From Sphingomonas edaphi (GTDB taxonomy: Bacteria; Pseudomonadota; Alphaproteobacteria; Sphingomonadales; Sphingomonadaceae): a stretch of 64,000 nt of DNA. A program made the translations under genes and the position numbers. Below, one piece after another: positions 1-64,000 of the stretch. The notes under the pieces were generated by a model that was not told the DNA's origin, made no database searches, and saw only the letters and a program-made list of their open reading frames with translations. Location: the NCBI RefSeq assembly GCF_003583725.1, contig NZ_QXTF01000002.1:310001-374000 (forward strand). The letters are read 5' to 3'. Position 1 is the stretch's first letter; each line of letters starts with the position of its first letter.

Positions 1-136
1 TCGGCCTTCCGGTTGAAACGCTGTTGCCGGCAGCTTCGTCCGGGATCGCCTCTTCTTGAGCTACGTCGGTGCCGGACGGCTCGGCCTGGCAAGCGGTCAG
101 CAGCGCAATGGCGACGACCCCGTCGAATGGCCTCAC
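1..136 (-). CDS. Putative lipoprotein, N-terminal part (runs off the left edge)
   Basis: A reading frame opens with GTG inside the last codons of metK (GTG overlaps the metK TGA as GTGA) and stays open to the window edge, giving about 45 residues. After MRPFDG comes a short hydrophobic stretch ending LLTAC, which fits a lipobox with Cys16 as the lipidated residue. An acidic, low-complexity segment follows ([20 protein letters not shown]), as is common after lipidation sites. The stop-start overlap suggests translational coupling to metK. The style resembles the two lipoproteins at 16105-17204, but too little is visible to claim homology. The function is unknown, and the frame could still be fortuitous. 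Confidence 0.45.
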
Positions 137-1344
137 GCCAGAGCGGCCCTCAGGTCGTCAACCAAGTCAGTTTTCTCCCAAGGGAAAAGATCGCCCTCGG
201 CCTTACGACCGAAGTGGCCGTAGGCGGCTGTCGCGCCGTAAATCGGCTTGTTGAGCGTCAGGTGCGTGCGGATTCCGCGCGGCGTCAGGCCGCCAAGCTT
301 ATCGATCTTGCCGATGGCCGCCTCGAGTTGGTCGTCGCCGACTGAACCGGTGCCGTGCGTGTCGACATAGAGCGACAGCGGCTTCGACACGCCGATAGCG
401 TAAGCGAGTTGGATGGTGCACCGGCGGGCAAGGCCGGCCGCTACGATGTTCTTCGCAAGGTAACGCGCGGCATAGGCGGCCGAACGGTCGACCTTGGTCG
501 GGTCCTTGCCGCTGAACGCGCCGCCGCCGTGTGGAGCCGCGCCGCCGTAGGTGTCGACTATGATCTTGCGGCCGGTGATGCCGGCATCGCCGTCTGGTCC
601 GCCGATCTCGAAGCTGCCGGTCGGGTTGATGTGGTAAACCGTGTTAGCCGTGATGAGGTTGGCCGGAAGTACGTCGGCGATGACTTGCTTCACATAAGTA
701 TGAAGCTCGGCTTCGTTCTCGCCCTCGTCATAGCCCTTGGCATGCTGGGTTGAGACCACGATCGCGGTCGCTTCCACCGGCTTGCCGTTTTCAAAGCGCA
801 GCGTGACTTGGCTCTTGGCGTCCGGCTCCAGGAAGGGCGCGCGCCCCGAATGGCGGTCGTCAGCCATGCGCTGAAGGATCTTGTGGCTGTAATCTAACGT
901 CGCCGGCATCAGGTCCGGCGTTTCGTCGCAGGCAAAGCCGAACATGATGCCTTGGTCGCCCGCGCCTTCGTCCTTGTTGCCGCTGGCGTCGACGCCCTGC
1001 GCGATATGCGCCGACTGAGGATGCAGGTGATTGGCGAAGTCGAGCTTGTCCCAATGGAAGCCGGACTGTTCATAACCTATCCGCTTCACAGTCTCGCGGA
1101 CCGCACGCTCGATTTCCTCGCGTACGCCCTCGGCCCAATTGCCGTCTTCGTCCATGATGCCCTTACCGCGGATTTCGCCGGCTAGGACGACGCGGTTGGT
1201 TGTCGTCATCGTCTCGCACGCCACGCGGGCCTCCGGGTCTTTCGACAGGAACAGGTCGACGATTGCGTCGCTGATTTGGTCGGCGACCTTGTCGGGATGG
1301 CCTTCGGAAACCGATTCGGAGGTAAAGAGATAGGACGTGCGCAT
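133..1344 (-). CDS. metK: S-adenosylmethionine synthase
   Basis: This cytoplasmic enzyme makes S-adenosylmethionine from methionine and ATP, supplying methylation reactions such as those of the methyltransferases Pcm and RsmD in this window. The 403-residue protein has the usual three-domain MetK length. The ATP-site motif [14 protein letters not shown] starts at residue 15, the [12 protein letters not shown] motif lies near residue 126, and the glycine-rich loop [19 protein letters not shown] near residue 275 carries conserved phosphate-binding Lys and Asp residues. It lies 57 bases downstream of lnt, separated by a hairpin. A lipoprotein-like frame overlaps its stop codon. Confidence 0.97.
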
Positions 1345-1384
1345 GGGGAGCCGTTATTCCTTGGCTGAAATCAGCGAAAATTTA

Positions 1385-1410
1385 GGGATATAAAGAAATC
1401 CTTATATCCC
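1385..1410 (-). terminator. Inverted repeat between lnt and metK, possible terminator or metK leader hairpin
   Basis: A perfect 9-base inverted repeat (GGGATATAA ... TTATATCCC, 8-base loop) covers the lnt stop codon. In the minus-strand RNA it is followed by the U-rich stretch UAAAUUUU. A weak intrinsic terminator for lnt is the simplest reading. The next 50 bases also contain a small GCTGA/TCAGC hairpin before the metK start, so a regulatory leader for metK is possible. I could not match it to a known SAM riboswitch class. Confidence 0.45.
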
Positions 1411-2952
1411 GCTGTAGCGGGAGCGGCGACCGAGCGCAATCGCGGCAATGAGCAGGGCGAAGCCAAGCGCGACGGGGATGATGTTACCGAGCCTTGCGAA
1501 CAATGTCGGTTCGAGTGCGGACGGCAACGCCGCATCGATCACGCCCGCGGTCTGCCAGGGCAGCGAATGAAGCAGGCGCCCTCGTGCATCGATGAGCGCG
1601 CTGATCCCAGTCGGGGTCGAACGGATAACGGGTAGACCTTCCTCCGCTGCTCTTAACCGGGCTTGCGCGAGATGCTGCGGCGGTCCCCAGCGGCCGAACC
1701 ACGCGTCGTTGGAAGGGTTGAAGATGAAGTCCGGACGGTTGCGGCGGTCGACGACTTCACCCGAGAAGATGATCTCGTAGCAAAGCTGAAACCCGACCTT
1801 GCCCCATTGCCCGGGCAGCGCGACGCTCTGCGGGCCCGGTCCCGGTGCGAAATCGAGATCGCCTGGCGCGAGCCGCGACAGGCCGATAGCCGACAAAACC
1901 GGTCGCATCGGCAGATATTCGCCATAGGGGACGAGGTGAGCCTTGTCGTAGCGGCCCAGGACTTTGCCCAGAGCGCCGAGGATATAGACGCTGTTTGTCG
2001 CGCCATCGACGACCTGACCATCGCGCGAGGTGAAGCTAAGCCCGCCGGTGAGGAGGATGTCACTGGGGCCCAGAGTTCGCGTCGCGCGCAGACGCTCAAA
2101 CTCGGTGATTTGCGCGGCGCCTTTGCGTTCGTCCTCCATCGGATTTGTAACCGCTGCTTCAGGCCAGAATACCAGCCGCTGAACGGGCTTGCCCTTGATT
2201 GTCAGCCCGTCCAGCGTGCGGCTGGCGATTTCGTCGAAGCCGGGGCGCCACTTATCCTGCTGGCCGATGTTCGGCTGGACGATGCGGATCGGCTTGATCG
2301 TTGTCGTGTCGCCGACGATGGTCGGCGCAGGCAGCGCCCAAAGCAGGAGCGAGGCGACAACTAGGGCGGCGGGCAGGCGCCATTCCCGGCGCACCGCTGC
2401 CCAGATCGACCCGCCAAGTAGGACGACTAGCGCAGAAAGGCCGTAGGTGCCGACCCAGCGGCTGCCTTCGCGGAGCGGTGTATCCACCAGCGTCACGCCG
2501 ATCGGGTTCCACGAAAAGCCAGTAAACATGGTGGCGCGCAGCCATTCGGTCAGCGCCCAGCCGCCGGCCAGCGCGAAGACAAGCGCCACCTTGTTGGTTC
2601 GCCCGAAACGCCAGGCCAGGCCGGCCGCCATCATCGGATAGATGGCGAGATAAAGCGAAAGCAGCACGACCGCGATCCAGCCGAGCCAAGCAGGCATCGC
2701 CGCCTGGAAAGTGAAGGCGGTCGCGATCCAATTGAGGCCGATGCAAAACTGACCAACTCCGAAGCCCCATCCGACGGCCAGAGCCTGCCGCATCGACGGG
2801 GCACGGCCGACCAGTTCGCAAAAGCCTGCGATGCACAGGATCATCAGCGGCCACAGGCCGACCGGTTGGAACGCGAAAGCAGAAGCAGCGCCGCCGAGCA
2901 ACGCCAGGAGGAAATTCATCCGGCCTTGGCTAGCGGCAATCAGCGCCCGCAC
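1402..2952 (-). CDS. lnt: Apolipoprotein N-acyltransferase
   Basis: Lnt attaches the third acyl chain to the N-terminal cysteine of lipoproteins in the inner membrane, the last step of lipoprotein maturation. The 516-residue protein begins with several hydrophobic segments (about residues 10-210) and continues with a nitrilase-like domain. The catalytic triad is visible as E265 in FWPEAAVTNP, K337 in YDKAHLVPYGEYLP and C391 in FQLCYEIIFSG. A final hydrophobic segment near residue 495 anchors the C-terminus. It sits between corC and metK in the standard alphaproteobacterial order. The window also encodes several likely substrates, including the lipoproteins at 16105, 16671, 32554 and 45801. 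Confidence 0.96.
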   Translation of the reverse strand: MRALIAASQGRMNFLLALLGGAASAFAFQPVGLWPLMILCIAGFCELVGRAPSMRQALAVGWGFGVGQFCIGLNWIATAFTFQAAMPAWLGWIAVVLLSLYLAIYPMMAAGLAWRFGRTNKVALVFALAGGWALTEWLRATMFTGFSWNPIGVTLVDTPLREGSRWVGTYGLSALVVLLGGSIWAAVRREWRLPAALVVASLLLWALPAPTIVGDTTTIKPIRIVQPNIGQQDKWRPGFDEIASRTLDGLTIKGKPVQRLVFWPEAAVTNPMEDERKGAAQITEFERLRATRTLGPSDILLTGGLSFTSRDGQVVDGATNSVYILGALGKVLGRYDKAHLVPYGEYLPMRPVLSAIGLSRLAPGDLDFAPGPGPQSVALPGQWGKVGFQLCYEIIFSGEVVDRRNRPDFIFNPSNDAWFGRWGPPQHLAQARLRAAEEGLPVIRSTPTGISALIDARGRLLHSLPWQTAGVIDAALPSALEPTLFARLGNIIPVALGFALLIAAIALGRRSRYSGI

Positions 2953-2957
2953 AAGTG

Positions 2958-3851
2958 CTAGCCATCGTCCTGGACGTCATTTGGCAGCGGCTCGGGCGCA
3001 TGGAGGCGAAGGCGGATCATCTTGCGCGTATCTGCCTCGACGCTTTCGATGCGCCAGCCGGACGGATGCTCGACCGATTCCCCCGGCTGCAGGATGCGGC
3101 CGGCCAGGATGAAGGCAAGGCCGCCCAGAGTGTCGACCTCGTCGTCCTCCGCCACGAGCCGGGCATCGATGTCGCGTGCGACTTCCTCCAGCTCGACGCG
3201 GGCGTCGGCTTCCCACAGTCCTTCGTCTAGCGGCTTCAGCAAGCCCGCGGCCTGCTCATCATGCTCGTCCTCGATCTCGCCGACGATCTCCTCGACAACG
3301 TCCTCGATGGTCACCAGCCCTTCGGTGCCGCCGAACTCGTCAACCACGATGGCAAGGTGGACGCGCTCGGTCCGCATGCGGGCGAGAAGGTCGAGCACGC
3401 CCATCGATTCCGGGACGAACAGCGGCGTGCGAAGGAGGCCTTCCACGGTTCGCGAGCGATCGGGATCCTCCTGCGCCTTGAAGACGTCCTTGATGTGAAT
3501 CATGCCGATGACTTCGTCGAGGTCTTCACCGGTCACCGGTAGACGGCTATGCTCCGCTTCGGCGAATGCGCGGACGAGATTCTCGAACGAAATACTTGCC
3601 GGCACAGCGACGATGTCGCCTCGCGTGACCGCCACTTCGCCCACAGTACGGTCGCCGAAGTGCAGTAGGTTGCGCAGCATCTGCCGTTCGAGCGGGCTGA
3701 GGTCACCGCGCCTGGGCGCGGCGGCATCCGCCTCGTCGATCGCATCCTCTATCTGGTCGCGCAGTGTCGCTTCATGTTCGTCACCAAAGATCAGCGCGCG
3801 CATGCCCCGCCATAAACGCGACCCGCCCTCGTCGTCCTGACGCGTCGCCAT
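2958..3851 (-). CDS. CorC/HlyC-family CBS-domain protein
   Basis: This 297-residue soluble protein has two CBS domains (about residues 75-200; note VPASISFENLVRAFAEAEHS and VHLAIVVDEFGGTEGLVTIE) followed by a CorC_HlyC transporter-associated domain (about 215-290; LGGLAFILAGRILQPGE). Relatives are annotated as hemolysin C or magnesium/cobalt efflux protein CorC. The neighbour Lnt makes the name YbeX equally apt. Its precise role is unsettled, with cation efflux and ribosome-linked functions both proposed for the family. Its ATG follows the ybeY stop codon with no gap (TAGATG), so the two are almost certainly co-translated. Confidence 0.9.
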   Translation of the reverse strand: MATRQDDEGGSRLWRGMRALIFGDEHEATLRDQIEDAIDEADAAAPRRGDLSPLERQMLRNLLHFGDRTVGEVAVTRGDIVAVPASISFENLVRAFAEAEHSRLPVTGEDLDEVIGMIHIKDVFKAQEDPDRSRTVEGLLRTPLFVPESMGVLDLLARMRTERVHLAIVVDEFGGTEGLVTIEDVVEEIVGEIEDEHDEQAAGLLKPLDEGLWEADARVELEEVARDIDARLVAEDDEVDTLGGLAFILAGRILQPGESVEHPSGWRIESVEADTRKMIRLRLHAPEPLPNDVQDDG

Positions 3852-4358
3852 CTAGCGATCCTCCGCGTACGGATCAGATATGCCCATGCGCGCCAGCGCG
3901 CGAATTTCGCGCGCTTCCATGTCGGCGGCGCCCTGGTCGTCCATATGATCGTAGCCCAATAAATGAAGCGTGCCGTGTACCATAAGGTGCGCAGCATGGT
4001 GATCGAGTGGGATGGCCTTGTCGGCCGCTTCCCGTTCGCAAACTCCGTGCGCCAGAATAATGTCGCCGAGCATCAATTCCGGACCCGGTACGTCCGATTC
4101 CTGCAGGTCGTCAGCTTCGGCCATGGGGAAGGAGAGGACATTGGTTGGCTTGTCTTTGCCGCGCCATTCGGCATTCAGTGAATGGACTTCCGCGTCACCG
4201 GCCAGACGGATCGACAGTTCGACCGGGCGCTCGCCCTGTCCTAACTGCGGGAAGGCGCTTTCGGCGATGGCGGCGGTGGCGGCAGACCGGGCCAACTCGG
4301 CCCAGCCGGTGCTACTGTCCCATTCCCCGTCGGCATCGATAGCGATGTCGAGCGTCAT
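3852..4358 (-). CDS. ybeY: Endoribonuclease / rRNA maturation factor YbeY
   Basis: YbeY is a zinc-dependent single-strand endoribonuclease that helps mature the 16S rRNA 3' end and supports ribosome quality control. The diagnostic metal motif is present as HGTLHLLGYDH, with H128, H132 and H138 as the ligands in a 168-residue protein. The conserved NVLSFPMAE segment lies near residue 73. The start codon overlaps the phoH stop (ATGA), and the stop abuts the corC start, placing it in the middle of the phoH-ybeY-corC unit. Confidence 0.96.
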   Translation of the reverse strand: MTLDIAIDADGEWDSSTGWAELARSAATAAIAESAFPQLGQGERPVELSIRLAGDAEVHSLNAEWRGKDKPTNVLSFPMAEADDLQESDVPGPELMLGDIILAHGVCEREAADKAIPLDHHAAHLMVHGTLHLLGYDHMDDQGAADMEAREIRALARMGISDPYAEDR

Positions 4359-5362
4359 TGGCCGGGACCTTCATAAGCCTCGACGATCCGTCCTACGAGG
4401 GGGTGTCGAACGACGTCGGCGGCGCTGAACCGGACCATCGACAGTTTGGGAATGCCTTCAAGCTTCGAAACGGCATCGGCGAGGCCCGATGTAACGCCAG
4501 GCGGCAGGTCGGTCTGGTTGGGGTCGCCGCAGATTACCATCCGGCTGCGCATTCCGAAGCGGGTGAGGAACATCTTCATCTGCTGCGGTGTGGTGTTTTG
4601 TGCCTCGTCGAGAATGATGAAGGCATCGTTGAGCGTGCGACCGCGCATGAAGGCGATCGGGGCGATCTCGATTTCGCCGCTGGCGATCCGCCGTTCGACT
4701 TGCTCCGCAGGAAGCATGTCGTACAGCGCGTCGTAGAGCGGGCGGAGATATGGATCGACCTTTTCCTTCATGTCGCCGGGCAGGAAGCCGAGCCGCTCGC
4801 CCGCCTCGACTGCCGGACGCGAAAGGATCAGGCGTTCCACTTGGCCCGTAATCAACATCTGCACGGCCTGCGCGACGGCGAGGTATGTCTTGCCAGTGCC
4901 CGCGGGCCCTAGCGCGAAGATCATGTCGTCACGTGCGAGTGCTTCCATGTAGCGCGTCTGGATGACCGAGCGCGGCACAATCGTCTTCTTGCGCGTCCGG
5001 ATCATCACCTTGGGCGCGTTGGCGACCTCTTCGGAAACGATGCCGTCGAACAGCGGCTGGTTGGCCATGCCGATCACGGCTTCGACTGCCGCAGCATCGA
5101 CGTCCTGGCCTTGGTCGAGCCGGTCGTAGAGGCCCATCAACACTTCGCGGGCGCGGGCCGCCGCGTCCGGCTCGCCCTCGATCATCACGCGGCTGCCGCG
5201 CGCGGCAATATGCACGCCTAGACGGTCCTCAATCATTACGAGGTGGCGGTCGTAATCGCCGAACAGAGGGCCGAGCAGGTAGGGCTGCTCAAACTCGATC
5301 TCCAGGCGGGCGCGGCCGTCGGCAGCATCGTAATTGGCGGCAGCGAGGTCTCTCTTGGCCAT
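4355..5362 (-). CDS. phoH: PhoH-like ATPase (YbeZ)
   Basis: This 335-residue P-loop protein of the PhoH family is usually encoded beside ybeY and thought to work with it in RNA metabolism. An N-terminal KH-like region (about residues 20-90) precedes the ATPase core. The Walker A motif is GPAGTGKT at 152-159 and the Walker B is IILDEAQN, with DEAQ at 252-255. GDPNQTDLPPG near residue 288 is a further conserved motif. It shares one base with the miaB stop (TGATG) and four with ybeY. Its biochemical function is less well established than its family assignment. Confidence 0.93.
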   Translation of the reverse strand: MAKRDLAAANYDAADGRARLEIEFEQPYLLGPLFGDYDRHLVMIEDRLGVHIAARGSRVMIEGEPDAAARAREVLMGLYDRLDQGQDVDAAAVEAVIGMANQPLFDGIVSEEVANAPKVMIRTRKKTIVPRSVIQTRYMEALARDDMIFALGPAGTGKTYLAVAQAVQMLITGQVERLILSRPAVEAGERLGFLPGDMKEKVDPYLRPLYDALYDMLPAEQVERRIASGEIEIAPIAFMRGRTLNDAFIILDEAQNTTPQQMKMFLTRFGMRSRMVICGDPNQTDLPPGVTSGLADAVSKLEGIPKLSMVRFSAADVVRHPLVGRIVEAYEGPGQ

Positions 5363-6669
5363 CAGGCAGCCACCTTCGAGTCGCGCAGGACGCCGCCGAG
5401 GCTATTGGGAAGCGCTTTGGTGACCGTGACGTCCACCATGTCGCCGATCCTTGCACCGGTCTCGACGAAGACGGACTGGAGCCAAGGCGACTTGCCGATC
5501 ATCTGGCCTGGAAGGCGGCCCTTCCGGTCGATCAGGATTCTCGTGTCCTTGCCGACGGTAGCGCGGTTGAAGGCGAGGCTATGCTCGGCGAGGCGGGCCT
5601 GAAGCCGCTGCAGTCGATCGTCCATCACCTCTGGCGCCACCGCTCCTTCCATGACCGCCGCCGGGGTACCCGGGCGGGCGGAATATTTGAACGAATATGC
5701 CGAAGCGTAACCGACCGCATCGACGATTGCGAGAGTGGCGGCAAAATCTTCTTCACGCTCTCCCGGGAAGCCGACGATGAAGTCGCCGGAGATGGCGATG
5801 TCGGGGCGAGCCGTACGGACTTTCTCCAGCGTTTCCAGATAGCTCTCCGCCGTGTGACTGCGGTTCATCGCCTTCAGGATCGGGTCCGACCCGGACTGGA
5901 CCGGCAGGTGAAGGTAAGGCATCAGCTTGTCGATCTCGCCATGCGCGGCGATCAGCGCGTCGCTCATGTCGGCGGGGTGGCTGGTCGTGTAGCGAATCCG
6001 CTCCAGCCCGTCGATTTTCGCGATGGCACGGATGAGATTGTCGAGGCCGCCTTCGAACGCATTCACATTCTGACCAAGCAGCGTGATTTCGCGCGCGCCG
6101 CCATCCACCAGTGACTGCGCCTCTGCCACTACGTCGGCGAAGGGCCGGCTGATCTCCGCGCCACGCGTGTAGGGCACGACGCAATAAGTGCAGAATTTGT
6201 CGCAGCCTTCCTGAACAGTCAGGAAGGCGCTGGGTCCGACCTTACGGCGGGCGGGAAGGGCGCCGAACTTCGAAATCGCTGGCATGTCGGTGTCGACCGG
6301 GCGACCGCCCTTTGCCACCTCGGCGACCATGTCGGGCAGACGGTGGTAGGCTTGGGGCCCGACGACAAGGTCGATCAAGGACGAGCGTGATTTCGCTTCG
6401 GCGCCTTCGGCCTGCGCGACGCAACCCGCCAGCGCGACGATCGGTTTGCTGCCATCTTCGCGGCGAAGGCGGCCGACATCGGAATAGGCTTTCTCCGCCG
6501 CCTTCTCCCGAATGTGACAGGTGTTGAGCACGACTAGGTCGGCATCCTCGCCGTCGCCAGCGGCGGTCATGCCCTGGGCGCCAAGCAGCTCGGCCATGCG
6601 CTCCCCGTCATAGACGTTCATCTGGCAGCCGAAGCTTTTGACTCGGTAAGTCTTGGGAATCTCGGTCAT
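5362..6669 (-). CDS. miaB: tRNA-2-methylthio-N6-dimethylallyladenosine synthase
   Basis: MiaB is a radical-SAM methylthiotransferase that adds a methylthio group to i6A37 in tRNAs reading UNN codons. All six cluster-binding cysteines are visible: C15, C51 and C83 in the N-terminal UPF0004 domain, and C156, C160 and C163 in the radical-SAM motif CDKFCTYCVVPYTRG. A TRAM domain follows near the C-terminus (IGKSPWLQSVFVE). The length of 435 residues is normal. It lies 11 bases downstream of the acyltransferase gene and overlaps phoH by one base. Confidence 0.96.
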   Translation of the reverse strand: MTEIPKTYRVKSFGCQMNVYDGERMAELLGAQGMTAAGDGEDADLVVLNTCHIREKAAEKAYSDVGRLRREDGSKPIVALAGCVAQAEGAEAKSRSSLIDLVVGPQAYHRLPDMVAEVAKGGRPVDTDMPAISKFGALPARRKVGPSAFLTVQEGCDKFCTYCVVPYTRGAEISRPFADVVAEAQSLVDGGAREITLLGQNVNAFEGGLDNLIRAIAKIDGLERIRYTTSHPADMSDALIAAHGEIDKLMPYLHLPVQSGSDPILKAMNRSHTAESYLETLEKVRTARPDIAISGDFIVGFPGEREEDFAATLAIVDAVGYASAYSFKYSARPGTPAAVMEGAVAPEVMDDRLQRLQARLAEHSLAFNRATVGKDTRILIDRKGRLPGQMIGKSPWLQSVFVETGARIGDMVDVTVTKALPNSLGGVLRDSKVAA

Positions 6670-6680
6670 TTGGTGCGGGC

Positions 6681-7442
6681 CTATAGGCCGGACGGCGGCG
6701 CCACGGAAGAGAGAGCCTCGGCCAGCCGATCGCGGGCGTGGCGGGCAAGAGCCTTGCGGTCGTCGAGCCGAGGAAGCGGGTCTAGCAGACGAACATGCAC
6801 GTCCATGGTACCGCGCCGCCCAAGCACGCGCATTGCATTGGCCAGTCCACCCTCACCACCGTGCCACCCGACATGATCAACGTGGTGGCCGTAATCAATG
6901 GCGACCGGGCGAACGCTGACACCTTCGGGCGGCGGGGCGACGGCATGGAACAATGTCGACCGAAACGGCATCAGGGCACGTCCATGTCCGGTCGTGCCTT
7001 CGGGAAAAATCGCTAGCGGCTGATGGTGGTCGAGGGCGTCGCGGATGCGCCGGACTTGGCCATGCGCGTCGCCGCGCTCGGAACGCTCGATGTAGAGCGT
7101 GCGGTTCTGGTCGGCGAGCCAGCCGATCAGCGTTGTTGCCTTCACCTCCGCTTTGGACACGAAAGCTGTACCGGTCGCCCCGCCCAGAACCAGGATGTCG
7201 AGCCAACTGGTGTGATTGGCCACGACCAGCGTGCGTGGGCCGAGCGGCTCGCCTGACAGGCGGGACCGCGCACCGGCAATGCGGGCGGCGGCGGCGAGAA
7301 AGCGCCGGGGCCAGCGCGACCGGCGCAGCATCAGTTTTGATAGGATATGGGGGGGCAGGTAAGCAAGGAACAGGCCGGCGAGTCCGACAATGCGCAACCC
7401 GGCGACTAGCCGCGACGGGGCCGGCTCAGCCTTCGCGGTCAA
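6681..7442 (-). CDS. plsC: 1-acyl-sn-glycerol-3-phosphate acyltransferase (PlsC family)
   Basis: This inner-membrane enzyme should convert lysophosphatidic acid to phosphatidic acid in phospholipid synthesis. The HX4D acyltransferase motif appears as NHTSWLD and the second block as FPEGTTGHG. A hydrophobic N-terminal helix (LRIVGLAGLFLAYLPP) precedes them. An in-frame ATG at 7502 would overlap fur by 77 bases, so I prefer the TTG at 7442 (TTG ACC GCG), which overlaps fur by only 17 bases. The ribosome binding site is weak for either, so the start is uncertain. An ornithine-lipid (OlsA-like) acyltransferase is an alternative, since the families share these motifs. Confidence 0.85.
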   Translation of the reverse strand: MTAKAEPAPSRLVAGLRIVGLAGLFLAYLPPHILSKLMLRRSRWPRRFLAAAARIAGARSRLSGEPLGPRTLVVANHTSWLDILVLGGATGTAFVSKAEVKATTLIGWLADQNRTLYIERSERGDAHGQVRRIRDALDHHQPLAIFPEGTTGHGRALMPFRSTLFHAVAPPPEGVSVRPVAIDYGHHVDHVGWHGGEGGLANAMRVLGRRGTMDVHVRLLDPLPRLDDRKALARHARDRLAEALSSVAPPSGL

Positions 7443-7848
7443 CTCTGACGCCGTAGAGTTCCATCCGGTGGTCGACCAAGCGGAACCCGAGCTTCTGTGC
7501 AATGCGGCGCTGAAGCTCCTCCAGCTCCTCGTCTACGAATTCGATGACGTTGCCGGTTTCTACGTCGATCAGGTGGTCGTGGTGCGTTTCCGATGCAGCT
7601 TCATACCGCGACCGGCCGTCGCCGAATTCGTGTCGTTCCAGAATGCCTGCCTCTTCGAACAGGCGGACGGTGCGATACACCGTGGCGATGGAAATGTTCG
7701 GGTCCATGGCTGCTGCGCGGGCGTGGAGCGTCTCGACGTCCGGATGGTCCTCGCTGTCGCCCAGCACCCTGGCGATAGTCCTGCGTTGTTCGGTGATGCG
7801 CAGCCCCTTGTCCGCGCAAAGCTGCTCGATATCGATCTGGCGATGCAT
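7426..7848 (-). CDS. fur: Fur-family metalloregulator
   Basis: A 140-residue winged-helix repressor of the Fur family. The N-terminal DNA-binding part contains RITEQRRTIARVL and SIATVYRTVRLFEEAGI, and the dimerisation part carries the histidine-rich metal site ETHHDHLIDVETGNVIEF. It lacks the paired CxxC cysteines that bind structural zinc in the E. coli protein (its only cysteine is C11). This fits alphaproteobacterial Fur/Mur proteins, some of which respond to manganese or to haem-iron status. The metal it senses therefore cannot be decided from sequence. It heads the run fur-plsC-miaB-phoH-ybeY-corC-lnt-metK. Confidence 0.93.
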   Translation of the reverse strand: MHRQIDIEQLCADKGLRITEQRRTIARVLGDSEDHPDVETLHARAAAMDPNISIATVYRTVRLFEEAGILERHEFGDGRSRYEAASETHHDHLIDVETGNVIEFVDEELEELQRRIAQKLGFRLVDHRMELYGVRVDREG

Positions 7849-8040
7849 GGTACCTTACCTAAGCGGTGGAGCGCCGAATGGGAAGCACTGGGAAGAGTGG
7901 GGGCGATCTTACTAGCGACCTTTAAAACGTGAGCCCCGTTTACCCGACGGCTCTTCCTTGTACCTTCATTATCGCCAACTGCGCTTTAGGTCAGTCGCTC
8001 AATACTATTTTATTCGCTAGCGACTTGCTGTGCAGACCAA

Positions 8041-8073
8041 GTAAAAAGAGCGGACGTTGGCCCGCCCGCTCTT
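8041..8073 (-). terminator. Intrinsic terminator after mucR
   Basis: In the minus-strand RNA, AAGAGCGG pairs with CCGCUCUU, extended past one mismatch by a CG/CG pair, around a six-base loop. A U-rich tail follows directly (stem then UUUUAC). It lies about 35 bases after the mucR stop codon and separates mucR from fur, so fur should have its own promoter in 7849-8040. Confidence 0.8.
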
Positions 8074-8107
8074 CTTATTATTCCTGACTGAGTATGTACT
8101 GGCCGAC

Positions 8108-8527
8108 TTATTTGCCGCGCGTCTTGCGGCGCTTGGTGCCGAGGCCGATCGACTTGGCCAGCGTACGGCGTTGTTCGGCATAGTTGGGGGCGACCATCGG
8201 ATAGTCGGCAGCAAGGCCCCACTTCTGGCGGTACTGGTCCGGAGTCATCTGGTAATGGGTCATCAGGTGCCGTTTGAGCATCTTCAGTTTTTTACCGTCT
8301 TCCAAGCAGACGATGTAGTCTGGCTTCACAGACGAACGGATCGGAACCTTGGGTTCCAATTTCGCTTCAGCCGCCGCACCCGCGCCGGAAAGCGTCGAAA
8401 GCGCGCCGTGAACGTTGGCGATTAGCTGCGGCAAGTCATTAACCGCCACGCTATTATTGCTGACATGCGCCGCGACAATGTCGGCGGTAAGCGTGATCAG
8501 CGTGTCGTCGTTTCCCTGATTGTCCAT
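8108..8527 (-). CDS. MucR/Ros-family zinc-finger transcriptional regulator
   Basis: A 139-residue alphaproteobacterial regulator of the Ros/MucR family. The C-terminal prokaryotic zinc finger reads YIVCLEDGKKLKMLKRHLMTH, where C74, D77, H87 and H91 are the likely ligands (Asp replacing the second Cys, as in MucR proteins). RQKWGLAADYPMVAPNYAEQR is the conserved segment after the finger. MucR homologues act as H-NS-like silencers that bind AT-rich DNA and control exopolysaccharide, motility and cell-cycle genes. The AT-rich upstream region (8528-8647) fits autoregulation. The AT-rich curli remnant at 33 kb is the kind of target such a protein would bind; that link is inference. Confidence 0.93.
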   Translation of the reverse strand: MDNQGNDDTLITLTADIVAAHVSNNSVAVNDLPQLIANVHGALSTLSGAGAAAEAKLEPKVPIRSSVKPDYIVCLEDGKKLKMLKRHLMTHYQMTPDQYRQKWGLAADYPMVAPNYAEQRRTLAKSIGLGTKRRKTRGK

Positions 8528-8647
8528 TATTCTTCATCCCGAGCATGATTAGGAACAGGGCAGTATGATGACTGTCGATACTAAGATTTCACTACTACCG
8601 GGATATTGTCGCTACAAGCATTAAGACATTGATTAAAGTTAAGTTAT

Positions 8648-9133
8648 TTAATTAACCAGCTTTAGAGTGACCGCGTCATGCTTCGTTCCATCGGCGCCGC
8701 TGTAATAGTTGCGGCGGCGACCGGCGGGCCTGAACCCTGCTGCGGAGTACAATGCAATTGCCGGGTTATTGTCGCGGACCTCTAGATGAAGCGTCTCGGC
8801 CCCAGCCTGTCGCGCCTGCTCGATAAAGTGCATCAGCAGTGCCTGGCCGACGCCGCGACGCTGGGAGGACGGATTGACGGCGATCAGCAGCAACTCCGCC
8901 TCGTCAGCGATGGTCCGCGCCAGCGCGAAGCCGAGCGCGCTCTCGTCATCATCTTCGGCGAGGGTGAGGGTCACGCCAGCCATCGGTAGGATTCCGGCGC
9001 ATTGCGATCGAGTCCACGCCTCGCCGAAACAGGGCTGGAAGGCCGCCATCATGACCCGCATCACATCGTCCAGGTCATCCACGCCCCCCGGCCGCAACCG
9101 GCAGGCCGGTGGCCGGTGAGCGGGCGTCGCCAT
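8648..9133 (-). CDS. rimI: GNAT N-acetyltransferase, RimI-like
   Basis: A 161-residue GNAT-fold acetyltransferase. The acetyl-CoA loop is visible as NPSSQRRGVGQALLMHFIEQA, and the terminal part has LEVRDNNPAIALYSAAGFRPAGRRRNYY, a very RimI-like C-terminus. RimI acetylates the N-terminal alanine of ribosomal protein S18 in E. coli. Its position one base overlapping tsaB (TGATGG) is the classic tsaB-rimI arrangement and supports the name. The 20-residue N-terminal extension before the GNAT core is not diagnostic. Confidence 0.88.
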   Translation of the reverse strand: MATPAHRPPACRLRPGGVDDLDDVMRVMMAAFQPCFGEAWTRSQCAGILPMAGVTLTLAEDDDESALGFALARTIADEAELLLIAVNPSSQRRGVGQALLMHFIEQARQAGAETLHLEVRDNNPAIALYSAAGFRPAGRRRNYYSGADGTKHDAVTLKLVN

Positions 9134-9744
9134 CAGGCCGCTTTTGGCCGGGCATCAGGAGCCCGGATGTAAACGGGTTTGCAGTCCATGGCCCGAAGCA
9201 GGTCGGGCAGTCGCATTGCTCGACTGGCGGAGGGTAGAAGATGCAACGCCTCACCAGTTCCCCGTGCATCGACAAGCGCTTGTGCGCCGCTGCCGACGAT
9301 TAGCGGCCCGCTAACCGTCCTTGCCGCTTCGGCGGGGGGCAGGCTGGCAATGCCGCCGGTCGGGATGAGCGTTCTGCGGTCGAAGGATTGGACAAACAAC
9401 TCGCCATGCCCGCCGGATACCGCGGCGGTAATAAGGCCGTCGCCCGGTGGCGCCGAAGCGGCAAGCAGCGCCAGGCTGTTCATGCCCGATAGCGGGATAC
9501 TCCAGCCGATGGCGAGCCCGTGCGAAGCTGCAATGCCGACGCGGAGACCGGTGAAGCTGCCGGGGCCGACTCCGACCAAAAGGCGACTCGGGACATGGCC
9601 GTCGAGCATCTCGGCGATCAGCGGTACTAGCCGTTCGGCGTGACCCCGGCCGATTTCCTCATCACGCGATGCGACGATGGTTCCGTCGGGCAACAGCAGC
9701 GCGGCGGTGCAAGCAGCGGTCGATGTGTCCAGGGCGAGGATCAA
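9133..9744 (-). CDS. tsaB: tRNA threonylcarbamoyladenosine biosynthesis protein TsaB
   Basis: TsaB (YeaZ) is the scaffolding partner of TsaD in making t6A37 of ANN-decoding tRNAs. The actin-like fold shows as MILALDTSTAACTAAL at the N-terminus and GVGPGSFTGLRVGIAASHGL near residue 60. I chose a TTG start at 9744: a good Shine-Dalgarno (AAAGGAG) lies eight bases upstream, and the protein then begins exactly where family members do. A longer ATG start at 9780 would add twelve unconserved residues. It overlaps rimI by one base. Confidence 0.92.
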   Translation of the reverse strand: MILALDTSTAACTAALLLPDGTIVASRDEEIGRGHAERLVPLIAEMLDGHVPSRLLVGVGPGSFTGLRVGIAASHGLAIGWSIPLSGMNSLALLAASAPPGDGLITAAVSGGHGELFVQSFDRRTLIPTGGIASLPPAEAARTVSGPLIVGSGAQALVDARGTGEALHLLPSASRAMRLPDLLRAMDCKPVYIRAPDARPKAA

Positions 9745-9816
9745 GAGCCCGGCTCCTTTTACGTGCCAACAAGGAGGCACAAGCGCCGGTTCTCGGCAAG
9801 AAAAAAAGGAATGAAG

Positions 9817-10395
9817 TCAGACGGCTTCGATTGTCTCGACCTCGGGCACATAATGTTTGATCAGGCTTTCGACACCGCGCTTCAGTGTGACGGTCGAGGA
9901 GGGACATCCCGAGCAGGCGCCCTGCATTTCGAGGAAAAGTTTGCCGTCCTTGTAACCGCGATAGACAATGTCGCCGCCGTCCTGCGCGACGGCCGGGCGG
10001 ACCCGCGTTTCCAGCAGCTCTTTGATCTGGTCGATGATATCGGAGTCGGCCGGGTCTTCTTCGAACGAAAGGGCAGCGTCCGGCGCAACCTCGATGCCGG
10101 CCGCCGTGCCGGGTTTAAACAACGGGGCATCTAGCAGGAAATGGTCGAGTAGGACCGACAGCACATCCGCTTCCAGGTTGGTCCATTCAACCGTGGGCGC
10201 GGCGGACACGGACACGAAGTCGCGCCCGAAATAGACGCCGTCGACTTGGCCCGTGGCGAACAGCGCTTCGGCGAGAGGGCTGGCTGCGGCCGCGTCGACG
10301 TTCGGGAAGTCGCGGCCGCCATGTTCCATCACCGTGCGGCCGGGCAGGAACTTACGGGTTGCCGGGTTCGGCGTCTTTTCAATCTCGATTAGCAT
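9817..10395 (-). CDS. NifU family Fe-S cluster carrier (NfuA-like)
   Basis: A 192-residue scaffold/carrier protein for Fe-S clusters. The N-terminal half is the Nfu_N domain (EKTPNPATRKFLPGR; FATGQVDGVYFGRDFVSVS), and the C-terminal NifU domain has RVRPAVAQDGGDIVYRGY and the cluster-binding GACSGCPSS motif with C161 and C164. This domain order is typical of alphaproteobacterial and mitochondrial Nfu1 proteins. Client Fe-S enzymes in the window include MiaB, the KorB-type oxidoreductase and the Rieske oxygenase, although no direct link is shown. Confidence 0.93.
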   Translation of the reverse strand: MLIEIEKTPNPATRKFLPGRTVMEHGGRDFPNVDAAAASPLAEALFATGQVDGVYFGRDFVSVSAAPTVEWTNLEADVLSVLLDHFLLDAPLFKPGTAAGIEVAPDAALSFEEDPADSDIIDQIKELLETRVRPAVAQDGGDIVYRGYKDGKLFLEMQGACSGCPSSTVTLKRGVESLIKHYVPEVETIEAV

Positions 10396-10465
10396 GGGCG
10401 CGATGTGGTCCTTCGTTCGCTCGCGATCAAGCGTCCGACAGATCGCTTGCTGGCAAAGCTTCGCT

Positions 10466-11365
10466 TCACTCGCCCGGCACTTCCCAGCTATCGTCGATCA
10501 TCTTGATTAGTGCGGAGAAATCCTTGCCCGCGCCCCCCCGGTCGACGAAGCGTTGATAGAGTTCTTCTGCCTCGCCACCCATCGGTGTGTAGGCACCGGC
10601 GGCCTGCGCGGCTTCCATCGCCAGCTTCAGGTCCTTTAGCATCAACGCGGCGGCGAACCCGCCTTCGTAATTGCGATCTGCTGGGGTCTCGGGACCCACG
10701 CCGGGGACAGGGCAATAGCTGGTCATGGACCAACTCTGGCCGCTGGCCTTGGACGAAATGTCGAAAAAGGTTTGCGGGTCGAGGCCCAGCTTCTGCGCCA
10801 GCACAAATGCTTCGCAGGTGCCGGCCATCGTGACGCCCAGCAACATGTTGTTGACGATTTTCGCCGCCTGACCCGCGCCCGGGCCGCCGGCGTGGATCAC
10901 CGCCTTGCCCATCTTTTCGAGGTAGGGGCTGGCCTTGGTGAACGCTTCGTCGCTGCCGCCGACCATGAAGGTCAGCGTTCCGCCTTCCGCAGCCGCGATG
11001 CCGCCGCTGACCGGCGCATCGACCATCGTGAATCCGGCAAACGCCGCCTCGTCCTCGACCTTCTTGGCTGTAGCGACGTCGATGGTCGAGCAGTCCATCA
11101 GGATCGCGTCCTTGGGCGCGTTTAGGAGGACATTGGTCCGGAAGACCTCAGCGACATGCTTACCAGCCGGGAGCATTGTGACGACTGCATCCACGCCCTG
11201 GACGGCCTGCTCCGCGCTTTCCGCCACGGTGCAGCCATTGGCTGCCGCGCGCGCCAGTGCATCCTGGCTCAGGTCGAACGCCATGACCTCATGCCCCGCC
11301 TTGACGAGGTTTGCGGCCATCCCGCCGCCCATGTTGCCGAGCCCTATGAATGCGACGCGTGCCAT
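10466..11365 (-). CDS. mmsB: 3-hydroxyisobutyrate dehydrogenase
   Basis: This enzyme oxidises 3-hydroxyisobutyrate to methylmalonate semialdehyde with NAD+, the penultimate step of valine degradation. The N-terminal Rossmann motif GLGNMGGGMAANLVKAGHEV starts at residue 7, VDAPVSGGIAAAEGGTLTFM is the substrate-binding signature, and the catalytic lysine lies in GAGQAAKIVNNMLLG. The 299-residue length matches MmsB. It is the last gene of the run acyl-CoA dehydrogenase, PHA synthase, 3-hydroxyisobutyryl-CoA hydrolase, enoyl-CoA hydratase, mmsB, and its product is the substrate of MmsA at 17239. Confidence 0.95.
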   Translation of the reverse strand: MARVAFIGLGNMGGGMAANLVKAGHEVMAFDLSQDALARAAANGCTVAESAEQAVQGVDAVVTMLPAGKHVAEVFRTNVLLNAPKDAILMDCSTIDVATAKKVEDEAAFAGFTMVDAPVSGGIAAAEGGTLTFMVGGSDEAFTKASPYLEKMGKAVIHAGGPGAGQAAKIVNNMLLGVTMAGTCEAFVLAQKLGLDPQTFFDISSKASGQSWSMTSYCPVPGVGPETPADRNYEGGFAAALMLKDLKLAMEAAQAAGAYTPMGGEAEELYQRFVDRGGAGKDFSALIKMIDDSWEVPGE

Positions 11366-11378
11366 TGCCCGATACTCC

Positions 11379-12155
11379 TTACTTGCCGGTCCAATTGCCC
11401 GGGCGCTTTTCGACGAAGGCGGTCATGCCTTCCTTCTGGTCTTCAGTGCCGAACAGGCCGTGGAACAGGCGCCGTTCGAAGTTGATGCCCTGCGCTAGGG
11501 TCATTTCGAAGGCGGCGTTGACCATTTCCTTGTTGGCGATGGCCGCGAGCGGCGCCATCCCCGCGATCGCTTCGGCTGTCTTTATCGCCTCGTCCATCAG
11601 GTCGGCGGCGGGCACGACCTTCGCGACCAGTCCGCTGCGCTCCGCCTCTTCCGCGCCCATCATCCGGCCGGTCAGGCACATTTCCATCGCCTTGGCCTTG
11701 CCAACGGCCCATGTCAGCCGCTGCGACCCGCCCATGCCCGGAGTGACGCCCAGCTTGATTTCGGGCTGGCCGAACTTGGCGCTATCGGCGGCGATAATGA
11801 AATCGGCCATCATGGCGACCTCACAGCCGCCACCTAGCGCGAAGCCCGCCACCGCCGCGATCCACGGCTTACGTGTCCGGGTGACCTGTTCCCAGCCACC
11901 GAAGAAGTTGGATGCATACATCTGGGCGAAGCCCTGTGCCTGCATCTCTTTGATATCGGCGCCCGCCGCGAACGCCTTTTCACTGCCCGTCAGGACGAGG
12001 CAGCGCTGTGAGGCGTCGGCGTCATACGCGGCGAAGGCGTCGATCAGTTCCTGCAGGACCGTCGAATTGAGCGCATTCAGCGCCTGCGGGCGGTTCAGCG
12101 TGACCAGCGTCACCGCCCCGCGCTGTTCGACCAGGATGGTTTCGTACTGGCTCAT
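11379..12155 (-). CDS. Enoyl-CoA hydratase
   Basis: A 258-residue crotonase-family enzyme, here most likely hydrating methacrylyl-CoA to 3-hydroxyisobutyryl-CoA in valine breakdown. [12 protein letters not shown] forms the first oxyanion-hole segment. The two catalytic glutamates sit where expected, in [17 protein letters not shown] and in [20 protein letters not shown]. It lies 13 bases upstream of mmsB and 9 bases downstream of the hydrolase gene. The operon context points to valine, but short-chain enoyl-CoA hydratases are broad in substrate, so a general beta-oxidation role is possible too. Confidence 0.93.
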
Positions 12156-12164
12156 ACCTGCTCC

Positions 12165-13241
12165 TTAAAAATCGAAGGGCCGCCATTCTTCCTCGGGGGG
12201 AAGCGGCTCGAAAAATTGCGCCACGTCCCGGTCGCCGATGGCTTCGGGGCGGGTGGGGTGCCAGTTGGGCTTGTTGTCCTTGTCGATCAGTAGGGCGCGG
12301 ACGCCCTCTTTGAAGTCGGGATGATGGATCAGGCGAACCATGATCCCATATTCCATCCGCATCTCGTCGACGAAGTGGAGCTGGTAGGGGCTTTCCTGAA
12401 GCAGTTTCAGGCTGACTTTACAGGCCATCGGCGACTTGGCGCGGATCGTCGCCGCTTCCTTAATCGCCCATTCGTCACCCTCGGCTGCGCCTTCATCGAG
12501 CGCGTCCAATATATCTTCGAGTCGGTCGGAAGCAAAATAGCGGTCGACCTTGGCGAGGTTGGAGGTGATCCGCGCGGGCGGTACATCCTCTTCACTCAGT
12601 TCGTCGAGGATCGCTTGGACTCGGAATGGCTGGGCCATGATCCGCTCTTTGGCTTCTTCCAGTCGGTCGGAGGGAATGTAATGGGTCGCAAGCCGCAGCT
12701 TCAGGCACTCCGCACCGTCCAGCCGCGCGCCGGTCAGCGCCAAGAACTGAGCCAGCCGCCCGCGCAGCCGCGACAAATAGCGCCCGCCGCCGACGTCCGG
12801 GAAAATGCCAATCGTCGTTTCGGGCATGGCCAACATCGTTCGCTCGGTCGCGACCCGGAATCGGCAGGGGCAGGCGATGCCGACGCCACCGCCCATGGTG
12901 ATGCCGTCCATGAACGCCACGCCCGGCTTAGGATAGGTATATTCGAGGTGGTTGAGCCGATACTCGTCGAAGAAGAAGGCACGCGCAGCCGCCTCATGCC
13001 CTTCGACGTCCTGGCTGATCGTCACGACATCGCCGCCCGCGCAAAAGCCGCGGCCCTCGGCATGGTCGATCAGGATGATGCGGACGTCGGGATCGTCGCG
13101 CCATTCAATCAGCGCCTGCGCCATGTCGCGCACCATCTGGCGGTTGAGGCTGTGTAGCGCCTTGGGACGATTGAGGCGAAGACGGCCGGCAAGGCCTTCC
13201 TTGGTGGTCAGTACGTCGCTCACGGTCGTCATCGAATCCAT
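12165..13241 (-). CDS. 3-hydroxyisobutyryl-CoA hydrolase
   Basis: This crotonase-superfamily thioesterase releases CoA from 3-hydroxyisobutyryl-CoA, a committed step peculiar to valine catabolism. The 358-residue length exceeds a simple hydratase because of the C-terminal extension typical of HIBCH (DFKEGVRALLIDKDNKPNWH). Core motifs are RGFCAGGDVVTI, FMDGITMGGGVGIA and MPETTIGIFPDVGGGRYLSR, the last with the catalytic Glu and Asp region. Its start codon is adjacent to the phaC stop, so the two are co-transcribed and probably translationally linked. Confidence 0.94.
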   Translation of the reverse strand: MDSMTTVSDVLTTKEGLAGRLRLNRPKALHSLNRQMVRDMAQALIEWRDDPDVRIILIDHAEGRGFCAGGDVVTISQDVEGHEAAARAFFFDEYRLNHLEYTYPKPGVAFMDGITMGGGVGIACPCRFRVATERTMLAMPETTIGIFPDVGGGRYLSRLRGRLAQFLALTGARLDGAECLKLRLATHYIPSDRLEEAKERIMAQPFRVQAILDELSEEDVPPARITSNLAKVDRYFASDRLEDILDALDEGAAEGDEWAIKEAATIRAKSPMACKVSLKLLQESPYQLHFVDEMRMEYGIMVRLIHHPDFKEGVRALLIDKDNKPNWHPTRPEAIGDRDVAQFFEPLPPEEEWRPFDF

Positions 13242-14924
13242 TTAGGGCATCATCGCGTAGCGGCCCGGCGCGGGTTCGATCCCGTCGGCGATGGCGCGCG
13301 CTGCGACCTTTTTGCTTGATCCATGGTCGTTCAACCATCCAGTCCAATGCGGCCACCAGCTTCCTTCATGCCGCGTAGCTCCGGACAGCCATTCATTAGC
13401 GTCCACCGGCATGTCGTCGCGGGTCCAAAAGCCATGCTTGTTGGCTGCGGGCGGGTTAATCACGCCGGCATTATGGCCCGACCCGCCAAGGATGAAGTCG
13501 GCGCCGATGTCGCGTGCGCCGCGATAAACGGCTTCCCATGCCGAGACGTGGTCATCCTTCAAGGCAATAACGAGCATCGGCGTTTCGATGGCGGCAAGGT
13601 CGATCGGTACGCCGTCGACCTCGAACCCTGCCGGTTCTTTCAGCCTGTTATTGAGCAGCAGGTCACGGTTGTAGCTTTTCAGGAAGGCCGCTGGGATGCG
13701 CGCGCCGTCCTCAAACCAGTAAAGCAGGTCCGACGCCGGGGCCGGCTTGTCGAGCAGGTAATGATTGACGACGCTGGACCAGATCAGGTCGTTGGCGCGC
13801 ATCGCCGCGAACAGGCGCTGTAGCTCCAGGCTGTCGATGAAGCCCTGTCCCTCAAGATGGTCTTCCAGCGCTGCGAGGTGGCCCTCGTGGACGAATGCCG
13901 ACCAGTCGCGCATGTCACCAAAGTCGACCAGGCTCCCGATCAGCGTTGCCGAGTTGACATCCTTGCCGCGATTCTTCGCCGCAAGCCACGCGAGCGCCAT
14001 CGCGACCAAGGTCCCGCCAAGGCAGAAAGCGAACAGGTCGGGCGACGAGCCAGTGCGCTGCCGCACTTGTCCGACCGCTTCGACGATGCCTTCCAGAACA
14101 TAGTCGCCGACGCCCTTGTCTTTATGCTTCTCCGTCGGGTTAACCCAGCTGACGACGAATACGGTGCGCCCCTCGTCGACCAGCCATTTCACCAGGCTTT
14201 GACGGGGGACGAGGTCGATCATGTAGAAACGATTTACCAGTGGCGGCACGTAGAGCAGCGGCTCGGCCGCGACCTTTTCGGTTGTTGGCGTGTACTGGAT
14301 CAGCTGGAACAGGTCGTTTTCGTACACCACCTCCCCAGGCGTCGCGGCGATGGTCTTACCCTTCTCGAACGCATTCGGGTCGGTACGGCGTTGCACGATG
14401 CCCTTGCCGCCCGCCATATCCTCGATGAGGTTCGCGAAGCCCTGGACAAGGTTGGCGCCGCCAGTTTCCTTGACGCGTTTCACCACTTCCGGGTTGGTCG
14501 CGGCGAAATTGGCCGGCGAAATCGCGTTCAGATACTGGTCGAGCAAGAAGCGGACCATGGCATGTGAGCTCTCGCTCCCTTCGCCCACCGAAACCACATC
14601 GCGAAGCTGCTGCGACGCAAGGAGGTAGGCATCGCGGATGGCACGGTAGTAGGCGTCGTCCTGCCACTCGGGTGCTGCAAAGCGCCGGTCGCGGGGCTTC
14701 TCGCCCGCCTTGCCCGACAGAGCGCCAGCCCAGAAGGCGCCCCACTGCTGCGCGGCGGCGAGCTGCACTTCCATCAGATCCTGGGGCTTCATCGCCAGGC
14801 CAAGCGCAAACTCGCTGCTCGCTTGCGCGATGGCGAAGGGATCGAAGGGCAGGCTGGGCTTAACCTCGCCTTTCATCATCCTCTCTGCGGCTTCGGTCAG
14901 CCGGCGGGTCATGTCGGCAATCAC
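13242..14924 (-). CDS. phaC: Class I poly(3-hydroxyalkanoate) synthase
   Basis: PhaC polymerises (R)-3-hydroxyacyl-CoA into storage polyester on granule surfaces. The 560-residue length fits class I enzymes that work without PhaE or PhaR. The PhaC N-terminal domain (about residues 60-230) is followed by the alpha/beta-hydrolase core with the nucleophile in AFCLGGTLVA (C301), the acid in ALKDDHVSAW (D458) and the base in GGSGHNAGVINPP (H484). Unusually, it sits inside a valine-degradation operon, overlapping the upstream acyl-CoA dehydrogenase by four bases. No phaA, phaB or phasin gene is visible nearby. Confidence 0.95.
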   Translation of the reverse strand: MIADMTRRLTEAAERMMKGEVKPSLPFDPFAIAQASSEFALGLAMKPQDLMEVQLAAAQQWGAFWAGALSGKAGEKPRDRRFAAPEWQDDAYYRAIRDAYLLASQQLRDVVSVGEGSESSHAMVRFLLDQYLNAISPANFAATNPEVVKRVKETGGANLVQGFANLIEDMAGGKGIVQRRTDPNAFEKGKTIAATPGEVVYENDLFQLIQYTPTTEKVAAEPLLYVPPLVNRFYMIDLVPRQSLVKWLVDEGRTVFVVSWVNPTEKHKDKGVGDYVLEGIVEAVGQVRQRTGSSPDLFAFCLGGTLVAMALAWLAAKNRGKDVNSATLIGSLVDFGDMRDWSAFVHEGHLAALEDHLEGQGFIDSLELQRLFAAMRANDLIWSSVVNHYLLDKPAPASDLLYWFEDGARIPAAFLKSYNRDLLLNNRLKEPAGFEVDGVPIDLAAIETPMLVIALKDDHVSAWEAVYRGARDIGADFILGGSGHNAGVINPPAANKHGFWTRDDMPVDANEWLSGATRHEGSWWPHWTGWLNDHGSSKKVAARAIADGIEPAPGRYAMMP

Positions 14925-16063
14925 TGGCGGGTCAGCTCCCGCCCGACGATCATTCGCATGACTTGGTTGGTACCTTCCAGGATCGAATGGACGCGCAGAT
15001 CGCGCCAGAACCGCTCGATGGGATAATCCTGCAGATAGCCGTAGCCGCCGTGAAGCTGCAGCGCGCGGTCGACCACGCTGCTGCCGGTGTCGGTCGCCAA
15101 CCGCTTGGCCATTGCCGCGAACTTGCTCTTGTCGGGAGCATTGGCGGTAACCTTGGCGGCCGCGACGTAGAGCAGGTATCGCGCGGCCTGAAGCTCGGTT
15201 TCCATGTCAGCCAGCATGAACTGGGTATTCTGGAAATCGGAGATCGCCTTGCCGAACTGCTTGCGTTCCTTGGTATAGTTCACCGCCTCGTCGAGGCAGC
15301 GCTGCGCCCCGCCCAGCGAGCATGCACCGATGTTGAGGCGACCGCCGTCGAGACCCATCATCGCGATGCGGAAGCCTTCACCTTCACCCCCGACGCGATT
15401 TGACACGGGAACGCGTACCTCATCGAAATTTACCTGCGCGGTCGGCTGCGAATGCCAGCCCAGCTTCTTTTCGTTGGCGCCGAAGCTAACGCCCTTCATG
15501 TCCTTTTCGATGACTAGGCAGCTGATGCCCTTGGGACCGTCTTCGCCGGTGCGGACCATGGTCACATAGACTTCATTTTCGCCGCCGCCCGAGATGAAGG
15601 CCTTGGATCCCGATACGACATAATGGTCGCCGTCCGTGACCGCCCTCGTTTTCAGCGCCGCGGCGTCGGAGCCGGACGACGGCTCGGTCAGGCAATAACT
15701 TGCGATCCGTTCCATCGGGATCAGGGAGGGGAGGTATTTCTGCTTCAGCTCGTCCGATCCGAAGCGGTCGATCATCCAGCTTGCCATATTGTGGATCGAG
15801 ATGAAGGCGCTGGTCGACGGACAGCCGTAGGCCATCGCTTCCATGATCAGCGCAGCGTCCAGCCGACCAAGGCCGATGCCGCCACTTTCCTCGCTGACGT
15901 AGATCGACCCAAAGCCAAGCTCGGCTGCCTGCCGGATCGTGTCGCGCGGGAAGATATGCTTCTCGTCCCATTCGGCAGCGAACGGCGTGATCGCGTCGGC
16001 GGTGAATTTCTGCGCCATTTCCTGGATCTGGCGCTGGTCGTCGGTCAGGTCGAACTGGGTCAT
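14921..16063 (-). CDS. Acyl-CoA dehydrogenase, probable isobutyryl-CoA dehydrogenase
   Basis: A flavoenzyme of about 380 residues with all acyl-CoA dehydrogenase blocks: YCLTEPSSGSDAAALKT near the flavin, YVVSGSKAFISGGGENEVY in the middle beta-domain, and LQLHGGYGYLQDYPIERFWRD and ILEGTNQVMRMIVGREL near the C-terminus. The genes behind it (HIBCH, hydratase, mmsB) make isobutyryl-CoA the best substrate guess; it would form methacrylyl-CoA. I took the ATG at 16063, which gives the family-like start MTQFDLTDDQRQ. A GTG six codons earlier (16081) is also possible. The stop overlaps the phaC start (ATGA). Confidence 0.93.
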   Translation of the reverse strand: MTQFDLTDDQRQIQEMAQKFTADAITPFAAEWDEKHIFPRDTIRQAAELGFGSIYVSEESGGIGLGRLDAALIMEAMAYGCPSTSAFISIHNMASWMIDRFGSDELKQKYLPSLIPMERIASYCLTEPSSGSDAAALKTRAVTDGDHYVVSGSKAFISGGGENEVYVTMVRTGEDGPKGISCLVIEKDMKGVSFGANEKKLGWHSQPTAQVNFDEVRVPVSNRVGGEGEGFRIAMMGLDGGRLNIGACSLGGAQRCLDEAVNYTKERKQFGKAISDFQNTQFMLADMETELQAARYLLYVAAAKVTANAPDKSKFAAMAKRLATDTGSSVVDRALQLHGGYGYLQDYPIERFWRDLRVHSILEGTNQVMRMIVGRELTRQ

Positions 16064-16104
16064 GGTGGCGGCGCCTAGCACCCCAATCCCGGGCGTTCCA
16101 GTGG

Positions 16105-16668
16105 CTAGCCGCCGGTCCGTGTGCAGCGGCGATAACGCAACGTCCCGCCGTCCACCTGCCGGATGAGGACGTTACTGCTGCCGGTCAGCGAAAGTTCCTC
16201 TGTCGCTGACCAGCGGCCGCGATCTCCCTCGTAATTGAAGGTACCGACATAGCGTTCAGGAAAATTGCCGAGCGTCTGGATCAGGCGGCCTTGCCCCTCG
16301 GGCAGGCCAAGCATTCCGCCGCTGATTTCCAGAGCCATCGATCCAGGGCGGCGCGGGCTTATGCAATCGTCCACCGACATACCCCAGCGTCCACGGAAAG
16401 CCTGCGGGATCGGGGTGGCGCCGGCCTGCATTTCATCCTCCGGCGCAAGCTCGTCACGCTCGCCCAGCTCGTTGCTGAGGTCGGCGGTCTCGTTGGCGAC
16501 GGGTTCTGACGCGGGGGCAGGCTCAGGATCGTTGCTCAGTGCGACCTCCGGCAGCTCGCTCGCCGATTGCGACCGCTCGATCGCTTCGGGAGTCAGCTTG
16601 TCCTCATCGCTCGGCGACCCGCAGGCCGCCAGGCAAACCGCCAGCGTCAGGATGATCCCCCGTCTCAC
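16105..16668 (-). CDS. Lipoprotein of unknown function
   Basis: A 187-residue protein with a clear lipoprotein signal: MRRGIILTLAVCLAACG, lipobox LAAC. A Ser/Glu/Pro-rich linker follows (about residues 20-90), then a compact C-terminal domain starting at FRGRWGMSVDDC. That domain shares the pattern RGRWGM...DC and a following short beta-rich stretch with the next gene upstream (16671-17204), so the two look like tandem paralogues. They are three bases apart. Location is probably the inner leaflet of the outer membrane or the periplasm. No function can be assigned from motifs. Confidence 0.8.
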   Translation of the reverse strand: MRRGIILTLAVCLAACGSPSDEDKLTPEAIERSQSASELPEVALSNDPEPAPASEPVANETADLSNELGERDELAPEDEMQAGATPIPQAFRGRWGMSVDDCISPRRPGSMALEISGGMLGLPEGQGRLIQTLGNFPERYVGTFNYEGDRGRWSATEELSLTGSSNVLIRQVDGGTLRYRRCTRTGG

Positions 16669-16670
16669 CG

Positions 16671-17204
16671 TCAGGAGCAGCGCTTATAGGTGAAATTGCC
16701 TTCCGCTTCGGCGCGCTTCAGCGTCTCACCGGTGCGGGTGAAGGTCATGATCTTTTCCCACGTCTGGCCTTCGCCGGTGAAACCGAACAGGCCCGAAAAG
16801 CTTGTCGCGATGGCCGGACGCTGTTCCTTCAACGTTGCCGTGGATTCGTAGAAGCGGATGCTCTTCTCACCGATGGTCATCAGGCCCTTGGCATCGCTCC
16901 GGCCCTGTTCGCAGTCAGCCGCGACCATGCCCCACCGGCCGCGATATTGGCTGGGGATCAGCGACGCTTCGGGCGTTCCCGGCGGCGACGGCTGCTCGGA
17001 TCTGGCGTCGTCCGCTTCGTTCAGCGAACCGTGCGCATCGTCGGGCGTCCCGGCCGATTCGTCGGGCGGCAGGGTTTCGGGGTCGGCGGAGGCGGCAGCG
17101 TTGGTTTCGTCGATTGCAATATTTTCGTCGGTGGACGTTTGTTGGCAGGCGACGAGTGCGAACGCCAGCAGTGCGGCGGGGAGGAGGGCGTTGGTCAGTT
17201 TCAT
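16671..17204 (-). CDS. Lipoprotein of unknown function, paralogue of the adjacent gene
   Basis: This 177-residue protein has a signal peptide and lipobox (MKLTNALLPAALLAFALVAC), an acidic linker rich in Asp, Glu, Ser and Pro (about residues 22-80), and a C-terminal domain beginning YRGRWGMVAADCEQG. The RGRWGM...DC signature is shared with the neighbour at 16105-16668, and both domains end with a Cys-containing Y-x-RC motif (YKRCS here, YRRCT there). The paired cysteines suggest a disulphide-stabilised periplasmic fold. It lies between mmsA and the valine operon, but nothing links it to that pathway. Confidence 0.8.
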   Translation of the reverse strand: MKLTNALLPAALLAFALVACQQTSTDENIAIDETNAAASADPETLPPDESAGTPDDAHGSLNEADDARSEQPSPPGTPEASLIPSQYRGRWGMVAADCEQGRSDAKGLMTIGEKSIRFYESTATLKEQRPAIATSFSGLFGFTGEGQTWEKIMTFTRTGETLKRAEAEGNFTYKRCS

Positions 17205-17238
17205 GTCGAACTAACGTCCTACCTCCCTGTGCGTTGCG

Positions 17239-18741
17239 TCAGCCCATGGTGGGAATGACGAACGCTTCCTTGTGATCGCCGGCCGCCGTGCCATCAGGCC
17301 AGCGCTGTGTAACCACCTTGGTCTTGGTCCAGAAACGCAGACCTTCCTGCCCGTACTGTCCGATGTCGCCAAAGCCTGACCGCTTCCAGCCGCCGAAGCT
17401 GTGATAGCTTACCGGCACGGGGATCGGCACGTTAACGCCGACCATGCCGACATTCACGCGGTTGACGAATTCGCGCGCTGCATGGCCGTTGCGGGTGAAG
17501 ATGGCGACGCCGTTGCCATAATCGTGGGCGCTCGGCAGGCGGACGGCTTCGTCGAAGCTGTCGGCGCGGACGATTTGCAGCACCGGGCCAAAAATCTCTT
17601 CCCTGTAGGACCGGAAGCTGGGCTTCACATGGTCGAAAAGCGTCGGTCCGACAAAGAAGCCCTTCTCGTGGCCCTGCAGCGTGAAGCCGCGGCCGTCGAC
17701 GACCAACTCGCCGCCCTCATCGGCGCACATCTGGATGTAATTTTCGACGCGCTGCTTGTGCGCCTCGTTGATGACCGGGCCATAATGGGCGTCTGGGTCG
17801 GTTGAGATGCCGATTTTCAGCTTTTCGATCGCCGGCACCAGCTTTTCGCGGAGGGCGGCGGCGGTGTCGTCACCCACCGGTACGACCACGGGCAGCGCCA
17901 TGCAGCGCTCACCGGCCGATCCGAAGGCCGCGCCGGTCAGGTCGGTGACGACCTGGTCAAGGTCGGCGTCGGGCATGACGATGCCGTGGTTCTTGGCTCC
18001 ACCGAAAGCCTGTACGCGCTTACCGTTCGCGGTGCCGCGCGAGTAGATGTACTGGGCGATGTCGGACGATCCGACAAAGCTGATGCCGGCGATATCAGGG
18101 TGATCCAGAATGGCGTCGACCATTTCCTTGTCGCCGTGGACGACGTTCAGGATGCCGTCGGGCAGGCCTGCTTCCTTCATCAATTCGGCCAGGCGAACCG
18201 GAACGCTGGGATCGCGCTCGGAGGGCTTCAGAATGAAGGCGTTGCCGCAGGCGATGGCCATGCCGAACATCCACATCGGGATCATCGCTGGGAAGTTGAA
18301 CGGCGTGATGCCGGCGCCGATGCCGAGCGGCTGGCGCATCGAATAGACATCGATGCCGGGACCTGCGCCCTGCGTATATTCGCCCTTCAGGGCCTGGGGG
18401 ATTCCGCAGCAATATTCGATGACCTCAAGGCCTCGCTGAACGTCGCCGCGCGAGTCCGCCAGCACCTTGCCATGCTCGCTCGAGAGCAACTCGGCGAGGT
18501 CGTCCATATTATGCTCGATCAGTTCCTTGAACTTAAACATGACTCGGGCGCGGCGCTGCGGGTTGGTCGCGGCCCAAGCGGGTTGCGCGGCAAGCGCTGC
18601 ATCGACCGCCTTTTGTAGGGTCGATGGCGTGCCCAGCGTGACGGTCGCCTGCACTTCGCCATGCGAGGGGTTCCACACTTCGCCCGTGCGGGTGCCTTCG
18701 GACAGGCTACTGCCGTTGATGAAATGCTCGATGCTACGCAT
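17239..18741 (-). CDS. mmsA: CoA-acylating methylmalonate-semialdehyde dehydrogenase
   Basis: MmsA converts methylmalonate semialdehyde to propionyl-CoA with NAD+ and CoA, completing valine (and part of inositol/thymine) degradation. The 500-residue aldehyde dehydrogenase shows ITPFNFPAMIPMWMFG, FVGSSDIAQYIYSRG and the catalytic cysteine C280 in GSAGERCMALPVV. The LKPSERDPSVP loop and the C-terminal SYHSFGGWKRSGFGD match the MmsA subfamily, not generic aldehyde dehydrogenases. Its substrate is made by MmsB at 10466, so the valine pathway genes flank the two lipoprotein genes on the same strand. Confidence 0.95.
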   Translation of the reverse strand: MRSIEHFINGSSLSEGTRTGEVWNPSHGEVQATVTLGTPSTLQKAVDAALAAQPAWAATNPQRRARVMFKFKELIEHNMDDLAELLSSEHGKVLADSRGDVQRGLEVIEYCCGIPQALKGEYTQGAGPGIDVYSMRQPLGIGAGITPFNFPAMIPMWMFGMAIACGNAFILKPSERDPSVPVRLAELMKEAGLPDGILNVVHGDKEMVDAILDHPDIAGISFVGSSDIAQYIYSRGTANGKRVQAFGGAKNHGIVMPDADLDQVVTDLTGAAFGSAGERCMALPVVVPVGDDTAAALREKLVPAIEKLKIGISTDPDAHYGPVINEAHKQRVENYIQMCADEGGELVVDGRGFTLQGHEKGFFVGPTLFDHVKPSFRSYREEIFGPVLQIVRADSFDEAVRLPSAHDYGNGVAIFTRNGHAAREFVNRVNVGMVGVNVPIPVPVSYHSFGGWKRSGFGDIGQYGQEGLRFWTKTKVVTQRWPDGTAAGDHKEAFVIPTMG

Positions 18742-18796
18742 GGCCGGGATCCCGAAACTGATTGAGGTTCGGGCGCTCCCCTAACGCCGCCTCCGA

Positions 18797-19555
18797 TCAA
18801 TTGCCAGCGGGGCAATCTGCATATTGGCTCGCAGTCAGCCCATCCCACGCCGCCTTGCCGCCGGCTGTCGCCTTTTCCAGCGTCAGTCGAAAATCGCGAT
18901 ATTCCTGGTGGTTGGGTAGGCCCAGGCGCGCCTCGACGATATGGCCACCCTCTGCGTCGATCCACAAGGTGCCGCTGCTGGGTGTCGTGCCCGTCACCGT
19001 CAGGTCGAAGCGGATTGTCTTGCGGCCAAGATAATCTTCTTCGCCACCGAAAGCTGCGCGAAGTAGCCCTAGGTCCCGAAAAACTCCGTTCTGGCCGGGC
19101 CAGATGACCGGAAGCTCGAACGAGAAATCTTTCTGCGGCCGATGCTCCTGCAGGAAGCTGTTCAGGTCGGCAAAGTCGAAATCATAGAGTAGGAAGGGCC
19201 GTGACTTCAGTGGATGACTCTCCTGGATGCGCGGGCCGCCGGGCGGTGCCACGTCGGCAACCAGCGTCGAACGCGCCGGGTCCAGCGTAAGCGTCCCGAA
19301 CCGCGCCTGGCTTCCGTCGCGCGTTACCTTGCCGGCGACGAACAGCGTTCCTTCTTGCACCCGCTCATCCATCCACGCCGTTACATAGGCCGACGTGGTG
19401 CACTTGCTGACCCATTTGTACACGGTGATCTCGCGCCGCGACGGTCTGTAGTGAACGACATGCTCCGGTTGCGACCCGTCGATGTTCGAACGGACGTAAT
19501 GGAGGATGGGCGAGGGCTGGACGATAGCAAGCGCGACGGCGAAGGCAGCGATCAT
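18797..19555 (-). CDS. Exported protein of unknown function
   Basis: A 252-residue protein beginning with a short hydrophobic signal-like segment (MIAAFAVALAIVQPSP). The rest is beta-rich, without membrane segments, and contains W/Y-rich strands (HYRPSRREITVYKWVS, ITVYKW). The C-terminal part GTLWIDAEGGHIVEARLGLPNHQEY resembles the lipoprotein-carrier-like DUF3108 fold, where a terminal strand reports a sugar or lipid precursor, but I could not confirm this. It is transcribed away from the M28 peptidase gene. A 20-base inverted repeat lies in the shared 79-base promoter region. Confidence 0.7.
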   Translation of the reverse strand: MIAAFAVALAIVQPSPILHYVRSNIDGSQPEHVVHYRPSRREITVYKWVSKCTTSAYVTAWMDERVQEGTLFVAGKVTRDGSQARFGTLTLDPARSTLVADVAPPGGPRIQESHPLKSRPFLLYDFDFADLNSFLQEHRPQKDFSFELPVIWPGQNGVFRDLGLLRAAFGGEEDYLGRKTIRFDLTVTGTTPSSGTLWIDAEGGHIVEARLGLPNHQEYRDFRLTLEKATAGGKAAWDGLTASQYADCPAGN

Positions 19556-19569
19556 GTATCAAAGGTAAC

Positions 19570-19589
19570 TGTATTATATATGTAATACA
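19570..19589. promoter_or_regulatory. Inverted repeat in divergent promoter region, candidate operator
   Basis: A perfect 7-base inverted repeat, TGTATTA-N6-TAATACA, lies in the 79 bases between the divergent genes at 18797-19555 and 19635-21002. It is AT-rich against a GC-rich background, and one half overlaps a possible -10 box (TATTATATAT). The geometry suits a homodimeric helix-turn-helix regulator controlling both genes. The regulator is not identified. Confidence 0.45.
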
Positions 19590-19634
19590 ATAGCGGGCTG
19601 GATTGCCTGCGCGGCCCGTGCTTAAGTTGCAGGC

Positions 19635-21002
19635 ATGGTACGCGCATCCCTCCTCCTCACCGCCCTTTTCTCCACCACCGCCGCGGTCGCCCAACAGTCG
19701 CCGCAGGACGCTCGCCTCGGGCAGATCGCTAGCGCGGTCGATGCCGCGCGCATGAAGGCGACGGTCGCCACGCTGGTCAGCTTCGGTACCCGCCACACCT
19801 TATCGTCGCAGACCGATCCGAAACGCGGCATCGGCGCCTCGGTCCGCTGGGCGGAAGCAGAGATGAAGAAGCTCGGCCTGCAGACGCTCCAGACGTGCGA
19901 CACGGTGACGGGGCGCCGAGTGCCGACCCCGACAAAGGTATGCAACGCGGTGGCTATCCAGCGCGGGACCGAGCGGCCGAGTGACGTGGTCATCATTACC
20001 GGTCATATCGACAGCCGGGTGACCGACGTGATGAACGCAACCGCCGACGCACCGGGCGCGAACGACGATGGATCGGGCACGGCGGCAGTAATGGAGGCGG
20101 CGCGGGTACTGTCGAAGCACAAGTTTCCCGGCACCATCGTCTATGCCGCGCTGAGCGGGGAAGAGCAGGGACTCCTCGGCGGCAAGATCCTCGCTGATTA
20201 TGCCAAAGCGCAGGGCTGGAACGTCATCGCCAATCTGAACAACGACATTATCGGCAACAGCTGCGGCTCCGACGGCGTGTGCAACGACAAGCAAGTGCGC
20301 GTCTTCTCGGAGGGGCTGCGCTGGCAGGGGGGCGACGAGCTTCGCGACGATGTACGTAGCCTCGGTGGCGAGAACGACAGCCCGTCACGCAACATCTCAC
20401 GCTACCTCGACAGCCTAGCCGAGCGGCTGCCTTCGATTGGCCTCGACGTCATGCAAGTCTGGCGCAACGACCGCTTTGGCCGCGGCGGGGATCACACGGA
20501 GTTTCTGAACGCGGGATTCCCGGCGGTGCGGATGTCGGTCGCGGTCGAAAACTACAATTGGCAGCACCAAGACCTGCGTACCGAAAAAGGCGTCGAATAT
20601 GGCGACACCATCGACAAGATGGATTTCCCTTATCTGGCCAAGGTGACCAAACTGAACGTCGCTGCATTGGCCGCCCTAGCCAGCGCCCCGCCGCCGCCGA
20701 TGCCGACCGTAGAAGGCGCGGTGAGTACGGACACGACAATCAAGTGGCCGCTTCTTTCGACTGCCGAAAGTTTCGTGGTCCGGTGGCGTCGTACCGACTC
20801 CAATCAATGGCAATTCGAACGTCGGGTGCCCAAGCAGCTTAGGGTCGACACGCCCGACACAGTGGTTCTTCCGAAAGTTCGCGTCGACGACTGGGTGTTC
20901 GGCGTTTCGTCTGTCAGCAAGGACGGCTACGAAAGCCCGGTCGCCTCGGCTGTTCCCGGCGGCGCTTTCAAGCCTTATGTAAATCCGGCGAAAACAAAGT
21001 GA
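19635..21002 (+). CDS. Secreted M28-family metallopeptidase with C-terminal beta domain
   Basis: A 455-residue exported zinc peptidase. A signal peptide (residues 1-19, ending AVAQQ) leads to the M28 catalytic domain: IITGHIDSR carries the first zinc histidine, APGANDDGSGTAAVMEAARVL the bridging aspartate, and LSGEEQGLLG the catalytic and metal-binding glutamates. GRGGDHTEFLNAGFPAVRMS supplies the last histidine. After about residue 350 comes a proline hinge (APPPPMPTVEG) and a fibronectin-III-like domain of about 95 residues (WRRTDSNQWQFERRVP). It most likely acts as an aminopeptidase in the periplasm or outside the cell. It is 35 bases upstream of rnr. Confidence 0.88.
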   Translation: MVRASLLLTALFSTTAAVAQQSPQDARLGQIASAVDAARMKATVATLVSFGTRHTLSSQTDPKRGIGASVRWAEAEMKKLGLQTLQTCDTVTGRRVPTPTKVCNAVAIQRGTERPSDVVIITGHIDSRVTDVMNATADAPGANDDGSGTAAVMEAARVLSKHKFPGTIVYAALSGEEQGLLGGKILADYAKAQGWNVIANLNNDIIGNSCGSDGVCNDKQVRVFSEGLRWQGGDELRDDVRSLGGENDSPSRNISRYLDSLAERLPSIGLDVMQVWRNDRFGRGGDHTEFLNAGFPAVRMSVAVENYNWQHQDLRTEKGVEYGDTIDKMDFPYLAKVTKLNVAALAALASAPPPPMPTVEGAVSTDTTIKWPLLSTAESFVVRWRRTDSNQWQFERRVPKQLRVDTPDTVVLPKVRVDDWVFGVSSVSKDGYESPVASAVPGGAFKPYVNPAKTK

Positions 21003-21037
21003 GGACACTTTAGGATTGCGCGTGCATTAAACGCCTG

Positions 21038-23311
21038 ATGCCCCGCAAACCTTCCGCTGGCCTGCCGACCGCAAAGCAGATTCTCGACTTCATCGAAAGC
21101 TCCGGGCAGCCCGCCGGCAAGCGCGAGATCGCGCGGGCATTCGGCCTATCCGGTCACGAGAAGATCCTGCTGAAGGCGCTGCTTAAGGACATGGCCGACG
21201 AAGGCCTGATCGACAGCGCGCCCGGCCGCGCTTTCCACAAGGCGGGCGGGGTACCGCGTGTCACCGTGCTACGCGTCGTGTCGGTCGACGACGGGCAGGT
21301 GTTGGCCACGCCCGAAAGCTGGCACGCCGACACCCCGCCGCCGAAGCTTCGCGTAATCGAGCGTGGCAGGCGGTCCGCGCTTGCGCTCAACGATCGCATC
21401 CTGGCCCGCACCGAGGAAGCCGGCGCTGGCTACGTTGCTCATCCGATGAAGAAACTGGCCCGCTCGGCCGAACTGGTACTGGGCGTGGTGCGGCTGGAGG
21501 GTGATCGCCATTATCTTACCCCGGTCGACAAGAAGGAGCGGCGCGAGCTTCCGATCTCCGACCTAAAGGACGCACAACCGGGCGACCTCGTCCTTGCCGA
21601 ACCCTCCGGTCGCCCGCCGCGCACGACCGCGCGGGTGGACGCCATCCTTGGCGATCCGTTTGCCCCGCGCAGCTTCTCTATGATCGCGATCCACAAGCAT
21701 GGCATCCGCGACGAATTTCGCGCCGAGGCCACCGCGGAAGCCAAGAAGGTCGCCTCGCAGCTGCTTGGTGACCGTGAGGACCTGACCCAACTGCCGATTG
21801 TAGCCATCGATCCGGAAGATGCGCGCGACCATGACGATGCCATCTGGGCCAAGGCGCGCGAGGACGGCGACGGCTGGGACGCGATTGTCGCCATTGCTGA
21901 CGTTAGCTACTACGTGCGCCCCGGTAGCGAATTGGATCGCGAGGCCCGGGCCCGCGGCAACAGCGTCTATTTTCCCGACCGCGTCGTGCCGATGCTGCCC
22001 CACGAACTGTCGTCCGACATCTGTTCGCTGAAGCAAGGGCAGGAGCGGGCCGCGATGGCCTGCCACCTCCACGTCGGCAGTGACGGCGCCCTTAAAAGCT
22101 GGCGATTCTCGCGTGCCAAAATTTGTGTCGCTGCAAACATTGCGTATGAGAATGCTCAGGCGGCGATGGACGCGGTTGGAGAGCAAGTTGTTGAAGTCGC
22201 AAGCTCTCCCTGTTCGATGCCCGATCTTGAAGGTCCGGTTCCGAAAGAGTTGGTCGACAAGGCGCTGATACCGCTCTGGGCCTGTTGGCGAGCCTTGCTG
22301 TCTGCCCGGGAAAAGCGCGAACCGCTTGAGCTCGACCTTCCCGAACGGCGCGTCATGCTCGACGAAAAGGGCCGAATCCTCTCCGTCGCCCCGCGCGAGC
22401 GACTCGATGCCCATCGGCTGGTCGAGGACTATATGATCGCTGCCAACGTCGCAGCGGCCAAAGCTCTGGAGCGCAAGAAGGCGCCGGTCATGTACCGCGT
22501 GCACGAAGGCCCGGGCCGCGAGAAGTTGGTCGCGCTCAAGGATTATCTGGCCACCTTCGATATCGAATTTGCGCTTGGCCAAGTCATCAAGCCCGCGATT
22601 TTTAACCGGATCATAGAGCGGATTGGCCCCGATCACGATGCCCGGCCGGAAATCATGGAACAATTGCTCCGGACCCAGATGCAGGCGCGCTACTCGCCTG
22701 AAACGCTCGGCCATTTCGGGCTCGCGCTTGGCAGCTACGCGCATTTCACGTCGCCGATCCGTCGTTATGCCGACCTGCTCGTCCACCGAGCGCTGGTCAG
22801 CGCCTACCGTCTCGGGGATGGCGGCCTCCCTTCCCAGGAAGCGGAGCAGTTTGTCGAGATCGGCGAGCATATTTCGATGCTGGAACGCCGGGCGATGGAG
22901 GCGGAACGAGAGACGATCGATCGCTACGTCGCCGCTTTCCTCGCCGACAAAGTCGGGCAGATTTTGCGCTGCCGGATTACCGGCGTCCAGCCGTTCGGCT
23001 TCTTCGCGACGGTCGAGGATTTGGGCGGTGACGGGCTGGTGCCGGCAGCGATCTTGGGCAACGAATATTTCCGCTACGACGAGGCAGCCCGCGCCTTGGT
23101 TGGAGAGCAAAGCGGTGAGACCTACCGCGTCGGCCAGCATCTCGAGCTCAAGCTGGTCGAGGCCAATCCTGCGTCGGGCGCGCTCCGCTTCGAGCTTCCC
23201 GAAGGCAAGTTCGCCGCGCCGCCGCGAACCGCGCGCAAGGACCGCACTCGGGCAGGGTCGAAACGTGGGCGCCCCGGCAATATCCGGCACCAAGGCAAGC
23301 GCCGCCGTTAG
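21038..23311 (+). CDS. rnr: Ribonuclease R
   Basis: RNase R is a processive 3'-5' exoribonuclease that degrades structured RNA. The 757-residue protein has an N-terminal winged-helix segment (residues 10-70, KREIARAFGLSGHEKILLKA), cold-shock-like domains, the catalytic RNB domain opening with VAIDPEDARDHDDAIWA (the active-site aspartates) and containing HFTSPIRRYADLLVHRAL, and a C-terminal S1 domain (RCRITGVQPFGFFATVEDLGGDG). A basic tail (about the last 40 residues) closes it. The family assignment is firm: the cold-shock plus RNB plus S1 order with a basic tail separates it from RNase II. Confidence 0.96.
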   Translation: MPRKPSAGLPTAKQILDFIESSGQPAGKREIARAFGLSGHEKILLKALLKDMADEGLIDSAPGRAFHKAGGVPRVTVLRVVSVDDGQVLATPESWHADTPPPKLRVIERGRRSALALNDRILARTEEAGAGYVAHPMKKLARSAELVLGVVRLEGDRHYLTPVDKKERRELPISDLKDAQPGDLVLAEPSGRPPRTTARVDAILGDPFAPRSFSMIAIHKHGIRDEFRAEATAEAKKVASQLLGDREDLTQLPIVAIDPEDARDHDDAIWAKAREDGDGWDAIVAIADVSYYVRPGSELDREARARGNSVYFPDRVVPMLPHELSSDICSLKQGQERAAMACHLHVGSDGALKSWRFSRAKICVAANIAYENAQAAMDAVGEQVVEVASSPCSMPDLEGPVPKELVDKALIPLWACWRALLSAREKREPLELDLPERRVMLDEKGRILSVAPRERLDAHRLVEDYMIAANVAAAKALERKKAPVMYRVHEGPGREKLVALKDYLATFDIEFALGQVIKPAIFNRIIERIGPDHDARPEIMEQLLRTQMQARYSPETLGHFGLALGSYAHFTSPIRRYADLLVHRALVSAYRLGDGGLPSQEAEQFVEIGEHISMLERRAMEAERETIDRYVAAFLADKVGQILRCRITGVQPFGFFATVEDLGGDGLVPAAILGNEYFRYDEAARALVGEQSGETYRVGQHLELKLVEANPASGALRFELPEGKFAAPPRTARKDRTRAGSKRGRPGNIRHQGKRRR

Positions 23312-23370
23312 GGCTGCAACCAATTCAACCATCATGCGCTTCGTTCCCGACGGAAATAAGGGGCGCAGCA

Positions 23371-23970
23371 ATGGCCAATCACAATATCGCGATCATCGTC
23401 GGCAGCCTTCGCGACGGCAGCATCAACCGCAAGGTCGCGCGCTCTATGTGCGCCTTGCACGACCGGTTGGACTGCGAGATTGTGGAGATCGGCGATCTTC
23501 CACTCTACAATCCGGATCTTGACGGCAAGGACCCGCCTGCAAGCTGGAGCCGGTTCCGTGACGCCGTGCGCGGCGCGGAAGGCGTCCTGTTCGTCACGCC
23601 CGAATATAATCGCTCAATGCCCGGCGCGCTGAAGAACGCGATCGACGTTGGCTCGCGTCCTTACGGGAAAAGTGTGTTTGCCAAAAAACCGGCGGCCATC
23701 GTCACCGTCTCCCCCGGCGCCATCGGCGGATTCGGTGCCAACCACGCGCTTCGCCAGTGCGCGGTGTTCCTCGACATGCCCGTTATGCAGCAGCCGGAAG
23801 CTTATTTGGGTCAGGTCGCCGAAGATGCGTTTGGAGATGACGGACTGCTAAAGGACGGCCCCTTGAAGGATCTCGTCGCGAAGCTGTCGGCGGCGTTCGG
23901 CGACTGGGTCGACCTCATCAAGGCCGGTCGCGCCAAGCTGCTTGGCGACAGTTCGGGGTCGGAAGGTTAG
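23371..23970 (+). CDS. NADPH-dependent FMN reductase
   Basis: A 199-residue flavodoxin-fold reductase. The phosphate-binding loop for FMN is visible as VGSLRDGSINRKVARS near residue 11, and the family motif TPEYNRSMPGALKNAID near residue 73 contacts the flavin. The protein belongs with ChrR/YieF-like quinone and chromate reductases, which reduce quinones by two electrons to limit redox cycling. A link to the chromate transporter 3 kb away is tempting but unproven. It is preceded by GGGGCGCAGCA before the ATG and stands between rnr and the YegP-like gene on the same strand. Confidence 0.92.
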   Translation: MANHNIAIIVGSLRDGSINRKVARSMCALHDRLDCEIVEIGDLPLYNPDLDGKDPPASWSRFRDAVRGAEGVLFVTPEYNRSMPGALKNAIDVGSRPYGKSVFAKKPAAIVTVSPGAIGGFGANHALRQCAVFLDMPVMQQPEAYLGQVAEDAFGDDGLLKDGPLKDLVAKLSAAFGDWVDLIKAGRAKLLGDSSGSEG

Positions 23971-24032
23971 CACATCGACTCGCCATCCATTGCGGGTTAG
24001 CCTCCGGGCTTCGATAGCGACGGAGGCAAATC

Positions 24033-24209
24033 ATGGCTCACAAGTTCGTGATCAAGAAATCGTCCAACGGCGAATACATCGCCAGCTTCGAGTATAATGG
24101 CGAAAAAGTCTTCTGGACCGAAACGTACAAGTCCAAGGCGTCTGCCCAGAACGCGATCGATTCCATCAAGAAAAACGGCCCCATGGCCGAGGTGCATGAC
24201 GCGACTTGA
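24033..24209 (+). CDS. YegP-like DUF1508 protein
   Basis: A 58-residue protein with a good ribosome binding site (GGAGG, eight bases before ATG). It consists of a single DUF1508 unit: FVIKKSSNGEYIASFEYNGE, then ETYKSKASAQNAIDSIKKNG. Family members have one or two copies of this motif, fold as a small alpha/beta unit and are linked by proteomics to stress and persistence, but no activity is known. The match to the family pattern (phenylalanine, the Gly-rich turn and the Ser-Lys-AlaxxxxxxI helix) is convincing despite the short length. Confidence 0.88.
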   Translation: MAHKFVIKKSSNGEYIASFEYNGEKVFWTETYKSKASAQNAIDSIKKNGPMAEVHDAT

Positions 24210-24341
24210 GCGCCCGAGCAGCGATGCGGGTCCCACTGCAATCGCAGGAAACGCGAAGAGCTAGCCAAGGCGGCCAGCCGTGCGCGAACTGGCTAGGACT
24301 TACGTTACGGGATTCCTGCCCCTGACGCGCCTGCGATCGGA

Positions 24342-24896
24342 CTAAAGTCTCGGGAGCGTTACCCCCCGCTGGCCCATATATTTGCCGGCCCGGTCCTTGT
24401 AGCTAGTCTCGCACCGCTCGTTTCCTTTCAGGAACAGGAACTGGCACGCGCCCTCGTTGGCATAGATCTTGGCCGGCAGGGGTGTCGTGTTCGAAAATTC
24501 CAGCGTGACATGACCCTCCCAGCCGGGCTCCAAGGGGGTCACGTTCACGATGATCCCGCAACGCGCATAGGTCGACTTGCCGAGGCAGATCACCAGCACG
24601 TCTTCCGGCACCCGGAAATATTCGACCGTTCGGGCCAGGGCAAAGCTGTTGGGCGGGATGATGCAAACGTCGGTCTGGCGATCGACGAAGCTGTTGCCAG
24701 CAAAATCCTTCGGATCGACGACGGCGCTGTCGATGTTGGTGAAAATCTTGAATTCGTCCGCAACCCGCGCGTCATACCCGTAGGACGACAGGCCATAGCT
24801 GATGCAGCCCTCGCGGCGCTGCGCCTCCACGAACGGCTCGATCATGCCGTTGGTCTGGGCCTGCTCGCGAATCCATCTGTCGGAAAGTATGCTCAT
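24342..24896 (-). CDS. dcd: dCTP deaminase
   Basis: Dcd deaminates dCTP to dUTP, feeding thymidylate synthesis. The 184-residue length is exactly that of the family. Recognisable motifs are [14 protein letters not shown] at the N-terminus, [42 protein letters not shown] (substrate- and trimer-forming region with catalytic Glu) and [13 protein letters not shown] at the C-terminus. I chose the ATG at 24896 because the open frame continues far upstream without family similarity. It is divergent from dnaB across a 120-base intergenic region. Confidence 0.96.
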
Positions 24897-25016
24897 GCTG
24901 CTTTGGCTAGCCGCCGCGACGGGCCGCACGCAATGCCGCTGATTATCCACAGCGGTGTCCACGGAAAAATGGATCGGCGGGTAGAGCCTCGAATGTCCAT
25001 CGCGTAGGGTTCTGCC

Positions 25017-26513
25017 ATGGCCGAGATCATTCGCATCAACGAGGCCGGCGATGCGCCGGCGCCCGAGACCAAGCTCCCGCAAAATATCGAGGCAGAGGCC
25101 GCGCTGTTGGGCGCGCTTATGATCGACAACCGGCTGGTCGAAGATGTCCAGATTCGACTGAAACCACACCATTTCTTCGAACCACTGCACGGTCGTATTT
25201 ACGAAGCGATCTTGCGGATGAGCGACAAGAACATGGTCGCCAACCCGGTGACCCTGAAGCCGATTTTCGAAGCCGATGACGCGATGAAGGAGGTAGGTGG
25301 ACCGGCCTATCTCGCGCAGCTGACCGGTTCGGGCGCCGCTGTCATTGGCGCGCGCGACTTCGCCGCGCAAATCTATGACCTGGCGCTGCTCCGCGCGCTT
25401 GTCGGCGTCGGCCGCGACATGGTCGAAAGCGCGCTGGACACCTCGGAGGAAGTAGCGCCGCTCTCGCAGATCGAGCGGGCGGAAAGCGAGCTGTACCGCG
25501 TCGCGGAAGAGGGCGGGAACGAAGGTAAAGTCAAAAGTTTCGGGGAGGCGAGCATCCTCGCCGTGAAGCAGGCGGAAAAGGCACTCAACAGCGGCGGTCA
25601 CCTGTCGGGTGTAACCACTGGCCTCGACGGGGTGAACACCAAGGTCGGCGGGCTGCACAAGAGCGACCTTATCATCCTTGCCGGCCGTCCGGGCATGGGC
25701 AAGACGTCGCTTGCGACTAACATGGCCTTCGCGGCGGCGCAGCGCTTCGTCCGCGACCAGGAAGATGGAATTGCGGCAGACAAGAGCGCTGGTGCGCCGG
25801 TTGCCTTCTTCAGCTTGGAAATGTCCGCGGACCAGCTGGCAACCCGTATCCTCGCCGAACAGTCCGGGATTTCCTCGGAAAACCTACGCATGGGCAAGAT
25901 CAGCCAGCAGGAATTTCGCAACCTCGCGCGGGCCTCCAGCGAATTGTCGAACCTGCCGCTATACATCGACGATACGCCCGGCCTGTCGATCGCTGCGCTC
26001 CGCGCCCGGGCTCGCCGCCTGAAGCGGCAGAAGGGCATCGGCTTCGTCGTCGTCGATTATCTTCAGCTGCTGCAGGGCACCGGCAAGGGGTCGGCTGGCG
26101 ACAATCGCGTCCAGGAAATTTCGGAAATCAGCCGCGGCCTCAAGCAGCTCGCCAAGGAACTCGACCTGCCGGTCATGGCGCTGTCACAGCTCAGCCGTGC
26201 GGTCGAACAGCGAGAGGACAAGCGGCCCCAACTGTCCGACCTTCGTGAATCGGGTTCGATCGAGCAGGACGCCGACATGGTCTGGTTCGTATTCCGCCCC
26301 GACTATTATGTCGCCGCCAAGCAGCCTAGCGAGGATCATCCTGACTTCGCCGCCTGGCAGGAAGAGATGTCGCGTGTTTACGGCACCGCCGAATTGCTCG
26401 TCGCTAAGCAGCGTCACGGCGCGACGGGCAAGGTTCGCATGCGCTTCGACAGCCGCATCACCAAGTTCAGCGATCCCATCGATGGCGACTATCTGCCGGA
26501 AATGCGCGGGTGA
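25017..26513 (+). CDS. dnaB: Replicative DNA helicase
   Basis: DnaB is the hexameric helicase that unwinds DNA at the replication fork. The N-terminal primase-interaction domain ([19 protein letters not shown], about residues 20-120) is followed by a RecA-like core with Walker [11 protein letters not shown] (K229), [21 protein letters not shown] (motif H1a), [13 protein letters not shown] (Walker B) and [34 protein letters not shown]. The 498-residue length is standard and there is no intein. The stop codon overlaps the GTG start of the next gene by four bases. Confidence 0.97.
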
Positions 26514-27022
26514 ACAGTCGCCGCCGCGTCACCGTCAACGACGAGATGCAGCAGGGCTATAGCTACGAACTGACTGCGCGGGAGGGCCGCGACTTCGATC
26601 CGGAATTCCGGCCCGAACTGACGCCGAAGGAGATGCTGGAATTCGGCATTTTCTGCGGAAAATATATGACCGACTGTCGCGACGAATTCCCGGCGAGCTG
26701 GTTCGAGAAGGCTCAGCTGGCCGACGGCAAGCGCGACTGTTCGCTCAACTATTTCGGGGTGGACGCCAGCCAGCCGCTATCCGAATGGAAGCGCAAGGGC
26801 TGGATCCATCCCGACGACCCGCGCGGATGGTTCCAATGGTATTGCCGCTACTACATGGGCCGCCGCCTACCCGGCGAGGACGATCGGCAGATCAAACGCT
26901 GGAAGAACATTCGCAGGCACATCGCGCAGATCGAAAAGCATTGCGATCCCGGCGACATCAGTTGCCGCCGAAAGCAGCGCCAAGCCGTGCTCCACTGGGC
27001 CTACGACAGCCGGAAAATCTAG
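26510..27022 (+). CDS. Conserved-looking protein of unknown function, overlapping dnaB
   Basis: A 170-residue soluble protein starting with GTG inside the dnaB stop (GTGA). An ATG at codon 13 is an alternative start. It is rich in aromatic and charged residues and has five cysteines (GIFCGKYMTDCRDEF, KRDCSLNY, YCRYYMGRR, HCDPGDISCRRK), some paired. Repeated W/Y motifs (WFQWYCRYYMGRRLPGEDD) suggest a compact nucleic-acid- or protein-binding fold. I do not recognise the family. Codon usage and composition match the neighbours, and the four-base coupling to dnaB argues that it is a genuine gene. It converges on chrA with a four-base overlap at the stop codons. Confidence 0.75.
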   Translation: MNSRRRVTVNDEMQQGYSYELTAREGRDFDPEFRPELTPKEMLEFGIFCGKYMTDCRDEFPASWFEKAQLADGKRDCSLNYFGVDASQPLSEWKRKGWIHPDDPRGWFQWYCRYYMGRRLPGEDDRQIKRWKNIRRHIAQIEKHCDPGDISCRRKQRQAVLHWAYDSRKI

Positions 27023-28215
27023 AAGAGAATAATGCCTCCCATCCCCGAGCCCGCGACGACCGCGAGCACGGCGAGCTTCGACTTCCAGAAATAAAGCAGA
27101 GCCAGGCTAACGGCGAAAACTACTGCGGCAACCGGGAGTGGCGCGGAGCCGGCGACGTTCACGCCCAGTTGCACTGCAGTAACCGCGATCAGTCCGACGA
27201 CGCCCGCGGCAACGCCCTCCAGGATCCGATGTAACCGGTCATTCTCGGCGATCTTTTCCAGCCGCTCGGAGAACAGCAGTGCGAAGGCGAAAGCCGGTAG
27301 GAAAATTCCGACGGTGATCGCCAATGCCCCGCCAAGCCCGGCTGCAATATAGCCGGCGAAAGTCGCGAAGATGATGAGCGGTGCGGGGAGGACGCCAGTG
27401 AGAGCGATGCTGTCGAGGAATTGGCGATCCGTAATCCATCCGCGGCCCACCGCATCTTCCCGCACGAACGGGATGGCGGTGTAGGCGCCGCCAAACGTCA
27501 GCAGCCCGGCCTTCAACCCCGACAGGAAAAGCGCAGCAGCTGTCGCCGTTCCGGCAGTAATCGCGGAGTCCACCGGCAGCTCGACGGAGGAAATGCCGGT
27601 GCCCCAGCTTGCACCTGCGGCGGCCACGGCGAGGAAGACGATTGCCGTTGGGCGCCTACCCGACGTCCAGAGTGCGTAGAATAGCCCGGACGCGGGCAGA
27701 ATCAGCCAGAAGCTGACGCCCAGCATCGTCGCTGCCGCGCTTGCGAAGCCGACGAACCATGCCGGCGCGTCGACCAAGACGTGTCCGGCTATCCGGTGAA
27801 CGGCGCGAACGATTAGCGCGACAAAAACGCCGACCTGCATTCCGAGGAACAGCGCGGCGAGCATCGGCGTGTGCAGGTCAAGCCGCACGTATAGCCACGC
27901 CATTGCCAAGGTGAGGACCAGCCCGGGCAGCATGAAGCCGAGCCCGGCGAGAATTCCGCCGATCCTGCCGCCCGTCATCATGCCCAGGTGGACGCACAGT
28001 TCGTGCGCTTCCGGCCCGGGGAGGACTTGGTAGGCGGCAAGCAGGCGGTTGAACCGCTCGGTCGGAAGCCAATGTTGTTCTTCGACCAGCTCGCGCTTGA
28101 GCATCGCAATCTGCGCAACCGGGCCGCCCCAGGCGAGTAGTCCGAATTTCAAGAACCGAAGGAAGATTGTGCCTGGCGGCTGGCGCTCGCTGGCGTCAGT
28201 TGCCGTTGGGGGCAT
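27019..28215 (-). CDS. chrA: Chromate transporter, two-domain ChrA type
   Basis: An inner-membrane protein of 398 residues with two homologous CHR domains, the long-chain ChrA architecture. Domain one begins FLRFLKFGLLAWGGPVAQIAMLKRELVEEQHWL with the FxxxFxxGxxxxGGP signature; domain two has the counterpart LFLSGLKAGLLTFGGAYTAIPFVREDAVGRGWI near residue 230. About ten to twelve hydrophobic segments are visible. ChrA extrudes chromate by exchange with protons, giving resistance. The start overlaps the astD stop by 20 bases, so it may be co-expressed with astD. Some ChrA homologues transport other oxyanions. Confidence 0.9.
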   Translation of the reverse strand: MPPTATDASERQPPGTIFLRFLKFGLLAWGGPVAQIAMLKRELVEEQHWLPTERFNRLLAAYQVLPGPEAHELCVHLGMMTGGRIGGILAGLGFMLPGLVLTLAMAWLYVRLDLHTPMLAALFLGMQVGVFVALIVRAVHRIAGHVLVDAPAWFVGFASAAATMLGVSFWLILPASGLFYALWTSGRRPTAIVFLAVAAAGASWGTGISSVELPVDSAITAGTATAAALFLSGLKAGLLTFGGAYTAIPFVREDAVGRGWITDRQFLDSIALTGVLPAPLIIFATFAGYIAAGLGGALAITVGIFLPAFAFALLFSERLEKIAENDRLHRILEGVAAGVVGLIAVTAVQLGVNVAGSAPLPVAAVVFAVSLALLYFWKSKLAVLAVVAGSGMGGIILF

Positions 28216-29626
28216 AGGCGTCGCGAAGGCCTTCGGCGATGACAGCGCGCGTAGCGTCGGCCTCGACGCTGGTCACCGGATAGGCCGAATAATCGGCGGC
28301 GTAGAAGGCACTGGGGCGGTGGTTGCCGCTCAGGCCGACGCCGCCGAACGGAGCGCTCGACGGGGCGCCGTTGGTCGGCTTGTTCCAGTTGATGACGCCC
28401 GCCCTGACATTGGCCCAGAAGCGGTCGTACAGTTCCGGGCTTTTGGTCAGCACGCTGGCCGCTAGGCCGAAGCGCGTGTTGTTGGCCTCGTCGATTGCGG
28501 CGTCGAAATCCTTGACGCGGATGAGCTGCAGCACGGGGCCAAACATTTCCTCATCCGGCCGGTCCTTGGCGTCGGTCACGTCGATCAGTGCAGGCGTCAG
28601 GTATGGCCGCTCCTCGAACGGGCGGTCGAGGCGCCGGATCGGCCGTCCGCCCTTCATCATCAGGCCCATGAATTGTTCCTGCAAGTGATCGGCGGCGGCG
28701 TTATCGATCACCGGCCCCATGAACGGTTGCGGGTCGGCCATCGGGTGATCGACGATGATCCGGTCCATTATTCTGACAACCTCGGCGATCAGTTCCTCGT
28801 GCTGGCCGTCTTCGACGATTAGCCGGCGGGCGCAGGTGCACCGCTGGCCGGCAGACAAAAAGGCCGACTGGACGATGATCGTTGCCGCGGCCTGCACGTC
28901 GGGTGTGTCCCAGGCGACTAGCGGGTTGTTCCCGCCCAGCTCTAGTGCAAGCATCTTGTGCGGCATCTCGGCATACTGGCGGTGAAGCGCCATGCCGGCG
29001 CGCGCCGACCCAGTGAACAGCAACCCATCGATGCCGTCCTGCCCGGCGAGCGCGCGGCCCTCGTTCGGTCCGCCGATCAGCAGGCGCAGCACGCCCTCCG
29101 GAACTCCGGCCTCGTGAAAACAATCGACCAGAAAGGCGCCCGTCGCGGGCGTTCTCTCTGACGGCTTGAAGACGACCGCATTCCCCGCGATCAGTGCTGG
29201 GACGATGTGGCCGTTGGGAAGGTGGGCAGGAAAATTATAGGGACCAAGCACCGCCAGAACGCCATGCGGCTTGTGACGTACCGTGACCTTGTTGCCCATT
29301 GCCGCTTCCAGGCGCCGCGTAGGTGTCCGGTCGGAATAGGCGTCGATCGAAATCTCGACCTTTCCGACGACCGACTCGACCTCGGTCTTCGCTTCCCAAA
29401 ACGGCTTGCCGGTTTCCCGAGCGATGAGTTCTGCAAACTCTGTTTCACGCGATCGGACGACGTTGGCAAAGCGGCGGATCATTTCCATCCGATAGGTGAC
29501 CGAATGCGCGGCCCACTCTGCCCATGCGGAGCGCGCCGCGGCGACTTCCGCCGCGGCGTCGCCGACAGGTCCTGACCAGACTTCCGCGCCGGTCGCCGGC
29601 TCAGTCGAAACGATGATGTCGCTCAT
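28196..29626 (-). CDS. astD: Succinylglutamate-semialdehyde dehydrogenase
   Basis: AstD oxidises N-succinylglutamate semialdehyde to N-succinylglutamate with NAD+, the fourth step of the arginine succinyltransferase pathway. The 476-residue enzyme has the aldehyde dehydrogenase blocks VLGPYNFPAHLPNGHIVPAL, GSARAGMALHRQYAE, LALELGGNNPLVAWD and the catalytic cysteine in LSAGQRCTCARRLIVED. I chose the ATG at 29626, which has a GGAG five bases upstream, instead of a longer frame from 29659. Its partners astA and astB lie about 20 kb away, an unusual split, since these genes are usually together. Confidence 0.9.
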   Translation of the reverse strand: MSDIIVSTEPATGAEVWSGPVGDAAAEVAAARSAWAEWAAHSVTYRMEMIRRFANVVRSRETEFAELIARETGKPFWEAKTEVESVVGKVEISIDAYSDRTPTRRLEAAMGNKVTVRHKPHGVLAVLGPYNFPAHLPNGHIVPALIAGNAVVFKPSERTPATGAFLVDCFHEAGVPEGVLRLLIGGPNEGRALAGQDGIDGLLFTGSARAGMALHRQYAEMPHKMLALELGGNNPLVAWDTPDVQAAATIIVQSAFLSAGQRCTCARRLIVEDGQHEELIAEVVRIMDRIIVDHPMADPQPFMGPVIDNAAADHLQEQFMGLMMKGGRPIRRLDRPFEERPYLTPALIDVTDAKDRPDEEMFGPVLQLIRVKDFDAAIDEANNTRFGLAASVLTKSPELYDRFWANVRAGVINWNKPTNGAPSSAPFGGVGLSGNHRPSAFYAADYSAYPVTSVEADATRAVIAEGLRDAYAPNGN

Positions 29627-29680
29627 GTTATCTCCAGCACCGGGGCTGGCCGTTCCCATGCCCGCGGCTTGGGGTCAAGG

Positions 29681-31051
29681 TTAGGCGTCCGCCGCCATGG
29701 CGTCACCAAACCGGCGGATGGCCTCTATCTTTAGTTCGAAGGGCGACCAGTCGTCTCCATCGGCGATTGCGGCCCAGATAAACTCAACCTCATCAATCAG
29801 CATCGAACAGGGTGCCTCGTCGCCCCAATAAGGGTGGCGAAGCTGCCGCTGGCGCCCCTCAAGTGCCGCCCGCAGATCATCGAACAGCGGGTCGTCGTAC
29901 TCCTCTGATGGGGGAATGCGTCCGCCCCGCCAATCGAAAAAGAAACGGTCGATTCCGACCTTCCGCGAGCGCAGCGCTTTCAACATGGCCGAAACCAGTG
30001 CCCGATCGTCCTCTTCGGCGGCGACCCCCAGCCTCGCGATCAGTCGGCCGATCAGCGCCTCCTCGAAGCGGGCAGGCCAGCTGGCCAGCAAGTCGGAAAG
30101 CGCGGGCGCTTCGCCGATCAGCGCCAGGCATCCGGCAAGCTGCGCCACGTCCCAATGGATCGCCTCGGGCTGCCGCCCAAACGCGTAAAGTCCAGCCTCG
30201 TCGAAGTACGCCGCGGTGAACTCCTCGTCCCAAACCGTCGCGAACCGCCACGGGCCGTAGTCGAAACTCTCGCCAGTGATGTTGATATTGTCACTGTTGA
30301 GCACGCCATGCACGAAACCCGCCGCAATGTAGCTAGCGGCCAGCGTCGAAGTCGAACTGCAAACAAGTTCCAGCAGGCGTGTAGCATTTGCGCTCGCATT
30401 TGCGCCTGGCTGTTCCGAGTAAAGATGTTGCAGGCAGTAGGTCACAAGCCTCTCGATGCTTCCCGCGTCCTCGAAATAAGCCAGCCGCTGGAAGGTGCCG
30501 ATCCGGACATGGCTGTGGCTGAGCCGGGTCAACACGGCCGAGCGGGTAGGAGAGGGCTCATCCCCACGCCACAACGCCTCGCCGGTTTCGAAAAGGGCAA
30601 AACTCTTCGAAGTGTTCACGCCGAGTGCCTCGAGCATCTCGGTTGCCAGCACCTCGCGCACACCACCTTTCAGTGTCAGTCGGCCGTCGCCATTGCGACT
30701 ATATGGTGTCTTGCCGCTCCCCTTGGTCCCCAGGTCGAGCAGTCGGCCGCGATCATCTCGGACCTGCGCGAACAGGAAGCCGCGGCCGTCGCCAAGATCA
30801 GGATTGTAATGGCGAAACTGGTGGCCGTGGTAGCGGAGGGCCAGCGGCGTCGGGAGATTACTTGGCAACGGTTGGAATCGAGCGAAATGCCGCTCCCAAT
30901 CCACTTCGGCCAGTCCTGTCCGGTTCGCCCAGCGCTGGTTCAGAAAGCGCGGGATCGCCGACGGGAATTCGGCGGGCCTTACCGCATCGTAGAAGGCATC
31001 GCCCAAACTCAGGATTGGCGGATTTTCCGGGACGGGTTGCGAAGCGGCCAT
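29681..31051 (-). CDS. selO: Protein adenylyltransferase SelO (YdiU)
   Basis: SelO is a pseudokinase-fold enzyme that AMPylates Ser, Thr and Tyr residues of target proteins, with roles in redox control. Hallmarks are YHGHQFRHYNPDLGDGRGFL, GTKGSGKTPYSRNGDGRLTLKGGVREVLATEML (ATP-binding lysine), and GFVHGVLNSDNINITGESFDYGPWRF with metal-binding Asn and Asp. The length of about 456 residues suits the family. The longest frame starts at 31096 and would overlap the divergent hydrolase gene; the ATG at 31051 avoids this and starts just before the conserved region. The exact start is uncertain. Confidence 0.92.
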   Translation of the reverse strand: MAASQPVPENPPILSLGDAFYDAVRPAEFPSAIPRFLNQRWANRTGLAEVDWERHFARFQPLPSNLPTPLALRYHGHQFRHYNPDLGDGRGFLFAQVRDDRGRLLDLGTKGSGKTPYSRNGDGRLTLKGGVREVLATEMLEALGVNTSKSFALFETGEALWRGDEPSPTRSAVLTRLSHSHVRIGTFQRLAYFEDAGSIERLVTYCLQHLYSEQPGANASANATRLLELVCSSTSTLAASYIAAGFVHGVLNSDNINITGESFDYGPWRFATVWDEEFTAAYFDEAGLYAFGRQPEAIHWDVAQLAGCLALIGEAPALSDLLASWPARFEEALIGRLIARLGVAAEEDDRALVSAMLKALRSRKVGIDRFFFDWRGGRIPPSEEYDDPLFDDLRAALEGRQRQLRHPYWGDEAPCSMLIDEVEFIWAAIADGDDWSPFELKIEAIRRFGDAMAADA

Positions 31052-31094
31052 TGGCCCGCGATAGGGGAGGGAAACCGCGGGGGGAAGTTCAAGC

Positions 31095-31964
31095 ATGGCG
31101 ACCTGGACCGATCGATACTGGAACAGCGCCGACGGCTTGCGGCTCCACTATCGCGATTATGAAGGGCCGCGCGACAAGCCCCCGATCCTGTGCATTCCCG
31201 GCCTGACCCGAAATGCCCGGGATTTTGAGCCAGTGGCCGAGCGTTACGCGGGAGCATGGCGCGTTATCTGCGTTGATCTTCGCGGTCGTGCGGGCAGTGA
31301 CTACGATCCGGAACCCAAGCACTACTCGCCCCCATTCTATGTCGCCGACCTGCTGAAACTGCTGGACCAGGAAGGCATCGCCGACGCGGTGTTCATGGGG
31401 ACCTCACTGGGTGGCATCTGCACGATGATCCTTGCTTCTACTGATAGCGACCGGATCGCCGGTGCGATGCTTAATGACGTCGGTCCTGAGCTCTGCCAGG
31501 TCGGGATCGACCGGATCGCAACCTATGTCGGCAAGGACGTTGAATTCTCGTCTTGGAACGACGCCGTTGAGCAGCTGCGGGAGCGCAACGGAGAAGTATT
31601 CCCGCGTTGGGGCGATGGTGAATGGCAGCGTTTTGCTCGCCGCGTTTGCCGTGAGGGCAAGGACGGCATCCGCTTCGACTATGACATGAAGATCGCCGAC
31701 AATTTTCGGTCGGCGACCTCGACGCCGGCAGTCGATGCCTGGCCGGCGTATCGCGCTCTCGCAGGGCGCCCTGTGACCATCCTTCGCGGCGAAATCAGCG
31801 AATTGCTGACCCAGGAAACGGCAGATCGGATGGTCGCGGAACTGCCCGACGATGCCGAACTGGTCGTCGTCCGCGATGTCGGCCACACGCCTAACCTGGA
31901 AGAGCCGGAATCCGTCGCGGCAATGGACCGGCTATTGAAACGCGTAACAGAGCGGCTCGACTAG
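31095..31964 (+). CDS. Alpha/beta-hydrolase
   Basis: A 289-residue alpha/beta-hydrolase-fold enzyme. The nucleophile elbow is GTSLGG with S104, preceded by the oxyanion region PGLTRNARDFEPVAERY, and the catalytic histidine is H264 in DVGHTPNLEEP. The acid is probably D in VTILRGEISELLTQE. A GGGGGAAG-like ribosome binding site precedes the ATG. The family includes esterases, lactonases and haloperoxidase-like enzymes, and nothing narrows the substrate. It diverges from selO and converges on the sco1 gene with a four-base overlap at the stop codons. Confidence 0.85.
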   Translation: MATWTDRYWNSADGLRLHYRDYEGPRDKPPILCIPGLTRNARDFEPVAERYAGAWRVICVDLRGRAGSDYDPEPKHYSPPFYVADLLKLLDQEGIADAVFMGTSLGGICTMILASTDSDRIAGAMLNDVGPELCQVGIDRIATYVGKDVEFSSWNDAVEQLRERNGEVFPRWGDGEWQRFARRVCREGKDGIRFDYDMKIADNFRSATSTPAVDAWPAYRALAGRPVTILRGEISELLTQETADRMVAELPDDAELVVVRDVGHTPNLEEPESVAAMDRLLKRVTERLD

Positions 31965-32554
31965 GCCGCAATCCTCTTCAGCTTCTCTAGCGCGACTTGC
32001 TCGCCCTCTTCCGGGGCGAGCGTGGCGACAAACTTACCATTGCGGTCCATCAGGAACACTGTGGAGGTATGGTCGACGCTATAGTCGCCGTTGGGTAGCG
32101 GCGCCTTGGCCGAATAGACGCCGAACTGCTTCTTCACCCGTTCGATGTCAGCAACACTGCCAGTCAGGCCAATGACCGGAGTGTTGAACAACTCGGCATA
32201 GCGGCCAACGTCCGCCGGTGTGTCCCGTTCGGGATCGACCGAAACGAAGACGATGTTGAATGCATCATCGCCGCCGGCCTGCTTCCGCAACTTAGAGAGT
32301 CGAGCGAGAGTCGTCGGACACACGTCCGGGCAGTGGGTGAAGCCGAAGAAGATTGCCGTACCCTTGCCGTTGAGGCCGGCGCTGTTGAACGATTGGCCAT
32401 CACTGCCGGTCAGCGTGAAAGGACCGCCGATCGTGTCGAGTGGCATTTCGGCCGTTGAGGGCAGTTCCGCTGGCGGCTTCAGGGCAATCCAAATGCCCGC
32501 CAACGCCGCCACGCCAACGAGCGCCCAGAGAATGAAGCGTAACTTCACCAGCAT
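31961..32554 (-). CDS. SCO1/SenC-family copper chaperone
   Basis: This 197-residue membrane-anchored thioredoxin-fold protein delivers copper to the CuA or CuB site of haem-copper oxidases. An N-terminal membrane helix (residues 6-25) is followed by the copper motif FGFTHCPDVCPTT with C75 and C79, and the third ligand H162 in DYSVDHTSTVFLMD. The periplasmic part is otherwise typical (FVSVDPERDTPADVGRYAELF). It overlaps the upstream PCu(A)C gene by one base, a common copper-delivery pair in alphaproteobacteria. No cytochrome oxidase genes lie in the window. Confidence 0.93.
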   Translation of the reverse strand: MLVKLRFILWALVGVAALAGIWIALKPPAELPSTAEMPLDTIGGPFTLTGSDGQSFNSAGLNGKGTAIFFGFTHCPDVCPTTLARLSKLRKQAGGDDAFNIVFVSVDPERDTPADVGRYAELFNTPVIGLTGSVADIERVKKQFGVYSAKAPLPNGDYSVDHTSTVFLMDRNGKFVATLAPEEGEQVALEKLKRIAA

Positions 32555-32988
32555 CAGCGCGCCCCCGCCGCTTCGACTTTGACCGGCACGACCAGTTCGC
32601 CAGACTGTTTAAACCGGAATGTGACCTCGAAGGTCTCGCCCGCCTTAAGTGGCGATTTGAGCCCCTCCATCATGATGTGGATGCCGCCCGGTCGAAGCTC
32701 GACCGTGCCGTCTGCCGGCAAACTCAGCGATTGCAGCATACGCATCCGGGAAACCCCGTTCACGCTCTCGCTTGAATGGAGCATGGGCATCGTCGCGCGA
32801 TCGGTGGTGACGGCCAGCAGTTCGTCGTCCGCGCCACCGGTATTTTCGATGGTTGCATAGGCCGCGCCAGTATTCTGTCCCGCGCCGGTTTCGCGGGCCC
32901 AAGCATCAGAAATTTCGATGCGGGGATTTGCCTGTTCACCGCAGGAAGCCAAGGCGAACGCCAAAAACGCAATCGATGTACGTCGCAT
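32554..32988 (-). CDS. PCu(A)C copper chaperone lipoprotein
   Basis: A 144-residue periplasmic copper chaperone of the PCu(A)C family (DUF461), which hands copper to Sco1 and cytochrome oxidase. It starts with a lipoprotein signal (FALASC, lipidated C16). The copper-binding pattern is visible as methionines M67 and M69, H71 in MPMLHSSE, M82 and M84, and H104 with M106 in GGIHIMMEGL. Near the end is KAGETFEVTFRF. Coupled to the Sco1 gene through a one-base overlap, it forms a two-gene operon transcribed away from the AT-rich region at 33 kb. Confidence 0.92.
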   Translation of the reverse strand: MRRTSIAFLAFALASCGEQANPRIEISDAWARETGAGQNTGAAYATIENTGGADDELLAVTTDRATMPMLHSSESVNGVSRMRMLQSLSLPADGTVELRPGGIHIMMEGLKSPLKAGETFEVTFRFKQSGELVVPVKVEAAGAR

Positions 32989-33432
32989 GGATCCGCCCTA
33001 TGCGCCCAACTCGCGCACAGCAAGACTTGGTCTGCCTGGATTCGGAGCCTTGGCGATGATTGGGGGTAGCCTTCCGCTGCATAAAGTGAACGGGAGTACT
33101 AACTTTCGTTTATAACGCAAGGCGGAAAACTGACTCGTATACTGGAATTTATAGGTAAGAAACGAGTGAAGGGTCGAGCGTAAAAAGAATTGATCTACTT
33201 TAAGATGCACAAGTTTATAATATCAAGCCAACAGATATTTTCCCAAGTAAGTTAAGCTTAACTCCAAGTAAACTCTATGTTGCGCTGCACATAACATAAA
33301 GATTCCGTCATCTTTACTGACTGATGTTACCCGAAATTGGGGGTTGATTCAAATATAACAGCTATTAATATTCTGTTTACGGTTGCCTGAGTCGGAAAGT
33401 TAAACGGCTGGGCGAGTTCTTCGGGGGCGAAG
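32989..33432. other. AT-rich intergenic region upstream of curli remnant
   Basis: A 444-base stretch without a convincing gene. It becomes strikingly AT-rich from about 33080 to 33430, in contrast to the GC-rich surroundings. It must hold the promoter of the PCu(A)C-Sco1 pair on the left and perhaps an old promoter for csgF on the right. Two short frames overlap here, but neither shows coding character. The only clear element is a 14-base palindrome at 33250. The composition suggests acquired or formerly silenced DNA; this is inference. Confidence 0.7.
33250..33263. promoter_or_regulatory. Perfect 14-base palindrome, candidate operator
   Basis: The sequence AGTTAAGCTTAACT is an exact palindrome in the AT-rich region upstream of the csgF remnant. 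In such AT-rich DNA a 14-base palindrome can occur by chance, but its position in a promoter region makes it a candidate binding site for a dimeric regulator. Confidence 0.35.
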
Positions 33433-33635
33433 ATGAAATTGCGAAGGTATGGAGCTGTTGCAGCAGCCGCGACCACGTCGTCGCATTTGGAGCGGCTGCT
33501 CAAGCTCAAGATATTGTCTATGAACCGATTTATCCCAGCTTTGGGAGAAATCCGTTTAACTCTGCGCATTTGCTGGCAATCGCCATTGCACAGAATGACT
33601 TCAAAAATCCCAAGGCCAAAGGCGCCGTGATGTAG
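33433..33635 (+). pseudogene. csgF: Curli assembly factor csgF, frameshifted and truncated
   Basis: CsgF anchors curli nucleation at the CsgG secretion pore. The segment begins with a normal start (GGGGCGAAG, ATG) and a signal-peptide opening, MKLRRYGAVAAAAT. After about residue 14 a one-base loss breaks the frame; in the next frame the sequence continues with the rest of the signal (VVAFGAAAQAQ) and an unmistakable CsgF mature N-terminus: DIVYEPIYPSFGRNPFNSA, then HLLAIAIAQNDFKNPKAKG. This carries the family's NPSFGGNPxN-like motif, with R for the first G. A stop follows at 33633, well before the usual length of about 130 residues. A sequencing error could explain the frameshift but not the early stop. 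Confidence 0.7.
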
Positions 33636-33773
33636 GGCGTGTAACTGAACAGCAGTCGGTGCAGTTGAGGCGCCGGCTGCACCATCATCGAATGGTCGCG
33701 AATTCGCTTGGTCAAGGTCGGCTTTGTCCCCTGAGCCAATGGCGTCCAGGCGCAAGCGAATCCGGAGACCGGG

Positions 33774-33811
33774 GAGGCTGGCGTTCCGTCCCCCGCAGCA
33801 ACGCCAGCCTC
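33774..33811 (+). terminator. Intrinsic terminator after csgF remnant
   Basis: A perfect 12-base stem (GAGGCTGGCGTT paired with AACGCCAGCCTC, 14-base loop) is followed by TTTAAT on the plus strand. The stem is GC-rich and stable, the T-tract short. It probably marks the original 3' end of the csgF transcript, separating it from the csgH unit. Confidence 0.7.
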
Positions 33812-33910
33812 TTTAATCCACGAGGTCGTAAAGAGTGGAGAGTGTCATGAGGGTGTGCAGAACAGTCTCGGCGATGGCTTGCGAGTTTATATCTGCGCCG
33901 ACGGCTGCTG

Positions 33911-34099
33911 ATGTCATTCCGCGGCGCAAACGGTCTCTTAAGAACGACGGCAATCCTTATAGAAGTGGCGGCCATTGGGCTCGGCCGCTCGTCCGACGCG
34001 GCGGACAAAAAGGAAAAGCCGGAGGAGAGTCCGCAACCGTCTGAAGAGGCTGCGGCAATCGTCAATGCAATCATCAACCAGCCGGCCGCGCCGCAGTAA
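33911..34099 (+). CDS. Small putative exported protein upstream of csgH
   Basis: A 62-residue frame starting ATG with no obvious ribosome binding site. It has a hydrophobic stretch (LLRTTAILIEVAAIGLG) and then a charged, proline- and glutamate-rich tail (KKEKPEESPQPSEEAAAIVN). It ends 16 bases before the csgH start, and the csgH Shine-Dalgarno lies directly behind its stop, which would suit co-translation. I recognise no family. It could be a genuine small curli-locus protein, a remnant of a larger gene or chance. Confidence 0.35.
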   Translation: MSFRGANGLLRTTAILIEVAAIGLGRSSDAADKKEKPEESPQPSEEAAAIVNAIINQPAAPQ

Positions 34100-34115
34100 T
34101 GGGAGGACCAGGATC

Positions 34116-34451
34116 ATGGCATGGGCGGAAATCGGCGCGATCCTGGCCATGACGACGGCTGCTACACAGCCGCTAAGACTCCATGTCGAGCCTGTAGAAG
34201 GAGGTATCCGGCTGGAGGTGATCGGAATAAGTCCGATCGCCTGCACGGCGCGCTACGAGCTTGAGGTAACCGGAAACGCCGGCGGCAACCGATCAAGCCA
34301 GCGAGGGACGGCGAACCTGCTTCCCGACCGGCAAGTTCTTTTGGCGTCCACGACCATTGGGGCAGGTCCCGGGTCAGACTGGAATGCGGTGCTTCGCGTC
34401 CAAGGCTGCGGCGACCTGAATTACGAGGAGTTCGCCAACAGCATCCCCTGA
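34116..34451 (+). CDS. csgH: CsgH-like curli amyloid-inhibiting chaperone
   Basis: A 111-residue protein with a strong ribosome binding site (GGGAGG). The mature part reads as the Ig-like CsgC/CsgH fold: LHVEPVEGGIRLEVIGI, YELEVTGNAGGNRSSQRGTA (the G-x-S-x-Q core of CsgH) and VLLASTTIGAG, ending with a beta strand and acidic tail. CsgH of alphaproteobacteria is a periplasmic chaperone that stops premature CsgA amyloid formation. The assignment is by pattern recognition and is strengthened by the adjacent csgF remnant. No intact csgA, csgB, csgE or csgG lies in the window, so it may have lost its client here. Confidence 0.65.
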   Translation: MAWAEIGAILAMTTAATQPLRLHVEPVEGGIRLEVIGISPIACTARYELEVTGNAGGNRSSQRGTANLLPDRQVLLASTTIGAGPGSDWNAVLRVQGCGDLNYEEFANSIP

Positions 34452-34481
34452 TCTGGGATGGATGCAATACTTCGCGATATT

Positions 34482-34555
34482 TGGAGGCCCGACCGGGAAT
34501 CGAACCCGGGTGCAAGGATTTGCAGTCCTCTGCGTCACCACTCCGCCATCGGGCC
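34482..34555 (-). tRNA. tRNA-Cys (GCA)
   Basis: Read on the minus strand, a complete cloverleaf is visible: acceptor stem GGCCCGA/TCGGGCC, D-loop TGGCGGAGTGGTGACGC, anticodon loop with GCA (plus-strand 34521-34523), T-arm CCCGGGTTCGATTCCCGG, discriminator U73 as expected for tRNA-Cys, and an encoded CCA end. Length is 74 bases including CCA. Confidence 0.97.
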
Positions 34556-34590
34556 TCGTTGGCGGCGCTTTGGCGGTTGGTCCCGCCATT

Positions 34591-34596
34591 TGTCAA
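34591..34596 (-). promoter_or_regulatory. Candidate -35 box for tRNA-Cys
   Basis: On the minus strand the consensus -35 hexamer TTGACA lies 35 bases before the tRNA-Cys 5' end, the spacing expected for a tRNA promoter. The -10 region (about 34568-34573) is GC-rich and not consensus, so only the -35 box can be supported. Confidence 0.35.
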
Positions 34597-34716
34597 CCGA
34601 GGGTTTCGACGAACGGGGGCGTCCCTTGCTTGGCGCGATGCCCGTCACAAGATATGGAGCGCTTGAACCGTCACTGTATTAGTGGCATATAACAGTTCGT
34701 GACGAACGAGGATTAG

Positions 34717-35355
34717 ATGCAGGATTACAGCCTGGCCCGGCGAGCGATGGTGGACAGCCAGCTTCGCCCCGAAGCAGTAACGGACCGCAACGTGCTTGCG
34801 GCGATGGGCCGGGTGGAGCGGGAGCGCTTCGTACCCGAGTCGGCCCGCGCGCTGGCCTATTTCGACCGGCCGGTCCGGCTGGGTGACGGCCGCGCGATGA
34901 TGCCGCCCGCCGCGCTTGGCCGCCTGCTGAGCGAACTGGCCCCTCAGGCGGGTGAACGGGCGCTCGTGGTGGGCTCGGGCACGGGCTACGCTGCGGCGGT
35001 GCTCAAGGCGATCGGTCTTGAAGTGGTTGCTGTCGAAGCTGATCAGCGGCTCGCCGAAGCGGCGACGGCAGCGGGCATTAAAACTGAGGTTGGCCCGCTT
35101 GCGGACGGTTGGGCGAAGCGCGGGCCGTACGATGTTATGCTGTTGGATGGGGCATTTGAAGACGTGCCGACGGGGCTCGTGAAGCAACTGGCCCCCAACG
35201 GTCGGCTAGCCGGCGCATTTTCGGACCGCGGCGTTTCGCGGCTAGTCATCGGAAGTGTAGCGGGAGGATCGGTTTCACTGCGGACTATCGTCGATGCCGA
35301 CGTCGCCCCGCTTCCCGGATTTTCGCGGCCCCAGGCCTTCACGTTCTCATTGTAA
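34717..35355 (+). CDS. pcm: Protein-L-isoaspartate O-methyltransferase
   Basis: Pcm methylates abnormal L-isoaspartyl residues so that damaged proteins can be repaired. The 212-residue protein has the PCMT opening MVDSQLRPEAVTDRNVLAAM and the SAM-binding motif ALVVGSGTGYAAAVLKAIG near residue 87, then VEADQRLAEAA as motif II. Proteins of this exact type precede a TolC-family outer-membrane factor in many sphingomonads, as here; the gap is 13 bases. Some such PCMT-like proteins lack proven activity, so the enzyme function is inferred from family. Confidence 0.9.
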   Translation: MQDYSLARRAMVDSQLRPEAVTDRNVLAAMGRVERERFVPESARALAYFDRPVRLGDGRAMMPPAALGRLLSELAPQAGERALVVGSGTGYAAAVLKAIGLEVVAVEADQRLAEAATAAGIKTEVGPLADGWAKRGPYDVMLLDGAFEDVPTGLVKQLAPNGRLAGAFSDRGVSRLVIGSVAGGSVSLRTIVDADVAPLPGFSRPQAFTFSL

Positions 35356-35368
35356 GCGAGGAATGCCT

Positions 35369-36805
35369 GTGACCCGACACCTTGCCATCGCATCGTTGCT
35401 TGTCGCGCTCGCTGCGGGCACGGCCTCGGCCGACACGCTGCGCGAGGCGCTGGTGTCGACCTATAACGCAAATCCGACTCTTACCGGTCAGCGCGAAACG
35501 CTGAAATCGGCCGATGCGGGCGTTGCGGTTGCCCGCGCCGCAGGTCGGCCGCAGGTCAGCGCGACTGTCGGTGTCACGCGCGACCTGACCCGCAGCGGGC
35601 GTTTCGACGTTGGCGGCAGCAAGGGCCCGTTCCTGACTGGCGGCGTGGACGTAAGCTATCCGCTGTTCCAGGGCGGGACCGTCCGAAACAATATCGAGGC
35701 GGCCAAAACGCGCGTCGAGGCCGGACGCGCTGTCCTTCGTGCGGTTGAAGGCGACATCTTCACCGAGGCCGTCGCGGCCTACATGGACGTGATCCGCGAT
35801 CGGGCCATCGTCGAGCTCAATGAAAATCAGGTGAGGGTGCTGGGCACCAATTTAGAAGCCACTCGTGATCGGTTCGAAATCGGCGACGTCACGCGGACCG
35901 ATGTTGCGCAGTCGGAAGCGCGCCTGTCACTCGGCCGGTCAAACTTAACCACGGCTCAGGGCCGACTGGCTACCAGCGAGGAAAATTATCGTCGCGTTAT
36001 CGGCAAGCGTCCGGACCAGCTTCAGCCGCCGCCGCCGCTGCCGCCGCTGCCCGCCACCGCCGACCAGGCGGTGCAGATTGCACTTGCTAACAATGCCGAC
36101 CTGATCGCAGTCACCCGTCAGGCCGAGGCGGCGAATTTCGACGTCCGCTCCGCTCGTGGCAGCCGGCTGCCAACAGTGTCGGCGGTCGCGTCAGGCGATT
36201 ATGCCAATACGATTTCGGGTGACACCCAAGGCATCCCACGTTCCGGCACGGCGACCAGCGTCGGCGTGCAGGGCCGTATTCCGTTGTATCAGGGCGGCCT
36301 TCCAGCTGCCCGAATCCGCCAGGCTCAGGCGCTCGAAGGTGAGACGCTGGAACGTCGCGTCGCGACCGAGCGTGCCGTCGTTGCCAGCGCCCGATCTGCT
36401 TATGCAGTCTACCAGGCAGCGACGAACGCGATCGCGTCGAACCAGGTCGCCGTCAGCGCCAACGAACTCGCGCTGGAGGGCGCCCGCGCCGAGAATAGTG
36501 TCGGCACGCGCACAATCCTGGACGTGCTCAATGCGGAGCAGGAACTGCTGAACTCGCAGGTCGCCTTGGTGACGGCTCGCCGCGACCAATATGTTGCCGG
36601 CTTCCAGTTGCTGAACGCGATGGGCCAAGCGGAAGCTGATGACCTTGGGCTCGACGGCGGACCTCTCTACGATCCTCTCGGCAACTATCGGCGGGTAGCA
36701 GGTAGCTGGAGCGACTGGTCGAGCGATCCACGCCATGCGCCCGTGGCCACCAGCACCGTCACTCCGGCTGAGCAGCCGCAGGGCGTGACACCGGCCTCGC
36801 GATAG
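35369..36805 (+). CDS. tolC: TolC-family outer-membrane efflux/secretion protein
   Basis: This protein should form a trimeric outer-membrane channel and periplasmic tunnel for type I secretion or drug efflux. A signal peptide (ending AGTASA) precedes DTLREALVSTYNANPTLTGQ, the typical TolC opening. The two OEP repeats follow (GGTVRNNIEAAKTRVEAGRA; GGLPAARIRQAQALEGETLE). The length is about 478 residues. I prefer a GTG start at 35369 because GAGGA lies six bases upstream; the ATG at 35363 is too close to that site. No inner-membrane pump or adaptor is adjacent, so the partner is unknown. Confidence 0.92.
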   Translation: MTRHLAIASLLVALAAGTASADTLREALVSTYNANPTLTGQRETLKSADAGVAVARAAGRPQVSATVGVTRDLTRSGRFDVGGSKGPFLTGGVDVSYPLFQGGTVRNNIEAAKTRVEAGRAVLRAVEGDIFTEAVAAYMDVIRDRAIVELNENQVRVLGTNLEATRDRFEIGDVTRTDVAQSEARLSLGRSNLTTAQGRLATSEENYRRVIGKRPDQLQPPPPLPPLPATADQAVQIALANNADLIAVTRQAEAANFDVRSARGSRLPTVSAVASGDYANTISGDTQGIPRSGTATSVGVQGRIPLYQGGLPAARIRQAQALEGETLERRVATERAVVASARSAYAVYQAATNAIASNQVAVSANELALEGARAENSVGTRTILDVLNAEQELLNSQVALVTARRDQYVAGFQLLNAMGQAEADDLGLDGGPLYDPLGNYRRVAGSWSDWSSDPRHAPVATSTVTPAEQPQGVTPASR

Positions 36806-36819
36806 GTAATAGGTGGGCC

Positions 36820-37227
36820 ATGCCAGGGGCCCGTGAACCGTCGATGGAAGACATACTCGCGTCGATCAAGCGTGTGATCGCCGAGGAAAAGGAGATTCGC
36901 GCTGCGGCGCCGCCACCGCTCGCCGAGGAGGAAGACATTCTCGAGCTCAACGAGACACTGGAGGCGACCGCACCCGAGCCGGAACCCATTGATCTCGGAC
37001 CGCCGCTGATGGAGGAGAAAGCCGCGGACAGCAGCCGGCAGCGGCTGGAGGTACTGGCCAGCGTCGCCGCCAGCGCACCGCCGCCGCCCCAAGGCAATCC
37101 GTTGGAAGACATGGTTCGCGACATGCTTCGGCCGATCCTGAAGCAGTGGCTCGACGATCACCTGCCAGGAATCGTCGACGAGCATGTGAAGCGAGAAATC
37201 CACCGCATTACCGGCCGTCCGCTCTAG
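36820..37227 (+). CDS. popZ: PopZ-family polar organising protein (DUF2497)
   Basis: A 135-residue protein with the two hallmarks of PopZ: the N-terminal EPSMEDILASIKRVIAEE helix, which recruits client proteins, and the C-terminal oligomerisation helices MVRDMLRPILKQWLDDHLPG and HVKREIHRITGRPL. The middle is acidic and proline-rich, as is usual. PopZ forms cytoplasmic polar assemblies that tether the ParB-origin complex in Caulobacter. It is 14 bases downstream of tolC. In many relatives popZ also precedes valS, as seen here with one peptidase gene in between. Confidence 0.9.
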   Translation: MPGAREPSMEDILASIKRVIAEEKEIRAAAPPPLAEEEDILELNETLEATAPEPEPIDLGPPLMEEKAADSSRQRLEVLASVAASAPPPPQGNPLEDMVRDMLRPILKQWLDDHLPGIVDEHVKREIHRITGRPL

Positions 37228-37266
37228 GGACTGGCGGGCACTGGGGCGGCTTGCTACGCCCCCGGC

Positions 37267-39324
37267 ATGATCATGCGCCTTGCTCTTGCCGCCAGCGTTG
37301 CGGCTGCCGCCCTGTCCGCCACTCCGTCAATTGCGCGTCCGATGACCGCGACGGACATGCATATGATGAAGCGCCTTGGCGCGCCTTCGGTGTCGCCCGA
37401 TGGCCGTTGGGCATTGTTCACCATTTCAGACACAGACCTCGGGGCCAACCGCCGTCGTAATCCACTTTATCTTCTCGACCTCAACGCTCGCGGCGCCGCG
37501 CCGAAACTTCTCGCGGGCGCCGAGGGCGGCAACAGTGCGGTTTGGGGACCCGATGGTGCGATTTACTTCCTGAAGACCGTGAACGAGCGGAGCCAGCTTT
37601 TCCGCCTTCCGGTTGGCGGCGCGGCTGTCCAGATTAGCGATTTCGGAGCGGAGATCTCGGGGTTCGAACTGTCACCTAAGGGCGATCGGGTCATTGTCTG
37701 GGCCGATCGCCCGGATTGCCCCGACCTCGCATGCGCTGCCACCACCTTCCCGCGCAAGGCTGACGGGAGCGGCCGCGTCTACGACAAACTGTTTGTCCGA
37801 CATTGGGATACATGGGTCGAGCCCGGCGTGCGGTCGCGCATTTATTCTTATCCGGTCGAAGGCGGGAAGCTGACCGGCATGGGCGTTCGTTTGACCGGCG
37901 AGCTGGAAGGCGACACGCCGTCCAAGCCATTTGGCGGCGGCGAAGAGATCGATTGGTCGCCTGACGGCAGGACTGTCTATTTCGCGCTGCGGGAGGCGGG
38001 CCGCATCGAAGCCAAGTCGACTAACCTCGATATTTTCGCATCGCCCGCCGACGGCAGCGCGCCGCCCACGAACTTGACCGACGCGAATGACGCGACCGAC
38101 ACATTGCCGACCGTCTCCCCGGATGGTCGGACGCTAGCCTATGCCGCGATGACGCGGCCGACCTATGAAGCGGATCGTCAGGTCCTGATGCTTCGTGACA
38201 TCGCGACCGGCCAGACCCGAGCGCTGACGCAGGGCTGGGATCGTTCGGTCGGCAGCATTGCTTGGGCAAAGGATGGTAAGAGCCTGATTGTTGCCGTGCA
38301 GGACGTGCTGGAACATCCGCTCTATCGCGTCGATGCTGCCAGCGGGAAGGTTGCGCGCCTGACCCGCGAAGGCACAGCCAACAATGCCGTCCCGCTTGCC
38401 GGCGGCGCGGTGCTTTACACCTCAAACAGCGCACTTGCGCCCGACGATCTATACCGCGTCGACGCGCGTGGCCGGGTGACCCAGCTGACCGCGCTCAACA
38501 AGGCGCTGCTGGATCAGCTGGATCCGGTCAGCATCGAGAAGTTTAATTTCAAGGGCGCCAACAACGACACGGTCTGGGGCATCAAGTTGAAGCCCGCAGG
38601 GCCGGTCCACGCCGCCGCCAAGCTGCCCATCGCCTTCGTCGTACACGGTGGTCCGCAAGGGAGCTTCGGCAACGGCTGGTCCTATCGCTGGAACCCGCGC
38701 CTGTTCGCCTCGCCGGGCTATGCAGTGGTCAGCATCGATTTCCACGGCTCCACTGGCTATGGTCAGGCATTCACCGACAGCATCCAGAACAATTGGGGCG
38801 GCTGGCCGCTTGAGGATCTGCAAAAGGGGCTGGCCCACGCCATCGCGACCGACGGGCAGCTCGACGCCAATCGGAAGTGCGCGCTCGGCGCGTCCTATGG
38901 TGGATACATGATGAACTGGATCGCCGGTCGCTGGCCGGACGGGTTCAACTGCCTTGTCCAGCACGACGGCGTGTTCGACCAACGCGCAATGGCGTATGAA
39001 ACCGAGGAACTCTGGTTCACCGAGTGGGAGCATGGCGGCAAGGCCTATTATGAAGATCCGGCCGCCTATGAGCGCTGGAACCCGGTCAACCATGTCACCG
39101 CGTGGAAGACGCCGATGTTGGTCATCACCGGCGAAAAGGACTTCCGCATCCCGTATAGCCAGGGACTTGCGAGCTTCACTGCGCTTCAACGCAAGGGGAT
39201 CCCGTCGAAGCTGCTGGTCTTCCCTGACGAAAATCACTGGGTCTTGAAGCCCAAGAATTCAATCCAGTGGTACGACGAGGTGTTCAAGTGGCTCGGTACC
39301 TACCTCACCACTTCGGCCAACTGA
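37267..39324 (+). CDS. S9 family (prolyl oligopeptidase-type) secreted peptidase
   Basis: A 685-residue exported serine peptidase. A signal peptide (first 24 residues, ending SIARP) leads to a beta-propeller built of WD40-like/PD40 repeats (SPDGRWALFTISDTD, SPDGRTVYFALREAGR, SPDGRTLAYAAMTRP), then the catalytic alpha/beta-hydrolase domain. The catalytic triad is S543 in GASYGGYMMNW, D625 in TGEKDFRIP and H657 in DENHWVLKP. The arrangement is that of acylaminoacyl-peptidase or dipeptidyl-peptidase type enzymes. Substrates are likely short peptides in the periplasm. Confidence 0.93.
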   Translation: MIMRLALAASVAAAALSATPSIARPMTATDMHMMKRLGAPSVSPDGRWALFTISDTDLGANRRRNPLYLLDLNARGAAPKLLAGAEGGNSAVWGPDGAIYFLKTVNERSQLFRLPVGGAAVQISDFGAEISGFELSPKGDRVIVWADRPDCPDLACAATTFPRKADGSGRVYDKLFVRHWDTWVEPGVRSRIYSYPVEGGKLTGMGVRLTGELEGDTPSKPFGGGEEIDWSPDGRTVYFALREAGRIEAKSTNLDIFASPADGSAPPTNLTDANDATDTLPTVSPDGRTLAYAAMTRPTYEADRQVLMLRDIATGQTRALTQGWDRSVGSIAWAKDGKSLIVAVQDVLEHPLYRVDAASGKVARLTREGTANNAVPLAGGAVLYTSNSALAPDDLYRVDARGRVTQLTALNKALLDQLDPVSIEKFNFKGANNDTVWGIKLKPAGPVHAAAKLPIAFVVHGGPQGSFGNGWSYRWNPRLFASPGYAVVSIDFHGSTGYGQAFTDSIQNNWGGWPLEDLQKGLAHAIATDGQLDANRKCALGASYGGYMMNWIAGRWPDGFNCLVQHDGVFDQRAMAYETEELWFTEWEHGGKAYYEDPAAYERWNPVNHVTAWKTPMLVITGEKDFRIPYSQGLASFTALQRKGIPSKLLVFPDENHWVLKPKNSIQWYDEVFKWLGTYLTTSAN

Positions 39325-39361
39325 TGTTGCAGTGCGGCGCGTCCCTGTTTAGGCGCGCCGC

Positions 39362-41980
39362 ATGACCGAACTTGCCAAGACGTTCGAACCGGGCGCGATC
39401 GAGGCCCGCTGGTATGCCCATTGGGAAGGTGAGGGGCTGTTTCGCCCCGAGCGAAATGATCGCGAGCCGTTTACCATTGTCATGCCGCCGCCGAACGTCA
39501 CGGGCTCGCTCCACATTGGCCATGCGCTCGACGATACGCTTCAGGACATTCTAACCCGTCACGCGCGGATGAATGGCAAGGACGCATTGTGGGTGGTCGG
39601 CACAGACCATGCCGGCATCGCGACGCAGATGGTGGTGGAACGTAACCTGGACAGCCAAGGGATCAAGCGTGCCGAGATCGGCCGCGAAGCCTTTCTTGAG
39701 CATGTGTGGGAATGGAAAGGCCAGTCGGGCGGCGCTATCACTCGCCAGCTCCGCCGCCTCGGCGCGTCATGCGACTGGTCCAACGAGCGCTTCACGATGG
39801 ACGAGGGCTTTTCGGCCGCGGTTCTTAAGGTGTTTGTAGAGCTGTACAAGCGCGGCCTCATCTATCGCGACAAGCGGCTGGTGAACTGGGATCCCAAATT
39901 CCAGACCGCAATCAGCGACCTGGAGGTTGAGACCAAGGACGTCGCCGGCAAGTTCTGGACGCTGCGCTACCCGCTGGAGGACGGCAGCGGATCGATCGAG
40001 GTCGCGACCACGCGGCCTGAGACGATGCTCGCCGACATGGCCGTCGCAGTTCATCCCGACGACGAGCGCTACAAGGCAATCGTGGGCAAGAAGCTACGCC
40101 AACCGATCACCGGCCGTCTGCTCCCGATCATTACCGACGACCATGCCGATCCTGAACTGGGCTCGGGCGCGGTGAAGATCACGCCGGGCCATGACTTCAA
40201 CGATTATGAAGTCGGCAAGCGCGCTGGCTTCAAGCCGGGCGAAATGCTCAACATGCTCGATGCGCAAGCCCGTGTGGCCCAGACGCAAGACGGGCTGGTG
40301 CCGGAGCCGCTGCTGGGCTTGGACCGCTTCGACGCGCGCGGACGCGTGATCGACATGCTGGACGACGAAGGCGCCTTGGTGAAGGTCGAGGACCGCACCA
40401 TCGCGACGCCCTACGGCGACCGGTCGAACGTCGTGATTGAGCCTTGGCTCACCGACCAATGGTATGTCGACGCCGCTAAGCTGGTCGGCCCGGTGCTCGA
40501 CGCGACCCGTTCGGGCAAGATCAAGATCGTGCCGGAAAGCTGGTCGAAGACTTGGTTCAACTGGCTCGAGAATATCCAGCCTTGGTGTGTCTCACGCCAG
40601 CTTTGGTGGGGCCACCGCATTCCAGCTTGGTACGACGAAGACGGCATCGCCTATGTGGCGGAAACCGAAGATGAGGCGCAGGCGGCCGCGGGTGGCAGGG
40701 CTCTTCGCCGCGACGACGACGTGCTCGACACTTGGTTCTCGTCCGCCCTCTGGCCCTTCGCAACACTCGGCTGGCCGGACGAAACGGAAGACCTGAAGCG
40801 CCACTATCCCAACGACGTCCTTATCTCGGGCTTCGACATCCTGTTCTTCTGGGATGCGCGCATGGCGATGCAGGGAATCGAGTTCATGGGCGATGTCCCG
40901 TGGAAGACGCTCTACCTGCACGGTTTGGTCCGTGACGCGGCTGGCCAGAAGATGTCGAAGTCGAAGGGCAACACGGTCGACCCGCTAGGCCTCATCGACA
41001 AATATGGAGCAGACGCGCTCCGGTTCACGCTCGCGGCGATGGAAAGCCAGGGCCGTGACATCAAATTGGATGAGAAGCGTGTCGAAGGCTACCGCAATTT
41101 CGCGACCAAGCTGTGGAACGCTGCCCGCTTCCTGCAGGGCAACGGTGTCGGTGCGTCGCAGAGCATTGCGGCGCCCGAAGCAACCCTGCCTGTCAATCGC
41201 TGGATCATCGGCGAAGTGGTCGATACGCTGGCGAAGCTCGACAAGGCTTTTGATGAACTGCGCTTCGACGAGATGGCGGACGCCATCTACCATTTTACCT
41301 GGGGCACTTTCTGCGATTGGTATGTGGAGCTGGTGAAGGGTGCTTGGGACGAGGAAACCCGCGCCGTGGCCGCTTGGGCTTTCGACCAGATTCTGGTCAT
41401 GCTGCACCCGTTCATGCCCTTCGTGACGGAAGAACTCTGGCACTCAATGGGTGAGCGGCCGTACGACCTGATCATCGCTAAATGGCCGAAACCGGAGGCC
41501 AAACGCGACGCGGTTGCGGCTCGCGATATCGACGGGCTGGTTGAGGTGATCTCAGAAGTCCGCACAATGCGCGCCGAATTGAACATCCCTTGGAGCGCGA
41601 TTCTTGCGCCGCACGTCATCGGCGACTCCGCTACGGTAGAGCGACTAAGCGGCAATGCGGCAACTCTTGCCCGGATGGCGAAGCTTGGAGCACCGGTACT
41701 GGCCGAGACGGTGCCCGTCGGGTCGGCCCAAATCGTAGTCGGCGGCCAGACGATTGCGTTTCCGCTCGAAGGTGCGATCGATCTCGACGCGGAGAAGTCG
41801 CGCTTGTCAAAGGCGATCGCCGCTGCAGAGAAAGATCGCGACAGCCTTGCCGCGCGTCTGGGGAACCCGAGCTTTACCGAGCGCGCCAAGCCCGAAGCAG
41901 TCGAGAAGGCCCGCGCAGATTATGATGCACGCTCCGCGGAGGCGGCCCGGCTGTCAGCGGCGCTGGCCCGATTGGGCTAA
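39362..41980 (+). CDS. valS: Valyl-tRNA synthetase
   Basis: ValS charges tRNA-Val. The 872-residue class I synthetase has the HIGH motif at 51-54 in [22 protein letters not shown] at 530-534 in [11 protein letters not shown], an editing (CP1) domain containing [23 protein letters not shown], and a C-terminal anticodon-binding domain plus a coiled coil (about 805-872, [19 protein letters not shown]). The coiled-coil tail identifies it as ValS, not IleS. It starts 37 bases after the peptidase gene and is followed by the oppositely transcribed lipid kinase. Confidence 0.97.
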
Positions 41981-41983
41981 GCC

Positions 41984-42871
41984 CTACTCCCGCGGCGCGG
42001 CCACTTCGATCGCCCCGCGAGCGATTTCTACGGTCACCGGAGTCTTCGCGGCGATTTCCCCGTCGATGGAGATCTTTTGGGCAGGCCGGGCTTCCAGCCG
42101 CATTTTCTTGCCGCGCCATTCTGTCGTGGTTTGAGCGCGATTCCGTAGCTTGAACAGCGTCGCGAACCAGCTCCATGCCAAACCGAACACACTTTTGCCC
42201 GTCACTGCCTGGATGACCATCTCTCCACTATCGAGCGACTGGTCTTCGACGAGTTCGACGCCGCCGTGGAAGCGGCCATTCGCGATTCGGGCCTCCGTCG
42301 CCCAACTCTTCTCGATGCTGCCGTCATCAAGTGTCACGCGGAGCCGGAATGGCCGGAACTTGAATGCGACGCGCACCGCCCAGATCAGGTAGCCGATCAT
42401 GCCGAGGTATCGCTTGAGTGCATGGGGAACGGTGTCGGCAATCAGCGGACTCAGCCCTAGCGCTGCGGCATTCGCGAAATAGTCTCCGTCGATAATGCCA
42501 AGATCAATGCGCTTGCGCCTCCCATGGGCGATCACGTCGATCGCACCGTCCAGTTCGAGTGGTAGACCGAGCGTCCTCGCGAAGCTGTTGGCAGTGCCCA
42601 GTGGGAGGACGGCAAAAACCGTATTCTGCCCTACGAAATGATCGACGTTTGAAGAGAGCGAGCCGTCGCCCCCGCCGAGGATTACCATCGGCGCGCGGGT
42701 GATGGCATCCTTGACGATGCCGTCCATCTTGTCGGGCTCCGTCACTGCGACCGCCTCGATCAGTTCGATCCCGGCTAATTCCAGCTTGTCGCGTGCTTCG
42801 TCGAACGCGTCCGCGCCCTTCCGGCTCATCGCGTTGACGATAAGGATGGCTTTTCGCGGAAGGCTTTTCAC
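41984..42871 (-). CDS. YegS/DagK-family lipid kinase
   Basis: A protein of about 295 residues with the diacylglycerol-kinase catalytic fold. The nucleotide loop is VILGGGDGSLSSNVDHFVG, and VLPLGTANSFARTLGLP is the second conserved block. Family members phosphorylate diacylglycerol, sphingosine or similar lipids; in sphingolipid-containing bacteria a sphingoid substrate is conceivable but not shown. I start it at the GTG at 42871, which has GGGGG eight bases upstream. An in-frame GTG at 42880 lies inside a REP-like repeat. The stop is four bases from valS, convergent. Confidence 0.88.
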   Translation of the reverse strand: MKSLPRKAILIVNAMSRKGADAFDEARDKLELAGIELIEAVAVTEPDKMDGIVKDAITRAPMVILGGGDGSLSSNVDHFVGQNTVFAVLPLGTANSFARTLGLPLELDGAIDVIAHGRRKRIDLGIIDGDYFANAAALGLSPLIADTVPHALKRYLGMIGYLIWAVRVAFKFRPFRLRVTLDDGSIEKSWATEARIANGRFHGGVELVEDQSLDSGEMVIQAVTGKSVFGLAWSWFATLFKLRNRAQTTTEWRGKKMRLEARPAQKISIDGEIAAKTPVTVEIARGAIEVAAPRE

Positions 42872-42880
42872 ATTGGTCAC

Positions 42881-42928
42881 CCCCGCGTAAGCGGGGACAC
42901 AGCCAGTATGTTCCCGTTATCCCGGGAA
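42881..42928. repeat. Tandem REP-like palindromes between dagK and hemB
   Basis: Two imperfect palindromes lie side by side: CCCCGC-GTAA-GCGGGG at 42881-42896 and TTCCCG-TTATCC-CGGGAA at 42911-42928. The flanking bases GTCAC and AATGAC complete the GTCAT-CCCG style often seen in alphaproteobacterial dispersed repeats. They occupy the divergent promoter region of the lipid kinase gene and hemB. Whether copies exist elsewhere in the genome cannot be seen here. Confidence 0.6.
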
Positions 42929-42946
42929 TGACGATAGAAAGTTTGC

Positions 42947-43942
42947 ATGAGCCAGCCGACTTTTCCCGCCATCCGCATGCGCCGCGGTCGCTCCGCGCCC
43001 TGGATCCGCGATATGCTGGCGGAGCACCGGCTACATCCGAGCGATTTCATTTGGCCTCTGTTCATCTGCGAGGGCGACGGCTGCGAAGAGCCGATTGCGG
43101 CGCTGCCGGGCGTAAGCCGTTGGTCGGTGGACCGGCTGGCGGCTAAGGCGCGCGAGGCAAGGGACCTTGGCATTCCTTGTATTGCCCTTTTTCCAAACAC
43201 GCCCGCCAGTTTGCGCAGCGAAAATGCAGGCGAAGCGCTCAACCACGACAATTTGATTTGTCGGGCGGTAAAGGCGATCAAGAATGCCGTTCCCGAAGTC
43301 GGCGTGCTGACTGACGTAGCATTGGACCCCTACACAGCGCATGGTCATGACGGTCTGGTGGACGAGCGGGGCTGCGTGAAAAATGACGAGACCAGCGCCG
43401 TGCTGGTCGAGCAGGCGCTGGTCCAAGCGGCCGCAGGCGCGGATATTGTAGCTCCTTCGGACATGATGGATGGCCGGGTTGGCGCGATCCGCGCGGGGCT
43501 TGAGCGCGAAGGATATTGCGACGTGTCGATCATGGCCTACGCCGCGAAATATGCGTCCGCCTTTTATGGCCCCTTCCGTGACGCCGTCGGCTCGCGCGGC
43601 CTGCTAAAGGGCGACAAGCGCGGTTACCAGATGGACCCGGCTAACGGCGCGGAGGCGCTGCGCGAGGTCGCGCTCGACCTCGCGGAGGGCGCGGACATGG
43701 TAATGGTCAAGCCGGGGCTACCCTATCTCGACGTGCTGGCGCGGGTGAAGGATGCCTTCGGCGTCCCCACCTTCGCCTACCAAGTCTCCGGCGAGTATGC
43801 GATGATCGAGGCGGCCGCCGCGGCGGGTGCGGGGGATCGCGACGCGCTGATCCTAGAAACCTTGGTGGCATTCAAAAGGGCGGGCGCAACCGGCGTCCTG
43901 ACCTATCACGCGCCCGCTGCGGCGCGGCTCATCGCCGGTTGA
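42947..43942 (+). CDS. hemB: Delta-aminolevulinic acid dehydratase (porphobilinogen synthase)
   Basis: HemB condenses two 5-aminolevulinate molecules to porphobilinogen in haem synthesis. The two Schiff-base lysines are K201 (SIMAYAAKYASAFYGPFRD) and K255 (MVMVKPGLPYLD). The metal region TDVALDPYTAHGHDGL carries aspartate (D123, D127) where zinc enzymes have cysteines, so it should be the Mg-dependent type normal in alphaproteobacteria. The length of 331 residues is standard. The ATG directly follows the REP-like repeat and lies divergent to the lipid kinase gene. Confidence 0.96.
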   Translation: MSQPTFPAIRMRRGRSAPWIRDMLAEHRLHPSDFIWPLFICEGDGCEEPIAALPGVSRWSVDRLAAKAREARDLGIPCIALFPNTPASLRSENAGEALNHDNLICRAVKAIKNAVPEVGVLTDVALDPYTAHGHDGLVDERGCVKNDETSAVLVEQALVQAAAGADIVAPSDMMDGRVGAIRAGLEREGYCDVSIMAYAAKYASAFYGPFRDAVGSRGLLKGDKRGYQMDPANGAEALREVALDLAEGADMVMVKPGLPYLDVLARVKDAFGVPTFAYQVSGEYAMIEAAAAAGAGDRDALILETLVAFKRAGATGVLTYHAPAAARLIAG

Positions 43943-43972
43943 TCCCCGGCTGATCGCGCGTCACCAATAGCC

Positions 43973-45265
43973 ATGCGCGCGATCCTTACTAAGCCGGCGA
44001 GAAGTTTCGGCATCCTTGGAATCATCCTGATCGCCGCCAACGGAATGATCGGGACGGGTATCTTTGCCTTGCCGGGTAAGCTTGATGCGGCGGTCGGCAG
44101 CTTCGCACCACTGCTTCTGATTATGGCTGGCTTAGGGATGGCATGCATTGCCTTGTCGTTCGGCGACTGCGCTCGTCACTTCGACAGTTCGGGCGGGCCA
44201 CTGCTTTATGTCGCCACGGCGTTCGGGCCGTTGCCGGGATTTGTCATCGGCTGGCTGGCCTATGTCGCCCGCGTGGCCTCGATTGCCGCCAACGCGACCA
44301 TCCTCGCGACCACCGTTGCAGTATTCTATCCGTTGGCCGGAGAGACCTTAGGCCGATCTCTTCTCATCATTATTCTGTTCGGTTCGCTAATGGCGCTGAA
44401 CATCGTGGGGGTACGGCGGGCGCTGGCCGTGCTGGGTGGAATCACGGTCCTGAAGGTCGCGCCGCTGCTCATCGTTGCCATTGCCGCCCTGCTGCTGATT
44501 GGCGGCGGAACGGCGCCGGTCATCCCGCAACTCACCGCCGTAGAAAGCGTCGCCCTAGTCGCACTTTACGCCTTCACCGCATTCGAGACTGCAACCGTTC
44601 CCGCAGGCGAAGCGCGGGATCCGCGCCGAACAATTCCGATTGCGCTGGTCGGCACGGTGCTTGTCATCACTTTGCTTTATGCGCTCGTCCAGTGGGCCTA
44701 CGGCGGCGCTGGTCTCGCGAATAGCGAAACGCCGCTGGTCGACTTGGCCCGCCACGTCGGCGGGCCCGCAGCAGCCGTTGCCATGGCCGTGACCGTAATT
44801 ATCTCGATTATTGGCAACCAGGCGTCAGCGCTGCTCGCCAATTCCCGTCTGACGGTTGGGATGGCGGAGCAGGGGATGATTCCCGCGCGCTTCGCCGGCA
44901 TCTCCCCGCGGTTCGGTACACCAGTCTTCTCTATCATGTTCTTCGGTTTGTCGGCGATGGTACTCGCATTGAGTGGAACGTTCGTCTTCCTTGCGGTGGT
45001 CAGCTCTCTCGCGCGGTTGTTTGCATATCTCGGTTGCATATTCGCGGCGCCGCGCTTGGACCGGCATTTTGGCACTTCGCGCGCTTGGCCGCGCCGACTG
45101 TTGTTTCCATTCGCCGGCGCAGCGTTGTGCATCTGGGCAATGTTTCAGACCAAGCCCGACGAATGGGCCAGCCTTGGCCTGCTCGCGCTCGCCGGCGCTA
45201 TCCTGTACTTTCTTTCTCGCTGGGAAACCCGATGGCAGAAATCGCCGCCACCACCGACCGTCTAA
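43973..45265 (+). CDS. APC-family amino acid permease
   Basis: An inner-membrane transporter of 430 residues with about twelve hydrophobic segments. The conserved first segment is FGILGIILIAANGMIGTGIFALPG, carrying the GxG substrate loop of APC transporters, and ALYAFTAFETATVPAGEARDPRRTIPIAL is the family signature between helices 6 and 7. It probably imports or exchanges an amino acid, but the substrate cannot be read from sequence. Its 3' end overlaps the downstream acetyltransferase start by 34 bases in another frame. Confidence 0.9.
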   Translation: MRAILTKPARSFGILGIILIAANGMIGTGIFALPGKLDAAVGSFAPLLLIMAGLGMACIALSFGDCARHFDSSGGPLLYVATAFGPLPGFVIGWLAYVARVASIAANATILATTVAVFYPLAGETLGRSLLIIILFGSLMALNIVGVRRALAVLGGITVLKVAPLLIVAIAALLLIGGGTAPVIPQLTAVESVALVALYAFTAFETATVPAGEARDPRRTIPIALVGTVLVITLLYALVQWAYGGAGLANSETPLVDLARHVGGPAAAVAMAVTVIISIIGNQASALLANSRLTVGMAEQGMIPARFAGISPRFGTPVFSIMFFGLSAMVLALSGTFVFLAVVSSLARLFAYLGCIFAAPRLDRHFGTSRAWPRRLLFPFAGAALCIWAMFQTKPDEWASLGLLALAGAILYFLSRWETRWQKSPPPPTV

Positions 45266-45804
45266 CCCTGCGGACCTGGGACCTGGAAGATGGGAACCGC
45301 TTTTATGCCGTCATGAACACACCTGCGGTCATGCGGCACTTGGGCGGTGTACAGGACGAGGCAAAGTGGAATGCTGCGCTGGAGCGTATCCAGGGCTTCC
45401 AGCGCGATTACGGCCATACCTTCTGGTTGATTGAGCGGAACGAGGACGGCGAGCTTCAGGGCTTTTGCGGTCTCAAACGGGTCAATGCGCCGGGCAGTAA
45501 CCTTACGGGCCAGTTCGAGATAGGATGGCGGCTCCGCGAGAGCGCTTGGGGCAGGGGCTATGCTAAGGAGGCGGCTATTGCGTCGCTCGATCTGGCGTTC
45601 GGCAAGTTTGGCGCTCCGCACGTCGTCGCGCTGACGGTCGAAGCCAATGAATCGAGCCAAGGCTTGATGAAGCGGTTGGGAATGACGCGGCGTCCGGACT
45701 TGGACTTTATCGACACGCGCTTCGGCCCGGAGCTCAACCCCAGCATCGTCTATCGGATGGATGCCGCCGATTGGCCCGCAGCGCGGGCCGCAGCTATTGC
45801 CTAG
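45232..45804 (+). CDS. GNAT N-acetyltransferase (RimJ/RimL-like)
   Basis: A 190-residue GNAT protein of the Acetyltransf_3 type: TTDRLTLRTWDLEDGNRFYAV at the N-terminus and the acetyl-CoA region WRLRESAWGRGYAKEAAIAS near residue 105. Relatives acetylate ribosomal protein N-termini, antibiotics or metabolites, and the substrate here is open. The start at 45232 gives the family N-terminus. It overlaps the permease gene by 34 bases, so translation probably depends on the upstream gene. The stop converges with the lipoprotein gene (four-base overlap). Confidence 0.88.
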   Translation: MAEIAATTDRLTLRTWDLEDGNRFYAVMNTPAVMRHLGGVQDEAKWNAALERIQGFQRDYGHTFWLIERNEDGELQGFCGLKRVNAPGSNLTGQFEIGWRLRESAWGRGYAKEAAIASLDLAFGKFGAPHVVALTVEANESSQGLMKRLGMTRRPDLDFIDTRFGPELNPSIVYRMDAADWPAARAAAIA

Positions 45805-46304
45805 CGAGCGAGTTGCTCGCGTATCCTAGCAATCGCTGCCGACTGGGTGTCGTCGATCGCGCCAACTTCTGTCGAAGCTGAGGCGATCGCGCGCTGGTCG
45901 GCCACACCGATCCAGCGGCGCTCCTTCAACCGCTGTGCCGCAAGGGCATCGATATCCGCTGCCGCGCGGGTCGTGACCCCATATTGTTCGACCAGCCGGG
46001 AGAGCGCCTGCTGGGCAGAAACCCAGCCTTCGCTGGACACTGGCCCGGCCAAGGCGGCCAGCCGCGACGCTGTCGCCTCCAGTGACTGGAACGGCCCGAC
46101 GCCGGCGCGGGCTTGTGAGACAAGTCCGTCCAATTCACCCAACAATGCCGCATCGGCGGGGCCTGCCGGAATATCGCCGGGGATCGGAATGCGCGGGTCG
46201 ATTGCTTCCGCCGGGCGTGGGGCAAGGCTGGGCTCCGGTCCGGCACTTGGACCACTGCAAGCCGACAGGGCGGCGATGGCGATGAACGGCGACAGTCGGC
46301 GCAT
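45801..46304 (-). CDS. Lipoprotein of unknown function
   Basis: A 167-residue protein with a lipoprotein signal (MRRLSPFIAIAALSACSG, lipobox LSAC). A short proline-rich linker (SAGPEPSLAPRPAEAIDPR) precedes an alpha-helical region with heptad-like alanine-rich helices (DAALLGELDGLVSQARAGVG; LEATASRLAALAG). No catalytic motif or known domain was recognised. It probably sits in the periplasm. The opposite-strand tRNA-Arg follows 125 bases upstream of its start. Confidence 0.75.
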   Translation of the reverse strand: MRRLSPFIAIAALSACSGPSAGPEPSLAPRPAEAIDPRIPIPGDIPAGPADAALLGELDGLVSQARAGVGPFQSLEATASRLAALAGPVSSEGWVSAQQALSRLVEQYGVTTRAAADIDALAAQRLKERRWIGVADQRAIASASTEVGAIDDTQSAAIARIREQLAR

Positions 46305-46388
46305 GACGCTGGCTTAGGGTTGGCTGACAAGCTTCGCAATCCATCGCTGCTTTTGTCGCGACTAAAGGCCATTGCTGGGAAAAGAGGG

Positions 46389-46417
46389 TTGCGCGGTCGG
46401 GCAGTGCGCCCTAATGG
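46389..46417 (+). promoter_or_regulatory. Candidate promoter for tRNA-Arg
   Basis: TTGCGC at 46389 and TAATGG at 46412 are spaced by 17 bases and stand about 13 bases upstream of the tRNA-Arg 5' end. Both boxes match the sigma-70 consensus at roughly half of positions, so the support is the spacing and placement, not sequence strength. Confidence 0.35.
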
Positions 46418-46429
46418 ACCCCCCGGCAC

Positions 46430-46506
46430 GCGCCCGTAGCTCAGCTGGATAGAGCATCAGACTACGAATCTGAGGGTCGGACGTTCGAATCGTTCCGGGC
46501 GCGCCA
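46430..46506 (+). tRNA. tRNA-Arg (ACG)
   Basis: A complete 77-base tRNA with encoded CCA. The acceptor stem is GCGCCCG/CGGGCGC, the D-arm TAGCTCAGCTGGATAGAGC, the anticodon ACG at 46464-46466, the T-arm contains GTTCGAATC, and the discriminator is G73. ACG (read as inosine-CG after TadA editing) decodes CGU, CGC and CGA. Confidence 0.97.
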
Positions 46507-46667
46507 TTTTTCCAGATTCCCATGGCGCCACGCGCAAGAAGACGGGCGGCTCGGCACGCTCGATTCTCGTGCGCTGGCTGGAGTCCGGACAATGGGTCTT
46601 GGCCGGTGCGGTGCGGACATACCGAAGATTCCGCAAGAGAACGCGAACTAGTACGTTCCTAAGTGAA

Positions 46668-46695
46668 ACGGCCCGGGGATTGCTCCCCGGACCGT
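46668..46695 (-). terminator. Intrinsic terminator of the outer-membrane protein gene
   Basis: In the minus-strand RNA a 12-base stem (ACGGUCCGGGGA with UCCCCGGGCCGU, one G-U pair) closes a GCAA tetraloop of the stable GNRA type, followed by UUUC. It lies about 55 bases after the stop codon of the gene at 46750-47583. On the plus strand the same stem contains a mismatch, which supports the minus-strand orientation. Confidence 0.75.
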
Positions 46696-46749
46696 CTCTG
46701 CCCCCAAGAGTACGGCAGTGTTGCCACCGCCTCTTGCTGAAAGGCTGGC

Positions 46750-47583
46750 TTAGCCCCGTTCCGGTTCCGGCGGCGGAGGCGGCGGTGGCGGCGGCGGAGG
46801 TGGCGGTGGGCAAGCGTCCGTCGCCAGGATCACCGAGCCGTCTGGGCACGTCTGCGTCGCCGGAGGCGGCGGAGGCGGCGGAGGCGGCGGCGGAGGTGGA
46901 GGCGGCGGGGCCGCCGAGACAAAGTTATAAGTCAGCGTCGCCAGCAGCGAGTGAGATTTGAACCGACCACCACGCAGGTCAAACTCATCGTCGATGCTTT
47001 CCTTGATCCGGCTGGACCGGAAGTAGCGATATTTCAGGCCAACATCGACATTGGGCGAAACGGCGTAACGAACGCCGGCGATTCCCTGAAGGGCGACGCC
47101 GCCGTCCTTGGCACTGAAGTCACCATCATCGCTGTTGATCTTGAACTTGCCCCAAGCGAAGCCGATGCCGGGTCCGGCGTAGAAGCTAAGACCATCCTCG
47201 TTGCCCACGTCGAGCAGAAGGTTCGTCATGATGGAGTAATAGCGAGTGCTTCCGTCGGCATCGAACGTGTCGCTGATGACACCATCGCCAGTGTCGAACG
47301 TCAGGCTATATTCGTCATGCGATGCCCGCTTGTAGCCAAGCTCCAACTCGGCGCGGAACATTCCGCCGTCGTAACCGAAGATGGCATCGATATCGTAGCC
47401 CATCTTATGGTCGATAACGAGATAGTCGTCTTGGCTGATGTTGGGGGTGATGGCATCCACATGGATGTCCTTCGCCCACATCACGCCGCCTTCGATCCCG
47501 ACATACAGACTTTTGTCTCGAGCCATCGCGGGCGTGGCCAGCAGCGTGCTGGCCAGCAGGGCGAGGCAGGTACGTTTGATCAT
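46750..47583 (-). CDS. Outer-membrane beta-barrel protein with proline-rich CPDGS tail
   Basis: A 277-residue secreted protein: a signal peptide (MIKRTCLALLASTLLATPAMA), then a beta-barrel of about 190 residues with alternating hydrophobic strands and typical motifs GYDGGMFRAELELGYKR, YSIMTNLLLDVG and GLKYRYFRSSRIK, ending TLTYNF. Unlike full OmpA proteins it lacks a peptidoglycan-binding domain. Instead the tail is a long polyproline tract interrupted by TCPDGSVILATDACP and ends PEPERG. The polyproline region is encoded by GC-rich GGC-type repeats and may vary in length. A good terminator follows at 46668-46695. Confidence 0.85.
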   Translation of the reverse strand: MIKRTCLALLASTLLATPAMARDKSLYVGIEGGVMWAKDIHVDAITPNISQDDYLVIDHKMGYDIDAIFGYDGGMFRAELELGYKRASHDEYSLTFDTGDGVISDTFDADGSTRYYSIMTNLLLDVGNEDGLSFYAGPGIGFAWGKFKINSDDGDFSAKDGGVALQGIAGVRYAVSPNVDVGLKYRYFRSSRIKESIDDEFDLRGGRFKSHSLLATLTYNFVSAAPPPPPPPPPPPPPPPPATQTCPDGSVILATDACPPPPPPPPPPPPPPEPERG

Positions 47584-47767
47584 CGTAACCCCCGTATTTC
47601 CGTTCGTGACGAACCCGAATTATTTAACAGAGTTAATGATGAGGCGCCAGCCGAAGTTGACAGGAAAGGAGGGTCGTCCCGAATGCTAGGGACTCCCAAT
47701 TCTTTCAATGTCTTACGTCAGTGTCGCGAGGGTTGGGTCGCGCGTTTGGCGACAGCGACCCGGACGT

Positions 47768-47926
47768 TCAGGCCGTCATGGCTACCGCGCCATTTTCGGC
47801 GGCGCGGCGAGCAAAATCCTGTGCAAGCTTATGATGCCACTCGCGGGCCTGGGGCGTGATCGCGCGTATCGCGGCGGTTCGCTCCTCGGCTGCGCGGCGC
47901 ATGTAAAAACGCTGGTTCGACTCCAT
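47768..47926 (-). CDS. Small protein of unknown function
   Basis: A 52-residue protein that starts MESNQRFYMRRAAEERTAAI after a G-rich ribosome binding region and continues as an amphipathic helix with AREWHHKLAQDFARRAAENG. The pattern of tyrosine/arginine near the start and AR..H..LA spacing recalls small conserved sphingomonad proteins of unknown function. The longer frame (to 48052) shows no coding character before this Met. The function is unknown. Confidence 0.6.
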   Translation of the reverse strand: MESNQRFYMRRAAEERTAAIRAITPQAREWHHKLAQDFARRAAENGAVAMTA

Positions 47927-48124
47927 GTCGTACTTACCCCCCGGACCATCGTTCGGCGACGCCACCTTGCGCGCAAAAGGTGAAGCGATGGTTAATATCC
48001 ACAAGGGCTTGCCCGTCCCCCGCTGGGACAAAGCGTGGCACGGCGGTGACATCCGCGGCGAATCGCCTTATCGTTGAAACCTAACGACTCGTCGCTCGTT
48101 TCCACGCCTATTGGAGGAACGATC

Positions 48125-48370
48125 ATGTTGAGTTCGGAAGCCATTCCGTTCAACCCCGCAGCCCGCGGTTATCATGCGGTGTATAGGGAGAATGAGGTCA
48201 ATCATTGCCCCGGGTGCGGGCGGACGCACTGGATAATCGGACGCACGTTGGCGGAGTGCGGATTCTGCGCCACGGCTTTGCCCCTTTCGGAAAGTTTTCG
48301 TCAGCCGTCGCAGGCGGCGTTTATTGTCAGGCGCGCGCGCCCCAAGGGTCCTGCGGCTTTCGCGGCCTAG
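48125..48370 (+). CDS. Small zinc-ribbon protein
   Basis: An 81-residue protein with a strong GGAGG ribosome binding site seven bases before the chosen ATG. Its core has two CxxC knuckles: VNHCPGCGRTHWIIGRTLAECGFC, a treble-clef-like zinc ribbon. The remainder is basic (RQPSQAAFIVRRARPKG). Homologous small proteins occur in sphingomonads without assigned function; nucleic-acid or protein binding is the reasonable guess. Confidence 0.7.
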   Translation: MLSSEAIPFNPAARGYHAVYRENEVNHCPGCGRTHWIIGRTLAECGFCATALPLSESFRQPSQAAFIVRRARPKGPAAFAA

Positions 48371-48457
48371 CCGCGCGAAGGGGACGCGCGTCCGATCGAG
48401 CGGGGCGGGCGCGCGTCGACCCTTTGAACCGTCCGCCTGATGCATTATATCGATGAT

Positions 48458-48802
48458 ATGAAACGCTTCATCGCCCCGTTGCTGGCCGCGGCGGTAATGG
48501 TCGCACCGGTTCCCGCGTCTGCGCAGGCAGGGAACTTCACTCTGGTGAACCGGACTGGCACGAACATCGGTAAGCTATCAATCCGTCGAGTTGGCACGTC
48601 GGCCTGGCAATCACTGACGGGTTCGCCACCGAGCGGGGCGCGCCTCGCGGTCGCGTTCGCCAATCCCGATTGCGCATTCGACATCAAAGCCGACTTAGCG
48701 GGCGGTGGCACCGCCACCTTCACGGGCGTCAATCTGTGCGATGTGACGACGGTAACGCTAAACCGCGGGCCCTCCGGCGATCTTTGGGTCGACTACGACT
48801 GA
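48458..48802 (+). CDS. Small exported protein of unknown function
   Basis: A protein of 114 residues from the ATG at 48458, beginning with a clear signal peptide (MKRFIAPLLAAAVMVAPVPA, cleaved after ASAQA). The mature part is beta-rich (GNFTLVNRTGTNIGKLSIRR) with two cysteines (PDCAFDIKADLAGGG; VNLCDVTTVTL) that could form a disulphide. It is presumably periplasmic. I recognise no family function. Its 3' end runs antisense to the tail of the small membrane protein at 48729-49064. Confidence 0.7.
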   Translation: MKRFIAPLLAAAVMVAPVPASAQAGNFTLVNRTGTNIGKLSIRRVGTSAWQSLTGSPPSGARLAVAFANPDCAFDIKADLAGGGTATFTGVNLCDVTTVTLNRGPSGDLWVDYD

Positions 48803-49064
48803 CGGCGCGCGGCTCAGAATGGCGGCGCGTTAACGCACGCGGACCGATGAAGACTGCAGGCGCGGGCTTCACGCTGTCGATGAGTTTTGCACCGGCTATG
48901 AACGGTACGCCGAGGCAGGCGAGTGCGAGCAGAACGCCGCCGTTGCCGGGATAATTCTGCATGTAGTGAACGCCCCGTTCGACCGCACCAACCGCAATCG
49001 CATAAGTCACCAGAAACGCTTCGAAACGCGTCTTGATGGTGAAAAGGCGGGCAATACGCGTCAT
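48729..49064 (-). CDS. Small membrane protein of unknown function
   Basis: A protein of about 111 residues with two hydrophobic segments (FEAFLVTYAIAVGAVERGVHYM and NGGVLLALACLGVPFIAGAK). This FTIKTRFEAFLVTYA pattern looks like a small conserved sphingomonad inner-membrane protein. After about residue 70 the frame continues into a basic, unconserved-looking tail that lies antisense to the neighbouring gene's 3' end (74-base convergent overlap), as if the original stop codon had been lost. Start: the ATG at 49064 fits better than the ATG three codons upstream at 49073. Confidence 0.6.
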   Translation of the reverse strand: MTRIARLFTIKTRFEAFLVTYAIAVGAVERGVHYMQNYPGNGGVLLALACLGVPFIAGAKLIDSVKPAPAVFIGPRALTRRHSEPRAVSRSRPKDRRRARGLALPSSHRTD

Positions 49065-49144
49065 CGGATCCAATCGTTAAGCAAACGGCGGGCCGTTGGC
49101 GGAGTTCCGCGGGTTCCGGCTTAAGTTGATTGGTAAAGAAAAAA

Positions 49145-50410
49145 TTAATGCAAGGCGAGTCCGCTGAGTTCCAGTGTCTCGAGCAGGGACAATCGAGCGT
49201 TCTCTATGTCGCGGACCAACGCAGCCGACTGCAGTTCTGACGTTGCGATTTGCTTAGGCCAGCTTCGAGCAATTACTTCCGCAATCCGGTCGAGCTTGGC
49301 GTTGTCGACGATAAAGCGCGGGTCAACGAGCGACGGATCGCAGGCGACGCGAAGCCGCAGGCAGGCGGGGCCGCCCCCATTGGCCATCGACTGGCGAACG
49401 TCCACGAAATTGACTCGGCGGATCGCCCCGTTTGACGCCAGATGCCGCTCGATCCAGGAAGAGACGGAGGGAGTGTCACGACACTCAGTCGGGGCAACTA
49501 GCGTCATCGCTCCATCGGTGGGCGTGACCAACTGGGCGTTGAACAAATAGCTGCGGATTGCGTCGGCCAGCGGCACCTCGGCATCCGGGACTTCGACCAG
49601 TTCGAAGCCGGGCACCTTGGCTTGCAACTCCGTTACCAACGCATCTCGGTCTGCGAATGCCTTTTCATGTGCAAACAGCACTGGTCCGTTGGCGACCGCG
49701 ACAACGTCATTATGGAAGGCGCCTGCGGCAATCGCCTCCTCGCTTTGCGCCGCGAAGATCGTCCGTGACGGGTCAAGTCGGTGGAGGCGCGCGATGGCCT
49801 TGGAGGCCTCGACATGTTGGCGGGCAGGGAAGGGGCCACCCGAAATGCCGTAGACGAACACCTCCACGCCCGGCTCGCCATGCGATGGCGTCAGCCGCAT
49901 ATGGTTCGCCGCGCCCTCGTCGCCGAAGGCGGGTGGAACAGGGGCATGAACGCGAAATGGATCGCCGGCAAAGGCCAGTTGCAGCTGTGCCAGCGTTGCG
50001 GGCCATTCATGGCTGCGGTGCGCCATCGTTTTCAGATTGGCGACGGTCAGGTGGCATCGGCCGTCGGCAGTGTCGGGCGCCGGGCTAACCGTCGCGGCAT
50101 TAGCGGCCCACATGGCAGATGCACTCATTGCATTGGCGGCGATGACCGGATCGGCGTCTTCGACGCTAGTCCCGAGCTGCGACAGCCATTCCCGGGCAGG
50201 TCTGGGCTGGGGGAGAAAGACGCCCTGCACCAGCCCGAGGGCAAGGTTGGATCGCATCTTGTCCACACCCTGCAGGGCAGCGGCGCGGGGCTGCGACACT
50301 TCGCCGGCGTTGCGGGATGAGGCGAGGTTGCCGAGGCTCAGGCCAGCGTAATTGTGACTTGGCCCGACAATTCCGTCGAAATTGATTTCCCGAATTTCGC
50401 TCATCGTCAT
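49145..50410 (-). CDS. astB: N-succinylarginine dihydrolase
   Basis: AstB hydrolyses N-succinylarginine to N-succinylornithine, ammonia and CO2, the second step of the arginine succinyltransferase pathway. The 421-residue protein begins EINFDGIVGPSHNYAGLSLGN, the typical AstB signature, and has the catalytic cysteine near residue 350 in NGGGPACLRLRVACD; conserved His/Glu segments such as MAHRSHEWPATL support the fold. The ATG overlaps the astA stop by four bases (ATGA). It is the last gene of the six-gene minus-strand run. Confidence 0.95.
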   Translation of the reverse strand: MTMSEIREINFDGIVGPSHNYAGLSLGNLASSRNAGEVSQPRAAALQGVDKMRSNLALGLVQGVFLPQPRPAREWLSQLGTSVEDADPVIAANAMSASAMWAANAATVSPAPDTADGRCHLTVANLKTMAHRSHEWPATLAQLQLAFAGDPFRVHAPVPPAFGDEGAANHMRLTPSHGEPGVEVFVYGISGGPFPARQHVEASKAIARLHRLDPSRTIFAAQSEEAIAAGAFHNDVVAVANGPVLFAHEKAFADRDALVTELQAKVPGFELVEVPDAEVPLADAIRSYLFNAQLVTPTDGAMTLVAPTECRDTPSVSSWIERHLASNGAIRRVNFVDVRQSMANGGGPACLRLRVACDPSLVDPRFIVDNAKLDRIAEVIARSWPKQIATSELQSAALVRDIENARLSLLETLELSGLALH

Positions 50411-51423
50411 CGCGCCACGGCTAATACTCGGTCGCCAGGTCCGACATTGAGCATGTCCATCGCCGCGGCATCGATCAGCAGTTCACCGTTGGCGGTCTGC
50501 CGGGCCTGGCCGTAGCACGCCATGAACTCGTGATAGACCCCCGCGGCCAGCATCATGGTCGAGCCTCCTTCTTCGTTAACGCCGCCGACGCGCAACCATT
50601 CGGCATCCATCACTGTCTTGATCCGGTCGGTGCGGGCCGTAACGGTGGGACCGCCGTCGAAAATGTCGACATAGCTGTCCCAAACGAAGCCTTCATTCTC
50701 CAACATCTTCAGTGCTGCCCGACCGGTCGGATGCGGCTGGCCGATTACTGACTGCGCGCTCTCCGGCAGCATGGCGATATAGATTGGAGTCTTCGGGAAC
50801 AGGTCGGCGATGAACTGCGTCCCGTGGACGGCATTGAACTCGTCGGCTTCGGGGAAGCTCATGCCAAAGAAGCGACCGCCGATTGCGTCCCAGAATGGCG
50901 AATGACCGGCCGGGTCCATCACGCCGCGAAGCTCCGCCAACACCATGTCGCCGAAGCGGGGACGGTGCTGCTTGATGAACAGATATCGCGACCGGGCCAG
51001 CAACATGCCGAGCCCGCCCGCACGTTCCTGCGGATGGAGGAACAGACCGCCGACTTCGCTGGACCCTTCCAGGTCGGTCGTCAGCGTCAATGCCTGGTTA
51101 CGGAAGATGCGGCCAAGCTCTTCGCTTTTCTGCGTCAGCGTGGAGATAAGGTAGCTGTAGAACGGTCGGTCGTTGCCGACCTGCCCGAAAACCTGGCAGG
51201 TGCCGCGAATCTGGCCGGTTTCGACGTTTTCCAGCATGAAGACGTAAAGGTCGTCGGACGGACCCTCGCCCTTGCGGCTGAACCCCGCCTCGGAACGCTC
51301 CAGCTTTGCTTCCAGTGTGTCCTTGTCGGCGGGGAGGTTGGTGAAACCGCCACCAGTCAGCTTCGCGAGGTCGTACATCGCTCGGATGTCTTTGGGCAGC
51401 GCGGCTCGAATCCGAAAACTCAT
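50407..51423 (-). CDS. astA: Arginine N-succinyltransferase
   Basis: AstA transfers succinate from succinyl-CoA to the alpha-amino group of arginine, opening the AST pathway. The 338-residue protein starts MSFRIRAALPKDIRAMYDLA and has GGGFTNLPADKDTLEAKLERS near residue 25, both typical of the family, plus LFLHPQERAGGLGMLLARSRYLF, the acyl-CoA binding loop of this GNAT-like fold. Its start codon overlaps the stop of the M20 gene by four bases, so the order M20-astA-astB is tightly coupled. Confidence 0.95.
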   Translation of the reverse strand: MSFRIRAALPKDIRAMYDLAKLTGGGFTNLPADKDTLEAKLERSEAGFSRKGEGPSDDLYVFMLENVETGQIRGTCQVFGQVGNDRPFYSYLISTLTQKSEELGRIFRNQALTLTTDLEGSSEVGGLFLHPQERAGGLGMLLARSRYLFIKQHRPRFGDMVLAELRGVMDPAGHSPFWDAIGGRFFGMSFPEADEFNAVHGTQFIADLFPKTPIYIAMLPESAQSVIGQPHPTGRAALKMLENEGFVWDSYVDIFDGGPTVTARTDRIKTVMDAEWLRVGGVNEEGGSTMMLAAGVYHEFMACYGQARQTANGELLIDAAAMDMLNVGPGDRVLAVAR

Positions 51424-52628
51424 GCGCCCTCTCCGGCAAGGCGCAGGATGGTCAGCGCGGATAAGGCCGCGCGCTCCGGCAGGCTGTCGACGATCAGATA
51501 TTCCTCCATCGAATGAATCTTGCCGCCGCGCACGCCCATCGTGTCGATAACGGGCACGCCGCAGGCGGCGATATTGTTGCCGTCGCAAACTCCGCCAGTC
51601 GGCTGCCAGCCAATCGACTGGCCAAGGTCGGCGCCCGCCTGCTTCACAACTCCGAACAAAGATTCCAATGGGGGGGTCATTGGCTTGGGCGGCCGAGCGA
51701 AAAGGCCGTGGACGTGGATCTCCACGTCATGTTCGGCGGCAACCATAGCGACAGAGCTGTCGATCAGGCTTTGCGCCCGGGCCTGATCTTCCAGTGTCGC
51801 CGGGCGAAGGTTGACGCGAAGCACCGCAAGATCGGGAACAACATTGTTCGGGCTGCCGCCCTCGATCTTGGCGGGATTGACCGAGAGGCGGGGGCCGACG
51901 CCCTTTTGCAGGCGAAGGGCCAGGTCCGCCGCGGCTACGACGGCATTGCGGCCATCCTCCGGATTGCGGCCGGCATGTGCCGAGCGGCCATGGATGGTGA
52001 AGCTGAAGTTGCCGCTGCCGGGCCGTGCGCCCGCAAGCGTACCGTCCGGCATTGCCGACGGCTCGTAGGTAAGTGCGGCACGCTTGCCTGCCGCAGCTGT
52101 CGCGATCAGTGCCGCCGAGCCGAGCGAACCGACCTCCTCATCGCTATTGATTACGACTTCATATCCGACCCGCTTTGCCTCTGGGCTGGCCTCAACCGCA
52201 GCGAGCGCGGCGAGCATGACGGCGATGCCTCCCTTCATGTCGGCGACGCCTGGTCCATTCAGAACGCCATCCTCGATCCAGCGCATTGACTGGAAAGGGT
52301 GGTCGACCGGGAAGACCGTGTCCATGTGCCCGGTAAAGAGCAGCTGCACCGGCGCACCGGGCCTCACAGTGAGATGCAAGTTCCGTCCGTGCGCGACGGC
52401 GAATGGCTTGCCGGAAGCGTCCACGGCCTCGACTGGTGCCGGCTCGACCAGATGCATTTCGCAAGGAAGGATGGAGAAGGCGTCGGCCAGGATCCCAGCC
52501 ATGTCATTCAGTCCGCCAAGGTTGCGCGAACCGGTGTTCATCGCCGCCCACGCCTCGACCTGGCGCAGCATATCGACGTCCATCGCCCGCTCGACGCAGG
52601 CGCGCTCGATGCTGGTCAGCCCCTCCAT
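51420..52628 (-). CDS. M20-family metallohydrolase in the ast operon
   Basis: A 402-residue amidohydrolase of the ArgE/DapE/carboxypeptidase G2 type. Zinc-site motifs are LFTGHMDTVFP (H), GPGVADMKGG (D), INSDEEVGSLG (E-E) and the final histidine in GKIHSMEEYL; the dimerisation domain lies between (FTIHGRSAHAGRNPEDGRNA). It is coupled to astA by a four-base overlap. The usual last enzyme, AstE (an M14-type succinylglutamate desuccinylase), is not seen in the window, so this M20 enzyme is the obvious candidate for removing succinate from N-succinylglutamate. That role is inferred from context only. Confidence 0.88.
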   Translation of the reverse strand: MEGLTSIERACVERAMDVDMLRQVEAWAAMNTGSRNLGGLNDMAGILADAFSILPCEMHLVEPAPVEAVDASGKPFAVAHGRNLHLTVRPGAPVQLLFTGHMDTVFPVDHPFQSMRWIEDGVLNGPGVADMKGGIAVMLAALAAVEASPEAKRVGYEVVINSDEEVGSLGSAALIATAAAGKRAALTYEPSAMPDGTLAGARPGSGNFSFTIHGRSAHAGRNPEDGRNAVVAAADLALRLQKGVGPRLSVNPAKIEGGSPNNVVPDLAVLRVNLRPATLEDQARAQSLIDSSVAMVAAEHDVEIHVHGLFARPPKPMTPPLESLFGVVKQAGADLGQSIGWQPTGGVCDGNNIAACGVPVIDTMGVRGGKIHSMEEYLIVDSLPERAALSALTILRLAGEGA

Positions 52629-52671
52629 GCGGGGCGTCTAGCGCGCTGCGCGACCAAACACCACACCGACG

Positions 52672-53142
52672 CTATAGGTGGTCGGCGAAGCCTTCGACGA
52701 TCGTCCGGTACATGTCGCGCTTGAACGGCACGATTAGTTCCGGGAGGAGGTGCGGCTCTACCCATTGCCAGTGACTGAATTCGGGATGCTCGGTGACGAT
52801 ATCAACGTCATCGTCACTACCCAGGAAGCGGGCCAGGAACCAGTCCTGGAGCTGGCCTTTCCATTTGCCGCCCCATAGGCTGGAAGCGATCGCATCGGGA
52901 ATGTCGTAGCGAAGCTGCTGCGGGTGATCGGCGAGCTTTTCTACCAGGCGCGGCGCGATGCCAGTCTCTTCCTCCAACTCGCGAAGCGCACCTGCCCACG
53001 GCTCTTCTCCCTCATCGAGGCCGCCTTGGGGCATCTGCCATGCTTCGTCCCGGTTATCGATGCGCCGCCCAACCCACGCAAGCTTTTGGTGGTTGATCAG
53101 CATGACGCCGACGCCGCGGCGATAGAGATCGTCGTCGCTCAT
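52672..53142 (-). CDS. rppH: RNA pyrophosphohydrolase
   Basis: RppH removes pyrophosphate from the 5' end of mRNA, starting RNase E-dependent decay. The 156-residue Nudix protein opens YRRGVGVMLINHQKLAWVGRR, the RppH-specific beginning, and carries the Nudix box GGLDEGEEPWAGALRELEEE followed by TG. LPELIVPFKRDMYRTIVEGF closes it. The start overlaps the receiver gene stop by four bases. It lies 43 bases upstream of the M20 gene, so co-transcription with the ast genes is plausible. Diadenosine polyphosphate hydrolase is the main alternative name. Confidence 0.92.
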   Translation of the reverse strand: MSDDDLYRRGVGVMLINHQKLAWVGRRIDNRDEAWQMPQGGLDEGEEPWAGALRELEEETGIAPRLVEKLADHPQQLRYDIPDAIASSLWGGKWKGQLQDWFLARFLGSDDDVDIVTEHPEFSHWQWVEPHLLPELIVPFKRDMYRTIVEGFADHL

Positions 53143-53495
53143 TCTTGCTCCGCAACGCGCAGCGCGCGCTCGATGTCCTTCAGATTGTAGGGCTTGGTGA
53201 TTGTCGGCACGCCGGCAAACTCGGGCGGGTGCGACAGATCGCCGTAGCCCGTGGCGAAGATATAGGGCACGCCTGCGCGGGTGAGCGAACCGGCCAATTC
53301 ATAACTGTGGATACCGTGAACGTTGACGTCGAGTATCGCGACGTCGACCTGCTCGCTGCCGACTATATCGAATGCATCGTCAATCCGGTCGGCGAGCAGA
53401 ACCCGCGCCCCTTCGGCGCTCAGCATATCTTCAAGCGCGAGGCCGATGATTGGCTCGTCCTCGACGATCAGCACGAGTCGGCTATTGAGCGTCAT
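53139..53495 (-). CDS. Single-domain response regulator
   Basis: A 118-residue stand-alone receiver. The acidic pocket is IVEDEP near residue 10, the phospho-acceptor D56 lies in VDVAILDVNVHG, followed by T86 in FATGYG and the conserved lysine in TITKPYN. No output domain follows. It overlaps the HWE kinase gene by 14 bases, so it is most likely that kinase's phosphorylation partner, perhaps passing the phosphate on or acting as a phosphate sink. It resembles receivers of the FATGYG type common in alphaproteobacterial HWE/HisKA_2 systems. Confidence 0.9.
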   Translation of the reverse strand: MTLNSRLVLIVEDEPIIGLALEDMLSAEGARVLLADRIDDAFDIVGSEQVDVAILDVNVHGIHSYELAGSLTRAGVPYIFATGYGDLSHPPEFAGVPTITKPYNLKDIERALRVAEQE

Positions 53496-54924
53496 CCGCC
53501 GCCAGCTCCATCGTCACCCGATATTCAAAGCCTTGCGGCGTGAATCGCATTTCGGCGCCGCTCCGCCGGTCGCTCGAAAGGCCGCGCTTGATCAGTCGCG
53601 TCCCGAAACCGCGCCGGTCTGGCTCGACCGCCGGCGGTCCGCCGCGCTCGACCCAATCGATTGCCAGTTGGCGCTTTCCGCTATCCAGTTCTTCAACAGC
53701 CCAGCGAATGTCGACGTGCCCCTCCGGTGCGCACAGCGCTCCATATTTAATTGCATTGGTCGTCAGCTCGTGAACGATCATTGCCAGCGACACCGCTGTT
53801 TGCGGACCAAGCTCGAGGTCGGGTCCTTGACGATAGATGCGATCGACATCTGCCCCGGCGGTTGCCTCCGCCGCGCTACGGATTGTCTCGTCCAGCGGCG
53901 CCGCTTCCCAATTACTGCTGGTCAGTAGACCATGGGCCGCGGCCAGCGCATGGAGGCGAGCGTCGAGCGTACGGCGCGCGCCTTCCGACCCCTCGAGCTC
54001 GCGAAAGCTCTGCGTCGCCAGTGCCTGGACAATAGCCAGCGTATTTTTCACCCGGTGGTTGAGTTCGTTGATCAGCAGCCGCTGGCCTTCCTCGGCTTCG
54101 ACCTGTTCGGTCACGTCGTGGCCCTGCACGAGCACGCCGCCAACCCGGCCGTCACTATCGAGGATCGGCTGGTAAATGAAGTCTAGATAGCGCTCGGCCT
54201 CCTCGTCGCCATGTGCGAGCGTCACCTTCAGTTGCTTGCCGACAAATGGCTTTCCGTTGGCCATCACCGAGTCAAGCAGCGTGACGAAGCCCTGCTCGAT
54301 AACTTCGGGAAGGGCCTCTGCGACGGTCTGTCCAACAACATCGCGCCCACCGATCAATTGCCGGTACGCCGCGTTGGCAAGAACGAATCGATGTTCGGGT
54401 CCGGTCAGCAGGGCCAAGAATCCTGGCGTCTGCTCGAACATCTTTCGAAGGCGGCCACTTTCTTCGCTTAGGTCGAGATTCTGGGACTGGACGCGCTGTG
54501 CGCGCTCAACGATCCCCATCTCGTCTCGCATCCGGCGCAGCCCGTGAAGCTCCGTCACGTCCACGGTATGCTGCAGGATGTGCTCGACGCGACCGTCTGC
54601 ATCCAGCAGGGGAGTATGGGTGGCGCTCCAATAGCGGACGTCCATCGCGCCGTCCTGTCGCTCAATGTCGTAGCGTATCAGCGCTAGCTCATCGGTCTTG
54701 CCAGTGCGAAGAACTCGCTCCAAGGATCCGCTGAGAAGGCGGTAGCTTTCCGAGTTAGGATCGGCCGGAAAAGCGTCAAACATGCGCCGGCCGATGAGGG
54801 CATCATGCGTCCGGCCTGTGACCCGAAGATAAGCTTCGTTCGTCCAGACGATCGCCAAGTCCCTGTCTAGCAGGACATAGGGGTTTGGTGACGATGTCAT
54901 GAGGGTTTTGAAATCGAACGGCAC
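53482..54924 (-). CDS. HWE-family sensor histidine kinase with two PAS domains
   Basis: A soluble 480-residue kinase without membrane segments. PAS domain 1 spans about residues 8-125 (NPYVLLDRDLAIVWTNEAYLRVTG), PAS 2 about 160-270 (RFVLANAAYRQLIGG; YQPILDSDGRVGGVLVQGHDV). The HWE kinase core follows: phospho-acceptor H290 in LLINELNHRVKNTL, N-box MIVHELTTNAIKYGA (H385, N390), the WxE signature in IDWVERGGP and FGTRLIKRGL. The start is GTG at 54924. PAS domains suggest a light, redox or small-molecule signal. It is coupled to the receiver gene behind it. Confidence 0.93.
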   Translation of the reverse strand: MPFDFKTLMTSSPNPYVLLDRDLAIVWTNEAYLRVTGRTHDALIGRRMFDAFPADPNSESYRLLSGSLERVLRTGKTDELALIRYDIERQDGAMDVRYWSATHTPLLDADGRVEHILQHTVDVTELHGLRRMRDEMGIVERAQRVQSQNLDLSEESGRLRKMFEQTPGFLALLTGPEHRFVLANAAYRQLIGGRDVVGQTVAEALPEVIEQGFVTLLDSVMANGKPFVGKQLKVTLAHGDEEAERYLDFIYQPILDSDGRVGGVLVQGHDVTEQVEAEEGQRLLINELNHRVKNTLAIVQALATQSFRELEGSEGARRTLDARLHALAAAHGLLTSSNWEAAPLDETIRSAAEATAGADVDRIYRQGPDLELGPQTAVSLAMIVHELTTNAIKYGALCAPEGHVDIRWAVEELDSGKRQLAIDWVERGGPPAVEPDRRGFGTRLIKRGLSSDRRSGAEMRFTPQGFEYRVTMELAADDAQ

Positions 54925-56261
<1,337 letters not shown>

Positions 56262-56377
56262 GCCGGCGTCAGCTGGCGCTCGCACGGAATTCTTGGGATC
56301 CATGCAACACACGACAAGCCTAGCGAAGCAGGCGCCACGCTCGTAAAGGAAGCTGAACAGCTTTCAGGAACGAGTCT

Positions 56378-58264
56378 ATGGCTTCGGCCACCCACACCAT
56401 TACCGAAGAAGAATCCCAGGCCCACCCGATGCTCGACGCAATGGTCGTGCGCTTCGCGGGCGACAGCGGCGACGGTATGCAGCTGACCGGCGGTCAGTTC
56501 ACGCTTTCGACCGCCCTTGCGGGTAACGATCTTGCGACCTTCCCCGACTTTCCGGCCGAAATCAGGGCGCCGCAGGGCACCACGTTCGGGGTGTCCGCAT
56601 TCCAAATCAACTTCGGATCGACCGCAATTGAAACTGCCGGCGACCAGCCGGACGTTTTGATCGCGATGAACCCCGCGGCGCTCAAGGTGAACGTGAACGC
56701 GCTTCGCGAGGGTGGTTTGATTATTGTCGACGAAGGGGAGTTCTCGCCCCGCAACCTTGCCAAGGCCGGCTACGACGCCAACCCGCTGGAAGACGGCAGT
56801 CTGGCGAAGTGGAACCTTGTCCATTTCAACATCTCGCAGCTGACGCTCGATGCCGTGAAGCCGTTCGGTCTCGGTAACAAGGAGGCACTGCGCTGCAAGA
56901 ATATGTGGACGTTGGGCCTTGCGCTCTGGATGTTCGACCGCGAACGCGGCCCCATTATTGACTGGCTGAAGACCAAGTTCGCGAAGGCGCCCGAACTTGC
57001 GGAGGCGAACATTGCCGCATTGAACGCCGGTCACGCCTATGGCGAGACGGTCGAGATCGGCGGCCAAGTCCATAAGCACCATATCGACGCGGCACCTGCG
57101 GAGCCTGGTCTTTACCGCACAGTGACCGGAGCGGAATCGCTGTCGCTGGGCCTGATCGCTGGCGCGCAGTTGGCAGGCCTGCCGATGTTCTTCGGCGGCT
57201 ATCCGATTACGCCGGCATCGGCGATCCTTCACCATCTGTCGCGGCTCAAGGAATATGGGATCACCACGTTCCAGGCGGAGGATGAAATCGCAGCAATCTG
57301 CGCTGCAATCGGGGCCAGCTATGCCGGGCAACTCGGTGTAACGTCATCGTCCGGCCCGGGCATCGCGCTCAAAGGCGAGGCAATGGGCCTGGCCATTATG
57401 ACCGAGCTTCCGCTGGTCATCGTCAATTCGCAGCGTGGCGGCCCGTCGACTGGCTTGCCCACGAAGACCGAGCAGTCCGACCTTTATCAAGCCGTCTATG
57501 GCCGCAACGGAGACGCGCCGATGCCGGTGATTGCCGCCCGATCGCCTGCCGACGCTTTTGATTGCGCGATCGAGGCGGTGCGGATCGCAACTCGTTACAT
57601 GACTCCCGTTATGCTGCTGACCGACGGCTATATCGCCAATGCGGCCGAGCCGTGGAAGGTGCCGGACATGGGCGGGTACGAGCCTTTCCCCGTCGAATTC
57701 GCTGAGGGCTCCGCGATGGAGCCGGATAATGACCAAGTCATGCCCTACCGGCGCAATGCCGACCTCGCGCGGCCGTGGATCAAGCCGGGCACGCCGGGTC
57801 CTGAGCATCGCATCGGCGGTATCGAAAAGCAGCCAGGCACCGGTAACATCGACTATTCGCCGGAAGCTCATGCGGAAATGACGCGACTTCGCGCTGCAAA
57901 GGTGGATGGGATTGCCGAGTCTATCCCTGAGCAGGAGGTCTGCATCGGTAATTGGTCGGGCAAACTTGCCGTGGTGGGTTGGGGCTCGACTTTCGGTCCG
58001 ATTCACCAGGCGGTTCGCCGGGCGCGGATGCGCGGACTGGACGTCTCGCACATTCACATTCGCCACATCGCTCCGATGCCGCGGAACATGTCTGTCCTGC
58101 TCAAGGGCTTCGAGCGCATCATCGTGCCGGAAATGAACACCGGACAGCTGAAAACCGTACTTCGTGATCAGTTTCTGGTCGATGCGAAGCCGCTCAACAA
58201 GGTGTCGGGCCACCCGTTCCGTATCGCGGAAATCGAAGCCGCAATCGAGGCGGCGTTGGCATGA
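56378..58264 (+). CDS. korA: 2-oxoacid:ferredoxin oxidoreductase, fused gamma-alpha subunit
   Basis: This 628-residue subunit belongs to a 2-oxoglutarate (or related 2-oxoacid) ferredoxin oxidoreductase that forms the acyl-CoA, CO2 and reduced ferredoxin. The N-terminal gamma domain (about 25-190) contains RFAGDSGDGMQLTGGQFTLS and FPAEIRAPQGTTFGVSAFQI. The alpha, pyrimidine-binding TPP domain (about 225-450) contains GGYPITPASAILHHLSRL and TSSSGPGIALKGEAMGLAI, and a C-terminal domain ends the protein. The gamma-alpha fusion is usual for the proteobacterial KorAB type. The ATGA at its stop is the start of a microprotein gene, then korB. Confidence 0.9.
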   Translation: MASATHTITEEESQAHPMLDAMVVRFAGDSGDGMQLTGGQFTLSTALAGNDLATFPDFPAEIRAPQGTTFGVSAFQINFGSTAIETAGDQPDVLIAMNPAALKVNVNALREGGLIIVDEGEFSPRNLAKAGYDANPLEDGSLAKWNLVHFNISQLTLDAVKPFGLGNKEALRCKNMWTLGLALWMFDRERGPIIDWLKTKFAKAPELAEANIAALNAGHAYGETVEIGGQVHKHHIDAAPAEPGLYRTVTGAESLSLGLIAGAQLAGLPMFFGGYPITPASAILHHLSRLKEYGITTFQAEDEIAAICAAIGASYAGQLGVTSSSGPGIALKGEAMGLAIMTELPLVIVNSQRGGPSTGLPTKTEQSDLYQAVYGRNGDAPMPVIAARSPADAFDCAIEAVRIATRYMTPVMLLTDGYIANAAEPWKVPDMGGYEPFPVEFAEGSAMEPDNDQVMPYRRNADLARPWIKPGTPGPEHRIGGIEKQPGTGNIDYSPEAHAEMTRLRAAKVDGIAESIPEQEVCIGNWSGKLAVVGWGSTFGPIHQAVRRARMRGLDVSHIHIRHIAPMPRNMSVLLKGFERIIVPEMNTGQLKTVLRDQFLVDAKPLNKVSGHPFRIAEIEAAIEAALA

Positions 58265-58347
58265 AACCAATCAATCCTGTGCCCCTGATCGCCATGTTAC
58301 TGCTGGTGATCTTCCTGTATCTCTGGCTCAACGGCTACCTCGCATGA
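58261..58347 (+). CDS. 28-residue single-span membrane microprotein between korA and korB
   Basis: A short frame starts at the ATG that overlaps the korA stop (ATGA) and ends in a TGA that overlaps the korB start (ATGA). The encoded peptide begins MKPINPVPL and is a single hydrophobic segment (IAMLLLVIFLYLWLNGYLA), long enough to span the membrane. Overlap on both sides means the ribosome could pass from korA to the peptide to korB. The frame fills the korA-korB gap exactly, as selection for a real gene would produce. I know no described protein of this kind. A role in anchoring the oxidoreductase to the membrane is speculation. Confidence 0.6.
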   Translation: MKPINPVPLIAMLLLVIFLYLWLNGYLA

Positions 58348-59357
58348 ACGATGTTACCAAGATCACGACCGCCAAGGACTGGGCATCCGACCAAGAGGTT
58401 CGCTGGTGTCCGGGTTGTGGCGATTATGCGGTGCTGAAGGCGGTTCAGCGGACCATGCCGGACCTTGGAGTTGCGCGCGAAAAGACCGTGTTCATTTCGG
58501 GCATCGGCTGCTCCAGCCGCTTTCCGTATTACATGGCCAGCTATGGCTTCCACACGATCCACGGCCGCGCTTGCGCCGTCGCAACGGGAACCAAACTGGC
58601 CAATCCGGAACTCGACGTATGGATCATCACTGGCGATGGTGACGCGTTGTCGATCGGCGGCAACCACACGATGCACTTGCTGCGCCGCAATCTCGATTGC
58701 CAGCTGCTGCTGTTCAACAACGAAATCTATGGCCTGACCAAGGGTCAGTATTCGCCGACTTCCCGAGTCGGAACGCGCACTCCTTCGACGCCATTCGGCT
58801 CGGTCGATCGGCCGGCCAATCCGTGCGCCTTCGCGCTGGGCAGCGGTGCCCGCTTCGTCGCACGTGGCATCGACGTGCACAAGAATCTGCCCGACGTGTT
58901 GAAGGCGGCGCATGCCCATCGCGGTGCGAGCTTCGTAGAAATCTACCAGAATTGCGTAGTCTACAATGACGATGTGTTCGCGCCCTTCACCGACAAGTCT
59001 GTCGCTGCGGACAAGCAGCTCTGGCTGAAGCCGGGTGAGAAGATGCTCTACGCCAATGGCACTAAGGGCCTCGCGCTCGACATGGAGCAGCACATGCTGA
59101 AGGTGGTCGACGGCGACAGCGACGAAGTTATCGTCCACAACCCCAAAAACCGCGCGGTCGCACATATGCTGGTCGAGATGCCGGTTGCGAGCTTCCCGGT
59201 GGCGCTCGGCGTTCTCTACGAAGACCCGGCGCCGACATTCGACAGCGCAGTGATCGGGCAGAACGCCGCCGCTTCGGCCGGCAAGAAGCCTGACCTGCAA
59301 GCCTTGGTCAGCAAGGGCCAGACTTGGCAGGTCGAAAAGGAACCGCGCGCTGAATAG
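58344..59357 (+). CDS. korB: 2-oxoacid:ferredoxin oxidoreductase, beta subunit
   Basis: The 337-residue beta subunit binds thiamine diphosphate and the [4Fe-4S] cluster. Four cysteines suited to the cluster are C22 and C25 (RWCPGCGDY), C56 (GIGCSSRFPYY) and C203 (EIYQNCVVYNDD). The TPP/Mg motif is WIITGDGDALSIGGNHTMH followed by FNNEIYGLTKGQYSPTS, and VEIYQNC lies in the cluster-binding loop. The start codon overlaps the stop of the 28-residue microprotein gene (ATGA). It pairs with korA; ferredoxin is the likely acceptor, but no ferredoxin gene lies nearby. Confidence 0.94.
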   Translation: MNDVTKITTAKDWASDQEVRWCPGCGDYAVLKAVQRTMPDLGVAREKTVFISGIGCSSRFPYYMASYGFHTIHGRACAVATGTKLANPELDVWIITGDGDALSIGGNHTMHLLRRNLDCQLLLFNNEIYGLTKGQYSPTSRVGTRTPSTPFGSVDRPANPCAFALGSGARFVARGIDVHKNLPDVLKAAHAHRGASFVEIYQNCVVYNDDVFAPFTDKSVAADKQLWLKPGEKMLYANGTKGLALDMEQHMLKVVDGDSDEVIVHNPKNRAVAHMLVEMPVASFPVALGVLYEDPAPTFDSAVIGQNAAASAGKKPDLQALVSKGQTWQVEKEPRAE

Positions 59358-59385
59358 GCGGTTCAGCGGGGGAGGTGACTGTCTG

Positions 59386-59757
59386 ATGGCGGATGTGAAA
59401 GCGGCTGAAGCGCCCAAAAAGAAAAAAAAGAAGGATGCTGCCGCCAAGGGCGCCAGCGTCAAGAGCAAAGCCGCATCTTCCAAGAAAAAGGGCGGCAAGA
59501 ACAAAGCGGACGGTAAGGGCGTCGACGCGCTGCTGAAACTGGCCGATCATCCGCTGGTCGGCGACCTTCTGGCCGTCGGCGCGATGGCGGCTGTGGCCGC
59601 AATCGCTGAGGCCGGCTTTTCCGGCAAGAGCAAGGGCAAGACCAGCGGCTCGAGCAAGGCCGTAAAGGCTGCCGGCAAGGCCGCCGCCGCGGCGATCGGC
59701 AAGCGCCTGATCACCGAGTTCGAGGAAGTAAAGAAGGCTTCGAAGCCTAGCGCCTGA
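59386..59757 (+). CDS. Lysine/alanine-rich basic protein of unknown function
   Basis: A 123-residue protein 28 bases behind korB with a GGAGG ribosome binding site. The N-terminal half is a histone-H1-like run of lysine, alanine and serine (KKKKKKDAAAKGASVKSKAA and SSKKKGGKNKADGKG). A hydrophobic helical stretch follows (GDLLAVGAMAAVAAIAEAGF), then a second Lys/Ala segment (AVKAAGKAAAAAIGKRLI). Nucleic-acid binding or phasin-like, granule-associated behaviour are both compatible with the composition; I cannot choose. It converges on rsmD with an 11-base overlap. Confidence 0.7.
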   Translation: MADVKAAEAPKKKKKKDAAAKGASVKSKAASSKKKGGKNKADGKGVDALLKLADHPLVGDLLAVGAMAAVAAIAEAGFSGKSKGKTSGSSKAVKAAGKAAAAAIGKRLITEFEEVKKASKPSA

Positions 59758-60286
59758 GCAAGGTCAATCGGGCGCGGCCCACGTCGCGCACGGCATCGAT
59801 GGACCAGCCGTCCGGCGCGTCAACATCGTCGCCGCGCTTCGTTTCGATCGCCATCCAGCCGCCCTCGGCGAGCCAGCCTGCGGTGGCTACCGCCTTCGCG
59901 GCGGTACTGCCTGAGCCGGGTAAATATGGTGGATCGGCGAAGACCAGGTCGAACGGTTCGGACACTGGCAGCTTGGCGGCCGAGGTGGCCTTGATTGTGA
60001 GCCGGGTGCCAGCACCGAGGGACTCGGTATTGTGCTGGATGGCGGCGAGTGCGGCCCGGTCATTTTCCACCAGCGTGGCACGGCCCGCACCACGCGATAA
60101 AGCTTCGAATGCCAGCGCTCCGCTCCCGGCATAGAGATCAGCAACCCGCAGCCCGTCGAAGCTACCGAGCCGGCTCGCTAGCATGGAGAAAAGTGTTTCG
60201 CGTGTCCGGTCGGCGGTTGGACGCGTCTGCACCCCGGCGGGCGCCACCAGTTTCCGCCCTCGCCATTCGCCGGCGACAATTCTCAT
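59747..60286 (-). CDS. rsmD: 16S rRNA (guanine966-N2)-methyltransferase
   Basis: RsmD methylates G966 of 16S rRNA at the ribosomal P site. The 179-residue protein starts MRIVAGEWRGRKLVAPAGVQ and has TRPTADRTRETLFSML, the SAM-binding LRVADLYAGSGALAFEALSRG and the catalytic motif FADPPYLPG (DPPY). The ATG at 60286 is preferred over a longer frame because it overlaps the rluB stop by four bases (ATGA) and gives the family N-terminus. The rluB-rsmD order is common in alphaproteobacteria. Confidence 0.94.
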   Translation of the reverse strand: MRIVAGEWRGRKLVAPAGVQTRPTADRTRETLFSMLASRLGSFDGLRVADLYAGSGALAFEALSRGAGRATLVENDRAALAAIQHNTESLGAGTRLTIKATSAAKLPVSEPFDLVFADPPYLPGSGSTAAKAVATAGWLAEGGWMAIETKRGDDVDAPDGWSIDAVRDVGRARLTLLRR

Positions 60287-61107
60287 TTCAGCGTCCGGCG
60301 AAACTGGAACAGGTCCTCGCGCTGGATTTCCCCGATGTCGCCTGGCGCCAGTCCCTCGACAGTGAACGGGCCGTAACTCGTCCGGATAAGCCGCGATACT
60401 TGCATGCCGAGGTAGGCAAGAACCCGTCGGACTTCGCGGTTTTTCCCCTCGGTTAGCGCCATTTCGATCCAGCAATTGCGGCCTGTCCGCCGCTCAAGGT
60501 TGGCGTTGATCGATCCGTAGCGGATACCCTCGATGGTCACGCCCTCGGCCAATGCCTCAAGCTGTTGCTGGGTCACGTCGCCAAAGGCGCGGGCGCGATA
60601 GTGACGGACGACGCCGGTCTTGGGCAATTCCAGCTGCCGCTTGAGTTCGCCGTCATTGGTCAGCAGCAAAAGCCCTTCGGTCATGAAATCGAGACGTCCG
60701 ACCGGCATCAGGCGCGGCAGGCCTTCCGGGAGCTTGTCGTAAATCGTCGGTCGGCCCTTCGGGTCGCGCGCCGCCGTCAGTGCCCCGGCGGGCTTGTAGA
60801 AGCGGAACAACCGCGCGGCCGTCGGCGGCTTCACCGGCTTGCCATCTACCGTAACGCCTTGCAGCGTTTCGATTAGCGTCGCCGGGGTCGTCAGCTTTTC
60901 GCCATTCAGCGCAATGCGGCCTTCGGCAATCATCCGTTCAATGTCGCGCCGCGAGGCTATTCCGGCCCGCGCGAGGAGCTTGGCGATGCGTTGTGGTCCT
61001 TCCTCGCGCGCCGGGCCGGGCTTCGGCCCGCGAGGTTTTTGCGGCGTTCCGCCTGCACGGCGCGATGGATGCGGCACCGGCGGACGCTTCGTTCGTTGCG
61101 GGGTCAT
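60283..61107 (-). CDS. rluB: 23S rRNA pseudouridine synthase (RluB-type)
   Basis: A 274-residue pseudouridine synthase of the RsuA/RluB family that modifies 23S rRNA near the peptidyl-transferase centre. An N-terminal Arg/Pro-rich extension (residues 1-38) is followed by the S4 RNA-binding domain (RIAKLLARAGIASRRDIERM) and the catalytic core LMPVGRLDFMTEGLLLLTND, with the conserved aspartate. KNREVRRVLAYLGMQVSRLIR is the last signature. RluE- or RsuA-type specificity cannot be excluded from motifs alone. Its stop overlaps the rsmD start by four bases. Confidence 0.9.
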   Translation of the reverse strand: MTPQRTKRPPVPHPSRRAGGTPQKPRGPKPGPAREEGPQRIAKLLARAGIASRRDIERMIAEGRIALNGEKLTTPATLIETLQGVTVDGKPVKPPTAARLFRFYKPAGALTAARDPKGRPTIYDKLPEGLPRLMPVGRLDFMTEGLLLLTNDGELKRQLELPKTGVVRHYRARAFGDVTQQQLEALAEGVTIEGIRYGSINANLERRTGRNCWIEMALTEGKNREVRRVLAYLGMQVSRLIRTSYGPFTVEGLAPGDIGEIQREDLFQFRRTLK

Positions 61108-61130
61108 TCGGTTTTTCCTACGGGTATTAA

Positions 61131-61562
61131 ATGCTGTTCGGGAAGCGCGAGCGTGTCGTCAACAAAATCCTCATAGTCGAGGATGAGCCCCTGACTGCGT
61201 TCGACAATGAAACGATGATCGCCGACGCAGGCTATGAAGTAGTCGCGACCCACGATCGATTTGCCGACGCCGTTGCTACACTGGACCGTGAGAGGGTCGA
61301 CCTCATCCTCTGCGACGTGCGTTTGACGGGCGAGCGGTCGGGCATCGACCTTGCGCAGGTCGCCAAGAATCGGGGCATCCCCGTCCTGTTCGCGACCGGG
61401 CTACCCCCGGAAAATGCCTCAGACCTGGTGCTGGGCTGTTTGCTGAAGCCCTACAATGACCGGACGCTCAAGGCTGCGTTGAGAGCGGTCGACCAGCATC
61501 TGGCTGGCGAGAAAACCAAGCCACCCAAGGGTCTCACCCTCTACGGCCTTAACGACGCCTAA
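61131..61562 (+). CDS. Single-domain response regulator
   Basis: A 143-residue stand-alone receiver. The acidic pair lies in ILIVEDEP near residue 14, the phospho-acceptor is D62 in VDLILCDVRLTGERSG, followed by FATGLPP (T near 93) and LKPYND with the conserved lysine. There is no output domain and no kinase gene beside it. It is similar in style to the receiver at 53139-53495 (FATG and KPYN motifs), so it may share the HWE-type phosphorelay. Its 3' end overlaps the Rieske oxygenase gene by four bases, convergent. Confidence 0.88.
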   Translation: MLFGKRERVVNKILIVEDEPLTAFDNETMIADAGYEVVATHDRFADAVATLDRERVDLILCDVRLTGERSGIDLAQVAKNRGIPVLFATGLPPENASDLVLGCLLKPYNDRTLKAALRAVDQHLAGEKTKPPKGLTLYGLNDA

Positions 61563-62698
61563 AGCGCCGCTTCAACCTTGCGATGGAATTCGGCGATCCC
61601 GTTTTCCAACTTGCCCAGTACAACCTTTTCGATTTCACCAGACTCCAGGCCGCGATGGCAAAGCGCGGCCGCGTGGAAATCTTCAGCGCCAAAGGTCCCA
61701 CCGTCCAGCAGGTCCCAACTCCGCTGCCAATGCGCCTCCGCCTCATTGGTGGCAGGCTTTTCCGGGATTAGCATCACGTCCTCCACCAAGGTGCGGCCGA
61801 CCGTTTGCGGCATGGCGATCAACAGATTGATGTAATCGGGACTGACAATGATCACCGACGCCGGGAAAAGCTGGTAGGTGTAGGTTACCGCCTTGCGCAG
61901 TTGCGCCCAGTCATCGCGATCGAGTTCGGCCAGATAGTCGGACCGGCCAACCGCGGCGCGCTGGTGGCGGCCGATTGAGTCGGCGGTAGTGATGCCGTCC
62001 GCGAAGAAACTCGCGATGGTCGCCGCGTGCAGCCGCTGGACATGATAGCTTTCAAGGAAGGCGTCGATGATCAGCTTCCAGTTGGCGGCAACATCATGGG
62101 TCTTGCGGCGATACAGGTACAGGTCGCCAAGTCCGAACGCGTCGAGATCGTCCTTGAGTGCGATCGCATCGGTAAAATCCGCGCCCTCATCTTTAGCCCA
62201 CCAGATCAGGCCGCCCGCCTCGACGCAGGGAAACTCGCGAAGACCGTTCCGGCCCTTGTCGAAATCGGGGAAGCAATCGTTCCGCGGTATGCCGGTAAGC
62301 TCGCCGTCCGGCTTGTATGCCCAAGCATGATAGGGGCAAATGATCCGCTTCGCCGGCACGACTTCATGGCTGTCGAGCAACCGCGTACCGCGATGGCGGC
62401 ACACATTGGCGAAAACATGGGCTTTCCCGTCAATGTCGCGCGACAGGATCAGTGGCGTTCCATAATCGTCGTGCGCGACGGCTTGGTTGCGGTCGGGCAG
62501 CAGGGCCGACGGCCCAAGTAGGTGCGGGACATGATCGAAAATCCGGCGCTTCTCGGTCTCGAATCGTGCCTCGTCCACGTAGACGGATGCGCTTAGCGTT
62601 TCGACATGGTCGCCCATGTGAGCCTCGCCCCTCGCTAGCGCCTCGGCCAGTGCACGTTGGCCGGGGGTAGGGCGGCGGGGAGTTACGGGCATGTCCAT
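61559..62698 (-). CDS. Rieske non-haem iron oxygenase, large subunit
   Basis: An aromatic-ring-hydroxylating-type oxygenase of about 379 residues. The Rieske [2Fe-2S] ligands are C100 and H102 (CRHRGTRLLDS) and C121 and H124 (IICPYHAWAYKPDGEL). The mononuclear iron site shows as NWKLIIDAFLESYHVQRLH, with H219 and H224, and a later aspartate. It lacks a neighbouring small subunit, ferredoxin or reductase, so it probably borrows a general electron-transfer chain. Candidate substrates include aromatic acids, choline/carnitine-like amines or sterol-like compounds. The start is uncertain: ATG at 62698 or 62692. Confidence 0.88.
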   Translation of the reverse strand: MDMPVTPRRPTPGQRALAEALARGEAHMGDHVETLSASVYVDEARFETEKRRIFDHVPHLLGPSALLPDRNQAVAHDDYGTPLILSRDIDGKAHVFANVCRHRGTRLLDSHEVVPAKRIICPYHAWAYKPDGELTGIPRNDCFPDFDKGRNGLREFPCVEAGGLIWWAKDEGADFTDAIALKDDLDAFGLGDLYLYRRKTHDVAANWKLIIDAFLESYHVQRLHAATIASFFADGITTADSIGRHQRAAVGRSDYLAELDRDDWAQLRKAVTYTYQLFPASVIIVSPDYINLLIAMPQTVGRTLVEDVMLIPEKPATNEAEAHWQRSWDLLDGGTFGAEDFHAAALCHRGLESGEIEKVVLGKLENGIAEFHRKVEAAL

Positions 62699-62835
62699 CG
62701 AACCAATGCTGCGCCAAGTTATTAATCGTTGCAAGGACGAACTGAATTCGTTGAGCATCTGGAGAATAACGCTACCCCTTTCGCGAAACGCCGGTGCTGC
62801 TACGCTTGCCCAAACAAGGCGGGGAGAATCCACAA

Positions 62836-64000
62836 GTGAGCGAAGCTGCTACGGCGAGCGACGATCGGACCATCAGTTGGTGGGAAGGGCTACGGCCATA
62901 TTTCGAGAAGGCCCCGATCGCGGCGTTCTTCGTCGGTGTATCGTCCGGTTTCCCTTACGCCATGATCGGGGCGACGCTGACCACGCGGCTGGCGCAGGAT
63001 GGCATCGAAAAGTCGACCGTCACGACATTCGCGCTGGCGTTCCTCGTCTATAACCTTAAATTTCTATGGGCGTGGATTGTTGACGGTGTTCACCTGCCGA
63101 TCCTTGGGCGCTTGGGCCAACGCGTTTCATGGCTGATATTCTCGGGACTGCTGGTCATGGCGGCGGTCGCCAATCTGGCATTCCAAGATGCGTCGGCAAG
63201 CATTTACCAGATGGCGATCGCGGCGGTGCTGGTCGGCGTCGCGGGCGCCACCTTTGATATCGTGATTGACGCCTACCGCATCGAGTTGCTCGAGCCGCGC
63301 CAGCTCGGCGTTGGATCTGGCATGTCGCAATATGGTTGGCGCATCGGCTCGGTCGCCGCCGGCGCGCTCGCTCTGGTTCTCGCTGCGCGGGTGGGCTGGG
63401 AAATCGCTTACCTGGCTTGCGCCATGTTCGCGTTGCCGGCGATGCTCACGGGCCTCATAGTTGGTGAACCCAAACGGCATCGAGAGCCCACGGAAAAGCG
63501 CGGCTTGGCGGAAGCGGCAGTCGCTATTTGGGGGCCGTTCGCGGAGTTCTTCAAGCGCCGGGGCGCCTTTCTGGTCCTGCTGTTCATCCTGCTTCACAAG
63601 ATCGGCGACACGCTCGGCCAGCTCGTGCTGCGACTGCTTCTCGACGACATGGGCTACACCAACGACGAGATCGCGATCTGGGACGTCGGTGTGGGTTTCT
63701 GGGCTTATCTGATCGGCATCTTCGTCGGTGGTGTCCTGTACGCCAAGATCGGCATGAAGCGCTCGGTCCTCATTAGTCTTATCCTGATGGGCGTCTCCAA
63801 CGCCACGTTCGCGATTCTGGCGATGGGAGCGAAGTCGAACCCTGCGCTTGCGGCCTGTATCGGCTTTGAGAATTTTGCCAGCGGCATCGGGGGTGTCGTT
63901 GTCGTCGCCTACTTCTCTGCACTGTGCAATTTGCAGTTCACCGCATCGCAATATGCACTGATTTCAGCTGCCGCGAGCATTGTGGGCCGGGTCCTGACGG
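62836..64000 (+). CDS. AmpG-like MFS permease (runs off the right edge)
   Basis: A membrane protein open to the window end, 388 codons visible. It starts with GTG at 62836 behind GGGGAG (nine bases). Several hydrophobic helices are visible, and the AmpG signature ATFDIVIDAYRIELLEPRQ lies near residue 140, with GSGMSQYGWRIGSVAAGAL after it. AmpG carries anhydromuropeptides from periplasm to cytoplasm for cell-wall recycling; some alphaproteobacterial relatives carry other solutes. A middle loop (EPKRHREPTEKRG) separates the two halves of six helices. The end lies beyond the window. Confidence 0.85.
   Translation, partial: MSEAATASDDRTISWWEGLRPYFEKAPIAAFFVGVSSGFPYAMIGATLTTRLAQDGIEKSTVTTFALAFLVYNLKFLWAWIVDGVHLPILGRLGQRVSWLIFSGLLVMAAVANLAFQDASASIYQMAIAAVLVGVAGATFDIVIDAYRIELLEPRQLGVGSGMSQYGWRIGSVAAGALALVLAARVGWEIAYLACAMFALPAMLTGLIVGEPKRHREPTEKRGLAEAAVAIWGPFAEFFKRRGAFLVLLFILLHKIGDTLGQLVLRLLLDDMGYTNDEIAIWDVGVGFWAYLIGIFVGGVLYAKIGMKRSVLISLILMGVSNATFAILAMGAKSNPALAACIGFENFASGIGGVVVVAYFSALCNLQFTASQYALISAAASIVGRVLT

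Follow-up and report, generated by a model that had tools for sequence, protein, structure and literature searches.

Between korA and korB of the window (the whole 64,000-nucleotide stretch of DNA that was analysed) lies a small gene on the forward strand, 58261-58347, that would encode a 28-residue protein having a single hydrophobic stretch, MKPINPVPLIAMLLLVIFLYLWLNGYLA. Sequence comparisons indicate that this microprotein is conserved with KorAB across one genus plus some relatives. We give about an even chance to the reading that it would be made as a genuine single-pass protein of the inner membrane and would bind KorAB and work with it, its likeliest role being that of a small accessory subunit. 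The coordinates of the features are collected in Table 1.

Table 1 Predicted features of the korA-korB region (window coordinates)
Feature	Position	Strand	Basis
korA, alpha subunit, two-subunit 2-oxoacid:acceptor oxidoreductase	56378..58264	+	TIGR03710, PF01855, PF01558; 6n2n_A
Shine-Dalgarno-like GAGG in the korA 3' end, spacing suits the microprotein ATG	58247..58250	+	sequence, duplex energy
Microprotein gene, membrane type predicted, 28 aa	58261..58347	+	conservation, selection; ATGA common to korA, korB
Conserved N-terminal motif M-K-P-I-N-x-x-P-L-I	58261..58290	+	residue counts in 75 distinct sequences
Single transmembrane helix, predicted, about residues 9-24	58285..58332	+	Kyte-Doolittle
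korB, beta subunit, TPP-binding domain	58344..59357	+	PF02775, TIGR02177; 6n2n_B, 5b46_B

The flanking genes and the enzyme that they encode

The korA product matched TIGR03710 with 632 bits, above the cut-off of 482.75, and also matched PF01855 and PF01558; its closest solved structures by sequence were 6n2n and next 1yd7. The korB product gave 98.7 bits against PF02775 (cut-off 21.9) and 246.2 bits against TIGR02177, slightly under the cut-off of 261.9, and its closest solved structures were 6n2n, next 5b46/5b48 and 8ys5. By these matches the two genes are assigned to a KorAB-type two-subunit 2-oxoacid:ferredoxin oxidoreductase having a putative 2-oxoglutarate specificity; the name kor (2-oxoglutarate) was taken over from the preliminary description and says nothing of a measured substrate. 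Two-subunit 2-oxoacid:ferredoxin oxidoreductases are of the soluble type, and we presume from the family that KorB carries Fe-S. The genome that contains the window is 2.37 Mb, and the closest named relatives of its KorB are those of sphingomonads.

A role of KorAB as a substitute for 2-oxoglutarate dehydrogenase was rejected. Of the 71 genomes of the genus, 61 had a match to the E1 model of that enzyme, TIGR00239, that exceeded its cut-off, and hence KorAB is mostly an additional enzyme. Five genomes had larger fragments alone (G046, G052, G059, G061 and G066), four had weak matches alone (G016, G071, G074 and G075) and the profile search of the 71 genomes gave no match in G065. As to the neighbours, a gene of 345 residues that we take to be MreB-like lies directly upstream of korA (55224-56261), and directly downstream of korB (59386-59757) is a 123-residue protein rich in lysine and alanine that matched nothing in Pfam and exceeded the cut-off of no NCBIfam model.

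Conservation of the microprotein

Parsing succeeded for 196 of 198 loci, the other two being without korA, and showed the microprotein gene in 92, which gave 75 distinct DNA sequences. Alignment of these sequences, a set gathered by profile from which broken or strongly diverged copies may be missing, gave a gap-free core made up of K-[PQ]-I-N-x-x-P-L-I and a single hydrophobic helix, and columns 7-29 were without any gap. The lysine was present in 67 of the 75 sequences (arginine in 5 more), the asparagine in 62 and the proline in 69, and the leucine of the PL pair was found in 53 with methionine in 18 more; a leucine of the helix was found in 73. Column information was highest at columns 18, 13, 7, 21 and 10 (3.4-4.1 bits), and the N-terminal lysine, asparagine and proline ranked among the highest-information positions, ahead of the helix.

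Selection on the frame was estimated from disjoint nearest pairs, of which 36 of 37 were used (one was dropped for a pS of 0.7 or more). These pairs held 249 synonymous versus 315 non-synonymous differences and gave a dN/dS of 0.34 (p = 3e-23); shifted frames of the same DNA gave pN/pS values of 0.91 and 1.56. Pooling over 1,797 of 2,775 pairs (pS < 0.6) gave a dN/dS of 0.63, a weaker signal that probably comes in part from saturation. Frame-specific purifying selection together with the integrity of the frame indicates that the gene is protein-coding, and its translation may be presumed from this. The preliminary description had claimed a real gene for a single-helix microprotein coupled to korAB and had set a comparison of the korA-korB junctions of relatives as the test that could refute it. 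The claim came through that test: the small frame is conserved and under purifying selection, and its core is gap-free in the 75 distinct sequences gathered by profile.

An alternative would be that the frame is open merely by chance, in a gap rich in GC, given that short frames are common here (63 frames of at least 25 residues overlap a 5 kb stretch of the ORF listing). This explanation is refuted by the conservation of the frame in 92 loci (75 distinct sequences), by selection specific to that frame and by the lack of gaps in its core, and we regard it as scarcely credible.

The predicted helix is a consistent property of the family. The maximal Kyte-Doolittle mean over 19 residues ranged from 1.79 to 2.96, and a charged residue fell within the helix in only 2 of the 75 sequences. 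With the starts chosen the microproteins were 24-34 residues long in 90 of the 92 loci and 44 residues long in two. The N side of the helix was net positive in 69 of the 75 sequences and the charge of the C side was 0 in 40, +1 in 34 and -1 in one, values that weakly indicate an N-in topology. Among Pfam models the best match was DUF7859 at 13.3 bits versus a cut-off of 27, NCBIfam gave no match and the best PHROGs match had an E value of 0.15. The microprotein thus belongs to a new family of tiny proteins for which these three collections have no model.

Distribution and linkage to korAB

The genus was surveyed with profile A1 (23 homologues; microprotein threshold E <= 0.002) over 71 genomes and the result was compared with the presence of KorB in the same 71. 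KorB was present in 65 genomes and the microprotein in 64 of those 65, the sole KorB-bearing genome without it being G051. A genome with two KorB copies (G068) likewise had two microprotein copies, and the parsed loci placed the microprotein between korA and korB in 64/64 carrier genomes. The six genomes that lacked KorB also lacked the microprotein (Fisher p = 5e-8, a value that ignores relatedness). This joint absence says little, because one missing contig would remove both genes and all six assemblies are fragmented, each having at least some 100 contigs and a completeness of 69-97.

In an order survey of 396 genomes KorB (threshold E <= 1e-30) was found in 301, and microprotein profile A2 (30 rows) detected 35 genomes at E <= 2e-8, with the next match not before E = 0.003. 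The 35 carriers were 27 genomes of the genus and eight others from four genera (three each in g24 and g31, one each in g36 and g55), such that carriers span five genera in total, and in 8/8 carriers outside the genus the gene again lay between korA and korB. It was absent from the other g36 and g55 genomes that were fetched (loci L191 and L192; L177-L180). The microproteins of these outer groups are short and divergent, and their proposed homology rests on position plus a shared K-P-(4)-P-L-like pattern. Because 266 of the 301 KorB-bearing genomes of the order had no detected copy, KorAB as such does not need the microprotein.

A class sample of 385 genomes gave no credible further member, nor was a credible copy found away from korAB in the genus, order and class sets (71, 396 and 385 genomes, overlapping). 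Candidate copies elsewhere were rejected as weak matches, mostly parts of longer reading frames; the strongest (E 0.0012, in G730 of the class sample) was a 64-residue frame that matched part of the model in a fetched locus without KorB.

These surveys bear on the possibility that the membrane microprotein does something unrelated to KorAB, as in another respiratory or transport complex, and shares the korAB operon solely in order to be expressed. A free-standing function should relocate at times, yet no credible copy was found elsewhere in the genomes searched despite carriers in five genera. The persistence of korAB without the microprotein in G051 speaks for such independence, as does the finding that the korA-korB junction elsewhere holds unrelated genes, some of them soluble and without an obvious KorAB link (see below), and the joint absence from the six KorB-less genomes counts little against it, the assemblies being fragmented. 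We consider an independent function possible but doubtful.

Gain, loss and other occupants of the junction

When the carrier state was placed on a KorA-KorB tree (164 rows, quick method, 72 carriers; L018, L076 and L168 were skipped for in-frame stops, and near-identical or short loci plus L106, L108 and L109 were left out), six changes were needed, at least four of them forced by starred branches. Therefore, the microprotein gene has been gained and/or lost several times. An apparent loss is seen in the single-contig genome G051 (L175), in which korAB was kept and the microprotein is gone. Its korA stop is followed by CCC-ATG, exactly as is the microprotein stop in the relative L087, an arrangement consistent with a clean deletion between the short CGCTGA copies found at the korA and microprotein stops. 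The microprotein thus appears to be strongly kept in the genus yet not indispensable, because G051 keeps korAB after this apparently clean loss.

The junction was compared over 254 distinct sequences (L106, L108 and L109 were left out and the sample leans to close relatives). The microprotein was present in 75, and in 78 korA and korB overlapped by 4 or 1 nt; gaps were of 0-44 nt in 59, of 45-200 nt in 18 and of more than 200 nt in 24. Open frames in the larger gaps fell into 30 clusters, of which nine were left out as repeat-derived or doubtful. The remaining 21, sorted by hand according to hydropathy, were 10 integral membrane proteins, one exported protein and 10 soluble proteins. Soluble genes at the junction included those for isochorismatase, HicAB, DUF6678 and DUF6572. 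Because such genes also occupy the junction, position alone is no proof of partnership with KorAB. Two of the membrane inserts are likewise peptides with a single helix, 35 and 38 residues long (L060 and L258), and some multi-helix inserts recurred between loci (L056/L139, L076/L261 and L038/L235, the last at 40% identity, with L221 at 19%). None of ten membrane inserts that were scanned scored above a Pfam cut-off. Enrichment of membrane proteins among the inserts (10/21) is suggestive at best, with p = 0.035 versus an assumed background of 27% and p = 0.16 versus an assumed 35%.

In sphingomonads, small genes have thus been inserted repeatedly between korA and korB, and many of these genes encode membrane proteins. 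Inserts were seen at L010, L038, L048, L056, L059, L060, L063, L074, L076, L078, L127, L139, L215, L221, L229, L235, L250, L258, L261, L264, L276, L279, L294 and L295, and those at L215, L235 and L279 re-created ATGA-type overlaps on both sides.

A broader reading of these junctions would be that sphingomonad KorAB is membrane-tethered through a small membrane protein whose gene sits at the junction and which was gained, lost and replaced by unrelated small membrane proteins across genera. We put this forward as a speculation that is unlikely in its full form. The replacements would include the single-helix peptides of L060 and L258, much as CydX, CydY and CydZ share cyd operons. If true, the tether would point to where the ferredoxin-type KorAB delivers electrons in aerobes.

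Translational coupling of korA, the microprotein gene and korB

In the window the microprotein ATG at 58261 lies within an ATGA that holds the korA stop codon (58262-58264), and its TGA (58345-58347) lies within a second ATGA that holds the korB start at 58344. Both overlaps had been given in the preliminary description and are confirmed by the window sequence. The microprotein gene is thereby placed to join two translational couplings, one on either side of it. When the 75 distinct junctions were scored with alternative in-frame starts counted, the microprotein gene overlapped the korA stop in 46 and ended inside or no more than 4 nt from the korB start in 61; overlap with both korA and korB was found in 20 junctions and neither coupling in none (with the starts first chosen, both overlaps were seen in 25 of the 92 loci). 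In the remaining loci a short spacer, a repeat or an additional gene lies on one side. At L002, L004, L082, L085, L116, L150 and L166 extra, sometimes repeat-like, sequence lies between korA and an intact microprotein gene.

The Shine-Dalgarno duplex of the window's microprotein gene was -7.1 kcal/mol versus a korA background median of -2.9, and no Shine-Dalgarno sequence was found at the korB start (-1.7 kcal/mol). Hence, korB of the window probably relies on ribosomes that reinitiate once they have translated the small gene. Over the junctions, korB genes that directly overlap korA without a microprotein had a median of -8.0 kcal/mol (n=39), as against -3.8 (n=41) for korB behind a microprotein gene that reaches its start. 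The microprotein genes themselves had a median of -7.1 (n=42) when overlapping korA and -4.3 (n=33) when separated from it. These strengths fit in part a relay in which ribosomes reach korB by way of the small frame.

The preliminary description had offered a leader controlling korB as one explanation of the microprotein gene. In its strongest form the frame would serve only as such a relay, one that determines how much KorB is made, and the peptide would matter little or would act as a nascent chain in the ribosome tunnel. The coupling on which this rests stands: the korB Shine-Dalgarno sequences are weaker behind the microprotein than behind korA, those of microprotein genes overlapping korA are strong, 61 of the 75 genes end at or near the korB start and in the window korB has no Shine-Dalgarno sequence of its own. 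What does not stand so well is a peptide-indifferent leader, which is less likely because the amino acids are constrained beyond what the frame alone would require. Moreover, 19 of the 41 korB starts (46%) attain -5 kcal/mol nonetheless, the 41 as a set exceed the background of -2.9 in strength (p = 1e-4), and in 3 of the 75 junctions a further gene separates the microprotein gene from korB, yet the frame is kept (L089/L122, L127 and L139). Arrest peptides that act in the tunnel need conserved C-terminal residues at the stall site. The microprotein shows the reverse pattern, with columns 29 and 31 near its C-terminus the least informative among columns 6-31 (1.23 and 1.27 bits) and the N-terminal lysine, asparagine and proline high. 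A structured RNA leader was rejected, as folding of the junction RNA (58215-58385) was not unusual (z-score -0.09) and no Rfam family matched within 56000-60000. We therefore consider it rather improbable that the relay is the whole explanation; it is probably an additional effect of the gene arrangement beside a proposed role of the microprotein as an accessory subunit.

A model for the microprotein

An accessory subunit or anchor of KorAB, the latter already suggested in the preliminary description, is the reading that we favour, because it explains the linkage, the residue conservation, the membrane helix and the coupling together. According to this model the GAGG near the end of korA would be the Shine-Dalgarno sequence for translation of the microprotein, and termination-reinitiation at the second ATGA would give three proteins from one stream of ribosomes. 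The N-terminal tail, K-P-I-N-x-x-P, would contact KorAB and the helix would sit in the membrane, such that the otherwise soluble KorAB would be placed beside a membrane redox partner. Translation, membrane insertion, topology, KorAB binding and a redox role are what we infer from sequence. The 2009 report on KorAB of the aerobe M. tuberculosis states that the electron acceptor was not identified, and its authors suggested membrane association (PMC2773412). A membrane peptide conserved together with korAB would give a concrete and removable handle on the electron-acceptor question in soil sphingomonads.

Comparison with known systems

The enzyme that the microprotein may serve is of a familiar type, the two-subunit oxidoreductases of 6n2n, 5b46, 5b48 and 8ys5 being of the same type as the window's KorA and KorB. 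For Sulfolobus tokodaii, the structures are reported to consist of two alpha-beta heterodimers (PMC5020499). A search of the literature by titles and the starts of abstracts, subscription papers and preprints being outside its scope, found no small membrane protein linked to korAB.

Two kinds of translational arrangement resemble that of the microprotein gene. Termination-reinitiation pairs as described in PMC6728339 and PMC10666635 have an ATGA junction and a Shine-Dalgarno sequence inside the upstream gene, as here, and the latter source reports that genes for subunits of heteromeric complexes are enriched in short overlaps, which is in favour of an accessory subunit. Unlike the usual ATGA pairs, the microprotein gene links two such junctions. 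The axe-txe minigene and leader peptides are likewise very short frames that influence translation of a neighbour (PMC8708949), but the microprotein differs from these in being a predicted membrane peptide conserved in sequence and having a constrained N-terminus.

A close parallel is provided by cytochrome bd, which is itself an integral membrane complex. Its small protein CydX (and CydY and CydZ) is encoded, as in the present case, in the operon of the enzyme served and has few conserved residues; other small proteins are reported to occur in cyd operons that lack CydX (PMC4325964). The microprotein resembles CydX-like subunits in its predicted form, under 50 residues with one helix, and in its co-occurrence with the enzyme (64/65 KorB genomes of the genus and 8/8 carriers outside it), and by this analogy it is perhaps a CydX-like membrane accessory or anchor of KorAB. 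Unlike cydX, the microprotein gene lies between the subunit genes of the enzyme, and no sequence relation is claimed. Small operon-encoded membrane proteins such as CydX in cydAB operons are thus familiar. What is new is a predicted membrane microprotein tied to a ferredoxin oxidoreductase held to be soluble, which it would bind, and encoded between the genes for the two subunits of that enzyme.
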